DNA from: Polychytrium aggregatum
Taxonomy: Eukaryota > Chytridiomycota > Chytridiomycetes > Polychytriales
DNA length: 64,000 nucleotides
Direction: 5' to 3'
Assembly: GCF_025602895.1 (NCBI RefSeq)
Contig: NW_026516323.1
Span: 62,001-126,000, forward strand
A program made the translations under genes and the position numbers. This document shows positions 1 through 64,000 of this stretch, piece after piece. The notes under the pieces are model-generated. The model ran no database searches and was not told the DNA's origin. It worked only from the letters and a program-made list of their open reading frames with translations. Every line of letters begins with the position of its first letter. The stretch's first letter is position 1.

Positions 1-2254
1 CGGCGACGGACGACGTCTGGTTGGTGCCGTCGAGCTCGGCAGTGAGAGTGCGGAAGCCACCGACGACACCCGAGATGTCGATCGATTCTCCGGCCTTGCG
101 CTCAAAGTAGAATGGCTCAGAGTTGAAGTAGAGCTTGTTCCGGCCGGTCTGCTCGCCCTGACCCTTGAGGTACGAAGCAATGCGGTCAAACTGGCTCGAG
201 ACATTGGCGGTGAGAACGTCCTTGACGGTCGGGCGGATGGGGGTCTCGTCCGAGGCAACACCGTCGTCCTCGACACTCTTGCCGGCGTTGGGGCCAGAGC
301 GGATGAGCTCTCGCCAGCCAACACGCATGTTGGGCTGGTACGAAGGGTTGGGGTAGTCGGAATACGGGAGCAGCTTGAAGGCCAGAGAGGCATTCTGGCT
401 GCCGGCAGACCAGGGAACCAAGTTGGCGGTGTGCTCGACGACGTTAGCGCCGCCACCGCCAGTCTGGCCGTCCTCGCCAAAGATGGTGGCGATCTCAAAG
501 TCCTGGAAGTTGGCCGAGGTCAGCTCGCAGGCCGAGAAGCACTTGGCGTCGTTGAGAATGGCCACGGGCTTGAGGTAGGCGACACCGATGGTGTTGACGT
601 CCTTGGGGAGGTCAAAGGGATGCAAGTCGCTGTACTTGTTACCGGCCGCCAAGCCAGCGTTGTAGGGAGCAGTCCAGTCGCGCTCCGAGATACTGGCGCT
701 GTTGAAGAGGTTGGTGTTGGTCTTGGAGACCAGGGCACGAGCAGAGTAGGGAACCCAGCCGTACTTGAAGAGCTGGGGCAGCGAGTCGGCATAAGTGATG
801 GAGCCTCCGCCGTTGCTGCGGAGATCGATGATCAGACCGTCGGTGTCCTTGAACTCGTTCACGAGGAGGTTGCGGATGGTCTGGATGGCGCCGTCGTCGC
901 CGGTGGTGGCCTGGAAGGAAGTAATGCGGATGACACCGACATTGGCGCCGTTGTTGGTATACTTTGAGTACAGGACGGTGCCTTCGCCAGTGGGGGTGTA
1001 AGGGATGTAGTTGTCGGGGAAGAGTTCGCGGTACTCGTCGTTAGTGGGGTCGTACATCTGAGGAGGCAGCTTCTTGGGGGGAGGGACAGGGTCCGACAGG
1101 AGCGAGGATTCTTCGGCCTGGAGTCCGTTTGACTGGAGGAGAGGGGCAATGCAGCCGCCGTCGACTCGCTGGATGTAGGGCACGGAGACAGTGTACTGTC
1201 TGCCGTTCTCGTCGGCAAAGACAAGCTTGAGGTTGTCCTCCTCGGGGAGCGGGAGCGGGCCCGAGCGGCCGTTGAAGGCCGAGAGCTTGGCAGCGTAGCG
1301 CTGCATGCCGCCCTGGTCGTTGGCTCCGGCAGCGCCGTAGGTCTGGTAGTTGTGGGGGTCTTCAAAGTAACGCTCTCCAAACTCGAGACCGTTGATGCTG
1401 ACGAGAGTGTGGCCGAGCTTGACGTTGGCGACGGCGGCACGGACCTCGGGGGTGTAGAACTGCGAGAGCGGGAAGCCGGCGTTGATAAAGCCGGCGACGG
1501 CAAGGGTGGGTTGCCAGTAGTCGGGGCCGTCGACGAACTGGAAGCCCCAGGGCAGGAAGGCGCGGTTGCAGGCATAAGGGGGAGGCAGGTCTGTGGGAAT
1601 CAATGGCAAGGCAGGGGTGAGATGACAGCCGTGGGAACGGACAGAGGGTGTCGCTGACGGCAGTATCAGACACGAGCGAATCAGCATGCACAGCCACAAC
1701 TTGCAGCATGTGCCACCGGGGCGAGTGTGCACCGCACTTACAGTAGTTGGTGTGGAGATCGCGGATGGAGAGGAAGAGACGGGAGATGGAGAGATGGAAG
1801 CTCAGGTCGTCGGTGGTTCTGGCGTTGCCAACAATGTCGCCCAAGACGGCGAGGGGATCGGAGCCGTAGTGGTCGATCTTGGACTGGCGGTTGACCCAGA
1901 TGTCAAAGAGCTTGGAGACCTCATCGGCAACAGCCTGGCGCTTGTCGGGTCCTGGAGGCAGCCGACGGCACAGATGAGCGCCAGGCAGCAAAGCGAAGGA
2001 CGATCCAGATGGAGGCAAATGGCCACGAGAACGAGGAAGCGGTGCAGTGCAAAGAGGGACATACCATAGGGCAGGACGGTGTTGGTGACGGAACCGCGGA
2101 GGTCGCCGGCCAGACCGGCATAGTACGAGGTGCCGTTGATCTTCTTGAGCTTGCCAGAGCTCACGAGCGACTGGAAGTCACCGGCAAAGTTGGCCAGCGA
2201 GGCGGGGATGAAGGCCAGGACGGCCAGGGACGAGGCGATGGAGGTCAGTTTCAT
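1..2254 (-). CDS. Secreted S41-family serine peptidase, 3' end outside window
   Basis: Three exons are visible: 2254-2065, 1951-1742 and 1590 to beyond base 1, about 663 codons. Both joins keep frame, with GTATGT and GTAAGT donors. The first 21 residues (start MKLTSIASSLAVLAF) form a classic cleavable signal peptide ending in ASLA, so the enzyme is probably exported. The third exon holds the peptidase core: a GVIRITSFQ strand, the GLIIDLRSNGGG loop near 800-840, and a CFSACE segment near 528-545 whose serine fits the S41 nucleophile. The GEDGQTGGGG stretch follows. The family cleaves proteins with a Ser/Lys-type or Ser/His/Glu catalytic set; the substrate cannot be told from sequence. The long N-terminal part before the catalytic core resembles fungal secreted S41 proteins with a CPAF-like region. 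The C-terminus is cut by the window edge. Confidence 0.85.
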
Positions 2255-2341
2255 GTTGGCGTCGACAGGCTGCAGCTAGACCCGGGCGAGGAGACCAAGC
2301 ATAGAAGGTGAGGGGCAGTCGACGGGACGGGGGAGGATGGG

Positions 2342-2347
2342 TTTATA
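2342..2347 (-). promoter_or_regulatory. TATA-like box of the S41 peptidase gene
   Basis: On the minus strand the sequence reads AGATATAAAC, about 88 bases upstream of the peptidase ATG at 2254. Its position and strand fit a core promoter TATA element. No transcription start data are available. Confidence 0.4.
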
Positions 2348-3328
2348 TCTTCGGAAGCCGACTCCCCAGGAGCTGGCTGACAACGCTGGCTCGGAATGGG
2401 GACGGCGGCCCACACAAGCCCACGAACGAGGATGGTGTCGCCTGGGAAGATGAAATCGGGTGGGGCGATAGCGCCATGTGCGCCATGGGAACAGATCTGC
2501 AAGGAATGGGGATGGCTTTTGGGTTGCAGCCAACAACGGATCCGTGATGCAACTCTCTTTGGGTGAGTGGAGGCGCGAAAGGGCGCGGAGAGCCCAGATC
2601 CAGCACGGCACAGCGCTTGGGTAGACAGCACCGGGCAGCAACAAGCCAGCAACAAGCCGGCAGAAAGCCGGCGGTGGACACGGATGTGCGACATGTATCC
2701 CCAGCCGACCCACTCCTGCGCGACTGGGGGCTTGGATGGGCCCTGAGCAAGGCGCCGCGGGTGCCGGTGGGGGCATCACATGTCCTGCGGGACAGCGCAC
2801 AAGGCGCTCAGGCCTCTGTACTGCTGTACATCAGTGCCACCATGGACACCAGCCCATCGGCCCATGGCTCCCACTCGGCCCAGCCCAGCCAGCACCGACA
2901 GGAGATGTGCTGACAGTGGCAATCTACAGCAGGCTGTGTGGCACTGCTGGCGAGCCACCCTGGCAGCGCAGACGGGCTGGGGAACGAGAGCGCGCAGCGG
3001 CCCGATCAGCAAAGGCGGCTGGTGCGTCTGGTGGCCGCGAGGATCCGATGCGAGTCCATTCGGATTGGGCCGTGCGGAAAAGGTTGTCGTGGGCGAACAT
3101 GGTTGTCGTGGGCGATCGGGATGCGACGGTTGCGTCGATACAGAGGAGCCAGAACAGGGGATGGTGCAATTGCCTCCACATGGCGGCAGCTGGCTGGAGA
3201 GTCGGGTCCGAGTCCAGTGGGATGTTGCAGCGGACAACAGATGGCAACTGAAAACGCCAGGAGCAGTAGGGACAGATGGCAGCTGAAAGCGCAAGGAGCA
3301 GCTCACAAGCACTGGGCTGGCGGACGGC

Positions 3329-3419
3329 TGGGAGGGTGGTTGGGAGGGTGGTTGGGAGGGTGGTTGGGAGGGTGGTTGGGAGGGTGGTCGGGAGGGTGGT
3401 CGGGAGGGTGGTTGGGAGG
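3329..3419 (+). repeat. 12-bp G-rich minisatellite, about 7.5 copies
   Basis: The unit GGGAGGGTGGTT is repeated head to tail with only a T-to-C variant in two copies. Runs of three G separated by short loops make the plus strand able to form a G-quadruplex. It lies between genes; the minus-strand reading frames through it give only monotonous PTTL or PPSQ repeats. Confidence 0.9.
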
Positions 3420-4045
3420 CACCCAAAAACCTTCTGGCGAGCGCGAGACACATGCCAGCGGGACGGCACTGTTGCGGCATCGGTGCCACTGTCAAATCTC
3501 TCTTCCGCCACGTCTGACCAGACTCGCAGTGGCATCATCTGCGACGGCCACACATCCCGCGGAGCCAGGGCAATAGATGCCCATGTCCAAGTGTCGACCG
3601 AGTATGGAGAGCATGCTGTCCCAACCAAGACCAGAAGCAATCCCACAGCCGAGATCGTTCAACCCGCAAGGACAGCGGAGGAAACGGGGACATATGTCTT
3701 ATTAGCACACAAGCTGTATTGCACTGGCAGCGCTGTCCAGCTCGAGTCACGGAGTATGAGGTTGGGGGGGCCAAGGGTATGATTGGAAAATGAACAGCAC
3801 GGCCAAAGCGAAATGGAGCACTTCAACACGCAGACTGAACGATGCTGATCGACCTGGCTGGACGACGCCGATCGGGGTTCACATCGTCGTGGCGGACTCG
3901 GCCGATGAGATACTGGTGACTTGGACCGACTCCACGGGACGGACATCTGCGGAGGTGATTTGACCCACTCCGTCGTTGGTTGGGCATGGCATGATCCAAC
4001 CTCGGCGGGTTTTTGTCCAAGAGAAATGACATGCCTCACTGTTTT

Positions 4046-5513
4046 TCAACACACTGTGCGGCAAACAAGTCGTTCGCCACCGTCGACAACAAGGGGTATG
4101 ATCCTGGCCAGGCGAACCGTTCGCCCAACACGACCGAGCCCGTCGAGTCGATGGAGCACGCAAACTTGGCAGGTGTAGAAGCAGCCGAGCCCAGCAAGGA
4201 TGTGCCAGAAGGCATGCAGCTGAGGATTGATCGGCAGAGAGTTCATCAGGAAGCACAAGTTCAGGTCTGCGAGCCACAACACCAGGGCAAACACATAGAG
4301 CCGAATGCCGGTCCACCAGATGCGGTGGGCGTCGTCGCTGCGGTCGCGGATGAAGTGGTACGTCGATCCGAACACGAATATCTGAAGAAGTCCAAAGCTC
4401 AGATGGAAGGAGAAGAACTGAAGGACCGCGTTCTGGTTCGATGCGATAACGAGGGTCGTGGCAACAGCATAGGCCGTCATCGCTGCGGGGAGCGTCCAGC
4501 CGTACTTTTTTTTCTTTGAGGGCTCGAGCAGCGAGTACGCCATGGCCAGAGAGGTGTAGCACATGGGGAGTTCGTCGAGCATCTGGAATGGAAACAGCAG
4601 CGTTCCATGGAACATGATGCTCCCCTGCAAAGACACAACAGAGCAGGGACAAAGAGTCAGTGTGATGCAACGCAGCGACGACAGGTACGCAGCCAGGGAT
4701 GGAAGAATGGGGTGTGGATACAAAAATATAGAGGTGCATCGAAGCAATCCAAGGATCGAAGGGATCGAAGGGATCGAAGCAATGGATACGCGTGCACATC
4801 GGTGCGGGCTCTTGATACTCACAATGCCAACGACCAAGAACGACGCAAAAATGACAACGAATCGGGCACCAAACTTGGCGTTGGACCAAAGGCCAATCAG
4901 AGCAAGGATCACCATGGATGCGCTGGTTGGGCCGATCCAACAGACGAGTTAGTCGCCGCAGCAATCGAGCCTCGTTCCATCCGGGATTTCCCTCTGTGCG
5001 GGTGCGAGACAGTCTGGTTCGGGCAAGCCGAGACCGATTTCCTCGACGCACCACAGCGACTGACCAGCCGGAACAGTGCCTCTGGCTGCAGCGAGCATGC
5101 AGGGCAGTCCGCCATGCGGGTCTCCGGCTCAAACGGCGCTGCCACGGCGACATCTGAGGTCGTCGTCGTCTGCTCACCCCAGCTTCGTTCACAGGTCGCT
5201 GCGACAGTGGGCTGTCCTCGACCATGCACCGCGGCGACATCTGAGAGCACGCATATCCCGTTTCCCACGCACCGCATCGTGCATCCCATCCCTGCCACCC
5301 CGGCATGGGCTTTCCTGCACACGCCCGCCCGCCTATCCTGCCCACCCTCGGCAAGCAGAGCAAGAGTACTGGGCAGTACCTCGATATGGTGTTGAAGAAC
5401 TCGGCAATATACCACGAGACGGTGTAGTTGTTTTCGCACCAGTCCACAGTGGAAGTTGGATGGCCCCAGTAGCCCGGAGCAGGCAGCGACAGCGGGTCGG
5501 GTTGGTGCATCAT
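4046..5513 (-). CDS. Alkaline ceramidase (ACER/YPC1 family)
   Basis: Three exons (5513-5380, 4922-4823, 4624-4046) join in frame to give 270 residues, the usual length for this family. The enzyme is a multi-pass ER or Golgi membrane amidase that hydrolyses ceramide or phytoceramide to a sphingoid base and a fatty acid. The N-terminus carries the family signature around [16 protein letters not shown]. The expected catalytic and zinc residues of the CREST superfamily are present: Ser80 and His84 in GSIMFHGTL, Asp95 in MLDELPM, and His215 and His219 in HAFWH. Several hydrophobic segments run between residues 45 and 230. A tandem ATG ATG opens the gene; the first is taken as start. The C-terminal 40 residues after [11 protein letters not shown] are less conserved than the rest, and a further small intron there is possible. 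Confidence 0.88.
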
Positions 5514-5578
5514 GTCTGAGCAGAAGAACAACGAGTCGATGGATGCATGCCGATGGGGCTGGCGTCCTCCTCACCCCC

Positions 5579-5584
5579 TATATA
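5579..5584 (-). promoter_or_regulatory. TATA box of the ceramidase gene
   Basis: TATATA lies about 66 bases upstream of the ceramidase ATG at 5513, at a normal core promoter distance on the minus strand. Confidence 0.5.
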
Positions 5585-5773
5585 CCGCCATCGATTTCGC
5601 TTTCGATTTGATTTGATTTGTTTGTTGATCCAGCCGCTCAGAGTTGCGGGTCGATGCGGGAAACCGCCCGGCAGCCGGGCGAGCGCAGGTCAGGCGAATC
5701 CTTGCATTGTGCTGCCAGTGGGCGATGCGCAATCAGCAGGTCCTCAGAATGCAGCTTGCCTTGATCGGGCCGT

Positions 5774-5825
5774 GGACTGGAGCATCGCTGGACCGGAGCA
5801 TCGCTGGACCGGAGCATCGCTGGAC
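5774..5825 (+). repeat. 16-bp direct repeat, three copies
   Basis: The unit GAGCATCGCTGGACCG is repeated without a gap in the middle of the divergent promoter region. The copies are identical or nearly so. Confidence 0.85.
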
Positions 5826-6377
5826 GGCCTTCAGAACCATCACAGGCCTCCCACAGGGCCATCACAGGACGACCCGCAGTATCATCACCGGGCAGTCAGC
5901 GGGCACTGACGAGAAGGCAGGCTACGAGGACGGCGTCCGCACACATTCGCCGGGAGCTATTTTTAGGTCGGCGTCGTCTTCCTCCCCCGACCAAGACCAG
6001 GGGACGCAGACCACATGGGTTGCTTGTTGCTGGAACGTCGGAGCACACTCTGGAAGGCCGCTGGTCACCTGGCCGCTGGTCACCCGGCCGCTGCTGGCTG
6101 GATTGTTTGGCTGGATTGTCTAGCTGGAATGCAGCCGGCGGCTCGAATGAGCGGCGCGTGACCCGCTCTGCCGCTGGGTGGCGATGCAGCGGTGGCTTTG
6201 CGGCTGGACATCTCGCCGCGGCGCTCTCGCCTCTCGCCGCCAGCTGGGCGAGCACAGGCGACTGCGGCGGGCGAGGGCGCACCGAGAGCCCCGCGAGAGC
6301 GATCCATCCGACGTCGCCGACGCTCCACCGTTTGGTCTGTTTGCGCCCCTCCGGTTCGTCGCCGTCCTCCTTTGCCG

Positions 6378-6430
6378 CTCACCGCCAGCTCACCGCCAGC
6401 TCATCGCCAGCTCATCGCCAGCTCATCCCC
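6378..6430 (+). repeat. 12-bp tandem repeat just upstream of a TATA box
   Basis: About four and a half copies of CTCAYCGCCAG(C) lie directly before the TATATA element at 6439-6444 of the BTG/Tob gene. Their position could make them upstream promoter elements. Confidence 0.8.
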
Positions 6431-6438
6431 TCTCCACA

Positions 6439-6444
6439 TATATA
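6439..6444 (+). promoter_or_regulatory. TATA box of the BTG/Tob gene
   Basis: CATATATAGC lies 153 bases upstream of the ATG at 6597 and is followed by a long CT-rich leader, as expected for a core promoter and 5' UTR. Confidence 0.45.
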
Positions 6445-6596
6445 GCCCGCGCTGCTCCTCTCGCCCGCTGCATCCGCTCTTGCCTGCTCCCCCCGCTCCA
6501 CCTCACTGCTTCCCCCCAAGATAGCTCCTCTCGGCGACCTTTGCTTTGTCTTTCCGCTGCGCTTCCTCGCCAAGTTCCCCCCTCCCTCAAGCCACC

Positions 6597-7556
6597 ATGC
6601 TGACTGAAATCACCACCGCAGCCGAGTTCCTTTCGAGGTATCTCATGCTCCACCAGTCCTCGAAAGACTCGGTCTCGCAGTTCAAGTCCCATCTTATCGA
6701 GTCGCTGCTCGCAAAATACTCGTGCCATTGGGACCTGCAGTGTCCCCACAAGGGCAGCGCCTTCCGCTCCCTTTCCAACCTGGCGGGGAACCTCGACCCC
6801 GTCATCGTGTCCTCGCTGCTGTCTGCGCTGCCCTCCAGAGAGTCGATTGCCCCGGTCGCCAGGCTCTTCCCGCTCGACCTGGTGCTGTGGATCGATCCTT
6901 TCTGCGTCTCCTATCGCATCGGCGACTACGGCCACGTCTCCACCATCTACGAGAGCCACGCCTCGCAAGACCCGTCCCTGCAACCATCGCAGCGAGGACC
7001 CGCCGTCGCCGCTGCTGCCTCGCCGCTCGCCAGCAGTAATCACGGCGCCAACGCTCCGAACAATAGACTATTTATTCCTGCGCAAAGAGAGCGCCGCACC
7101 CCTGTCCTCAAAGTAAGTTCGTTGCCCTTGGCTACGCCATCGATGCCGACGCACGCATGTATGCCAGCGAGCTCGTCGCGGCGGCCGAGGGCCTGTCCAG
7201 CCGACTGTGCCGAGAGTGGGCCTTTTGCGCCGATGCTGCTCCGGGCTCGTCGATAGGCGGATGTCGATGGCCAATCTGCTGGGCTGGCCTGCCCTGCCCT
7301 GCCCGTCTGTCTGTCTGTCTGGCCTGCGTGTGCATCTCCCTCCTGAGCCGGTCGCTTGGATACCAACTGCGCTTCGGCCTCTTCCTCTCCTGTCCATGCC
7401 GTTTCTGACCTTCTCCTGGCACGGTGGGTTTCTCAACAGAACCCTCGGTCGTTTGCGCCGCACGTCCAGTCTCCTCTCGCTTTCGTCCAGCCACGATCCG
7501 CGAACGACTCCCCCGTCGAATCCAACGAACGCAGCTCCCTCGTCGTGGCTAACTAA
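6597..7556 (+). CDS. BTG/Tob-family anti-proliferative protein
   Basis: Two exons (6597-7112 and 7440-7556) give 210 residues. Exon 1 ends at codon 172 before a GTAAGT donor; a CTGAC branch-like site and AACAG acceptor lead into a phase-0 exon of 38 codons. Without splicing the frame would run to 7256 and give 219 residues. The first 110 residues match the BTG domain: box A around YSCHWDLQCPHKGSAFR (residues 41-57) and box B around LVLWIDPFCVSYRIGD (95-110). In animals this domain binds the CAF1/CNOT7 deadenylase and speeds mRNA poly(A) removal. A PAM2-like motif, NAPNNRLFIPAQ (about 152-163), fits the LNPNAxxFxP pattern that binds poly(A)-binding protein. The start is in a strong GCCACCATGC context. 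Confidence 0.85.
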
Positions 7557-8634
7557 GGGCTTCACATTGCGCCTTATTCCCTCGACCGTCCTGCCAAGTC
7601 TTCTCCCTCGCACGCTTTCTCTTTGTATCTTGCTCCATCCCTTCCCCCTTCTTTTTTGACCGATGATTCTCCCACAGGCCCCTGCGCATCTGGCACTGCG
7701 CAGGTGTCGCCTGCCTCTCATTTCTTCCCCTATTCGATGCCGGCGCAGGCTTGGTTTCGATGTCAAACATTTCTAGCTATCGCCTTGTATGAAATCCGCC
7801 TTCTTTCACAGTACCCCTCCCGTCTTTGCTTGCCGCTTGTCTCCACCTCCCTTTTCCGCCTTTGCCTCCCCGCTTCCCCCCCCCGATTCGACTCTTTAAC
7901 TGGCTCTTTAGCGAGTGTGCAGCCGCTCCGGGGGACGCTGATCGTAAGTAGCCGCCGCAATGCCGCTCCCACGACCCAACGGATCCCCCCTGCGTCCACT
8001 GCCAAGCAACCTCGTGCCCTCGACTCTGTTCTGCAGCTATTTATTGCACCCTCCACCGCACTCAAGATCGTACAGCTCTGATGCCTGCTATTTCTTGCAT
8101 CGTCTCGACCCAGATTGTCCCGGAATGGCGCTCGACTCTGCCGGAATGACCGTCTGTGGCGACAGTTTTGACCGCCATGTGCCTGATCAATCTATGAGAG
8201 GAGTATCTCTCCCATTCCATGCATCCCTTATTTATTGCCTGTATCGTGGTAGTTGGTGTGTTGTGGTTTTGTCGGGGTTGCTCGCATATTATTACCTATT
8301 ACCTTTCAGCTAGCATTTTTGGACCTGAATCTACATCTCGGCATTCCTCCAAGCAAAGCGCCTGGCTGCTCTGCTTTTGTCTGTGTGGACCTCTCGGCGC
8401 TGTTGATGTTGGGAACTGGAACGGCGGATGGCATCGACCCCGCCCCCTCTCTATTGCGAAGAACGCAATACTCTCACATTCGATATCTACATTGTTTGTA
8501 TCAGCAAGAACTGCCCACCATATACTTTTTCTTTTCATATCCTCTACCTGTCCCGTCGTGGCTCTCGGCAAGTAACTATCCCGCTCAGAGAAGCTGTATT
8601 GAGGGTGGGAAGGGGGATTGAGACAAAGCAGATC
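7557..8634. other. Region between convergent BTG/Tob and NAA10 genes
   Basis: This kilobase is pyrimidine-rich on the plus strand and likely holds the BTG/Tob 3' UTR followed by the NAA10 3' flank. A weak alternative acceptor occurs near 7677 but leads to no convincing protein. No separate gene is supported. Confidence 0.5.
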
Positions 8635-10104
8635 CTACTCCTGCAGGACCTTCTTCATGCAGTAGGCGTCCTCTCCGTCGGCGTAGTATCCGGTCTCCAC
8701 CTCGCTGACGCTGGATGGCACAACGAAGAGTGCATGGGAGATTGTTGCCAGCGAGACATTGAAGTTGTGTCCAGTCCCATCAGGTCATCGCAAGAGTTCG
8801 GGCAGAGGAAGGGTTGGATGATGATTCGATGCAAGCATCACCGTCCAGAGAGCGGATCCAGCAGTACCAATGTGATTCGGAATCAGTCGCAGAATATCCC
8901 CCCCCCCACAAAACAGAGGATCGTTGGACGGGAGTGCAAGGCAGAGCCAGTCAGCCCAAGCCATGATTGACCCAGACGTCTGCCAGCAGCTTGCTCATTC
9001 GCTCGCCGCACAAACATCTGCTGCACAGCATGATGGTACAAGAGCCGTACCTGAACTTGAGAGTGTCCCGATAGAGATGGAGGGCAGCTCGGTTCGATTT
9101 GCGGACATGTAGCGAAACGTATTTGGCATTGTAGCACTCGACCATGGCATTCTCTGGGGATGATGGAGTTGGGAGATTGCCATCGGGCAGGGGCGAAGAA
9201 CCCAAAGTGAGTTAGCGAGGCTGTGGGGTGGATCCGCAAGTCGACGACCGTCCTGTGGATCTGGAGGAAGCCACATTCTCTGTTCGCCGCCGAGCACAGA
9301 GCGCCGCTCAAGCAGCCGGATTGCGCCTGGCCCATGTTCCGGTCCGCTCTACTGTTGATCAAGGGAAGGGCTGCACTTACGGGATTGTGTCATGAGCTTC
9401 TCGGCGATACCGAGACGGCGCCAGGTTCGCATCACCGACAGCGAGGTGATGTGGCCGTGGGGAGGACTGGAGGCATCGGTGGGCTCATCATCCCTGGCCA
9501 AAGCCCACAGAGCAGCGACAGAGAAGGCGTTCAGAAGGGAAATGCAAACACAGCCAGCGGCGAAGCGAAATTAGCAGCAAGGATAGCAATAGCAGCAGCA
9601 CGAGCGCTTCCATCAAGCCTCTCCTGGCAATGCCCATCCGTCCTCGCTCAAACTCGCAAGATCGGCACCCAACGCGCATGGATATCGTATTCACGCCACT
9701 CACATCTTTGCCAGAACATAGCCAACGATCCGGCCCTTGTGGTCCTCGGCGACATAGGAAAGCTGGGGCCACGACAGGGCATGGTAGATGTAATACTTCA
9801 TCACGTAGTTCTCCGGCAGGTTCATCAGGTTGCAGTTCTGCATCGCGAACAGGTCGTCGGACTGGGTTTGGTGCGGAAGTGAAGCATCCAGGTCAGCGAT
9901 CGATTCGAAGACATCCTGGCAGCAGATCGGCATCCCCCCGTCGCCGTCGACGGGCACGGCCTCGTCTTCAGTCCAGCACAACCCTCGGCGGCCTGCCCTC
10001 TCGTCGCTGCGGCTGTCGATCTGGCGGCCAGTGCGAGCGTTCGTATCGGCATTGCGATCAGATCGGAAACAAGCTCATACGGTAGCTTGGCGGATGTGGA
10101 TCAT
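8635..10104 (-). CDS. NAA10: N-alpha-acetyltransferase 10, catalytic subunit of NatA
   Basis: Five exons (10104-10081, 9861-9704, 9493-9381, 9153-9051, 8710-8635) join in frame to 157 residues, the length of the conserved GNAT core. The product acetylates the N-termini of nascent proteins that begin with small residues, working on the ribosome with NAA15. The sequence follows the family almost throughout: [20 protein letters not shown], the acetyl-CoA loop [32 protein letters not shown], and the [13 protein letters not shown] ending. Exon 1 is only 24 bases (MIHIRQAT) and was placed because it restores the normal N-terminus (MxIRxAxxDDL) with a GTATGA donor. The usual disordered C-terminal tail of animal and yeast NAA10 is absent, as in short fungal versions. 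Confidence 0.93.
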
Positions 10105-10422
10105 GGCTGCGACGAGTGTGAGTGCGGGGGCGAGTACGGCGGACGGAGATGAGCGGGCGGTTCTAGCGGCTGCTGCTGCTGCTGCTGCTGCTGTTGCAGT
10201 CGTTGATGTCGATGTTGGTGATGTCGGTGTCGAGGCCGGTGCGATCGCTGCTGCCTTGGGCTGTGTTGTGTTGGCCGCAAGCCAGCGAATCGATTGAGAG
10301 TCTGTCCACGTGGACGCTCACACGTGACAAGAGCGTGGATTTCGCGTGTCCAGAACCTAACCAGCTTGTCGATGGCTGCATCGCACAGATATATTTCATC
10401 GCCAGTCTCCCACACCGACGGC
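10105..10422. other. Spacer between CUL2-like and NAA10 genes with a triplet repeat
   Basis: Both flanking genes are on the minus strand, so this 318-base spacer must hold the cullin 3' end and the NAA10 promoter and leader. An (CTG)n run at 10168-10196 lies about 65 bases upstream of the NAA10 start codon; on the transcribed strand it reads CAG. Confidence 0.6.
10168..10196 (+). repeat. CTG/CAG triplet microsatellite
   Basis: About nine CTG units with a terminal TTG lie upstream of NAA10. In the NAA10 transcript sense this is a CAG tract, probably within the 5' leader or promoter. Confidence 0.85.
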
Positions 10423-14859
<4,437 letters not shown>

Positions 14860-15378
14860 TGGGCTGGGCCAGAGATAGCCGATGGAAAGCGGACGGGTTG
14901 GTCGTCGAGGCTGCTCCGGGAGGCGAGGGCCGAGCGGAGCCGATGGATCGGGTGCGAGACGGATGCGGCGGCGAGGGCAGGCCGGGGAAGGACTGGTGTT
15001 TGTCGTGCGGGGGCAGCTGTGGACAGCGGTGGGCAGCAGGACCAGGCTCGGGCGACGATGCAGATGGCGGCGAAGATCAAGAGGAACACGACAAGGCCCT
15101 TCTGTGCCAGGGCTTGTGTGTGTGTGTGGCCGTGTGTGTGTGGCTGTCCGTCCTGGTTTGTGGCCGTGTGTGTGTGTGCGTTTGCGGTTTGCGGTTTGCA
15201 CTTGGTTTTCCGCTTGATTGATCGCCTCGACGGCACCCAGCAGCCGCTCTTGTGCAATTAGTGTCCTTGCGACGGCATCCGACCGACTGGTGCACTCGAA
15301 TCGGGCGCAACGGGTACTCACTCGCCCTCATCTGTCGATTTTCCAGCCATTTCTTGCGATCGCTGCCGCACCAGCGCC
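14860..15378. other. Shared divergent promoter of the cullin and LRR genes
   Basis: The two start codons face away from each other across 519 bases. The region contains GT-rich microsatellite DNA at about 15116-15181 and no supported gene. A clear TATA box was not found. Confidence 0.6.
15116..15181 (+). repeat. Imperfect (GT)n microsatellite
   Basis: Three blocks of GTGTGTGT alternate with GGCC or GGCTGTCC. Such alternating purine-pyrimidine DNA may favour Z-DNA. It lies within the divergent promoter. Confidence 0.8.
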
Positions 15379-17790
15379 ATGGAGCCCTCCGAGCTGTCCA
15401 AGTTCAACAATGACATCATCTACCGCCTTGGCCGGTTCCTCAATCCCCAGCAGAAGCGATATCTCTCGCTGGTGATGCCGCAGTACTCGCCGCTGCTCCT
15501 TCCAGCCACCAGCTCGCAAGCGAGCACCTCCGAGATTGCCCGCGCGCTGGTGCAGATCAGCGAGGAGCCGGACGAATGGCGCAAGCAGCCGACGATGCTC
15601 AAGGTCGTGATCCTCTCACCCAAGCTCATCTACCAAATCTACGACAACCTCAGGGTCCTTGTCAAAGAGACTTCGTCCAAGCGCCACCGCCGGTTCCAGT
15701 CGGCGATGCAGGTCTTGCTGACCTCGGTCGAAACCTTGATCATTTCGAACCTCCAGGGCGACCCAGAGATTGAGGAGAATGTGCTCGAGATCTGGAAGGC
15801 CGTCTTTGCTTCGGATGGGCAGACGAATCGCACGGGAAAGGATGTCGAGGACCAGGCGACGTCGCCGATGATGCTCAAGAACCTCAAGCGCCTCAGTCTC
15901 TCGCGGGTCTCGACCGAGTTTGTGAGTCTGGTGCTTGCCCGGATCGACCCCGAGTCCCTCACGCACCTCAAGATCAACCACATCGACAACCTCGACAACG
16001 GGACCAATCCAGAGACTCTCAAGCTTCTCCGCAACTTTGTCAACCTCAGGCACATCGACGTCTCCCACAACGAGCTTGGTCTTGGACGCTGCAGCAAGCG
16101 CACGCTGTTGTATCTCCTGCAGAAGAAGCCCAATCTCGAGACGCTCCGGCTCCGATCGACCAAGCTCGGGTCGATCACGGCGCTGGGCGCCAACCACCTC
16201 TTCCGGGCGCTCAGGACGACGACGACGCTGAAGCATGTCGATCTGATGGACAACGATATGGGCGCTCTCGGCAGCGGCCACATCCTGCTGGGCCACATCC
16301 TGCACGACAAGCCCAACATGAAGATCTTGGACCTGACGTCCTGCCATCTCGAGAAGATGCCTGTGGAAGAGGTTCTGTCGGTCTTTGGCGAATGCCACAT
16401 GGACGGACTCGAGGTCCTCGAAGCCTCACACAACGACTTTGGTATGACCGAAGCCGGGCGGCAGATCCTGACCCTCCTGCTGCGAAACAAGCCCCGTCTG
16501 CAGCGCCTCAACCTGTGCTTCAACAACCTGTGCCGCATCACGGCCAACGACGTTGCTGCGATGGAGGCCGAGTTCAAGTCCACGGGAATGCCAGAGCTGG
16601 TGGAGCTGGACCTGGCAAGTAACTTCCTGGGCTCGACCGAGGGCGGCCGGGAGCTCTTGCGCTTCCTGCTGTCGTCCAAGCCGCGAATGCGTATCCTGAA
16701 GCTCGACTGGAGCTCGCTCTGGCAGCCTTCGGTCGAGGAGGCCGAGGAGCTGTTCCAGAGCTTTGTTGCGATGGAGCAAATCGAGGAGATCCAGGTCTCA
16801 CACAACGACCTCGGCAGCACCGAGGGCGGCATCAAGGCGCTCCAGTACCTGGCCCACCACAAGCCCCATCTGCGCCGACTCATGCTGGACAACAACAACC
16901 TCGGCAAGGCCTCGCTGGAGGCCGCCGGGCCAGTCGTTCGGAGCCTCGGCGAAATGGCCAAGATCGAGGAGCTGGACCTGTCCTTCAATGCGCTCGGCAC
17001 GTCGGCCTGCGGGAAGGAGATTCTCAAGCAGGCCCTGCACCAGAAGCCCTGGCTCCGATGGCTCGGCCTGAGCGACAACGCCCTGGCCCAGCTCCGGCTG
17101 GCGCAGGAGGACGAGGCCCAACTCAGCACCGAGATCGCCGAGCTGCGGGGACTCGAGAAGGTCATCCTGGGCTCCAACCTGCTCGGCTCGACGGACGACG
17201 GACGCAAGCTGCTGCTGTACTTCCTACAGCGCAACAGCCTCCGGTCGCTCGACCTGAGCGAAAATGCCCTTGGGTCCCTGACGCCGGAGGAGACCGAGGA
17301 GTACCTGTCTCGGCTGGGGCACATGGACCGGCTCCGGGGACTCAACTTGTCGAACAATGCGCTGGGCACGAGCCCGAACGGCAGCGACATTCTGCGCTTC
17401 GGGCTCTGCAACAAGCCCGAGATCGAGACGCTGCAGCTGCAGATGAACCGGCTCTCGCAGCTGTCGCTGGACTGGGCAGAGCAGCTGTTTGAGCCCCTCG
17501 GGGAGATGAAGCGCCTGGAGATTGCCGCCTTTTCCCACAACCAGCTCGGCGAGACCAAGAGCGGCCGCCGCATCCTCGAGAAACTGCTCCACCATAAGCC
17601 CCTGATGACCTATCTGCTGCTGGCCAACAATGCGCTCGCTGCGGCGCCGAGCGAGGTGTTTCGCGAGATCGAGGATATGAAGAGTCTCAAGATTCTGAAC
17701 GTCACCGAGAACGACCTGGCAGGCACTCGCGTTGGCCGGGTGCTCGAGAAGCTCGTGGATGCACGGCGAACCAAGCTCTGTCTGCAGTGA
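15379..17790 (+). CDS. Leucine-rich-repeat protein with F-box-like N-terminus
   Basis: A single uninterrupted exon encodes 803 residues starting in a GCGCCATGGAG context. Residues 6-42 (FNNDIIYRLGRFLNPQQKRYL) resemble a weak F-box: a hydrophobic LxxxII..L..FL pattern followed by SLVMPQYSPLL. Residues 170-800 are ribonuclease-inhibitor-like LRRs. These show a regular double unit of about 55-60 residues with the phrase LGSTEGG(R/I) or close variants after each LxLSxNxL strand. At least ten strand motifs can be counted. LRRs of this type bind proteins. No signal peptide or membrane segment is seen, so it is probably cytosolic or nuclear. Its head-to-head neighbour is a cullin, so a role as a substrate receptor is possible but not shown. 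Absence of introns contrasts with its neighbours. Confidence 0.85.
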   Translation: MEPSELSKFNNDIIYRLGRFLNPQQKRYLSLVMPQYSPLLLPATSSQASTSEIARALVQISEEPDEWRKQPTMLKVVILSPKLIYQIYDNLRVLVKETSSKRHRRFQSAMQVLLTSVETLIISNLQGDPEIEENVLEIWKAVFASDGQTNRTGKDVEDQATSPMMLKNLKRLSLSRVSTEFVSLVLARIDPESLTHLKINHIDNLDNGTNPETLKLLRNFVNLRHIDVSHNELGLGRCSKRTLLYLLQKKPNLETLRLRSTKLGSITALGANHLFRALRTTTTLKHVDLMDNDMGALGSGHILLGHILHDKPNMKILDLTSCHLEKMPVEEVLSVFGECHMDGLEVLEASHNDFGMTEAGRQILTLLLRNKPRLQRLNLCFNNLCRITANDVAAMEAEFKSTGMPELVELDLASNFLGSTEGGRELLRFLLSSKPRMRILKLDWSSLWQPSVEEAEELFQSFVAMEQIEEIQVSHNDLGSTEGGIKALQYLAHHKPHLRRLMLDNNNLGKASLEAAGPVVRSLGEMAKIEELDLSFNALGTSACGKEILKQALHQKPWLRWLGLSDNALAQLRLAQEDEAQLSTEIAELRGLEKVILGSNLLGSTDDGRKLLLYFLQRNSLRSLDLSENALGSLTPEETEEYLSRLGHMDRLRGLNLSNNALGTSPNGSDILRFGLCNKPEIETLQLQMNRLSQLSLDWAEQLFEPLGEMKRLEIAAFSHNQLGETKSGRRILEKLLHHKPLMTYLLLANNALAAAPSEVFREIEDMKSLKILNVTENDLAGTRVGRVLEKLVDARRTKLCLQ

Positions 17791-17917
17791 AACGCAGAGC
17801 GATTGGGCAATAGAGGATACGTAGAGAATAGACCGCTATTTCCCTCAAACGCATGGACGGACTGCGGGCCGATCTGCGACGAGATCAGTAGTCGGGTCAC
17901 ATCGCATTGGATCAGGA

Positions 17918-17962
17918 CCAGATCAAGTCAGATCAGATCACATCACATCGCATCAGATCGGA
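17918..17962 (+). repeat. Degenerate 5-10 bp GATCA/CATCG repeat
   Basis: Alternating GATCAGATCA and CATCACATCG units run for about 45 bases, downstream of the LRR gene. Confidence 0.7.
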
Positions 17963-18163
17963 TCTGGTGGCAGATTGCTTTCGTTTTCATCGTAGTTTTT
18001 AGGGGAGGGGGGGGGGCCGTGGAGGAAGAGCATCCCAATTGAGTCCGCTCCAGACGCCCCGCAAGCGAGGCATCCCAGAGCGACTTGTGTATTGCACTTC
18101 ACAGGTGGCTGTCCACGCGCCTGGTTTCAAACCCCCAAGAGACCTTGCGGTCCCAAGGATAAG

Positions 18164-18391
18164 AAAAAAAAGGGGGTCGGCTTGCTGGTGACGACGTCGA
18201 CCCATACGGCCTTGCTCCTCTCGAGCTACTAGGACTTTTTGGGAGACTGCCAAAGGTCGTGAGAAGCGCCTTCCTCCCCCGCGAGGGGACGGGGAAGAAA
18301 GAGCTTCCGTATGTTTGCCTTTAAACACAAGCTTCCCTCCAAGGCCCCCCGGCGGCCAGAGAGGAGCGACCAGGCCAGGGCGCTTATATAG
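18164..18391 (-). ncRNA. Possible Pol III-type small RNA locus
   Basis: On the minus strand CTATATAAG (18391-18383) matches a strong TATA box. About 220 bases downstream, at 18171-18164, is a run of eight T, a typical Pol III terminator. The stretch between has no open frame of note and contains a GC-rich inverted repeat around CCCCTCGCGGGGG. This layout fits a TATA-driven small RNA of roughly 190 bases. I could not match it to U6, RNase P, MRP, SRP, U3 or 5S RNA by eye. Confidence 0.2.
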
Positions 18392-18931
18392 CGGCGGCAA
18401 AGCAGGCGCGTGGCTTGGCGATCGGCTCAGCCACACGCATATGAATCAGGTGGGCGCACGGGGAATGCAGGCGAGGCGCGAGCGAGATCGGCCTCGTCTG
18501 GTCTCGTCTCGTCTCGCGTCTCGGATTCATGTCGGATCAGCCTGAGCCATGAAGCTCTATTGGAGTGTGCTGGTGTGCTGGTGTGGAGGGTCAAGAAGCA
18601 AATGGACAAAATGCGGGAGATATTGGAAACAAGAGACGGTCGGTGCCAAGTGGGAGTGGAGCGGTGAGTGGGCGGAAATGACAGCCAGAGAGATGTTGTC
18701 GATGCCAGAAAGGTGCTCCGGGACGGCCTGGGGTCTCAAAGGGCTCATAAATTCCATCGAGACGACGAGTACAGGGACCGGGGACGCTGGAAATCGCGAT
18801 GGCGATGGCGATAGCGATAGCGGAAGCCACGTCAGAGGTGAATCCCAGCACGAGGCTGCGAAGGTCGCTCCCGCCTTCCATTTGGGCCCTATGGCCATGG
18901 CAACGATACAGCCCTCCGTCATTCAGTAGGC

Positions 18932-19643
18932 TCAGGGACGGGCCGGGGCGTCCGGAAGGATCCGCAGCTTCTCCTCGATGGTCTTGAGCTCATGTGGCGG
19001 CTCGTACAGATGCCACTTGCCGGCATCGGCCTTGGGAATTCGGACGGGTGCAGGTCCCTGCTTGCCTGTGGGATTGTGGTGGTTTCACATCGGGTTAGAG
19101 GCGAGGTAGGACATATCCGTATTGATGTGTGCGTGTGGGGATGGGCGAAGGACTGCTGCTGTTCACAGAACTCGATCGAGTTTGCTTTGAGATGCCATCG
19201 GGTGGCGACGACATTGCGTTTCTATCCAGCCCAGTTCAAAAATGCCTGTCGTCGATTGGGATCCAGAATCGCGGGCCAGACTCACCTTTCCACGTCAGAA
19301 CACCGTACGCCTGGAAGTCATCGAATCGAGTCGAGTGAAGTCGAGTTGGGTCGAGTCGAGTGCAGCATCGGCGCCAGGAACAGACCCGTATTAGCCACGA
19401 TCATGGGAACCCACCCTCCTCCGTCTCTCAAACGCTGCCGATCCAACTCACATCTTGATCCTTGACGGTGGTGATGGTGTAGAAGGAGTCATGCATGCCC
19501 TTTCGATAGTGCTCCGTCGACGCGATCCGAAGCCCAGCCCCTCCGTTTGGAGCGCTGCGGGTCAGATCAAAGATGGACTTGCGAGTCAGCTGGCGGATGA
19601 AGGTTGGGTGGGCTCCCCATAGTTCCTTGACGATCGTGGCCAT
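18932..19643 (-). CDS. Small protein, probable mitoribosomal mS34-like subunit
   Basis: Three exons (19643-19452, 19310-19286, 19065-18932) join in frame to 116 residues; the middle exon is only 25 bases. The central phrase AYGVLTWKGK, preceded by FYTITTVKDQ, resembles the mS34 (MRPS34) signature HGKAWGxLTFKG. The segment GGAGLRIASTEHYRK would be the glycine-rich strand before it. If right, the protein is part of the small subunit of the mitochondrial ribosome. No obvious cleavable presequence is present, though the start is rich in basic and hydroxylated residues (RQLTRKSIFDLTRSA). The ending is KLRILPDAPARP. The exon structure is well supported; the family name is a guess from short motifs. 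Confidence 0.6.
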
Positions 19644-21435
19644 TTGTCGGTGCTGGTTGCAGGTTGGGGGTTGTGAGTGAATCAAAGGATGATGGATCGA
19701 TGGACAATGCTCGTCTTTTCGTCGTTCGGCAGGATGAACCGGTTCACGTTTGGAGGGGGGAGCGCTGTTGATCCGGGTGTCGATAGTGGAAACCGCAAGG
19801 CCAGATCGGCCAGATCGAGACCACCGAAAAAAAGGCAGAAAAGCGTGCGCGGATCTGTGTCGCAAGGACGACGACACAGAAGCACGAGCGAGGGCAAGGG
19901 CAAGGGCAAGGGCGCGAGCGAGGGCAAGGACAGGGGCTGGCTGGCACAACCCTTAGGGCTCGGCCATGAGCTCAGTCCACGTGGTGACGGCGCGAAAGCA
20001 CGCGAGAACAGCTGATTGGCGCTTTCCCCCCACGCTGCCAATTCCCACTCACCCCCGCACGGAGGACACGGGGCAGACGGACATGCAAGTGACAGCCGCC
20101 CTTGACGACGCTGCCTTGATCTTGGGTCCAAACCCAAGACCCGATCCAGACAGGATTGCGAGCGCAAAGAGGCGGCGTCGTCCCGGGCAGCTTCCTTCAC
20201 AGGCAAGTCCATCGGGGAAAATTGTGCGAGGAAGACACGGCGTCACACGGCAGTGACGGAGCTCTGTTTCCCCAAAGCGAAGAGTAGTAGGAGGAGGAGT
20301 ATGAGCAAAGGGAAGAGCGTCGGAAGTATCACTCTATGAGATCTAGTCTATTCTATCGCTGCTCGTTTTCATAAATAGGGGGGGGGAGGTTAAGGGAAGA
20401 CCAAGGACCGAGCATAATAAGGAGATCAATCGGGAGACATAAAAAGAAAGAGAGAAAGAGAAAAAGAGAGGCGATTGCCGAAAGGCAAGAGGATGAATTG
20501 CAGCACGAGAGGGAGAGCACGCTCAGCAATGCTTTCTGAAGCAATCATTAACAAGACAGTCCGAGTAAATAAGATAGCGCAGGAAGGAGAGAGGGGGGGA
20601 GAGAGAGGCCATTTAGGGCTTCTAGAATAAATAGTTAGCTCGATTTGTAAACGACAAGATTGCGAGCGACGAAGGGAAGTAGGGCAGCGCGAGTTGGCGA
20701 AAGAGAGAGAGGAGGGGTGGGGAGGGAGACGTCCAAGAAATCAGAACTGAAGGCGAGATAATAATAATAAAAGGGTCATAGGCGAGCGCGTTTCCCCCAG
20801 AGAAGTCGGCGAGTACCGGGGGGGAGCTTGGCAATCGAGTCGCTTCAGGGGAGGGGAGATACGGGCAGCAGCATCAGTAGCAGCGGCAGCGGCTTCAACA
20901 TCATCGTGGTGGACAGGGAGGTGTGCCCAATCGGTTTGCGAGATTGGCACGGATTTTGGGATCGGTCCGGTCTGGCCACGGCGAGATTCGAAGAGTTGAG
21001 AGGCGAGCCCAGGTACGAGGGAGGGGGAGGGATCAGGAACAGAGATAGCGATGAGGGCTTCAAAGAGACGAGGCAAATCACAAATATAGATGAGGGATAA
21101 GGACCAGGATAGGTGGGGGGTTTTGCCTCGGGTCCATCGCCAGCTCGAGCTGGGCTGCCACAGCTCAGCAGATACTGGGAGAGGTTTGACGGGGCGAGCG
21201 CTGCGAAAGGATAAGCGGCCAAGCGAAGGGGGCGGAGGGCGTTCGCGCAACAAAGACGGAGAAGGGAGCAAGAACGAAGCAAGAGCAGAGGGGAGGACGA
21301 AAACCAAAACCGAGGTGCTTAGGAGGAACGGGGGGAGGAATAGCACAGATGGCGAGCAGCCTGGGACTACTCTGGCGCGTCACAGTCTTGAGGAAGACAC
21401 GAGAGCGCCAAGAGAAAGCGCTAAGGCAAAGCGGC
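19644..21435. other. Intergenic region, purine-rich on the plus strand
   Basis: From about 20270 to 21420 the plus strand is strongly A/G-rich, which on the minus strand is CT-rich and probably the 3' UTR and flank of the C2H2 factor. A GAGCGAGGGCAAGGGCAAGG-type repeat lies at 19883-19940. No gene is supported. Confidence 0.5.
19883..19940 (+). repeat. 6-bp GGGCAA-type tandem repeat
   Basis: GGGCAA and GAGCGA units alternate for about 58 bases upstream of the mS34-like gene. Confidence 0.75.
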
Positions 21436-23388
21436 TTATGGCTCTGTCGAGTCGGTTTTGCAAGGTCCCTTGGACCGCATCGAGTGTCTCTTGAGGGCAT
21501 CCTGTGGTAGAGGGGGGGGGCAGGACGATCAAGGCCGAGAGATGAGAACGATGGCAATAGGGTCAGGACCGACTTCAAAGTACACACCAAGGTAGCCCTG
21601 TCGTCCGCGTTGCCGATGAGAACATGCACTCACCATTCGCGAGAACGTCTTGTGGCACACGAGGCACTCATAGGGGCGGTCTGTCGAGTGAAGCGAACGC
21701 TCGTGGCGCCGAAGATCGTGCGAACGGCGGAAAGTCGAGCCACAGGTGTTGCATTGATGGTTCCGTTCGTTCTGGTGCGACTTGAGATGGGCACGCAGGT
21801 GGGTCTGCTTCGAGAAGGTGCGGGTGCAGTCGTCATGAGGACACGAAATCATGTTCTGAGACATGTGGTTGTAGGTGGAGGGATCTGCGGAGCCAGAGGG
21901 CAGCGGAGCCAGAGGGCAGCGGACATGGGCGTAAACAGAGGGCCATGTGGACGCGATCAGGGTCGTTGCCAGAGATGACAAGGGTTGTTGTCAAGATCGA
22001 GAGGCCGCTCTGGCAGCGGTCCTAGCGGCTGACAGCGAGTGTAGAGCGATGCGACCAAGCCAGCCAGAAGCAGCGGATGCAGCGGATGCAACGGATGCAG
22101 CGGATGCAACACAAACAGCAGAGGCAACAGGTCTGGTGCTGTATGATGCAAAGAGCAAAGCCGCTGTTCGTCGTGACAGACACACTCCAGATCACACAGT
22201 GCACAGCGCTGCCAAAGGATGCTACTCACCGACACCGCTCATCTCGTAGTGGCCGCCTCGGATGGTATACTGAGGCTCAGGGTAGTAGTGCTCCATCGCT
22301 GGGGAAATCGTCTGTCCCGAGTCCGGCGTGGTCTCGAAGGAAGTGCGGCCAAAGGCCATCTCGTCCGCATAGTTCGGGGTGCCGTCGCCAAAGTTCGAAG
22401 CCGAGATTGGGGGAGCCACACCGGCGCCCATGTAGAAGGGCTCGCCCGTGGCGGTGGGCAGTGCCTGCTGGGGGCCGACGTACGAGAGGATGGGGCCGAT
22501 ACGGTGGTCTCCAGCGGTGATGGCAGCGGCCGCAGCGGCCGTGACGATGGGCGGGGAGGCAAGAGGGCCTGTCGAGGATCCCAGGAGAGAGCTGCTGCCG
22601 GCGCTGACAATGGTGCTGGAGGAGCCGTAGGGCGAGTGGCCAAAGGGCTGGGCTGAGTACTCGTGGTGGATCGACTGCGACGCCGTGCGCGCGGCCACCG
22701 GGGCCGACAGGACGGGCAGGTTTGAGCCAGGCGCCGATACATAGACCGGATGCGACGGCGACTGTGCCAGGGCCAGGTTGCGCTGCGAGTTGTCCGCCGA
22801 GGAAGGCGAAAACGGCCGGGTCAGCAGCGGCATGGTTGGGTAGGGCGAGTAGCTGTGCGGGTGGTAGCTTGGGCGGACGGTCGTCGAGGCGGAGTGGTGG
22901 GAACGGGCGAGCGAGCCAGCAGGGCCGTACAGGCTGTTCGAGTCCGGCACCAGAGGAGAAGGGCTCGAGGAGCTGCCGTAGGACGAGGGCGATACTTGGG
23001 CGACATAGCCGGAGGAGGCCGATGGGTGCGACGGGTAGGGGCGACGAGGGTCTGTTGAAGGGCCGAGGGGAGCCGCACTCACAGCAGCGGCAGCCGGGTT
23101 GGGGGTCGACGCCGGCGGGTACTGGCCAAAGGGCGAGACCGAAGCAGGATTGGCCATGTCGGCAGCGTGGGAGGGATAGAAGGAGCCGACGACGGTGCGT
23201 TGAGGGGCCGTGAGCCCCGTGGGAGAAAGAGCCTGCATCCCGTAGAGGGATTGGCCTTGTGGGAAGGTCGAGATCGAGAGCGCCTGGGGCTGTGCCGGAG
23301 CCGAGGTCAGGGGCCTACTTGAGGGGGCGACGGGATGGTACATCGGCGGCTGCATGGCGGGGTTGGTATATTGGAGAAAGTCTATCAT
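21436..23388 (-). CDS. C2H2 zinc-finger transcription factor
   Basis: Three exons (23388-22230, 21884-21634, 21501-21436) give 491 residues. The first 386 residues are low-complexity, rich in Ser, Pro, Ala, Tyr and Gly, as in activation domains. Three consecutive fingers follow from about residue 398. These are CPHDDCTRTFSKQTHLRAHLKSH, then CNTCGSTFRRSHDLRRHERSLH, then CLVCHKTFSRMDALKRH with a final Cys replacing His (GPC). The second intron splits the third finger, and the joined DALKRH restores it. The arrangement, with RSHDLRRHE in finger 2 and a Cys-ending last finger, recalls Crz1-type calcineurin-responsive factors. No calcineurin docking motif was verified. The protein should act in the nucleus. 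A TATATA element at 23711-23716 lies about 320 bases upstream. Confidence 0.85.
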
Positions 23389-24210
23389 AAATACGAGGCG
23401 AGGGAAGGGACTGAGCGGGAGCGGCGGCTCGGGCTCGGGAGACGGCTTGATCGGGCTTGGACGAGATCCTGTGGGCAGAGGCGAGATCGGGGAGAGAGAG
23501 ATCGCTGGGGGTCAGATACGGGGACTGTCGGCGGAGGCAGATAGGGAGGGGGTCGTCTTGGTGACAAGCCGGCAAAGACCGGGAGGACAACAGTCGAGGA
23601 CAACGGTCGAGGGCTGGAGGCGGGGGGAGGGAGGGGACCTACTGCGAGACAGCGATGGAGCGGTGCGGGAAGAAGAGGCAAAAGCAGAAAGAGTCGGAGG
23701 GGCGGATGGGCGAGATATATAGGTGTCGAGGGGGGCAGCGGCTGCCCAGCGGGCGCACAACAGAATGGCACGCCCAAACGGGAAACACGGCCGAGAATAA
23801 CTTGGAAAGGCTGCCCAACGAAACAAGCCGATCGATCGAGACAGCAAACAGCAGCCGGGAAGAGCCGCAATCGGCGGTGCCGCCCTGGCCGGCAGCAGGC
23901 TGGTCGTCGGCTATATTTGGTGGTCGGGCGAGGGCCAAGAAGTCGAGGACCACGGGGTCAAGGACTAAGAGGTCGACGGCGAGCAGGATGGACAAAAATA
24001 GGGCGCGGGCGCAGCGAATGTGTGATCGTGGGAGGGTGTGGGTGGCCGAAAGGATAGATGGACAATGTGGGGGGGTGGGTTGAAGGGTAATATGGGAGTG
24101 ATCTGGGCGGGGGGCGAGGTGGAAGTGGACAAACAATAGAACCAGGCGCTGCAAAGAGGGCACCACAAGACCACACACGAGTGAAGGATGACGGCAACGA
24201 ACGGCCTTGG

Positions 24211-24298
24211 TGCTCGCAAATGAATGCTTGCAAATGAATGCTTGCAAACGAATGCTTGCAAATGAATGCTTGCAAACGAATGCTTGCAAACGAATGCT
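24211..24298 (+). repeat. 14-bp minisatellite, six copies
   Basis: The unit TGCTTGCAAAYGAA repeats in tandem with C/T variation at one position. The ATGAATGC and TTGCAAA parts make each unit AT-richer than the surroundings. Confidence 0.9.
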
Positions 24299-24433
24299 CT
24301 GCCATAGGGCCCAAGGCGGGCAAGGAACAGGGGCTCGGGCAACATGGTGGTCGGCAAAGGAAGCGTGGTGCGTGGGAGCTGCGTGGCCCCGGCAAAGCCT
24401 CTCGGGAACAACACGACCGCCCTCCGAAGACAA

Positions 24434-24480
24434 GTACAATTCCAAGGAAGTAGCCTCCAAGGAAGTAGCCTCCAAGGATG
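24434..24480 (+). repeat. 16-bp direct repeat, nearly three copies
   Basis: TCCAAGGAAGTAGCCT repeats in tandem; the third copy is partial. Confidence 0.8.
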
Positions 24481-25149
24481 CTGTACCCGCCAACGGCAGC
24501 AAGGCCATGTGCGTTGCAAAGGACGGCCAGGACACGGGAGCAGAGGGAGAAAGAATCACAGGAGAGAACTGCACGAGACCAAGGACGGCGTCATGCAACA
24601 AGAGCGCCTGCAAGCTGCTCGTCGTCGTGATGGACTGCATTGCGGACCCGACTCGAGGGCGGCGACGCAGCCAACAAAACAGACGGAGCAATGCGGCGTG
24701 GAACCAACTCGGGGAGCGGGGCATCGAGCCCAAGGAAGAGGGAGCCAAAACAGCGAACGCAGCGAGCGAGAGAAATGTCGCCCGGAGGTAACGGGAGAAT
24801 GCAATCGACGGACTGGGAGGGAGTAACTCGTGGCGATCTGGAGCAAGTGCTTGTCACAGCGAAGGAGCGGAGATGGAAAGGAGGAAGCACGCAAGGGTGG
24901 CAACTGTGGCAAAGACCGGGAGGCGGTCGTTGCCACCAGACCAGGAATAGTGGAGCCGGGGAGGGGCGAAGAGAGGAGAGGAGGGGTGGAAACGGCGTTG
25001 GTGGCAAGTGCCCTCCGACGAGGCAACAACGAGAGACAGTAGTGGCGAGGGGGTAGATGTGGATGCGGTCATGGAGAGGCGTAGATCTGGAAAGCGATCG
25101 AGGCAGATCTGGGGGGTGGGGTGGTCGGGGCGGGTACAAAAAGTGGTCG

Positions 25150-25202
25150 GACGATCCCAGATGGTCCCAGATGGTCCCGAATGGTCCCGAATGGTCCCAA
25201 GA
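25150..25202 (+). repeat. 11-bp minisatellite, five copies
   Basis: ATGGTCCCRGA units run in tandem with A/G variants. Farther right, at 25295-25336, GATGCCATGC units form a related short array. Confidence 0.85.
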
Positions 25203-26179
25203 TGGATCGCCTGGACAGCGCTTCGACCGGCCAGGGTGTTCCTGGCCAAGGGACATCACGCCAAGGCACTGCGACTGCAATGTCCGGCAGGGATGGGATG
25301 CCATGCGATGCCATGCGATGCACTGCAATGCAAGCTTACCAAAGAGGTGTGCACCAGGGCGAATAGAGTATTCTCGCGACGGCTTGAGGGCGGGAGGCTC
25401 TGGAGCGAGAGGGAGACAAAACCACCCTTCCGAAAAAGTAGCAACCGTGGCTTTGGGCAGCGACGGTGGATCAGAGAGGGGAGTTTAGCGAGAGATTGGG
25501 AGCGGTGGTGGACAGCAGGGGAGTGCGATTGCCGAGGTAGTGGTGGGGCTCGCAGATCAGGACAAAGTGGAGGAGAAGAGTGGCGAGAGACCAGGGGACC
25601 ATGCGCCGTGGTGCAAAGTACCAACCGGGAAAGTCTCGAGCCAAGCGACGAGGGCGGGGTCGAGGCCGGAGGGGAGGGAGCCGGCAAAGAAAAAAGAGTC
25701 TCACGACGCTGGGGGTCGGCGAGCGAGAGGAGGGGTGCAGAGCAGTTATAGGCGTAACAAGACCGCAAATTTCGAACCCAGGGCCGCCCACAAGGCGAAA
25801 AAAAGACGGCGGCAGCGACAAGCAAGCAACAAGCAAGCAACAAGCAGGGGGAGTGGGGCGAGTAAGCCAGCAAGCAGGCCGGGGGGGGGCAAGTCCACAG
25901 CGGGCCGAAATAGCGGGGCCCTGCGCGTCTGTGGCCGGGCGTGGGCAAAGCCGGTGCTGCTGCCGGTGCTGTGCGGGCAAGCGTCCATGATCTTGTTGGC
26001 GCTGCGCGGGGGCAGCCGGTGCATCGTTAGTTGCGGGCCTGTGTCAAAGTCGCGGGAGGGAAAAAGTAACCACTTGGGGAGTGTTGTCTGATCGGCCGCG
26101 GGCGAGTGCCAGGATGGTCGCCGCGCTTGGGCAACGGTGGCTGCAGTTGGTGCAGTAGTTGATGCAACAGCCGGTGTGG

Positions 26180-26275
26180 TGGTTGGAGTGACAATTGGTG
26201 TAATAGTTGGTGTAATAGTTGGCGTAATAGTTGAAGTGACAGTTGAAGTGACAGTTGAAGTAATAGTTGGGACAC
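26180..26275 (+). repeat. 12-bp minisatellite, about eight copies
   Basis: Units of the form GTTGRWGTRAYA run in tandem. One plus frame reads as a repetitive Val/Ile/Gly string and one minus frame as LLHQ repeats; neither looks like a gene. Confidence 0.85.
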
Positions 26276-26567
26276 TGGTGGCAATGGCGGGTATGCTAGT
26301 TGTTAACTAACGCTAACAACAGCGCTAACAACAACACTCTCTGTGCAGCAGCACACTCGTCCCTTGCCTGGACTGCCCCCCCAACCAACAAGCGGTCCTC
26401 TCCTGCATCGCTGTATCGCACTCCCCTTTGGTGGGCGCACGGCCGCGCGTCCGCCAATGCATTATCGCCATGCCACCACTGTCGCTCGTAACGCCCGGGC
26501 ATGTGGCTGCTTCTGCCTGGATCGACTTGGGCCGGCTGCGAACAGCCAGATCCAGCGACGGACATCT

Positions 26568-26613
26568 AACAACTGACAACTGACAATTGACAATTGACAA
26601 TTGACAATTGATA
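26568..26613 (+). repeat. 7-bp AATTGAC tandem repeat
   Basis: Seven units of AAYTGAC lead into related CAATCGATAG-like sequence. It is AT-rich compared with its surroundings. Confidence 0.85.
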
Positions 26614-26909
26614 TCTAGCCATCGATAGCTGTTGTTTAGCAATCGATAGTTGATATTCAACAGCTAACAACACCTCGCATATACAGCCCAGCTGCAGCCC
26701 GTCCCCGCTGCGTGCCACGGCGCTTTCTTTCCTCGCTGGTGGAACCGCAGTCGCACCAACGGCCGGCGTTTCACCAGCGAAACACAGCGCCTGATCGCCG
26801 CGAGATAGTGCTGATCGTGCGATCCGAGATGCGATAAACCGGCGTAATCGAGCGCACAGGCGCTGGCTGTTGCTGTTGTTGCTGCTGCTGCTGGTTATCA
26901 ATCGATACC

Positions 26910-26976
26910 TCACTCCCTCACTCTATCACTCCCTCCATCACTTCATCACTCACTCCCTCACTCACTCACTCCCCCT
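26910..26976 (+). repeat. CACTCCCT-type degenerate repeat
   Basis: CACTCCCTCA, CATCACT and CACTCACT units alternate for about 65 bases. Confidence 0.7.
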
Positions 26977-28629
26977 GTTGCATGCCGACACATCGGGCTT
27001 GCCGCAGTCTGTGCGAGGCAGCAGCAGCAAGCCGGTGCAACTGCACACTTCCCCCCCCCGCATTGCCGAACAGAGTCGCCGGCGAGATACGAAATTGCGT
27101 GCGGGGCAGCAGATCGTCCACCGCTGCCGCTGCAGGCCTGCAGTCCCTTGCTGGCCGACGAGCTCTCGTACCCGCACGTTGCGCCGTATCCGGCAAACGG
27201 CCGCCTGTCCCGTCTCTTGTTCGCCGCCTTGCTGCTTACCTCTCTCGCCCGAGCTAATGCAGTCGTTGTCTTCCTTTGCTGTCGTCGTGCGCTGGATCTT
27301 GGGCAAGCGCCGGGGTGGGCTTGTGCGCCGACGCCACCATATTCACAGAGCTGCCCCATGCTGGACAGATGCATGGTCTGGATTCGTCCCACCTTCTCGC
27401 CAGCGCTTGTTGCGCTTGTTGCGCTCCGGCGACACCGGTGCACCCGCGGTGGGTTGGCTCCTCTCCGTCGGCTCCTTCGCTCCATCTTCCCCCCCATTGC
27501 CCTGGCCCAAGTTGGTTGCTCTCCTTCCCCCCCCCCACGCCATCACGAGGAATCCCCCGGCAGAGCGCCGCGAATCCCCCGGTTGTCGATGGGCAGCTTG
27601 GCGCCGCCAGCAGCCCCCCAGAGGCGACGGCCAACGGGATTCCCGGGCACATGGCTGGGTCAGGCGCCTCTGGTCCATCGGGCGGGTTGGGCCAATGACG
27701 ATCTCTTGGTCATCGTGCTTGGCCTCCTCGATGCAGTCGACAAGGCCGAGATGCCGTGGCAGACCCGCTTGCGCGATGCAGATGGGCCTGTGTCCCGATG
27801 CTGCCAGCCCAGTCCTGCACGAGCGAGCGGGATGATGCAGGGGGTAGAGTTCCCGGGATGGCAGTTGATGCTGATAGCAGTGGTAACGATTCGGGCAGTC
27901 GCACGGTTGTCAATCAACCCCAGTGCAATGGTCAATCAGCCCCAGTGCACTGGTCGATCAAGCCAATGCCATTGCATCTCCCTTCCAGCATCGCATCGGC
28001 CCAGCACAATCCCCCCCTGAGTGGGCGCTGGCATGACCAGCTGCCACCACCAGCCCGAGTGGTGCGGTGGACGAGACGCCACCAATGGCCCCCAGCCGCC
28101 GATTGGGTTTGCTGCTGGCCGAGCACAGGCCTGGTCTGCCAATCCACTCGCCCTCCCTGGTGCCAGCTGCTGGAGCGAAGGGGGGCTCGCAATCCATGCC
28201 GGAAGTGCCTGCATTAAGTTGTCCTTGCCGGTGGTCGGCATTGGTGTGCGTGCTGGTGCGTGCTCAGCCCAGCAGCTTTGGATCGTCGCCTCGCCATGGG
28301 GGTCCCCGGCTCCTTTCTGTATTTGTGCTCCATGGAAACGCCCGGGTCCATAGGCCCGCTGTCCCGATGTTGCTCAAGCCTGCCGACCAAGGACCGCTCG
28401 TCTGCTTCTCTGTCCGAGCCCCTCTGGCAGGCTTCCGCTCTGGGCTTGTGCTATCGGCCGCCACATCTCGGCTTGGCCGAGGGGAGGGGGCGTGGCATGG
28501 GCCCATTTCAGCGGCTCGTTGCTCGGGAGCAAGCGTGCTCTGCCGGTTCTCGAGATTGCCGTGTTGGTGCGCTCTGGCCAAGCCGACGGAATGGCGAGAT
28601 GCAAGAGTCCCGGTACTACCGCAGGTCGC

Positions 28630-28722
28630 ATCACTCGCCACATCCATCGATCGCATGCATCGACATATCCATCGATCGCATCGGTCGATCGCATCTGTCG
28701 ACTGCACCATCGCATCGGTCTG
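28630..28722 (+). repeat. ATCGATCGCATC-type degenerate repeat
   Basis: CCATCGATCGCATSS units occur several times with small changes, forming many overlapping ATCGAT palindromes. Confidence 0.7.
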
Positions 28723-29443
28723 CACCATAATCAAAACCGCCATGCGCTCTCACGCGAGCCGCCGCCCCCATTCAGCCGTCGCCCATGTGCATCCCGCTGC
28801 CGGGCATCCAGGACCAGAGCAGCTTGGTCAGCAGCGCGCATGCTTCGGGCCTTGCCTTTTCCTTCTCTCCGCCTTTCCCTTTCCTTTGCGGTTTGGGGGC
28901 CCTGTATTTGTCTTGTCTCGTCTTGCCGTAGCTCCTCGCCTGTCGATAGCGAGGCAGCGGGGGGCAAAGGAAGGAAGGAAACGGAAAGTACTTGCGGCCG
29001 GCTTGCACACCTCGGCACAGCCCTCGGGACGACATGCCGGAAGCGCTTCTTTCTTTCATGCCCGGCCATTCTTTCCCATTTTGGGTTTGTGGGTGCTGTG
29101 GGATGCTCTCCTCTTCCTGGGCCCGACTCGCCGCTTTCTTTCTTTTTTTCTTCTCCTTTGGATCACCAGCACAAGCCAGGGACCGTGGGTTACCGCTGCC
29201 AGGTGGCCCACTATGACGGGAAGGGGGAGCGGCTCAGCGACCGAGTCACACTCTGGCACATGCCGTCCAGGCGGCGGCAGGGCTGCTGGCAGTCGGGAGG
29301 AGGTGGACCTCTTTGCTGCTCGCAAATGCAGGGGTGGTCTGCCACCGATCGATCCATGTCAGCCATATCCATCTGTGGCTTGCCCCCATGGGAATGCAGC
29401 GAACCTGGCTCGTCGCTGGGATCACCAGCCCCTCATTCTTTGG

Positions 29444-29467
29444 GCTGCCTGCCTGCCTGCCCGCCCG

Positions 29468-29499
<32 letters not shown>

Positions 29500-29501
29500 C
29501 T
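29444..29501 (+). repeat. (TGCC)n tetranucleotide microsatellite
   Basis: About fourteen TGCC units with CGCC variants; a short CTCACAC repeat follows at 29519-29549. Confidence 0.9.
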
Positions 29502-30274
29502 CACACCTGCATCCAACATCTCACACCTCACACCTCACACCTCACGCCATGTGTCTCGGTCGCATATGTTGCTGTATATTTGTGTTCGTTCGCCTCAGCC
29601 TCGCTTCCGCTCCCATTCGTTCCCGATGAGCGAGAAGGCAAGCCCCGGCTCCGGCGGGTGCATTGTGGTATCGAGTCGAGCCACGTCGTTCCCGATTATT
29701 CGCTTTTCTTGACAAGGGCATATGAAGGAGGAAGGGGCCAGTCCAGAGACTCTCCGCGCTCAACCAGGCGCTTGTGAGCCTCAAGCTTCGACTGCTCGTG
29801 GAGACTGGGTTGCGTCGTCCGTCGGCACAACGGTGGTTCGTGCAAACCAGTCAGGACAGGCCCAAGACAGAGGGAAGATGAGAGGACACATCCGTCAGTA
29901 CACATGCAGGTGCCCGCACACGTTTTCATCGCCAACAGCACCCGGTCGCCCCAGGCCTTCATTGGCTCGCTCCGGGGGACTGACGATGCTCTCTGTTGCT
30001 GGATCGCTGCAGCACCAGGATCGATTCACCAGTTCGTCCAACTCTCCTCTGATGACCATCCAGCTTAGTCTCCGTTCGAGACATGTCCGCCGCTTTGATT
30101 CCGAGTGGCTCCAGTCCGCAATCTCGCTCTTGGGAGCAAACGGCGGCGCACCAACGAGATACCACACCGCAGAGTCCGGGTCTGGTCTCCCCAATATGCC
30201 CCAGCGTGCCATTCTCGATCGAGTATCGTGTCCTTCTCGTCGCCTCCAATCCAGATGCAGTGTCCAGTGCCGTT

Positions 30275-31080
30275 TCAGGGTCTCGCGACCAATACGCCAA
30301 ATGATCGATTTTGGCGGTGGCTCCATTCCAAAGCCCATATTCCGCTTGAAGTCATCGACACCGGCTTCGCAAACGTGAATGCACTTGACCCCACAGCGAG
30401 AGGGCCCTTCGTCTGAGCAAGTCCCGTGTGCATGTTCCATTCCAGAGCCCACCCACGCCGTGTTGCATCCCCATCAGAGCGCAGACATTGATACTTTACG
30501 TGGGCTTGTCCATGTAGATGTAGGCAATGACAAAGGCGACGATGGAGCCGTAGTATCCATAGTACCAGACGGGCTCCCAAGCGTATCTAGTGCGGTCGTT
30601 GGGCTGAGCCATACAGAGAGCGTGTTAGTGGCTGCAGCCTTGGATACGGCCGCGGATATTGGCCCGTTGGTTGCATGGACCTCAGGAAGGGCGCATGGCG
30701 AATCAACAGGTCGAGCCAGCCTACTCTGTGCCATGTGCAGCCAGGATTGACCTCGGTGCTCCACCATGCAGCAGATCCCGGAAGCCCATCGTCCAGAGAT
30801 CCGCGGGGAAGCGTGTGTCGTCGCCTGGCTGTGCCTCGTGATGCAAGGCCAGGGATGGAGAGATTCAGAAGCCAGTGCTTACAGCTCGTCCAAGGAAATA
30901 TCCGGTAGGCTCGTATCCCTCGGGCTCGTGGTGATGGTCGTCGTGGTGTTCGTCCTTGTGGTGGCCATTCAGCGAACTGGTGGCATGAGGAGCGCTGGCC
31001 TTTGCCGAGGTCGAGGCGCATCTCGAGACCAGGAGTCGGGGCGAGGCCGCAGATCGGAGCGAGCGCAGAACGGGCAGCAT
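30275..31080 (-). CDS. Complex I ESSS/NDUFB11-like subunit
   Basis: Three exons (31080-30883, 30603-30500, 30344-30275) give 123 residues. If the last intron is not removed, the protein stops just after MDKPT at 30496. Residues 1-35 (MLPVLRSLRSAASPRLLVSR) form a typical mitochondrial presequence. A His/Asp/Glu-rich stretch (HHKDEHHDDHHHEPEG) follows, then the family pattern GYFLGRAPNDRTRYAWEPVWYYGYYG and one membrane helix ending KPT. The last exon restores a WALEW phrase like the WAxEEA ending seen in this family. The product should be an accessory subunit in the membrane arm of respiratory complex I. It lies head to head with MON2. Confidence 0.65.
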
Positions 31081-31411
31081 GGTTCGTGTGGCTATTTTTC
31101 GTATCCTTCTCTCTCTTTCGTGGCTGGAGGGTCAAGAGCGAGGGATGCCTTCGCCAGAGTGTCGTCGGGGAGCCTGTCGGGTCGGCCGATGTGGTGTCGA
31201 AGGCTGTCGCAGACGCCCCAAATCGGTTTTTGCGTTTTCGCTTTTTTTCAAGCCACGGCGCCGGCTCGATCCGGCTGGAGCCGACCGGCTCGATCCGGCG
31301 GGGCTTCCAGGCAAGGACACACAAAACCGACCCCCGCGCCTGCCCAACAACCCTTGCTCGTCTGCCTTCCAGGAGCCCAGCACCGGCCTGCATGCCCCGT
31401 CCTGGCCCAGA
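31081..31411. other. Divergent promoter of the NDUFB11-like and MON2 genes
   Basis: The two starts are 331 bases apart and face outward, so the promoters overlap or abut. No TATA box stands out. An inverted GCCGGCTCGATCCGG motif pair occurs around 31256-31300. Confidence 0.55.
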
Positions 31412-34400
31412 ATGAGCGGACTCGCGGCGTTTTTGCAGAACGAGCTCGTCAACCTCTCGCAGGAATCCAAAAAGAAAAACAATGACATCAAAGAAGTGCG
31501 TGCTGGGCCGCGGCCCCATTCTGCATCGCCTCGATGGCGCTGTCCGTGCATCTGCTTGTGCATCTGCTGCTGCTATTGATGCTGCCGCGGCTGTTGTCGT
31601 GGCTGTTGCCGTTGCTATCGCCCCGACTCCTGCTGCTATGCTCGTGTGGCATGTCAGCGGATGCTTGCGTCGCCAGTCGCCCAGCTGATTTCGGCGTGCC
31701 GTCCGTGGCCGTGCGATATCGCCTCTGTTACGGGTGTCTGGATCCACATCGTCTGGGCTGCATCGCGACTGCCCTGACCCATGTTTGCTCGGCCGCCTCG
31801 AGCTTCATGCTTGTCCACAGCAACGTCCTTGCCCTGTACTCACGCGACTGTCGGTGCTCTGTTCTCTACGGTGACCTGCGTCTTTTGAACTCGGCGGCCA
31901 CCAACAACAGGCAGCAGAGCGTGTGCTCTATATCCTCCGGGCACTGAAAGACAAAGCCAGCAGCTCCAGTGCTCCTCCCGGCGTCGATGTTGTTGCGCAA
32001 GGTACACGCATCCACCAAAGACTACGTTCATGATTTCCCCCCCCCCGTGAAAATAGCGGCCTTATGATGGGTTGGGGGCCGCTTGTGACGGTGTCGAGGG
32101 GTGGCGTTGTTCTCTTCCTGCGGCATGTTCTGTTGATATCCACGCGTTCGCCTCGACAACGGATCTCGCGGCAGACGCTGGCCGGTCGATTATACACTTG
32201 GACATGACGGGCTGATGGGCTGATGGGTTGTCGGACTGACGGACTGACGGGCTTCATCTCATCTGGTCATTTGCATTTTGCCATACAGAGCTCTCCAAGA
32301 CCGATGAGCCGCTGCGTCCGTTCCTTCTCTCATGCCAGACCAAGAATCCAAAGCTGGTGACCATAGCCGTCGGCTATGTGTACAAGCTGATCTCCCACCG
32401 CGCCATTCCCGAGGTGAGATGCTGCACAGTGCGGAGAGCTTGATCCAACCCGATATCGCCCGAGAGCATCCTTGCCCCAAATGAACGATCGGTATCGGCA
32501 CGAGGCCCTGCCGTTGGCAACAAACCAACAAACAAATTCAGGGAGACATCGGTCCTTGGATCCTCTCACCGGCACCTCTCACCGGCACCTCTCACCGGCC
32601 CGAGGGGCCCTGGGTGGATGTATGTGTGTGATGGATCTGGGCAAACGTGGATGTGCCCCTGTACCAACGCAATCGTGTCGCTTGGTGGAATTCGTGCAGA
32701 AATCTGTCTCTCCGGTTCTCAAGGCACTCTCCGAGCTTGTCGCAACGCCAATGGATCTGCAGCTCAAAGTCTTGCAGACTATTCTTCCGCTGTTCAACAA
32801 CTACGAGTCGGTCCACGGAGAAGTGCTGGCGGAGGTATGCGACTGCCGCTGCCCCTTTCATCCCAATTGGCAGATGTTGGTCCTGGCATCGAAAGTGCTC
32901 AAGAATCGACCGCTGACCCATCGTGCTTCGTCCCTGGACTCAGTGTCTGGCTCTGTGTTTCAAGCTTCAAGAATCAAAGAGTCCTGTCGTCAGCAACACT
33001 GCCGCAGCCACCATTCGGCAGTTGGTGATCCACATCTTTGACAAAGTATCAAAGGAAGACGAGCGCTTCCCAGGTCGGTGGAGAGCCGTAAACGCATACG
33101 CTGTGATGTTCACATGCGACCGACTTTTATGGCCGTCCTTTCCGCTGAACCAGCCAAAGCTGATTCACTGTTTGGCACGCCTCGAAACCACAATCCGTCA
33201 CCGCTTTATTCCTTCCATCCCGCACCAGGCAACACGCTCAAGACAGAACGAATCGACCTGCCTGTCAATCACAACGCCCTCAACGCGCTGCTTCCCTGCG
33301 CCCGCGATGCCTTTTCGTTCTTTCAGGTGTGACTCTGCTTTGCACACATGGGCGTTGATTTATCGCTGCCACTATGTCGTCTTGTGGAGTAGCGTGCGTG
33401 CTCAACCGGTACCACCGGCTTCATCAATGACGGTGCTGGTCCGACCGTCCCGCGGTAGTGGTGGTGGAGCAGTCCGCAATTGGCTTTGCATGTGGCCCTC
33501 GTTCTGTCCGTGAGGGCCAAGGGCCAGGCTGCGACAACATTCGAATGGCGATATGCATGTGCACGTGTGCTAACATTGATGAAACCCGCAACCCTGGTCA
33601 CACCCGCGTCGATTGTTGCTTGCGGATGCGTATGCATTCAGGACTTGTGTCTCATGACTGTGGGAGAAACCGGCGGCTTCATGCAGATCTCGGGCATCTC
33701 CAAGGGATTTGGGCTTGAGCTGATCGAGTCGATTTTGAACAACCACCCGGGTCTCTTCAAACAAGTATGCATCGCTCGAGCTGAGCTTCAGTCGGCTGTC
33801 AGCACCGCGCCCGTGCTCAGGCCGTCCGTGTCCGCAGAATGCCCACTTTGGAGCGATGACGTGATTGCAGTTTCGTCTGAGCTGACATTGAATATGGCAA
33901 TTCAACCCACACAGCACCCTGAGCTGAAGGCTTTGCTGAAGGACCGTATCTGCCCGATGGTCATCAAATCGTTCTCGGACAAAAACGACTTTGCTATGAC
34001 CGTCCGGTTGACGCGACTGGCTCACACTGTTACCAAGCAGTTTATCGGCGTTCTGGTAAGACCCAACGCTGCTGACCGAGCTAGTGCACTGCCGGATGCG
34101 AGTGCTGAAGATGCCTGTCGTTCTCTTGGTGGATCTGGGCAGTGAGGCACTCACGGGTGTGGCTCATAGGTGTGGCCCATAGGTGTGACTTACGGGTGTC
34201 GCTCGCCTCTTGTTATTTGCATATCCTTGCACATCCTTCCATATTCTTGCACCTCCTTCCATATCCTTGCACATCCTTGCATATCCTTGCATATCGTTAA
34301 CTCCAAATCACATCCATCCGTGCTGTCATCGTTGGCGCTGTTGGTAACATCCGTATCGTTGTGTGCACCAGTCCATGGAGTGCGAGATCTTCATGTCCAT

Positions 34401-37400
34401 GTTCATCAAGGTGCTGGAGGCGGGCGATCAGGCCCCCCTGTGGCATCGTGTGCTTGTACTCGAGGTGTACAAGAGCATTTGCAACGACATCAATCTCCTG
34501 CGGTAAGGGGCTCGCTGCACCACGCATCACCACGCATCACCAAAACAGCTTGGTCCAACTGCAGCAGTGGTGGCTGACGTTATCGTCGGACTCACACCAA
34601 CCCTGTGTATACAGCGCCATCTTCAATCAGTACGACGCCAAGGACCACTCTGTCAAGATTTTTTACGAGATCACGGCTGGCTTTGGTCGGGTAATCGTTT
34701 CCGAGAAGCACTACCTGCTCCAGGCTTCGTCGTCGATGGCCGGCGAGAGTCCCACCAACACTGGCGGTGTCCTGGGCTCTGCCCTCACGGGATCAGGCGG
34801 GAGCACTGAGTCCTATGCCGTTACCTTTGCTGGATCGTCCATCAAGATTCCGTGGTAGGTGGAGCGATGACGTTCTGCTACTGACTCGCAAGTGATCGGA
34901 GCCACTCGGTCGGCGATTCAGCGACAGTGTGCGGTGCTTGTGATCGTGCGTCTTCCACGTGGGATCGAAACGGGTCGCATTTGCAATCTCCATATGTCTG
35001 GATCATGATTGAGGACCACTCCAAAGGCATGTGCGAAGCGATCAAATCGGTCAAGCTCCCCCCCCCTGCTGCAGCTTCGACCTTTGCTAACCAGCACCTG
35101 ACACACTCCTTCCGTCACAGCATCGATCAGCTCGACAAATCCGACCCGCCGTCGTTCCCAGACACATACCCCTTGAATCTGGCCATCCAGTGTCTCGCCA
35201 ACATGGTCGAATCGCAAGCCACGGTGGTGCCTATCCTCCGCTCCCCCAGCACCACTCCGAGCGAGACCGAGAAGAATGACATCATCGTTGCGATCGAAAT
35301 GGCCAAGGCCTCGTGGGGCGGCATCCTTGGGGCCCTGAACTTTCTCATCACCGGCTCGGTCGACGACGATCTCTTTGGCCTCGTCACGCGGTCGTTTACC
35401 AACTTTACGGGCGTGATCGGACTGCTCGGCCTCGTCTCTCACCGCGACGCCTTCATTGGATCGCTGTGCAAGGTCTGCGTTCCTAGTTCCGCCGTGATCA
35501 GCGCCGATATGCCAAATCTGCAAAACGTCAGCGGATTCAGCCTCTTCAACATCATGCAGGCTCCGTCTGTCAAGCCCTCAGGCAACCTCGGGGTCCTCAC
35601 CGATCGCAATGTGGTGTGTCTCCGGTCCCTCCTCACAATCGCGTACACGCTCACGCCCATCCTCGAAGACAAGGCCTGGTATCTGATCCTGGAGACGCTG
35701 GAAGTAGCCGACGGACTCTTGGCTGCCGGCAAGTGGGGAAAGGCTGCCCGCGACGACCTGGCCAAGGCCGGCGCTGCTGGCGCCCAACCCATCGAAAACC
35801 AGTACGTCCTGACCCAAACGCTGATCAAGAAGCTCTTTGACATGTCCAAGGATATGGGTCTGCGCAGCTTTGCCGAGTTTATCAAGGCCCTGTGTCAGCT
35901 CTGCCGATCGACGGTCTCCAGAGACGGCGGTCCTGGCAGCGAGCGCGACACTCTCGGCAAGGACACGAAAGGCGCCGAGGAGAAGTCGTTTGCCATCGCC
36001 AAGCTGCAGCAGGTGGCCATGCTCAACGCCACCCGACTGATGACGTCGACAGTCGTTGCCGGCGAGGCCGACGGCGCCAAGCGCGAGTCTGACACCTGGA
36101 CTATCATCATGTCGGAGCTCATCCAGATTGCGCACGCCCCCAACTATCCGATGTCGGTCCGCCTGCAGGTCTGCCAGACGTTCTCGGAGGTGCTCACGGG
36201 TGTGTGCCAGGCATCGGATCTCAAGGATCCCAGCGTCGAGATGAAGATCCTCGAGCCCGTCAAGCAGCTGATGCTGGGCACAACGCCGTCGGCGCCCGTG
36301 TATTCGATGGAGGAGCGCGAGCGCATCATGAAGAGCGGCTGGTTCTTTGACATTCAAAAATGTGGCCTCGAGACGCTCTTCAAGATCCTCCAAACCAGCG
36401 GCCAGAACCTGTCGCACGGATGGGAGCTGGTGTTTGAGATTGTCCAGACACCCCTGGTTACGGGCGCGGGCTCGGCCAAGAAGCGCTTTGCCAAGAGCGT
36501 GACCCCCTCCGGGTCGATTCGCAACTTTGCCAACTCGACCGATGTCGCGGATGAGCCTGCTGTGATCAGCCCGGTCGACAGCATTGGGGCCTCCGCGGGG
36601 CAGGCCCTGCCCTCGGGGACGGCCATTCTGAAGAACGCCCTGCTGGTCCGCAACGCCTTTCCGATCCTGCAGCTCATCTGTACGGACTTTTTGTCGCTGC
36701 TGTCGCTGCGATGCCTGTACGACTGTATCGAGTCGCTTGGAGGATTCGGCTCGCAGAACGAGGACCTGAACATTGGCTTGACCGCAATCGGGCTCTTGTG
36801 GTCGGTCGGAGACTTTGTCCTGACCAAGCGGCAAGGGATCGAGGGATCGGCGTCGCCGCATTTGACTGCCGAGCCCATCACGGCCGATACCCTGGACGGA
36901 CCCATCACAGTGCAGAGCCTCGATTTGCTGTGGATGTACCTGCTCTCGCATCTGTCGCAGCTGTGTGCTGACACGCGACCGGAGGTCCGCAACTCGTCCA
37001 ACCAGACGCTCTTCCGCACGATCACAATGAACGGACCGCGACTGACGCTCGAGGCCTGGAGCGAGTGTATCTGGAAGATTCTGTTCCCGCTCCTCGAGCG
37101 AGTCAAGCTCACAAGCGACCGTGTCGAGCAGGACCAGAAGGAACTGACTGGCGAGGGCATCGAGCTGCCCACACGCGACCGGCCGCTCTCGATCTCGGGC
37201 AGCCTCACACGGGTCTCGGTCTCCAAGAAGCAAGTCTCGACGACGCTCCTGTCGGCTGTGGGGGCGAGTCAGCATCACTCGCGCAACACCATGACGAAGC
37301 AGTGGGACGAAACCAAGGTCCTGACGCTGGGCGGCGTGACAAAAACTCTGATCGACTTTTTCCCGCTCCTCCTGAAGCTTGGCAAGCGCTTTGATGAAGC

Positions 37401-39609
37401 ATGGAGCCTGCTCCTGGACTACATCAAGACTTGGTGCCTGTGCAGCAGCCCCGAGGTCTCGATGGCGGCCATCAAGGCGTTCCGCTCGCTGGTCCGATAC
37501 CCTATCGAGCAAGGAGGCTTCAAGGCGATCGAGGGCGTTGGCAGCGATGTCGCGACAGAGAACCGCCTCATTGCCTTGTGGAAGACGGCTTGGGACATTT
37601 GGGAGGCAATCGGCCTCGGGGTGATCGACTCAACAGACGAAGCCAGAGCCAAGGCGGCGGCGGCAACGACTGACGAGGGCCCCAGCAGCTCCGCCCAAAG
37701 CCTCTCGCAGACGGCAGGAAGCAGCAAAGTGCTCCGCGGCAGTCTGTACCACGGCACGTTTTCCCAGGAGGCACTGGCAGCGTACGCGACTCTGTCCGGG
37801 GACATTTACGAATCCATTGCGACCGTCTTTACGCTGAACGACTATCGACGCCTGGCCTATATCCTGGTGTCGCTTGCTGGATACCACACCAATCCGCTAC
37901 CGGCGCTGGCATCGAGCCGCATGCGCCTGGATTTCTCAAGCGACCTCGACAACCTGACAGCCGTGCAGACCGCCATTCTGGAGGTCTTTGTCGGTGAGCT
38001 CGGAGACAGCTCGGACGCAGATGCAGGGACACGCAAGCCCCGTATCCGAATCGAACGGATTGAAGGTGCCCCAGAGTGCGCGATCACGGCCCTGTGCGCA
38101 TTCGCCCTGATGCCGCTGGTGCGAGTGTCTGGGTCGGCTCCCAGACTGGGGTCGGATGCGTCTCTGAGCGCCGCTGCGGGCGGAGGCCCAGAGAGCGTCG
38201 CTCCGAGCGCCAACCCGAGCGGCGTGGCATCCACTGTCGGCACCGACCCCGCCAGCAAGTCCAACTACACATTCATTGCACTCAGCCGACGGTCGATGGA
38301 GCTCCTCAAGATCGTGTACGACCAGTATTCTGCGCGTGCGTCCATCTACACCACGGGCTGCTTTGATGTCATTGTCGAGTCCCTTGGTGAGCTGATGAAG
38401 TGCAAGTACCAGTGTCCCCCAGTTGGAAACAAGGACGGGGCCGTGGCGCTCTGGAAGCTCGCATCAAACGCCTTCTTGTCGATCGCAAAAACAGGCATGC
38501 CCGAGCTCGAGAAGCGGTTTGTCGGAGGTATGCGCCCTTTTGGAGCCGCACGAGAGGGTCCAGAGAAGTGGCTTTGAGAGCGTGCTGATGACACTGTGTT
38601 TCGTTTCATGATAAACTTGACTTCACAGGGCTGCCTCAGACTGTCCTCGACGAAGTGTATGCCAAGGTCATTGACAACTTTGACGGTGTCTTGCTGCCAA
38701 AGAGGTGGGTGCGACACAACGAGCATGTGCAAAGATGGATGGAAAAGCTCGGGGGATACCGGGCAGATGCAGAACCACCGAGTCGGGCCGAGAATGAGAT
38801 CCAGCGACAAACGGGACGCCATGCGGGCCGCTTACGCACGGAATCTCCTTTCTCCTCCTCCCAGCAAACCCCCGGCAACAGCGACCGCAGACGACTTGGC
38901 GACCGACGAGGTCTTTGACATTTCGGTTCTGCAAACGATCGAGACGTTTGTGGTTCCTCATATGGCCCAATCCCACGTCTCGGACAAGGTACTGGCCACT
39001 CTGATACAGATTGCGACTCGGGGTGCCAGCTATCTGGAGAACACCGCTGGATTGGATGGAGACGCTTCAGCACCGCTGGATGGCCAGCCAAGTGCACTGG
39101 AGCCGGTCCGTCGAGCCAAGTTTGCCACCGAGTGTTTCGAGGTACTCTTTGGATTCTGCGCCGAGGTCAGTCTCAAGACGACAGAGACGGAAGAAGCCCG
39201 CACTCGGGTGGCGGAAATCGCTGTGCCGGCTCTGATCCAGAAGGCCAAGGTGGTGCTCAAGACATTCCAGGCACGATCAAGCACTGCCGAGGGTGCTGCC
39301 CACGGCGCTCTCCAGCTGGCCTTTGTGCAGGAAACCCAGTTCCTCCTGGAGCACCTTGCGGCACTGAACGTGCGCCCTGGGGTCCTGATCAAGACCGTGG
39401 TTGACTTGAAGGTGTCGCCGATTCGGTCGCATATCCTATCTGGGCGATCGGCGCACTTGTTTTGCATCTACCACGACCTGTGCGACTGCCTGAGCGTGCT
39501 GTCGGCCTCGAAGAGCGCCGAAGAGGCGGCTGTGACGGCGGCGATCAAGCTCTGTCTGGAAAAGATTGGCAAGGAACTTGGCTTGGATTCTGTGGCGTTA
39601 TCGTTCTGA
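31412..39609 (+). CDS. MON2: MON2 homologue, Golgi-endosome trafficking scaffold
   Basis: Thirteen exons give 1886 residues: 31412-31495, 31911-32001, 32289-32413, 32700-32834, 32944-33073, 33154-33326, 33642-33764, 33915-34055, 34372-34502, 34615-34854, 35121-38527, 38629-38704, 38805-39609. Phases agree at all joins; the donor after 33073 (GTCGGT) is unusual. MON2 is a large HEAT/armadillo-like protein related to Sec7-type Arf exchange factors but lacking the Sec7 domain. With DOP1 and a Neo1-type flippase it supports retrieval from endosomes to the Golgi. Diagnostic stretches are the N-terminal DCB domain (ELVNLSQESKKKNNDIKEAAE), FKLQESKSPVVSNTAAATIRQ, GFGLELIESILNNHPG, TECEIF-like MECEIFMSMFIKVLEAGD, and DQLDKSDPPSFPDTYPL. 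The long middle exon covers the HUS and HDS regions. Confidence 0.92.
34217..34296 (+). repeat. 10-bp repeat inside a MON2 intron
   Basis: ATATCCTTGC and ACATCCTTSC units repeat about eight times within the MON2 intron 34056-34371, before its acceptor. The pyrimidine content may contribute to the splice acceptor region. Confidence 0.85.
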
Positions 39610-40575
39610 CCAGCCGCGACATGGTGCACCGACTCTGCACCAGTGCAATCTTGAGTGCGATGGGGGGAGGTGTGGCTGAAGAACAAGTAACGACATCCAG
39701 CATGCTCAAAACGAAACAGGACACCCTGTTCGGTTCAGGGCTGTCGCTGTTCCTGGGGCCCCGAATACACACCCATTCCTCTATTGCCTATCACGGCCAA
39801 GTGTGCTCGCAGCGCCTGGGGGCTGAGCGACTCGCACTGAACATGCTGCAGCACCGAATGTGGGATCGTGCTCCACGTGCCAGGGCTGCGCAGGAATCGC
39901 GCCACACATGTGGGATGTCCACGTGACAGTCGCAATCTCCGCTCCGATCCATTTACCCAAATCGGTGCGGGAAGGGCCAGGGCCAGGGCGAGGACGCTGC
40001 CCGCTTACAGGGGATCCTCCGGCAGACAGCATGGCCAGCGCAACGCCGCTGGTGAATCGAAGGTATGGCAGGGGAAGGGGTGCAGTGCGAGGGTGCGGCT
40101 GGGGAGTCTGAGGGAACCGTGTCTATGGGCCAGGCCGCCCACTGGCCGCCCACTGGTCGCTCGGCCGATGAGAATAGCGGGTTGGTCTGGCGACATGTTT
40201 TGCATCAGGTCGACGGCTGTGTTGCTCCTTGAGTCAATGTCTGCCCCTCCATGCTCACCTCTGGTTTACTGTATTTCGAATGCCCAGCAATTCTCGCCGA
40301 AGCCATGGAGGCTCGGTGGAACGTCGTCTGGCCAGCCCAAGAGGCAGTCCAAGAGGTAGCCCAGCCCGCCCACGAAGGCTTGGGCTCGGGACGAAACGAA
40401 GGACTCCCAAACTCGACCAAGTTGGCTGCCGCAGATTCTCATCACCGCAATTAGGTAAGTGAGGGTGCGGCTCGAGCCTGAATCGGAGAGTCGCAGCGGA
40501 GGCGGTAGAGAACCACGCGCATCACGATTTGAGCTGAGTGCACCGCAGCGGGGCGAAATCGGCGCAATATCGGGG
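39610..40575. other. Region between MON2 and the VKEEP-repeat gene
   Basis: No recognisable protein is present. A strong donor-like GTAAGT at 40454-40459, at the end of a short frame (40251-40453), hints that the next gene may have an upstream exon here, but I could not connect the frames with confidence. Confidence 0.4.
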
Positions 40576-41415
40576 ATGGTAATGCCAGAGATTGTATTGG
40601 TAGATTCGGTCAAAGCGAAACGGACGATGGCAGCCGGGCCATCGATGCTGGGTCGCCCGCGGAAGTTGGATACCATGGGCGTTCGTCTGCGGATGAAACC
40701 AGCCAACCGACAGCCCCGCGCACATCATCGGGGCAGCCGAACTGGCGGGTCGATTCTCAACGAGCTGATGGCCTGCAGAAGCGTTGTCATCAAGCTGGAG
40801 AGCCCCAAGAAGCACATCAAAGTGGAGCCCACGGTTGACGACATCAAGGTGAAAGAGGAGCCCAAGTTTTATGGTGTCAAGGTCAAGGAGGAACCCATGT
40901 ACATCACCCGCGTCGTCAAGGAAGAGCCCATGTGCATCACCGCCATGGTCAAGGAAGAGCCTGTGCATACTGTCGCCGTTGCCAAGGAAGATCAAGTGAG
41001 CAGCGTCGCCATTGTCAAAGAGGAGCCCAAGTTCAGTGGATATCCCGAAGTCAAGGTGGAGATCCGATTCAGACCAGATGGCAAGCCCAAGCAGGAGCCG
41101 GCGCTGAAGAAGCCGATGGACAACACGAAGAGTCTGCCGGCTCTGGATGTAAAGGCATGGCCGGGCCAGCTCCGGAAGAGCCCGACACGAGCGTTCCGAG
41201 ACCGCATGAACACCGGGTACCAGCGCGGACTACGGCACTTTGGGGTGGCACGGCCGCAGCTTGTCCACGAAGGCAGCAGGTCGGTCGGGCGAAGACTTGG
41301 CGGACAACGCCGACGAGAACGCCGGATGGCCGAGCTTCGGATGATGCGGTGGCGAGTGCAGCTGATGAGCGAGATCGAATCTCCTGGATGGGCCGGCAAG
41401 GCAGGATGCAAATAG
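40576..41415 (+). CDS. Protein with tandem SUMO-type VKEEP motifs
   Basis: The frame from the ATG at 40576 gives 280 residues; an in-frame upstream extension without ATG reaches 40459, so an upstream exon is possible. Residues 70-165 hold an array of about eight sites matching the sumoylation consensus (hydrophobic-Lys-x-Glu): IKLE, IKVE and repeated VKEEP, spaced every 11-12 residues with linkers such as MYITRV and MCITAM. After it come a Lys-rich region and a strongly basic Arg-rich tail (RRLGGQRRRERRMAELRMMRWR). The array looks like a built-in multi-SUMO acceptor, and the basic tail could bind nucleic acid or serve as a nuclear signal. No known enzyme domain is seen. The function is unknown. 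Confidence 0.6.
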   Translation: MVMPEIVLVDSVKAKRTMAAGPSMLGRPRKLDTMGVRLRMKPANRQPRAHHRGSRTGGSILNELMACRSVVIKLESPKKHIKVEPTVDDIKVKEEPKFYGVKVKEEPMYITRVVKEEPMCITAMVKEEPVHTVAVAKEDQVSSVAIVKEEPKFSGYPEVKVEIRFRPDGKPKQEPALKKPMDNTKSLPALDVKAWPGQLRKSPTRAFRDRMNTGYQRGLRHFGVARPQLVHEGSRSVGRRLGGQRRRERRMAELRMMRWRVQLMSEIESPGWAGKAGCK

Positions 41416-42770
41416 ACGTGGCTCGAACAGCAGCAGACGATCCTGGCCAACCACAAGGCCGATGCGGATGTGCCATGAATCAGAGCAAGGCCGAGCGATG
41501 GCTTCGAACAACGGAACAAGACAGCTGGCTGTCGGAATGCGCAGCCAGCCGCTGCTGGCGGCGTGTGTCGCTGTGGGCCGCGTTGTCTGGGGTGTCGGAC
41601 GGCGCGGCGGCGGAGGCGGCGGAGGCGGAGGAGGCGGAGGACGGGTGGTTGCCGCGGGGACAGGTGGTCGGCAAAATCGCATGTTGGATCGTGCTGGACA
41701 TGCATGCACACGGACGCGAGGTCGGCGTTGCGGTGGGATTGCCGCGTGAGATTGATGCGTGAGATTGATGCGAGAGATTGCTGCGTGAGATTGCCGCCAG
41801 AGATTGCAATCACCGTGCAGTCAAGGCTCTTGCTGTGCTGGGAAACGACGACATTCACAGCGCAGATGGGCATTGCGGTAACAGAACCACGCCTGCGATG
41901 GACTCTCCTCGGACGACCACTACGCCGTTAATATCGATCCTTCACGGCCACATTTGCCGTCGTCGCCAACGCAATCACTGCGAACCATCACAGCCAACAC
42001 TGTCATTCACTACGGGCTAACATTACCACCGCTGCTGCTCCCTCGCTCGCATCGACCCTACCATTGCCCCCTTTCTGGCCCTTATTCGCCCGCTGCTCGA
42101 CCCTGGGTCTCCCGCTCGCTCCCACCGGCACATTTCAGGGCCCCGTCCCTGTCCGCTTGGCTCCTCCATCCGCTCTCCCTTCCGTTCCCCCCATCTTCCG
42201 CTCCGCTTCGGGTCCTTGCACGGCACCCTCTCGCCTTGGTCTTTTCCCTTGTCTTCTCTGACTTGCCCGTCTGCGTCGGCGGCTTCGTCTTGGTCTTGGT
42301 CGCCTCCAACAATCCGTCGCTCGTCCAAGCTGTCAAGAGCCTCTGCAGACAGATTTCAAGGGCAGGAGCGCATACATCTCGGCACGACAATCCGCAGCCC
42401 TCTACCGTTTCTCCCCTCTCTCGCCCTCCGATCATCCCTCTTGTCCATCCTCTGTTACTGTCAGACGACGTCGTTCAGGTTTGTAGGCCAATCTCTCGCG
42501 GTCGGCGCGCGATCGTGGACCGATCGCATGATCCTTATGGACCAATCTCATGGACCTGCCATATCCAGCATCTCGTCTTGCCCCCGATACATGTATTAAA
42601 GCCTTCTTGCGTCTCCAGCTATATTCCTCGTTCGTTCCGCCTTCAAGGCTTCTCGGTCCCCACCGCTCAGCTCGGCTGCAACCCGCTCGTGATTGAAGCA
42701 TAGGCTTTGATCTGTTTCAGCGCGCGAGATATTGGATTCTCTGCAAAGCCAAACATTCGAGCAACTCTAA
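41416..42770. other. Region upstream of the large membrane-protein gene
   Basis: It contains a GGCGGCGGA-type repeat near 41607-41640, a 13-15 bp GTGAGATTGATGC repeat at 41739-41808, and then a long pyrimidine-rich tract from 42000 to 42600 that probably contains the promoter and leader of the next gene. TATTAAA near 42593 is a possible TATA element. No gene is supported. Confidence 0.5.
41739..41808 (+). repeat. 13-15 bp GTGAGATTGATGC degenerate repeat
   Basis: Four to five copies of G(T/A)GAGATTGMTGCG in tandem between the VKEEP-repeat gene and the membrane-protein gene. Confidence 0.8.
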
Positions 42771-45700
42771 ATGTCCAACGTTTGTGAGTATCACAGCTAT
42801 CCCCAGCCTTGCTCCACAGCCGACGCAGTACCGGCGTGCTTATCAAAGCGACCGCTCGCACACAATCTTCCCTGTCAGCTCTCACGGGATCTGATCCCAT
42901 TTACACAGGAGCCGTGCGATCGACGCTTCCGCTTGATTCTGGGCCGCTCCTCGTCTTTGCCGATGATGTCGTCTGCTCCAACTCAACCAAGCTTGGCGTG
43001 GTCGTCTATGGATTCACCAAGCCAGACGCATCGTCGCCGTCGCTTCAAAACTCAACGGGTCTCCTGGCTGGCAACGAGTCCCTCTCGATGGCTTGGAAGG
43101 TGGGGCCTCTCGATCGCTAATCACGGCGGTGGAGTAGAGAGATCACTTTCTCGCCTTAGCGAAGCATGTCGTATCTTGTGTTGTTTTGTTGCAAATGGGC
43201 TGCATGCCCCGATCACCGTTTCTGTCCTCTCACTGCGTTCCCACTATGTCGACCCGCGCTAATCACTTACCTTACACTGCTGCCTTGCAACCCTGGCTCG
43301 CATACTTTCAGATTCCTTTCTGCTCGCCAGATGAGCTCGAAGACGCCAGTTTTGTTTCAGCCACCGCAGACTCTTCCACCTCGACTGTTGTCTTTTCTGT
43401 CAAAACCCTCCAAGGATCGGACTCCAAGAACCTCTATCTCTTCAATATCAGTGCCTCGAGTCCACCCATCAGCTCCGCCACTCTCAGTCCGTCATTGGTC
43501 CTGGAATGGGCCGATGCTGCACCCGGAGTCGTTGGCATCGCCGCTGCCAATGACGCAGTCTCTCCCGAGATTCCGATATTGCTGACAGCGGGTTCAGTAC
43601 ACATCGGTACTTCACAGAGCCTCTCGATGAACACCAGCGAGCAAGCTCTCGACATGGCCGTCGATGTCTCAACCCAAACGATCTACCTGCTCGGCTCGTC
43701 CTCGGACAGTTACTTTCTTCGTGCGATCAGTGCAATCCAACCCAGCAAGGTCCTCCACACCTATTCGTTTCCTCGCAACTCGCTGGTTCCTTTTGGCAGC
43801 ATTGCGGCCACCAACGCATCGGAATCCTCACTCAAGCTTTGTGGGCCATACCTGTATCTCTCGCTGGTGGCTTCCGATACTGGTGCCGGGCTGAGTGTCG
43901 CCATGTTTGATACCTCATCCTTGAGAGTTGTGGCCTCTCGGGCCAACGTCATTCCGGCAACCGACAGCGTCCTGTGGCTCTCGTGCCTCAACAACCCCCA
44001 GTTCAACAGCTCGTCGTCGTCATTCCAGGGCCTCTTGGCCATGGTTCAGAACTCGTCGTTGGCCTCGGACGCACGATACTATCTCGCCATCGACCAGAAC
44101 TTGCATCGATCCGTGGCAGCCTCGCCCGTCTTCCCGCTTGCCTCTCCATATAATCTGCCTTCGTCCAATGCGATTGTTGCCACTACGTTTCGCTGTCTCT
44201 CGACATCAACGTTTGCCAATAGCGCCACGTTCTTGCTTACACAAGAAACAAAGCCTCCGTCGCAGCTGTCCACCCTCGCAGAGGCCAACGGTCTCTTTCG
44301 GGTGATTAACGTCAACTACGCTCTGCTCGGCAATCTCCAGTCAATAACCACAGGCACCATCGACCCAGACCCGGCGAACAACTGCCCACGCGGAACATCC
44401 TTCAGCTCCTCGCAGAATCAGTGCCTCGCCTGCGACAGCGGCTCCGGCAATCTCTTTTGTGTTGCCTCTAGTCAGCTCGCAAGCCAGACAGGATCGACGA
44501 GTCTTGGGCTTGGAGCCATTATCGGGATAGCCCTCGGCGCGGCCATCACCGTTGCCTTGCTAATGCTTTCGGCGTGGATCTACAAAAGGCGAGCACGACA
44601 AGCAGGCCTCAAATCACCATCGTGGCCCCCATTTCGAGGTTAGTGAAGGAGTGGATGGCGGCTCGAAGCGCTTGCCCTCTGGATTACGCTCCATTGCCGA
44701 TCTGAAGCTGCAATTTCATAACTCTGGCCACATGTGTCGAGACGGCAGAGCTCGTGTAGTCTGCTCTAAGACCTTGCGCTTTCGGTGTTTGGTGAGCTCA
44801 CATGTACCGTCCGAATAACTGTTGCCACCGCCCTCCAGGTTCCCACCGCGCTACTCCGGCTCGCTTGAGCACAGGCCAGGGCATGAGCAACTCGGATCTG
44901 CCCATACTGCCTTTCCATGAGCAGCAGTTACACCGACCACACAACAGTGCACTGGATGCCGGCGTCACGAGCGACGCTGCGTCCGAGAGTTCCATCTGCC
45001 CATCGATGCATCAAAATCGACTTGGAGTGGGCAGTGCCTCCCTCGGATCGCTGCAGCCGTCTCCGATTCCAACAAGCATGCCGCTGCCATTTCACACACA
45101 GCCGAGCAGCACCAAAACTGCATCAAGTGGACAGAGAACACTCGACACCCTTGTCCCGGATCGCCTCACGACCATAAAGCCTCCTCCAGCCGTCCATGCT
45201 GCCTTGACCGATCTGGACCATGCCGTGGTGATATCGACTTTGAACAAGTCTGTTGAGTTTCCGGCGGCCACTCCTATCGCGGGCGCTGCCTTGCATCAAG
45301 CCCAGACAGCGAAATCCTTCCCAAGTTCGTCGGTGGATACCTCGCATGAACATTGTGATTTGCTTGCTTCTCCAGTCCAGCAACTTGCCTCTCAAGCTAA
45401 GCAAGTCCCCTCTCCGGCCCACCAACTTGCCGCTCTCGATACACCGACATATGGCACAGTGGAGCGGCTGATATTTCCGACAGAAGACCATCCGTTGTAC
45501 GGCCGCCAGCCAATCGAGCCTTCTCTGAAGCAAAAGGAGCCTTACCTCCTCACGCTGCGAGACCAGGTCGCCCCGTCTGTGTTGGTCTGCCCCCTACAAA
45601 GCTGGGTTGCCGTGACCGACGCCCGAGTATCTGCCGACCCTGATGAGCTTGGTTCTGAAGACATGGTCAGAAGGCGAAGTGGATCTGACACAGACGGGGC

Positions 45701-47522
45701 TACAAGAACCGAAAGTGATCGCCCAAGCGAGCACAACCCCGTAGATCAAGTGCATCGCCCTGCAAAGTCGCCTCAGAGAAAAGATATTCTTGCCTATGGC
45801 AGCGAGCCTTCTCCCGATGCCAAGTTGCTGTCCAGCACCGATCCGATGAGGTCCATGTCTGATCCGACGGCTGCAACAATCGATCGAGACCAGCGGCGGC
45901 CGAAACCGAGTGGATCATCCGAGCATCACGGGCAAGAGCACAAATCTGCGATCGTGTCCATTGTTCGCAGCACCGTGCTGGCAGACCGAGATTCGGCGCT
46001 CAAATCCGACCGCTTTCAGCACATTGGCCGACGGCTCGAGCGGCGACATACTCTCACCCGCCAGGGGAGTGCGAGAAAATCAAAGCGGAGGCACTACGAC
46101 GACGACATTCTATTTGAGAATCGGCGGCACGCCCTGAGCATTGCCTTCAATGACGAAGCGCTGGAAGCACTGGGCGAACCGCCGCACGATACCGATCGCT
46201 CAGCGCATGCTGCACCGGCGACCGCCATTCACACCACCGTGGTAGATGTGTCTGCTGCCGATCAAGTCGTGGGACCTGCATCCAAAGTCCAGCTGGAGAC
46301 TCGGCTCGGTCACGGTCCTGCAACTCAGAACACGCCGGCCGAGGCGACAGTGATGCCGAAGGATCGAGAAGAGTCGAGATCAGTCGCTCAAGATACACTG
46401 CCGGCTGTATCGCGGCTGGGTCGAGCTGCTGTCTCTGGAAGAGATGGTGCAACGACACATACAGATGGGCAAGTGCCTTCCGAGCGGACAGGAGGAGGCA
46501 TTGGTACTCCGGCGGAGCCGAAAGTGAAAAAGGACAAGGCAAGGAGGAAGAAAAAGGCACCCAGACTCAACCGAAGCTCGCTTGATCTGGGGGGCAGCTC
46601 AAGCCATCGAGAGTCCAGTGTGCCGCTGCAGCTCATTTTGGAGCGCAACCAGCACCAGGCGATGCAGCGTGCGGCCGCTGGACCGGTCGATAAGCCAAGT
46701 AAACTGCCACTCCAGACCCCAACGCTCGTCCTCCCAGGCTCTGTTTCTCACCGACTCGTCAGCGCCGCAACTGCGTACGCCAGCTCAGAGGCTGGGAGCC
46801 ACTCGTCATCCAAACGACGACCGCCCAAATCACCAGCCTCGCTGATGCCGCAACCGTCGCCGCGGCATTATCGTGGCGGCTATTCGCCCAAACCACAGGA
46901 CATCCATCACCAGGGCTTCACTGGAGGATTCTACACCGACCCACAGGCCTACTACCTCATGCTGTCGTCGCAGCGGAGCGTGGCCCCAAGCGACATTGAC
47001 ACCATGTCCGTGCGGACAGGGACGACATCGGGCTGGGATCAAGCGTCGATGTATTCCCGCACGACAGCGACATCAATGCAGTATCAGTATCAACCAATGG
47101 TCGAAGTCGGTCTGAAGCCACCGCCGTCATTCACACACGGCTCCCTGCTTGCCCATCAGCAGGCCGAAGAAGCCTTGCGCAAGAAGAAGAAGGGCTCGCC
47201 ACCCCACATCTTGCAGCGTTCCCCTGCTGATTTGGCCGGCCGCTGGCAGCCGACAGTACCAGTGATGCCCGCAAGCTTCCCCTCACAAAGCCCGATGCTT
47301 GTGCCGATGGTGAACGGCAACGCACTCGCCTACTATGCCGATGCGGGCCATGGCCAGCGGCCAGCAGAGTACGGCACATTGTTCCCTGCGACCAGCGGCT
47401 CCTGTCAACCGACAGGGCCGAAGGGCCCTATTCCCTATCCGAAGCCCGTGCACCGCATCGGCTCGCTGAACGTGGAGTATGATTCTGCTGAGAAACACAC
47501 GCAGGATGAACTTTCGTTCTAG
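42771..47522 (+). CDS. Large single-pass membrane protein, ectodomain plus long cytosolic tail
   Basis: Four exons (42771-42783, 42879-43099, 43312-44638, 44839-47522) join in frame to 1414 residues. The GTTAGT donor at 44639 and the CTCCAG acceptor before 44839 fuse what first look like two genes. Residues 1-478 form an ectodomain rich in Ser, Ala and Asn, with many NxS/T sites and regular beta-strand spacing suggestive of a propeller; a short Cys cluster (CPRGTSFSSSQNQCLAC) comes just before the membrane. One helix (about 479-502, AIIGIALGAAITVALLMLSAW) is followed by a basic stop, YKRRARQ. The 890-residue tail is disordered, rich in Ser, Pro and His, with a Lys-rich patch KVKKDKARRKKK, and has no known domain. 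No signal peptide is visible; the 13-base first exon is the weakest part. Family unknown. Confidence 0.7.
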
Positions 47523-47839
47523 CAACCAAAACCAGCCACCAATTGGAACAGAACATGGCGTAGTTGGCGAGCTTGATCGAATATACTCTTAGATGCGATG
47601 TACGCAAAGCAGTACAGGGCCTGGAGCTGGGCTATTGTTGATCCAGAATCGGGGGGTGGCATCCATGACTCGCATGCAAGACTATTTGAAGGCCGCTCGC
47701 CCTCAGATCGCATTCAAAGAGATCCACCATTCGCCACAGCACGCAATGTCAGACACCAGAGGATCCAGAGTTGGGCCATTCATTTCGACCGCGATCTGAT
47801 TTATTATTCTGACGCTACACCATCCGGTGGCAGAGGCAA

Positions 47840-49177
47840 TTAGAGGGCCTTGTCCAGGAGAATCTTCTTGAAGGTCTTGTTGTCGACCTTCTTCTTGGCA
47901 ACCTTGGTGACCTTGCCCTCCTTGCGGGCCTGCTCGGCGAGGATCTCGCGGCGGCGGAGAGTCTGGGCGTAGGGGTTGAGGCGGACGAGAACACCGACGT
48001 TCTTGAGGGGGTTCTTGCGCTGGGTGAAGGGACGCTTGGTGTGCTTCTCGTGGGCAGCACGGACGACGCTCTGGATCTCATCAGAGTTGATGATGCGGGC
48101 AAGATCGGTGTTGGCAACGATCGAGTGGGGGAGGATGTAGTCCTTCTTGACCTGGGAGGTCTCGGTCTCGGTGCCAAAGATCGAGTCGAGCTGCTCAAAG
48201 GCGCCCTGGGTCCAGATGACGAAGCGACCGACGTGGCCACCGGGGGCGAGCTGGAGGAGGTTGAGGCGGGCAACATTGACGAGCTCAATGCCGGGGATGT
48301 TGCGGAAGGCCTGGACGATGCCGTCATCGGTGTTGTAGACGACGAGGGGACCGCGGCGCTGGCGGTGGCGGCGGTTGCGGAGCTTGCCAACACCGGCGCG
48401 GAGCTTCTTGGAGCTGATGACCTTCTCGATGTCAGAGTAGGCGTTGATGGCCTTCAGGAGCTTGACGGCGTCCTTGGTCTTCTTGATGGACTCGACACCA
48501 CCCGAGATGACGAGGGGGATCTCGTGGATCTGCTCGATCTTGTGGCCACGGGCGAGGACGAGCGAGGGGAGGGCAGTGGCGGCAAGAGCAGAAGCAGTGG
48601 CGTAGCGGCGCTGGTTCTGGTTGGTCTTGACGTGCCACTTGCGCCAGGTCTTGGTGGGAGCGAACATGCGACCGCCACGGCACATGTTGCCAAAGGCAGC
48701 CTGGCCGGCACGGTGGGTTCCACCGCCAGAGACACGGGGAATACGGGCAACGGCACGACCGGTACCCCACGAGATGGCCGAGGTCTGGTGGCCGGCCTCG
48801 ACGTTGACGGAGTAAGCCTGACGCTTGTTCTTGGCCAGGTTGGTGTGGACAAAGTTCACGACATCGGCACGGATGGGGGCCTTGAAGACAGCGGGCAGAG
48901 GGACGGTGTCGACGACCTTGTTGCTGCCGGCGTCAGAGTAGACAGAGATGGCGGGTCTGGCTGCGGACTGTTGGGACGGGCAGCGAGACGATCGGTCAGC
49001 GGGGTTGCTTCGAGAGCGCTGCGGGTGGTATCGTGCGCATCCATCCATCTATCCATCCATCTATCCGTCGATCCATCCATCCATCCATCTGTGCAAGTAT
49101 CTATCCATCCATCTATCCATCTATCCGTCCGTCCATGCGTCCATGCGTCCATGCGTCGATCGTGTGGTCGTTACCAT
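47840..49177 (-). CDS. RPL4: 60S ribosomal protein L4 (uL4)
   Basis: Two coding exons: the first supplies only the ATG (49177-49175) before a GTAACG donor, and the second (48967-47840) supplies the rest, 376 residues in all. After splicing the N-terminus reads [12 protein letters not shown], as normal for L4. The gene product lines part of the ribosomal exit tunnel; the loop region [31 protein letters not shown] and the [20 protein letters not shown] segment are diagnostic. An in-frame run upstream of 48967 exists but begins without a sensible start and is intron. The single intron (48968-49174) carries a tetranucleotide repeat. Codon choice is strongly biased to C-ending codons, as expected for a highly expressed gene. 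Confidence 0.95.
49024..49156 (-). repeat. (ATCC)n-type tetranucleotide repeat in the RPL4 intron
   Basis: On the plus strand ATCC, ATCT and GTCC units alternate for about 130 bases and fill over half of the RPL4 intron. A 10-bp GTCCATGCGT repeat closes the array at 49131-49156. Confidence 0.9.
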
Positions 49178-50371
49178 GTTGACTGTAAATGCCGTTGACA
49201 GCGAAATGAAGGGGAGATCCAAGAATGCCGCCACGCCCAGCGGCAGATATCGGCGGCCATTCCGAAACGGGACACCTCAACACGTGAACTGCCCGTGTGG
49301 CTTGTGTGGCTTGGACGGTGATCGACACACGCGCCGTTGTGGTGGACCTGGGCGATGAGATGCCGACCGCAGAGGCTCGATTGTGGGATCGTACTGGACT
49401 CTTGGGGCGGCGCTGAGGGAGGGACGCCCAAGGATGACTCGACCCATTTGGCTGCATGATATGATCCGACAACGACAAATGCTGTCTGAGTGAATTGGTG
49501 TCGCACTGCAATTCCAATGGCCACAACACACACACACACGTGCCTCTAAATGATCAATACCCGGCGTGTGAGCTCGATATGGTGGTCGGTGGATCGACCC
49601 AGATTTCCTCGCCGGTGCTCGCAGACAGAACTGGGCTGGTAGACAATCCCTGGCGCGTGCAAGAGGCGATCTGGGCATCGTGTATGATTCGAGGGAGGCT
49701 TTCTTGGAACGGTGGGGGAGGCGTTCGGGCTATTCTTTTGCTTGAGTCTTGATTCGAGCATACTCGTCAGCTCGCCTGGCTCGGCGGCCTTCCATTTTTC
49801 CTCCCTCGGCTGCCCTTCGAGCATTTGCGAGCCTTTGCGAGCACCGCAGGGCACCCGGTAGTAATCCTTACTGCAACTATCTCTCCCGACACGCCGTCCA
49901 AGGAGGTAATCTGCGGCGCTGACTTCCCCTGTACCGGCCACCCAGCGTTTCTCACGACGCCCAACACTGCATCTCCACTGCCGTGCACATCCGCTTCGCC
50001 ATTGCCATCAGCGCCATTGCCATCAGCGCCATTGCCATCAGCGCCATTGCCATCAGCACCGACACTCACTGCTGAGTTGTTTTGCCAGATACTTGAGCAA
50101 TCTTCAGTTGCGCACTCGTATCCTGGCGAGCGCATCAACTTTTGGCACCAAGCCGAGTCCCTCCTGTTCCCACGACTTGCTCGCTCCCGATATTGAGCCG
50201 TACCCACCGACTGGGACTGTTCCTGCACCGCTACCCGGTAACTTGATCCGTAATCTCCTCCAAACGGACTCAACTTCCATAGCTGTTGCATTCCTGTCGT
50301 GGAGCACTTGGGTACATACCCCGTCGACGTGAAGTTGCCGTGAGACGTGACCTGTGCTGTGCAAGGCAGCC
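49178..50371. other. Divergent region between RPL4 and the phosphatase gene
   Basis: It should hold both promoters. A (CACA)n run occurs near 49527-49540 and a 15-bp repeat at 50001-50059. A 123-codon plus-strand frame (49825-50196) crosses the 15-bp repeat but shows no domain, so I do not call it a gene. Confidence 0.5.
50001..50059 (+). repeat. 15-bp minisatellite, four copies
   Basis: GCCATTGCCATCAGC is repeated four times nearly exactly. In plus frame it reads PLPSA repeats and in minus frame DGNGA repeats. Confidence 0.9.
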
Positions 50372-53331
50372 ATGCGAGACCGACCGGCCCTGGGCTCGGC
50401 GACGACCGCTGGAGTCCCCCCGAGCCCATTTCCGCACTCGAGCAGCAAGGAGAAGCTCGTTCCGAGCGGCAGCGAGCATGAGGTCAAGCGGCTGTCGTCG
50501 CATTCATCTGACTTGGCCTCGCGCTCGGCTGAGTTGCTCTCGGCAACTCTCGAGACGCTGCACATACAATCGGCATCAGGATTGGCATCGGCATCGGCAT
50601 CGGCATCAGCATCAGCATCAGCATCAGCATCAGCATCAGCATCAGCATCAGCATCAGCATCAGCATCAGCATCAGCGTCAGGACCGGGCGCACAGTCGTC
50701 CTTTCGGATCCGCTCCAAGTCTTCGGAGAACAAGGATATTGCCTCTGAATCGCCTGTCAAGGAGCCCACCCCGCACTTTTATCAGTATTTCGCGCATGGT
50801 GGCTCGCGCGAGCATCTCCCGGGCCGATTCCGATCTCCCACTTCATCCTCCAAAGCTAGCTCGGCCTCCGAAGAAGAGCGTGTGGCCCCCAGCAAGTCCC
50901 TAGGTGAGGACACATGCGATTTGAGCTTGCCGAATGCTTCTATTGGGAATCGGTTGGAGGCAAGAGCAGCTTGGGTTCGCACTAGGGATGAAAGTAGCGC
51001 CATATCGTTTGAGAGAATGCTATACAGCAACCCTGCGCCCACCCAGCCACCCCTGATTATTTGCCGCTGTGCTATCACACCGAGTCTCTTGCTATGGGTG
51101 ATGGTGGTGGCCGACAAATTGCTAATGATCGAAACCGGACTCTCGATGAAACACCGTGCTGCATCGGTTCAAACAGATAGAAACCTGACGAGCAAAGAGC
51201 GGATTGTGGACCTGAAGGCGTCGGCGTCCAGTATTCAGTCATCCGATGATCTGCTAGAGCCAGAGGACCGTCACGAGCCCACACCAGAGGGGTCACCGGG
51301 AAATGAAGGCCTCATGTCCTGGGGTTCGGGCCGTGAGAGAGGATCCGATTCCAAGAAGCCCGCGGCCACTCTCCAGCGTATCAGTGCCGCCAATGTCTTG
51401 AAGTTTCTGCACTCACCAACCCGAGTGAGGGGACACAGTCAGTCCAAGGGCTCTGGGACCGATCCGGCAGCGCTCCAAGTGTGGGGCAACCCAACCGAAG
51501 TGGTGGTCGGGCAGCATGGCTCCGAAAGTCGTTTGGGTGACAAATCTAACGAACTCGACCTACAGCAAGCACCAGCAGCACCAGCAGCACCGCCAGTGTC
51601 CGCACAAGAGGAACACCACCGCGATCATCAGCACCAGCACCAGCACCACCAGCACCATCACCACCACCATCACCATCGTCACCAGCACAGCTCCCGCTCA
51701 CCCGGTCGCTCGCCGAGCCGCGACGACAGTGGCGATGGATTTGAGTTCCCGGCCAACGCGGCTGTGTTGTTTGTGGATATGCGTCCATCAGCCGAGTATG
51801 AGAAGCGGAGGATTTCCGGATCGGTTAACCTGTATCTTCCGCCGATCATGCTCAAGCGATTCAGCCGTGGGTCAATCTCCAGCTTCCAGATGGCCAACTT
51901 TCTTGGCTCGGACCAGTCGCGGAAAGACTACGAAAAGTGGCGTCAAGAAGGTGCCCTGAGCAGCGAGCCCTGGATGCTAGTGTACGACGACCACATGAAC
52001 CGTGATCAGTCGTCTGACTCTTGGGGCCTCATCTCGATCCTGGAGAAGGAGATCAGCCTCGTGCAGCTGTCGCAGGGCCGGGGGCCGGGCTCGGAGATGG
52101 TGCTTCCGAATGGGAAGGTGGTCCAGCTCGTGTACCTCGAGGGCGGCTTCAACGCCTTTGTGACGCTTGCGGGCAGCCATCCGTTTGTGGTCCACAACTC
52201 GGTCCTGGCCGGGGTGCAAACTACGGACATACGAATCCCCTCTGGAGCCATTGCGGCCACAGCTCCGACGGAGCTCAAGGTCAAGGCGGCGAGCAAGCCC
52301 GAGTCGATTCGAACGGATGCTGTGTCGCCGCTGGTGAAGAGTGCCGTGTCGGCCTCGCGGCCGTCGCCGATACGGCACCCTAGTACCCGCAAGGTTTCCA
52401 ACTTTTCGATCGACACAACGCCAACCAAGGACAGAGCGTTCGGCTCGACCCCTCTCCGTGCGCTATTGGAGAAGGGGACGCCGTTGCGAGCCGGCAACGT
52501 ACTCTCGGAGCCGGACCTTGCCACATCGACACGAGCGGCGCCGCCGGAGTTGCCGAGCCCCGATGAATCGGAGCAACCGGCGCCAATGCCACCGATAACA
52601 GAGATTCGGCCGTTCTTGTTTCTAGGCTCGGACGCACTGCCTCAGTCGAACGACTGCGTTACGCAACTGCAAAGGTTTGGAGTTACGCACGTCCTCAACA
52701 TGGCGGCAGAGGTCAAAGTCGCCAAGGAGCTATCCCACGGCCGGACGCTGCACTACCACCACATCAAGATGCACGACAGCGCGGAACAGGACGCCGAGGC
52801 CCCTATGAAGGAGGCCTTACAGTTTATCGGTACGAGACAGGCCATCAGTCACGGAGCAGGGGCTGGGAGCTCGCTCGCTGGGCGGGAACTGCGGTTTGTC
52901 ATTGGATGTGTGTTTGTGGAGGAACTGATGTACAAACGGAGTAGAGTAGAGTTGAGTTGGTTCGTGGCTTGTCTGTGCGGTGGGTGCAAACTTGGACTCA
53001 CGCAGCCCTGTGGTCTACATTTTGGCAATCGACAATCAACTCGACAACCAACTCAGTGGATGCAAAGGCCGCCAACAAGGATGCCAAGATACTCGTTCAT
53101 TGCCAGGCCGGTCGGTCTCGATCGGCGACGGCAGTGATTGGATATCTCATCAAGGGCGAGAAGATGCTGCTGAAGGATGCCTACGAGCACGTCAAGCAAC
53201 TGCGGCCCGGTGTGTGCCCCAACATTGGGTTCATGCTGGCGCTCATGCGGCTCGAGAAGGAAGTGCATGGACTGGCGTGCTCGAGCACGGACATTGCCAG
53301 CCTGAGCAGCTGTGCAATCAACAAGCACTGA
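50372..53331 (+). CDS. Rhodanese plus dual-specificity phosphatase, MAPK-phosphatase-like
   Basis: Three exons (50372-50903, 51177-52829, 53057-53331) give 819 residues. The first intron is 273 bases with no stop, so retaining it would add 91 residues. Layout: a disordered N-terminus with an Ala-Ser repeat (about 69-101) and a His-rich tract (about 325-348), then a rhodanese/CH2-like domain (about 367-505, with VLFVDMRPSAEYEKRRISGSVN). A linker leads to a dual-specificity phosphatase domain (about 650-800). The signature HCQAGRSRS places the catalytic Cys at 744, and the general acid is probably the Asp in KMHDSAEQD. The rhodanese-plus-DSP order is that of MAP kinase phosphatases, which dephosphorylate the Thr-x-Tyr loop of MAPKs. 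The rhodanese domain has no clear active-site Cys and likely docks the kinase. Confidence 0.85.
50577..50672 (+). repeat. Coding 6-bp microsatellite (GCATCA)n
   Basis: About sixteen units of GCATCA or GCATCG inside exon 1 of the phosphatase gene encode an alternating Ala-Ser tract. Length change by whole units would not disturb the frame. Confidence 0.95.
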
Positions 53332-53412
53332 TGCATGACGAGGCCGCGTGTGTGTTGGGGCCTTGGATGAATACAGGCAACGGTGCCGTCATCGAGATGG
53401 ATATGGATATGG

Positions 53413-53442
53413 ATGTGGCTGTGGCTGTGGCTGTGGCTGTGG
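53413..53442 (+). repeat. 6-bp GTGGCT tandem repeat
   Basis: Five GTGGCT units follow three GGATAT(G) units, just downstream of the phosphatase stop codon. Confidence 0.85.
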
Positions 53443-53856
53443 CCAGAAGCTTGGATCTGCCGAGGCGCTGGGATGCGCGTGTGGGCACGAGATGGGGCGG
53501 TGTTGGCGGGTGGCGGGTCGGTGTTGGCGTGTTGGGTGGGGCAAGGTGTGAGTCACGGGCCGGGTGGCGCCGGGCTGGACACGCCGCACAGAGCGTGCAG
53601 CGGCGATGTAGGACACAAGCAAACACAGCCGCGGCGCTTTTGAGCCGGGTGGGATACAGAGACACAGGGCGGATACAGCGACACAGAAGGAACGAGATGG
53701 CACATCCGTGCGACACAGCGCGACAGAGTTGGCAAGCAGTTGGACAGAGCACACACACAGTGGCTGTGGCCTCCCGTTATTCCGCGACTGCATTCGAGAG
53801 CCAAGCGACCGACGATACGCATCGTCTGCGAACATCAACCGCGGACATTGGTCGCG

Positions 53857-53912
53857 AATATCAATTGTGAATATCAAGTGCGAATATCAAGTGCGAATAT
53901 CAATTGTGAACA
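53857..53912 (+). repeat. 13-bp GAATATCAAKTGC repeat
   Basis: Four copies with single-base variants, clearly more AT-rich than the flanking DNA. Confidence 0.85.
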
Positions 53913-54142
53913 CCGTCTGCAAGCATCGGCCGCAAACACCCTCCACCCCGTCCCATCATCCCACCATCCCGTCGTCCACTCCGCGGTCGTTCCTTGCTTC
54001 TCCAGCCACCCGCTCCTGCGTGCATCCTCTGCGCTCGCCTTCGTTCCCGAACGGCCGTCCTGCCGCCCGCCAGCCCCCCTTCTCATCTTGCCTTTGCATC
54101 CCGCTCTGGACTCGGGCCGCGCTGCTGTTCGTCCGGCTTTGG

Positions 54143-54182
54143 TCTTGTCTTGTCTTGTCTTGTCTTGTCTTGTCTTGTCTTG
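54143..54182 (+). repeat. (TCTTG)n pentanucleotide microsatellite
   Basis: Eight exact units about 110 bases upstream of the start codon of the SH3 membrane protein, within its pyrimidine-rich leader or core promoter. Confidence 0.95.
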
Positions 54183-54288
54183 CTTGCTCCTCATAGCGCC
54201 TGTCCGCTTCCTCTTGCTCTGCCTTTCCTGACCAACAGCAGCCCAAGCATCCACCCTTTCCCGCACTCTCCCCGCACCGCCCGCGGCC

Positions 54289-56672
54289 ATGTCGACCCCT
54301 GCCGTCGTCCCCATCAACTCGAGCAGCTCCTTCAATGGCTGGGAGATCTTCTACGGCGTCAACCAGAGCTACTCTCTCCCGCAGTGCAGCCGGTTCATCT
54401 CCTCGGTCGCCCAGCGAGCAAGCGTCCTCGGCGACTTTGTCTTCCGCACCAACTTTTGCAGCCACTTTTTCAGCTACGATCCGACCCAGTTCGAATACGA
54501 CTCGATCGATCCCACCACCCAGGCCCGCACCACTTATACCTGTCTTTCGTCCACATGCGACGCCTCCACCTGCAAGCTCTACAACAGCGCCACGGCCCCA
54601 GCCCTTGATGCCGATGTTTGTGGGTCGTCCTGGTACGGCGTCACCCCGAGCGACTACACATCCAAGGAGTAAGTTGTGGCCGCCGAGATCGCTTGGCCCC
54701 AAGCGACATCCCCGCTCCATTTGCTTTTTTGGTTATTTGCACATACCCTATCTGCATGGACCTGCCCATTCGTCCACAGATGCATGAATGCGCATCCGGA
54801 CTCGCTTGCATACGGACTCGCTTGCATACGGACTCGCTTGCATCTGCCACTCGCAGCGGTTTTTCGTATTAACCCTCTCGCTTGCTTGCCTTGGGCTGCA
54901 ACAGTAGCCTCAGCCCGTCTTTCAAAACCACCCTGTTTGCCTACAGCACTTACTACGTCGATCCCAACTGCAACACCCCGGCTGCCTGGGCGATCCGTGT
55001 GCCCGTCTACGGTAGCTGCACCCAAATCGACTCCAACCTCTTTGTCTACACCGTCAAAACCAGCGACGCAAACAGCAATGCGGTCCTGACCAACTATGGC
55101 TGCCTCGATTCGGGCTGCTCCTCGTGCTTTGCTGGCCCGACGTCCGCTCAGCTCGGCATCAATAGCGCATGCAGCCACCCTGCGCCCAACAGTACCAGCC
55201 AGTCCTTCGTCGGCTGGTCCGTTGGTCCTTCCGTTCTGGCTGCCATCCCAACGGCCTTTGCTAACGGCACCAAGCCTGGCGGCGGCTCGCCCGTCGGGCC
55301 CGCTCCTGCCCCGGTCTCTTCCCCAAGCAACGCGGGTCTCATTGCCGGCATTGTTGTTGGATGCCTCGGTGAGTCCTGCAGCATGTGTGCGAATGGCAGG
55401 GTGCATCCCACACCTCCCGGCTTCGGCTGTCTCTTCAGCTGATTGAGTGCCCTTGGCAGAATTGCTGACATGCTCGCATGCTCTGGATCGCTGACCTGCT
55501 CGTGTGCTTCCCACCACAGTCGTGATCTCTGCAATCATTGCCGCCGTCGTGATCACTAAGCGGCGAAAAGCTCTGCAGAAGAAACCCCCTGCCATCCTCG
55601 AGACTCTCGAGCTTGCTAATCAAGATGGTGCCCAGCCTCCCTCGGCATCGTTGCCCTCTGGCGCTTCTGACCGCGACGTGGATCTAACCGCCTCGATCCT
55701 TAATGCATACGGCCAACCCCGGACGTCCCAAGCCGTCAGCAGCGGTGCCGAGAGCGACCGCCCGATCTCGTATACATCCGTGGCCGATCCACCCGGCTTT
55801 TTGCAGTACCGACCGCAGTCTCTGGTCCAGTCCTCAACGGAATACTCGCGCAACAGCTACATGGCCTCTTCGAACTCGGACTACATCTACCCGCCCTTCA
55901 ATTCGGCCGCCAACCCCGGATATCCACCCTTCAGGGTCATCGAATCGCACGACCCTCAGAAAGGCTCGCCGGAGCTGACTCTGAATGTCGGCGACGTGGT
56001 CACTGTGTTCTACCTCGTCAACGAGACCTGGGGACAGGTACAGTCTCGCCCGCCCTAGCCCCAAGGCTGTGACTGATGCGGCGGTGTCACTCCCATCTGG
56101 GCGACTGAATCCGCAGCATTAGCGTGGCCGGAACCGCAAGCAGGCCCCCTATGTGTGCGAAGAGGATGTGGAGGCTTCACAGCTTAGCGCGTGTGCGCTG
56201 ACGGTGTTTCAGAGACGAGTCGAGGAGATGCTGCGAGAGCTCTTGCACTCGTCCCGCTCGCCTCCAGATATGCACAGAATGCTTTCTTATCTCGCTTGCT
56301 CGGGCCATCGACTCATTGCTGCAATCTTTGCTTTTGTTTCAGGCCCGCAACGACACCACAGAGAGGCATGGTCTTGTGCCAATGAGAAAACTGGCTCCGC
56401 ACGACGCCTCGGATCCATCCGCACAGCATCCCACGCTGGAGCGGTGCCCGTCTTACAAGAGCAGTCTTGCTCAGGCCACCACCAGCCGGGCGCCTCCTGC
56501 AGAAGCAAATCCCGAGGGCGCCAAAGCTTCCGTTGCCACCTACCACCCGCCGGAATCCGCACCAGAAGCCCAGAGCCCGTCCACAAAAGCGGCGTCCACC
56601 CAGCCAGCATCGCCGAGCCGGCCAACATCGTCGAGCAAACCTGCGTCAACCAGTCAGACTGAGTCCGAGTAA
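54289..56672 (+). CDS. Single-pass membrane protein with cytosolic SH3 domain
   Basis: Four exons (54289-54668, 54905-55368, 55520-56037, 56343-56672) give 563 residues. Residues 1-240 are a Cys-rich ectodomain with about a dozen cysteines and several NxS/T sites. A Ser/Pro/Gly linker leads to one membrane helix (about 271-297, split by the second intron), followed by TKRRKALQKK. The cytosolic part contains an SH3 domain (about 419-471): FRVIESHDPQ, ELTLNVGDVV, WGQARN and GLVPMRKL, with ELTLNVGD replacing the usual ELSFxxGD. The third intron interrupts it just after WGQ. The end is a Pro/Ser-rich tail. SH3 domains bind proline-rich partners, so this looks like a surface receptor or sensor linked to cytoskeletal or MAPK signalling. 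The start MSTPAVVPIN, in a good context, gives no signal peptide. Confidence 0.8.
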
Positions 56673-57232
56673 AGACTCGATTTCCCACTCGCTGCCTCCT
56701 CGCGACCCTAACCGCACCCATCTCGAATCTGTCGTTGAAGGTGTGAGATTGAGCAGGAGCCTCACCGGGCTGCGACTCTCTCTCTCTCTGTGTGTGTGTC
56801 CGTCGTATACTATGCATATAGTCCCTCAAAACGTGCAGAGATATCCAGACGTCATTGTCGAGCAAGAGAGGGGCATGTTCGGCTTGGTTGAAGCATCTAT
56901 TCGTCTGGTGGTGATAGTGGTGGGACTAATAGAAGCGCCGGACGAATCTCAGCGGGACTGGTGGCATAGCCTTTGCACTGTGGAGTAGAGTTGATGATGT
57001 TTGCATGACTGCCCCATGGAGCCAGATACAGCCTCGCTCCGGGCACATCATTCGCCCCAGCCAGCATATCATTCGGAATCACGACAGTCGCACGGCATCC
57101 GTTTTTGGTGGCTCTGGTCGCACCCACCACCCAGCCCTGATTGGCCAGAGTCCATTCTTGTCTGTGGTTTGGGCGTCGCCCGTGTCTCCCCCCTCAGCCT
57201 TCCATCTGCTCCTCGACCTGCCCGCCGGACGT
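56673..57232. other. Region between the SH3 protein and the pseudokinase
   Basis: It contains a (CT)n/(GT)n run at 56776-56800. An in-frame ATG at 57005 could extend the next gene by 76 residues, but that stretch has no conserved look. No other gene is supported. Confidence 0.55.
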
Positions 57233-60058
57233 ATGGTTGTCGACGTTGCTGTTGCCTTGACAAGCATTGCTGTCCTTGTTCAGTGCCACGGCGGCGATTC
57301 GCTGGGCCCTGTCCTGAATGCCGCCCTGCTCGCCTTCGATGCCGCCAAGCAAGTGCAAGAGAACCAAACATCGTGGGCATGCCTCTCGAACCATTCGCTC
57401 GAGGTCCTTCAGACCCTCGCCGAGGCTCAAATCGATGCACCACCAACGCTTGCCCCGCACCTCGCACGTCTGCAGAATCTCTACGCACGTATTGGTGACT
57501 ACGTCACCGAGAACCACAAACATCCCAAGGTCGAGCGGGTTATCAAGGCCAGCCAATCCCGCGAGGCCGTTCAACTGTTTTATCGCGAGCTCGATTCGCA
57601 CTGGGAAAGTATTGCGCATACACTCTCCCTCCCCAGTGCCCTGAAGCTCGACGAGTCCCATTTGCTCGTGGCCATGCGTGCGGATGAGACTCAGGAACAA
57701 GCCTTCATCGACGAGGCGGTGCAGCTTCTCGAGCAAAACAGCACCGCCGTCTTCAGCAAGTTTGATATTGCGATCGACAGTCAAGCCTGGAGAATCCGCC
57801 AGGCAACTAGTGCCCTGCTTGGACTGGCTGGTGAGGACGGGGCGCCGCAGCCTATCGTCGAGCGAGTCGTTGCCCCACTCCTGCACTTGCTCCAGTCCCA
57901 GTCCCAGGTTGCTCGCTCGATGAAGAATGAGCGGTGGCGCATCGATGCCAACACAATCACCGATCGCTCCGCAAAGCCGATTGCCCGTGGCGGCTTTGGC
58001 GAGGTCTATACGGCACGCTACTTTGGATCCGAGGTTGCTGTCAAAGAGCTCTTGTGCAGCTACACCGAGAGCGAGATTGCCGAGTTCCGTCGAGAGATTG
58101 ATATCTGGCACAAGCTCAGGCACGCCAACGTCCTTACTTTGGTGGGCGCCTGCGATGCGGCCGAAAGGCCCTTCATGGTCTCCCCGTTCATGCCGAACGG
58201 TACCCTCCGAACACACGTCTCGGACCCCGAGTCCGCCTGCCCCCTCAACGAAAAGCTGTACTTGGCCCACCAAGTTGCTTCGGGCATGGCCTATCTGCAC
58301 GGAAGCAACATCATCCACGGCAACCTGACAACCAGAAACATACTCCTCGATGAGAGTTTTGTCGCAGTCATCTCGGACTTTGGACTCTCGCGCACCAAGC
58401 ACACGTCGTCGTCGTCTGTGCAGGTCCGTCTCACCGACACCATGTCCGGAGATCTTGGAATCCTGGCTCCGGAAATGCTCGACGGCGACGAGCCCTCGGG
58501 CACGACAAAGAAGACAGATGTTTATGCCTTTGGCATTCTGCTTTACGAGCTTCTGAATGATAGCAAGCCAACCTGGATCGCAAACGACGGGACCCCACTG
58601 CGTCCTCGCATCGTTGAGCGGCAGATCTCCCGAGGTAGTCGTCCCAAGCGTTTCGACGGGATCCCCGATGATGTCTGGGCCATCATAGAGTGCTGCTGGC
58701 ACCAGGATCCGGCCCAGCGTCCGGCATTCAGCATCGTCCTCAAAGCGCTTGAGCCCTATCGGGACTATGTGCCACCGCCGCCTCCATCCCCGACCCCGTC
58801 CTCGTCTTCATCTCCATCCCTGTATCAGACCTCAGACGGAGATAAACTCACTATCGCCCGCGCCGTGATCGAATACCTGCATTATCGGACTGGGAACTCA
58901 CCCGACTCCCCGGACAACGGCATCCTCTCGAATCCCGGTGTGCTGAAGCTGTTAGCGGCTGAACTTGGCTCTGCCCCTGAAATCCCAAGCTTGGTCATGC
59001 GTCGGGCTCTCTCCGACGACTTGGATGCATATGTCCAAATTGGGAAAATCTTGTCCTTTGAGAAGCCCGCCGCCGATCCCGTTTGGGCGCGGACTGCACA
59101 GCTTTTTGAAAGAGCTGCCGACGAACCGCATCTCGGCGCCAGCTTCCATCTTGCCTGGCTGTACTTTTGCGGAATAGGCGTCGGCCAGCGCGACGATCAG
59201 GCGATCAGTTGCTGGCAGCTTGTCTCTTCGAAATCAACCGATCCGATCTTGAAACCTCTCGCCACATTGATGCTCGGGTGGTGCCATTACTGCGGACGCG
59301 GCACCCCCACAGACAAGCCGAAAGCAATCGAGCTCATCCGCCAGAGCCGAACGGTCACATTTGGCCTTGGGGAAGACTGCCTCAGCTCGCGTACCCCAAT
59401 TTCGTCGGACTCGCCTGCCGCCCGTCAATTCTTTAGGTTGTGCGAGATCGGCTCGGAGAGGGACTGGATATGTGCCCACCTCGTGGCCGTTTGCTACATG
59501 GGAGGCTTCGGCGTAACAAAGGACCAAATCCGATCGGTTGCGATTTTTGAGAAGCTCGCTTCGCAGGACCGGGATGTAAGCCAGTACTGGCTTGGCCGAT
59601 GCTACGGAAGCGGCCGAGGCGTGGCCATGGATCACTCCGCTGAATACCAGTGGTACAGTCGATCAGCCAACCAGGGCAACTCGTACGCACAAAATATGGT
59701 CGGCCGGTGCTACGAAAATGGTTGGGGTGTTGTCAGGGACTATACCAAAGCTCTGGAATGGTATCGCAAGGCAGTCGAGCTTGGAAGCGCCACGGCCCAA
59801 AACAACCTGGGGCTGTGCTACGAAAACGGCTATGGTGTCGCTGCTGATTTCGCCATCGCAGCCAGTTGGTATCGCAAGGCTGCAGAGCAGGGCAACATGT
59901 ATGCGCAGTACAATCTTGCTGTTTTCTACGAGGAAGGTCGCGGGCTGCCCAAGGACATCGAGAAGGCCGCCAGCTGGTATCGCCGATCTGCTGATCAGGG
60001 CTATTCCGAAGCGCGCCATGGCCTCGAGGACCTCAGGAACCGGGGTCTTGTGATCTGA
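57233..60058 (+). CDS. MLKL-like helical bundle, TKL pseudokinase and Sel1 repeats
   Basis: One exon encodes 941 residues from the ATG at 57233; an in-frame ATG at 57005 would add 76 poorly ordered residues. Residues 1-220 are helical and resemble the N-terminal four-helix domain of MLKL/HeLo-type proteins (hydrophobic start VVDVAVALTSIAVLV, then PVLNAALLAFDAAKQ). Residues 245-510 are a tyrosine-kinase-like fold: glycine loop ARGGFGEVY, VAVK Lys271, Glu288 in helix C, DFG at 382-384 and APE at 412-414. The catalytic HRD is HGN (362-364), so the base Asp is Asn and phosphotransfer should be lost or weak. A Pro/Ser linker follows, then six or seven Sel1 repeats (about 615-930). The repeats probably bind partners. 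A role as a regulated membrane-active or signalling protein is inferred. Confidence 0.85.
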   Translation: MVVDVAVALTSIAVLVQCHGGDSLGPVLNAALLAFDAAKQVQENQTSWACLSNHSLEVLQTLAEAQIDAPPTLAPHLARLQNLYARIGDYVTENHKHPKVERVIKASQSREAVQLFYRELDSHWESIAHTLSLPSALKLDESHLLVAMRADETQEQAFIDEAVQLLEQNSTAVFSKFDIAIDSQAWRIRQATSALLGLAGEDGAPQPIVERVVAPLLHLLQSQSQVARSMKNERWRIDANTITDRSAKPIARGGFGEVYTARYFGSEVAVKELLCSYTESEIAEFRREIDIWHKLRHANVLTLVGACDAAERPFMVSPFMPNGTLRTHVSDPESACPLNEKLYLAHQVASGMAYLHGSNIIHGNLTTRNILLDESFVAVISDFGLSRTKHTSSSSVQVRLTDTMSGDLGILAPEMLDGDEPSGTTKKTDVYAFGILLYELLNDSKPTWIANDGTPLRPRIVERQISRGSRPKRFDGIPDDVWAIIECCWHQDPAQRPAFSIVLKALEPYRDYVPPPPPSPTPSSSSSPSLYQTSDGDKLTIARAVIEYLHYRTGNSPDSPDNGILSNPGVLKLLAAELGSAPEIPSLVMRRALSDDLDAYVQIGKILSFEKPAADPVWARTAQLFERAADEPHLGASFHLAWLYFCGIGVGQRDDQAISCWQLVSSKSTDPILKPLATLMLGWCHYCGRGTPTDKPKAIELIRQSRTVTFGLGEDCLSSRTPISSDSPAARQFFRLCEIGSERDWICAHLVAVCYMGGFGVTKDQIRSVAIFEKLASQDRDVSQYWLGRCYGSGRGVAMDHSAEYQWYSRSANQGNSYAQNMVGRCYENGWGVVRDYTKALEWYRKAVELGSATAQNNLGLCYENGYGVAADFAIAASWYRKAAEQGNMYAQYNLAVFYEEGRGLPKDIEKAASWYRRSADQGYSEARHGLEDLRNRGLVI

Positions 60059-60320
60059 GAGTGCAGTATTATTCATCGTTCCTCATTTCAGACGCGATTG
60101 CGGGCCTATCCTGGACCATGAATACACAGGCGTACTCATTCAGTTTTCAAGAGTGAGGCCGTTGGTAGACGATCGTGCTTGGCATTGTCGATGGACGTAC
60201 GGATATGAAACACTGGCAATCAATGTTTGGAGAGTGGAGCAATCCGCACCGATCATCCTGACGGTAAAGCAGCCGAGCCGGAGCCAAGAGTGGCGGTTTG
60301 CGCTTGAGCACGATATTCAG
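60059..60320. other. Short spacer upstream of the LIM sequence
   Basis: Searched by eye for the expected first LIM exon (two Cys two residues apart, followed by Lys-x-Val-Tyr); it is not present in any plus frame. Confidence 0.5.
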
Positions 60321-61423
60321 GTTATCGGAGCAGGCTCGGCCTGGCACAAGAGCTGCTTCAGCTGCAAGGTGGGTGTGAGGGATGCGATTCCGGCGATAGA
60401 TACCGTCGACCGATGATGGCGTCGTGAACCGAATTCAATCCGATGGGCTCTGTGATGTGCTGCTCCCGTTACTGCTTCGTCGTGCTCACCGCCTCTGGGC
60501 CCAAGAATGCCGCAAACGACTCGAGTCCACCACTTTGACTGAAAGTGCCGGAGAGATTTACTGCAAGTCCTGCTATGGCAAGCTCTTTGGTCCCAAAGGT
60601 GAGGCCATCGGACCTGCGACGAGACATCCAGTCCTGATCTCTGATGGGTCTTGAGAGACATGTGACGGTATTCAATTGCCTGGTGCATGGGGTCAGATCA
60701 AGCCTGGGAGAGTTTTTGGCTCGGCCGATGGGGTTCGCCGGACATGGAGACTCAATGAAGAAGCCCGCGCAAGAGTCGGCAAGCATTTCATTGATATTTG
60801 ACGGTCGTTGTCTCGTGTGATGGGGCCAGGATACGGCGGCTGCGGTGGTGGTACTTTTCTCCACTGTGAAGGCAAGCCCCAGTCCAACCAGGGCCAGGGC
60901 ACTGCCGAACCAGGGACGGGCACCGTTGCTTCTGCCGAACCAGCACCACCACCAGCAGCACCACCGACAGCAGCACCCATGGCAGCTTCTGTTTCAGCTG
61001 CACCAAGCACCAAGCCCAAATTTGGCTCGACCGACATATGCCCTCGCTGTGGAAAGGCCGTATACTTTGCCGAGCAGGCGCTTGGCCCTGGAAACACAAA
61101 GTACCACAAGTCTTGCTTCCTGCGCTCGTGAGTGCTCTCGTTCGCATCTGCAAGTTATGGCCGCGAAGTGCTGTCGCTCACGAGCAGAAATCACTGACAG
61201 AGCTCGCGCTGACTGCCAATGGATCTTGCTGTCGGTATTGGTTTCGCGGTGTCATGTCCTTGCCACAACGGGATGGGGGACGGCCAACAGCGAATGCAAC
61301 CGGACGTTGGACTCGTCGTCGATGGCCGAACGAGACAGCGCCATCTTCTGTCGCTCATGTTATGGGAAGAAGTTTGGACCCAAAGGATTCGGGTACAGCG
61401 GCGGGCTGAGCCACACCACTTGA
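60321..61423 (+). pseudogene. Damaged CRP-type LIM-domain gene
   Basis: Exon-like pieces: 60321-60368 (VIGAGSAWHKSCFSCK), 60506-60598 (ECRKRLES to [14 protein letters not shown]), 60830-61127 and 61291-61423. They encode most of two LIM domains of the cysteine-rich protein family, which bind actin-associated partners in animals and fungi. Three faults are seen. The first zinc half of LIM1 (CxxCxKxVY) is missing from the 260 bases upstream. The join between the first two pieces cannot keep both frame and Cys spacing with any GT-AG choice; the nearest gives CKVEC instead of CKEC. In LIM2 a zinc-binding Cys is Arg (CGC at 61123-61125, in HKSCFLRSEC). LIM2 is otherwise complete, ending FCRSCYGKKFGPKGFGYSGG. 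Either a decaying gene or one with assembly errors and a distant first exon. Confidence 0.6.
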
Positions 61424-61632
61424 GAATGCAACAAGATTTGCCGCGTGGGAGCGACGAAGGCAAGAAGCTGCAAACGGATGACTTGACAACAAACATATGT
61501 ATTGGCAAGCAATAGCTGCTGTGTGTGTTGACAGGGAGATATATAAAAGTACATGGGACATATAGGAGGGCTTACGATGCCAATCATAGAACATGTACAG
61601 GGTGAGGCAGATGGCTCGATATTCATCGACGA

Positions 61633-62160
61633 TTAGAACATCATGGCAGCAAGAGCAACACCGCCGACAAGGACAGCACCGAGCGAGAGCTTGGAGGTGT
61701 CGGCCGAGCTTTTGGGAGTAGGGGAGCTTTTGGCAGTAGGGGAGCTGGCAGGAGCGGAGCCGGTGGGAGCGGAGCCGGTGGGAGCGGAGCCGGTGGTGGG
61801 GGAGGCAGTCGAGTTGCCGCTCAGGAAGTTGGCGCCGCAGATCGTGTTGACCTGAGTAATGATGCCCTGGAACTGGCTTGCGGAAGTGCCGCCAGCGGTG
61901 GGGTTGTTCTGGAACCAGACGATCACATCGTGGTAGCACTGGGTGCAGAGGATCTTGGCAGCGGCGGTTGGGTCGGTTGTGGTGGCCAGGGCCTGGGCAC
62001 TCTGCGCGATATCGTCGTAGCAGTAGTTGCCGGTGGTCGTGCTCTTGATACACATTCCAATTGATGTGCAGAGCTGGGCACCAACGGAGGTAGTCTGGGC
62101 CTGGACCTGGACGGCCGAGGCAGCAGCGAGGGCGACGAGGCAGGAGAGCTTGAACTGCAT
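61633..62160 (-). CDS. GPI-anchored cysteine-containing surface protein
   Basis: One exon of 175 residues. The start MQFKLSCLVALAAASAVQVQA is a clear signal peptide. The mature part has six cysteines (CTSIGMC, YCYDD, CTQCYHD, TICGAN), then a Ser/Thr/Pro-rich stalk with a TGSAP repeat. The C-terminus is hydrophobic (LSLGAVLVGGVALAAMMF) after a small-residue site, as required for a GPI anchor. The protein is therefore predicted on the outer face of the plasma membrane or wall. The frame extends upstream to 62232 without altering the call, but that extension would disrupt the signal peptide. Function is unknown; the layout is common among fungal surface proteins. Confidence 0.8.
   Translation of the reverse strand: MQFKLSCLVALAAASAVQVQAQTTSVGAQLCTSIGMCIKSTTTGNYCYDDIAQSAQALATTTDPTAAAKILCTQCYHDVIVWFQNNPTAGGTSASQFQGIITQVNTICGANFLSGNSTASPTTGSAPTGSAPTGSAPASSPTAKSSPTPKSSADTSKLSLGAVLVGGVALAAMMF
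61741..61798 (-). repeat. Coding 15-bp repeat (TGSAP)
   Basis: Three and a half near-identical units encode the TGSAP repeat in the stalk of the GPI-anchored protein. Confidence 0.85.
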
Positions 62161-62230
62161 GTTGGTGGTACTGGTCGAAGAGGTGGAAGTTGGTAGTGGT
62201 GGTTGTGATGGTGGGAGCGGAAGTGGTGGC

Positions 62231-62238
62231 ATTTAAAT
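62231..62238 (-). promoter_or_regulatory. TATA-like box of the GPI-anchored protein gene
   Basis: ATTTAAAT lies about 70 bases upstream of the ATG at 62160, flanked by GC-rich DNA. Confidence 0.4.
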
Positions 62239-62835
62239 CCCAGAGGCGAGGTACATCGCCGCCTTGGGCTTTGCCCGCTTTGAGCGCATGGGACAAGGCG
62301 AAGGCAGCTGTATGGATATTTTTCTGTTTCCGAGGTGTACTTTTAGGGGGCTGTATGGATATGTTTGGAGATGTAGTCATGTTCTGCCGGGATGACTGAT
62401 ACCAAACGCTGTGTGTGTGACCGGACCCAGACCACCCACAACCAGACACTCTGTTGCCGCACTGCTTGTTGCCACCGTTGTGCTGCGAAGGCGGAACAGC
62501 CCGGTACAACTGCATCACAAGCCGGGGTGTGCGAAACGCGTGGGATTGGTTGACAACACCCCCGCACAGCCCAGGCGACGGATCAAAGGCGCACACACAT
62601 CCGGTGCGGGGACCCCAGAAACGAGATGCCGGGGACCCTGATGACTAATGCACAATAAAGAAAGAGAAGAAAATCCGGTGCGGGGCGCGGCTCTGGGGGC
62701 TGTGGGGCTGGGCTGAAGCCGTGGTGGCGATGACCTTGGATGTGCGCTGTTGTCTCGTCACGGACAGAGAAAGTGCCCCCGGACTGTCTCCTGAGTGTTG
62801 AGCATGTTTCTTCAGTGTCAGGCATGTCCCCTGGG

Positions 62836-62912
62836 CGCTGGACATGTCTTTCTCGGGTTGGACGGTGGTTTTCTCGGGTTGGACGGTGGCTCTCCCGGGT
62901 TGGACATGTCCC
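62836..62912 (+). repeat. 21-bp repeat, three copies
   Basis: TCTCGGGTTGGACGGTGGYTT units repeat in tandem; the third diverges to CCCGGGTTGGACATGT. Confidence 0.8.
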
Positions 62913-63296
62913 ATGTCGCCGTGTTACTGCAAGTCAAGCCGTGGGACAAACGATCCACCTTCCAGCGACAAAGCCCTCACCACACGGGCGAAAACCATGT
63001 ACGAAAAAACCATGCGCGCACGGCGCCGGATTAGTTGTCCCTCTTGTTGCCCAGTTTTTGTTCCCTCCCTCGCCTCCGGCAGCATGAACGCCCCGCGCTT
63101 TGGCCATTTCTTTGCTTTGTCAGAGAAGCGTTTCTCCCTCGCTGTTTGTTCATCTCCTCGATGATACATCGTCTACTCGAAGGTTACTTAGTCTCCCCGC
63201 TGTTTCTTCGGTTCTCCAAGGTTTCGGCTCTCGTCCAGCCGACGATCCTGTCGACTCTGCTCCCACACGACAGCTCCATCCATCGTCCCGCCCGCC

Positions 63297-64000
63297 ATGA
63301 GCCAGACCTATTGCGTCAATCAGATCTGCGTCAAAGGCAGCCAGCCGGGCTTCTATGATTGCACCATCCCCACCAGCACCCTCACCGCCGGCAACTGCAT
63401 CGGCGTGTCCCCCCAATACATCACCAGCGCCCAGAGTCTGATGGCCTCGGACTCGCAGCATCGCCTGCTCGCCCGCATGTGCTGCAACTTCAACGGATGC
63501 AGCTTCTCGGACCAAGCCATCAGCCCGTGCGCCACGACAGACGACAACTTTGCCTGCGTCGTTGGTGTTGTCGCCGGCCAGCCCTATGTCTCCTGCCGCG
63601 ACCTGTTCTTTGGCGACAGCAGCAACTTTTGCACCTTCTCGTTCCCGTCCACCTGGACTCCTACGCAGTGCAGCGTCGCTTCACCGTCAACTACTGCAGC
63701 TGGCCCTGTCCCCGCCCCTGGCACAACTGCGACATTTAGGGTCGTCCCCGCCCCTGGTTCAACTGCTACATCGAGTCATGTTCCTGTTCCTGCTCCTGTT
63801 CCTGGTTCGGCTCCTGCATCTGGTCCGGCCTCGTCTCCCTCCTCTTCCGACAGCAGCGATTCCAGCTTGCCTATTGGCGCCATCGCGGGAGGTGCCGCCG
63901 GTGCCGTGGCTGTGATCGCCATTGTCGGCTTCCTCGTCTACCGCTCTCGGCGATCCAAGCCCATACCGATCCTCAACGAGTCCGCCAACCCACCCTCGAA
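63297..64000 (+). CDS. Cysteine-rich single-pass membrane protein, 3' end outside window
   Basis: The frame opens at ATG 63297 in a CCCGCCATGAG context and runs off the window after 234 codons. The ectodomain (about 1-130) has around fourteen cysteines, including ARMCCNFNGC. A Pro/Ala/Ser/Val-rich stalk with PVPAPG-like repeats follows, then one membrane helix (AIAGGAAGAVAVIAIVGFLVY) and the basic stop RSRRSK. There is no signal peptide at the visible start (MSQTYCVNQICVKG). The plan is the same as that of the SH3 membrane protein at 54289, so a cytosolic SH3 domain may lie beyond the window. Later introns cannot be judged. Confidence 0.75.
   Translation, partial: MSQTYCVNQICVKGSQPGFYDCTIPTSTLTAGNCIGVSPQYITSAQSLMASDSQHRLLARMCCNFNGCSFSDQAISPCATTDDNFACVVGVVAGQPYVSCRDLFFGDSSNFCTFSFPSTWTPTQCSVASPSTTAAGPVPAPGTTATFRVVPAPGSTATSSHVPVPAPVPGSAPASGPASSPSSSDSSDSSLPIGAIAGGAAGAVAVIAIVGFLVYRSRRSKPIPILNESANPPS

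Follow-up and report, generated by a model that had tools for sequence, protein, structure and literature searches.

A putative MLKL-like TKL pseudokinase with a Sel1 tail from an expanded kinase family of a fungus with flagellum genes

Introduction

Animal MLKL carries Lys at the position of the catalytic Asp, where the protein described below has Asn. Among fungi, MLKL-family homologues (TCDB 1.A.105) combined with Sel1 repeats are described in Glomeromycotina and called exclusive to that group (PMC8778642), and a basidiomycete MLKL_NTD (BaMLKL) and HeLo-like domains serve as effector domains of NLR proteins (PMC9815663). Fungal proteins that join HELL to a kinase or pseudokinase have been likened to the MLKL architecture (PMC12881547), and for HeLo/HELL action a crucial part is attributed to a helix at the N-terminus that has transmembrane propensity (PMC10197012). 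MLKL-like proteins are reported in groups other than chytrids (PMC9815663, PMC8778642); for chytrids, a Sel1 protein of bacterial origin is listed in a source whose excerpt does not name MLKL (PMC5005798), and no report of an MLKL_N-TKL-Sel1 architecture in chytrids was found in the excerpts of open-licence literature. All of these sources are cited from excerpts, and the statements drawn from them extend as far as the excerpts do.

We describe the architecture of a protein encoded in a window of 64,000 nucleotides (the whole stretch of DNA analysed), its loss of catalytic residues, the expansion of its family and the shuffling of its N-terminal module. With confidence a little short of even, we read the window protein as an MLKL-like switch, in which the N-terminal bundle would be the effector, the dead kinase domain the lock and the Sel1 repeats the dock.

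Host genome and gene layout

The genome comprises 64.7 Mb in 418 contigs. It contains 26 exon-level matches to chitin synthase, a family with no match in 14 control genomes, as well as matches to the IFT46 family. These matches fit a host that is a fungus with flagellum genes, which we take to be chytrid-like, and they support an initial reading of the sequence alone (the sequence-only reading), which had placed the protein in an early-diverging fungus. The genome also holds 143 matches to the kinase family PF07714, haplotype copies included, and a very large Sel1 set.

The reading frame is free of stops from its first ATG at 57005 to 60058 on the forward strand. The start at 57233 is the better choice, since 16 of the 19 aligned N-termini of the family, the window protein's among them, begin with Met at or near the same column. 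The product (Table 1) matches PF07714 over residues 248-505 (Pfam, E 2.6e-54), as expected of a TKL-type kinase, and PF08238 in six stretches of Sel1 repeats (Pfam, E 1.5e-49); its first 232 residues have no Pfam match. The MLKL-type order of N-terminal domain, linker and TKL-type kinase fold is present, and the proposed succession of N-terminal domain, TKL fold and Sel1 repeats is borne out by Pfam together with the paralogue alignment. No other stretch of 19 residues in the protein is as hydrophobic as its first 19; several siblings are far less hydrophobic at this place.

Table 1. Features of the window protein and its gene (positions in the window)
Feature	Position	Strand	Basis
Whole ORF, 941 aa, MLKL_N-like / TKL pseudokinase / Sel1	57233..60058	+	ORF; start agrees with paralogues
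Hydrophobic N-terminal helix, residues 2-19	57236..57289	+	Kyte-Doolittle 1.86; modelled as helix at low confidence
Mobile N-terminal module (residues 1-150), which further genes of this genome carry with different partners	57233..57682	+	L074 matches profile positions 4-148, L073 5-169
Residues about 24-133, aligned to the MLKL four-helix bundle by pooled profiles	57302..57631	+	Profile alignments
Conserved linker between bundle and kinase, residues 134-236; at the place of the MLKL brace (positional likeness only)	57632..57940	+	Paralogue alignment
TKL-type kinase domain, residues 248-505	57974..58747	+	PF07714
ATP-binding Lys271, kept	58043..58045	+	Alignment, direct reading
Helix-C Glu288, kept	58094..58096	+	Alignment, direct reading
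Catalytic loop HGNLTTRN, residues 362-369; D364N and K366T relative to HGDLKxxN of most paralogues	58316..58339	+	Alignment
DFG, residues 382-384, kept	58376..58384	+	Alignment
P+1 loop MSGDLGILAPE, residues 404-414; Thr of GGTxxYMAPE replaced by Asp, Met by Leu	58442..58474	+	Alignment, direct reading
Pro/Ser-rich linker	58781..58831	+	Sequence
Sel1 repeats, roughly residues 640-935, with the outer limits set by eye	59150..60037	+	PF08238; solved Sel1 proteins

Single-sequence AlphaFold2 models of residues 1-236 and 1-150 are nearly all helix, at low confidence (pLDDT 40.7 and 46.4), with helices at residues 2-19 and 98-106 among others. Searches with the poor 1-150 model by Foldseek and VIA-align returned generic helical bundles, with no MLKL among the best 50 matches of each. 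Models of this quality are too poor to decide for or against the four-helix bundle with brace, whose prediction had been proposed as a check, and the fold searches are uninformative. Taken with the probable homology to MLKL discussed below, the two low-confidence models make a helical N-terminus probable.

A family of kinases sharing the N-terminal module

At E <= 0.001 the window N-terminus has 53 matches in the genome, counting haplotype copies, so the N-terminal module is more than a chance resemblance. After merging at 95% identity, 28 distinct kinase genes besides that of the window protein share it. These 29 N-module kinases and 24 kinases without the module, merged at 95% kinase identity, were placed on a quick tree from which the catalytic columns were excluded; its rows are the 56 distinct sequences less L053 (partial) and L061 and L062 (very divergent), with L028 and L065 (in-frame stops), L051 (kinase half in another frame) and L052 (partial) retained. 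The 19-member N-terminal alignment consists of 23 distinct sequences minus L010, L034, L039 and L054, and the 16-sequence alignment of N-terminus and kinase leaves out L028, L051 and L052 as well. The 29-module profiles, for the family alone or pooled with L061/L062, were built without L010, L065 and L069.

On this tree the presence of the module requires one change, with support 91. The catalytic Asp is retained in 23 of the 29 N-module kinases, among which L023 reads YGD with DIG, L071 has lost the Asp of DFG, and L028 and L051 carry a stop or a frame change. The remaining six (the window protein, L064, L065, L067, L068 and L072) have an HxN motif, a state that needs six changes on the tree; in three starred pairs (L071/L072, L051/L065, L023/L068) an HxN row lies beside an Asp-bearing one. 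Some siblings contain in-frame stops (L028/L030, L065), and because L065 is one of them, the HxN genes need not all be functional.

The sequence-only reading had called for counting the paralogues and their HRD states, and had set against itself the case of a normal Sel1-TKL kinase with close homologues keeping an intact HRD. By the count this case holds in half: close paralogues do keep the Asp, whereas the window protein is one of the six HxN members. Judged by these residues, with the Asp present in 23 of the 29, most of the kinase family looks live and the window protein is a dead member of it; the family as a whole is not one of pseudokinases.

HxN occurs in 6/29 kinases with the module versus 0/24 without it, the 24 having been chosen by similarity to the window kinase. 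An enrichment of HxN with the module was dropped as a conclusion on account of this selection and because an HGN kinase exists outside the module: a pattern search found on contig C101 a kinase copy reading HGNLKSLN, without a listed N-module, whose likely allele L089 reads HGD. By itself the pattern is no evidence, as its counts (14+15) show no excess over those of a reversed-pattern control (21+25). On viral contigs, 26 stretches fit the patterns and none encodes a relative.

The N-terminal module is also found with other partners. In L074 it (profile positions 4-148, E 9e-22) is followed by an Ifi-6-16 domain (E 1.5e-12), and in L073 (profile positions 5-169) by Sel1 repeats with no kinase match. 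Because these two genes carry the module in other company, residues 1-150 are a unit of their own, and the rest of the linker up to residue 236 goes with the kinase. Contig C97 has Ifi-6-16, TKL kinase and Sel1 matches on one strand, with open frames of equal length (783 aa). Proteins of the Ifi-6-16 family are membrane-active and take part in animal cell death, and such fusions suggest a broader range of membrane effectors built on TKL-Sel1 scaffolds.

Relation of the N-terminal module to MLKL

The N-terminus was proposed, from its pattern, to be a helical bundle of the MLKL or HeLo type. The window N-terminus alone has no match to MLKL_N (PF22215), and so does not reach the gathering score; the best relative with a reported MLKL_N score attains 17.8 of the 27 bits required. 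As the Pfam cut-off is missed, the window protein is not filed as MLKL. A scan of each of the 29 modules with 24,736 Pfam models (E <= 5) gave MLKL_N for seven of them (best E 0.001, none of the reported scores above cut-off); every other model, Phasin_2 (best E 0.0001) included, matched at most one module. At E <= 1, no NCBIfam model occurred in more than two of the 29 modules. Among 236-residue constructs of 19 members scanned at E <= 1, MLKL_N was found in four and two other Pfam models in two each, and longer constructs of 16 members gave no MLKL_N at E <= 0.1. The MLKL_N matches with reported coordinates (5 of 18 paralogues) lie at nearly one offset, 16-23 residues.

Two divergent proteins of the same genome, L061 and L062, have an MLKL_N-like N-terminus. 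The N-terminus of L061, fused to a degenerate kinase fold, scores 27.6 bits against MLKL_N in the genome search (cut-off 27) and 23.8 when its ORF is scanned, and its best PDB match is MLKL (E 0.18). Taken separately, the profiles of neither group reach MLKL in PDB: family profiles without L061/L062 list no MLKL, their matches being MmpL5 and other partial ones, and a profile of L061/L062 alone lists none either. Nor does the L061/L062 profile recognise the window N-terminus, 185 of 300 shuffles scoring as high, and a genome search with the L061 N-terminus returned itself and L062 and no member of the window type.

The two groups were also pooled. With L061, L062 and ten chosen members, MLKL ranks first in PDB (E 3.1e-5) and takes seven of the top eight rows; five of these ten, which were taken from the 19 aligned, are those that had matched MLKL_N. 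For this chosen set the pooled profile scores 25.9 bits, whereas the maximum was 8.7 over 200 column permutations and 17.2 over 18 register shifts. When L061/L062 are pooled with all 29 modules, MLKL appears with E 0.019 at ranks 3 and 4, after two MmpL5 rows (E 0.00033), and with the 14 modules lacking a reported MLKL_N match it appears with E 0.022 at ranks 2 and 3, below a designed protein (E 0.0024). The pooled profiles align with MLKL over the whole four-helix bundle.

The MLKL rows in the pooled searches are mostly near-copies of one protein and hence not independent. MmpL5, which has E 0.00099 with the 29-module family alone, 0.00033 with all 29 pooled and 0.1 in the 14-member pool, was set aside as a chance coiled-coil match; this is a judgement, made because MmpL5 is a bacterial transporter and the match covers about half of the module.

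Direct comparisons of the family with MLKL are weaker. The hhalign scores, 20.2 and 16.5, do not rise above the highest shuffled ones, 20.7 and 19.8 respectively, and family profiles aligned with an MLKL fragment have low raw scores, which shuffles equalled in 0/1000 cases for the 19-member profile, 4/1000 for the same profile cut to 150 residues and 4/2000 for the 29-module profile. On balance, the MLKL part of the proposal stands as probable, given the recurrent MLKL_N matches and the pooled profiles, although the window N-terminus and the family profile by themselves miss MLKL. We consider homology of the window N-terminus to the MLKL bundle reasonably probable, having lowered our estimate from quite probable because E falls to about 0.02 without selection of members. 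For HeLo, the Pfam model PF14479, which may overlook remote homologues, finds nothing anywhere in the genome at E <= 1, and for this reason MLKL_N is the nearer name.

These results also bear on the strongest rival to the MLKL-like switch, which we hold to be a substantial possibility, though well below even. According to it, this is an ordinary TKL-Sel1 signalling family, in which the N-terminal bundle would dimerise or localise the kinase and the window copy would be a dead regulator or decoy that binds the partners of its live siblings, with no killing at membranes. The abundance of PF07714 and Sel1 matches in the genome, the retention of the catalytic Asp in most N-module kinases and the weakness of the direct matches of the module to MLKL all agree with such a family, as does the description of kinase and Sel1-like families as signalling-related in the excerpted account of Rhizophagus (PMC8647823). 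What speaks for the MLKL-like switch instead is that MLKL_N is the sole recurrent Pfam match over the module and that the pooled profiles find MLKL along the entire bundle.

Catalytic residues and the second haplotype

Direct reading shows that the window protein keeps K271, E288, D382-F383-G384 and A412-P413-E414, and that its Gly-rich loop is intact. At the HRDLKxxN position it reads H362-G363-N364-L365-T366-x-x-N369, so that beyond the change from Asp to Asn the catalytic-loop Lys is replaced by Thr, and in the P+1 loop the Thr is replaced by Asp (D407). The HxDLK motif of active TKL kinases, with the catalytic Asp and the catalytic-loop Lys, is therefore lost through D364N and K366T, and the HGN motif, present in both haplotypes, makes the protein a pseudokinase without the catalytic Asp, as MLKL is.

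The protein of the second haplotype copy, L002 on contig C201, is identical to the window protein over residues 1-512; further on, the two CDSs differ at two places, one silent and the other a replacement, and no stop interrupts the 941-aa frame in either haplotype. As the identical protein is found there, HGN is not an error of a single contig. Contigs C26 and C201 look like haplotype contigs, because L001/L002 and L016/L017 are collinear on them. An HGN pseudokinase with ATP-binding Lys, helix-C Glu and DFG retained, as first read from the sequence, is thus confirmed by direct reading and by both haplotypes, and the kinase domain is predicted to be dead but nucleotide-binding.

In the alignment of 16 sequences over N-terminus and kinase, 71 columns show no variation among the 15 sequences other than the window protein; it departs from them at seven, through D364N, K366T and five exchanges of one hydrophobic residue for another. 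The sibling L023, which keeps the catalytic Asp, is altered at 10 of 74 otherwise invariant columns.

It is improbable that the protein is still an active kinase, working by an unusual mechanism in which the retained Lys, Glu and DFG bind Mg-ATP: all nucleotide-binding residues are indeed present, and the excerpted report on the active plant pseudokinase ILK1 offers a precedent (PMC9403797), but the catalytic Asp, the catalytic-loop Lys and the P+1 Thr are all altered. Even less credible is a decaying duplicate that lost its catalytic residues as the gene ceased to matter, which the in-frame stops of L028/L030 and L065 and the separate origin of every HxN row on the tree would suit, but not the frame open in both haplotypes, the intact Gly-rich loop, Lys, Glu, DFG, APE and Sel1 repeats, or the few, mostly conservative, changes at invariant columns.

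Proposed mechanism and wider meaning

What we infer about activation, membrane action and cell death follows from the MLKL-like switch. The N-terminal helical bundle of probable MLKL_N type, with the hydrophobic helix in front, would be the effector part, and the TKL domain, which has the nucleotide-binding but not the catalytic residues, would hold and then release it, while the Sel1 repeats would dock a partner. Either this partner of the Sel1 tail or phosphorylation by a live-looking sibling kinase might shift the pseudokinase; the bundle would be freed, oligomers would form and the hydrophobic helix would engage the membrane, and the outcome could be cell damage or the recruitment of a signalling complex to the membrane. 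The MLKL-like layout, along with about 30 related genes of which most keep the catalytic Asp, suggests a role in regulated cell death. Two further proposals of the sequence-only reading are that the protein may act in incompatibility and that its Sel1 tail may stand in for a separate adaptor.

A bolder extension, which we regard as unlikely, is that one family supplies both halves of the relay: live MLKL_N-TKL-Sel1 kinases, in the role of RIPK3, would activate dead siblings in the role of MLKL. On this view the dead form has arisen repeatedly, with Asp changed to Asn in all six cases seen, and proteins of the L023/L068 type combine a degenerate and a second kinase domain in one chain.

If the bundle is of the MLKL type, a fungus with flagellum genes possesses the MLKL layout together with many closely related proteins in which the catalytic Asp is kept. 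The evolution of an MLKL-like pseudokinase from an active kinase could then be observed within one genome, and it could be tested whether kinase-controlled, necroptosis-like death predates animals.

Comparison with known systems

Animal MLKL (Pfam MLKL_N PF22215; PDB 6zvo, 2msv, 4btf) shares with the window protein the order of N-terminal domain (in the window protein a probable helical bundle), linker and pseudokinase, and both are without the catalytic Asp. The window protein differs in adding a Sel1 tail and an extra hydrophobic helix before the bundle, in keeping DFG, and in having many siblings with the catalytic Asp. Within the same genome, L061 and L062 also have an MLKL_N-like N-terminus, which is followed by a kinase fold without DFG and with the loops HGDI and HGNI; unlike the window protein, they have no Sel1 match, and they show weak C-terminal beta-propeller matches. 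The host has flagellum genes, unlike Glomeromycotina, and presumably lies outside that group for this reason.

The basidiomycete BaMLKL likewise carries an additional helix at its N-terminus, and the same excerpt describes a short helix lying between h3 and h4 (PMC9815663); the low-confidence model of the window protein suggests both features (helices at residues 2-19 and 98-106). The BaMLKL and HeLo-like bundles form the N-termini of NLR proteins, whereas the window N-terminus is joined to a kinase and Sel1 repeats. The excerpt on fungal HELL-kinase proteins names no Sel1 (PMC12881547), and HeLo (PF14479) is without a match at E <= 1 in the window genome. The MLKL-Sel1 proteins of Glomeromycotina, compared here by description, are likewise MLKL homologues with Sel1 in early-diverging fungi, and the excerpt on them says nothing of catalytic residues. 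MLKL homologues with Sel1 are already in print for Glomeromycotina, as far as that excerpt goes; the window protein would be a chytrid-type MLKL-like pseudokinase with Sel1.

Related architectures elsewhere in the genome

The TKL kinase set of this genome is very greatly expanded, with at least 143 matches to PF07714 (haplotype copies counted in), and so is its Sel1 set, with 2772 first-look candidates genome-wide. Kinase domains also occur in multiples within one open frame. The N-module, the mobile unit formed by residues 1–150 of the window protein, is joined to two of them at locus L023 (contig C114) and in a frame on C13. At L023 the first is degenerate (YGDV, DIG) and the second has HGDLK and DFG; at L068 the first of the two reads HGN and GFG. 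The C13 frame and others, together with the neighbours of the window gene, are listed below.

Coordinates of accompanying features
Location	Position	Feature
Window, upstream	54882-56058	Putative secreted or membrane protein with SH3-like stretch (sequence pattern only)
Window, downstream	60560-61420	Pieces resembling LIM zinc fingers (sequence pattern only)
C13	224519-227617	Single open frame, N-module plus two kinase domains
C123	30764-33295	1201-aa open frame, three TKL kinase matches
L074 (on C97)	2-886	295-aa frame, N-module joined to Ifi-6-16 (ISG12-type) domain
C97	43176-45299	783-aa open frame on one strand, matches to Ifi-6-16, TKL kinase and Sel1; ~11 kb from the L074 gene
C101	70431-71243	Kinase copy, HGN
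C376	2426-3256	Kinase copy, HGD

The kinase copies on C101 and C376 are likely alleles; the open frame of the HGN copy is the shorter, at 423 aa versus 1163 aa for the HGD copy.

A second MLKL-like type

The proteins encoded at loci L061 (C24) and L062 (C96) begin with an MLKL_N-like region. Their kinase fold is strongly degenerate, devoid of DFG and with the loops HGDI and HGNI, and their C-terminal part gives weak matches to beta-propellers. As judged from sequence, they constitute a second predicted MLKL-like type within the same genome.
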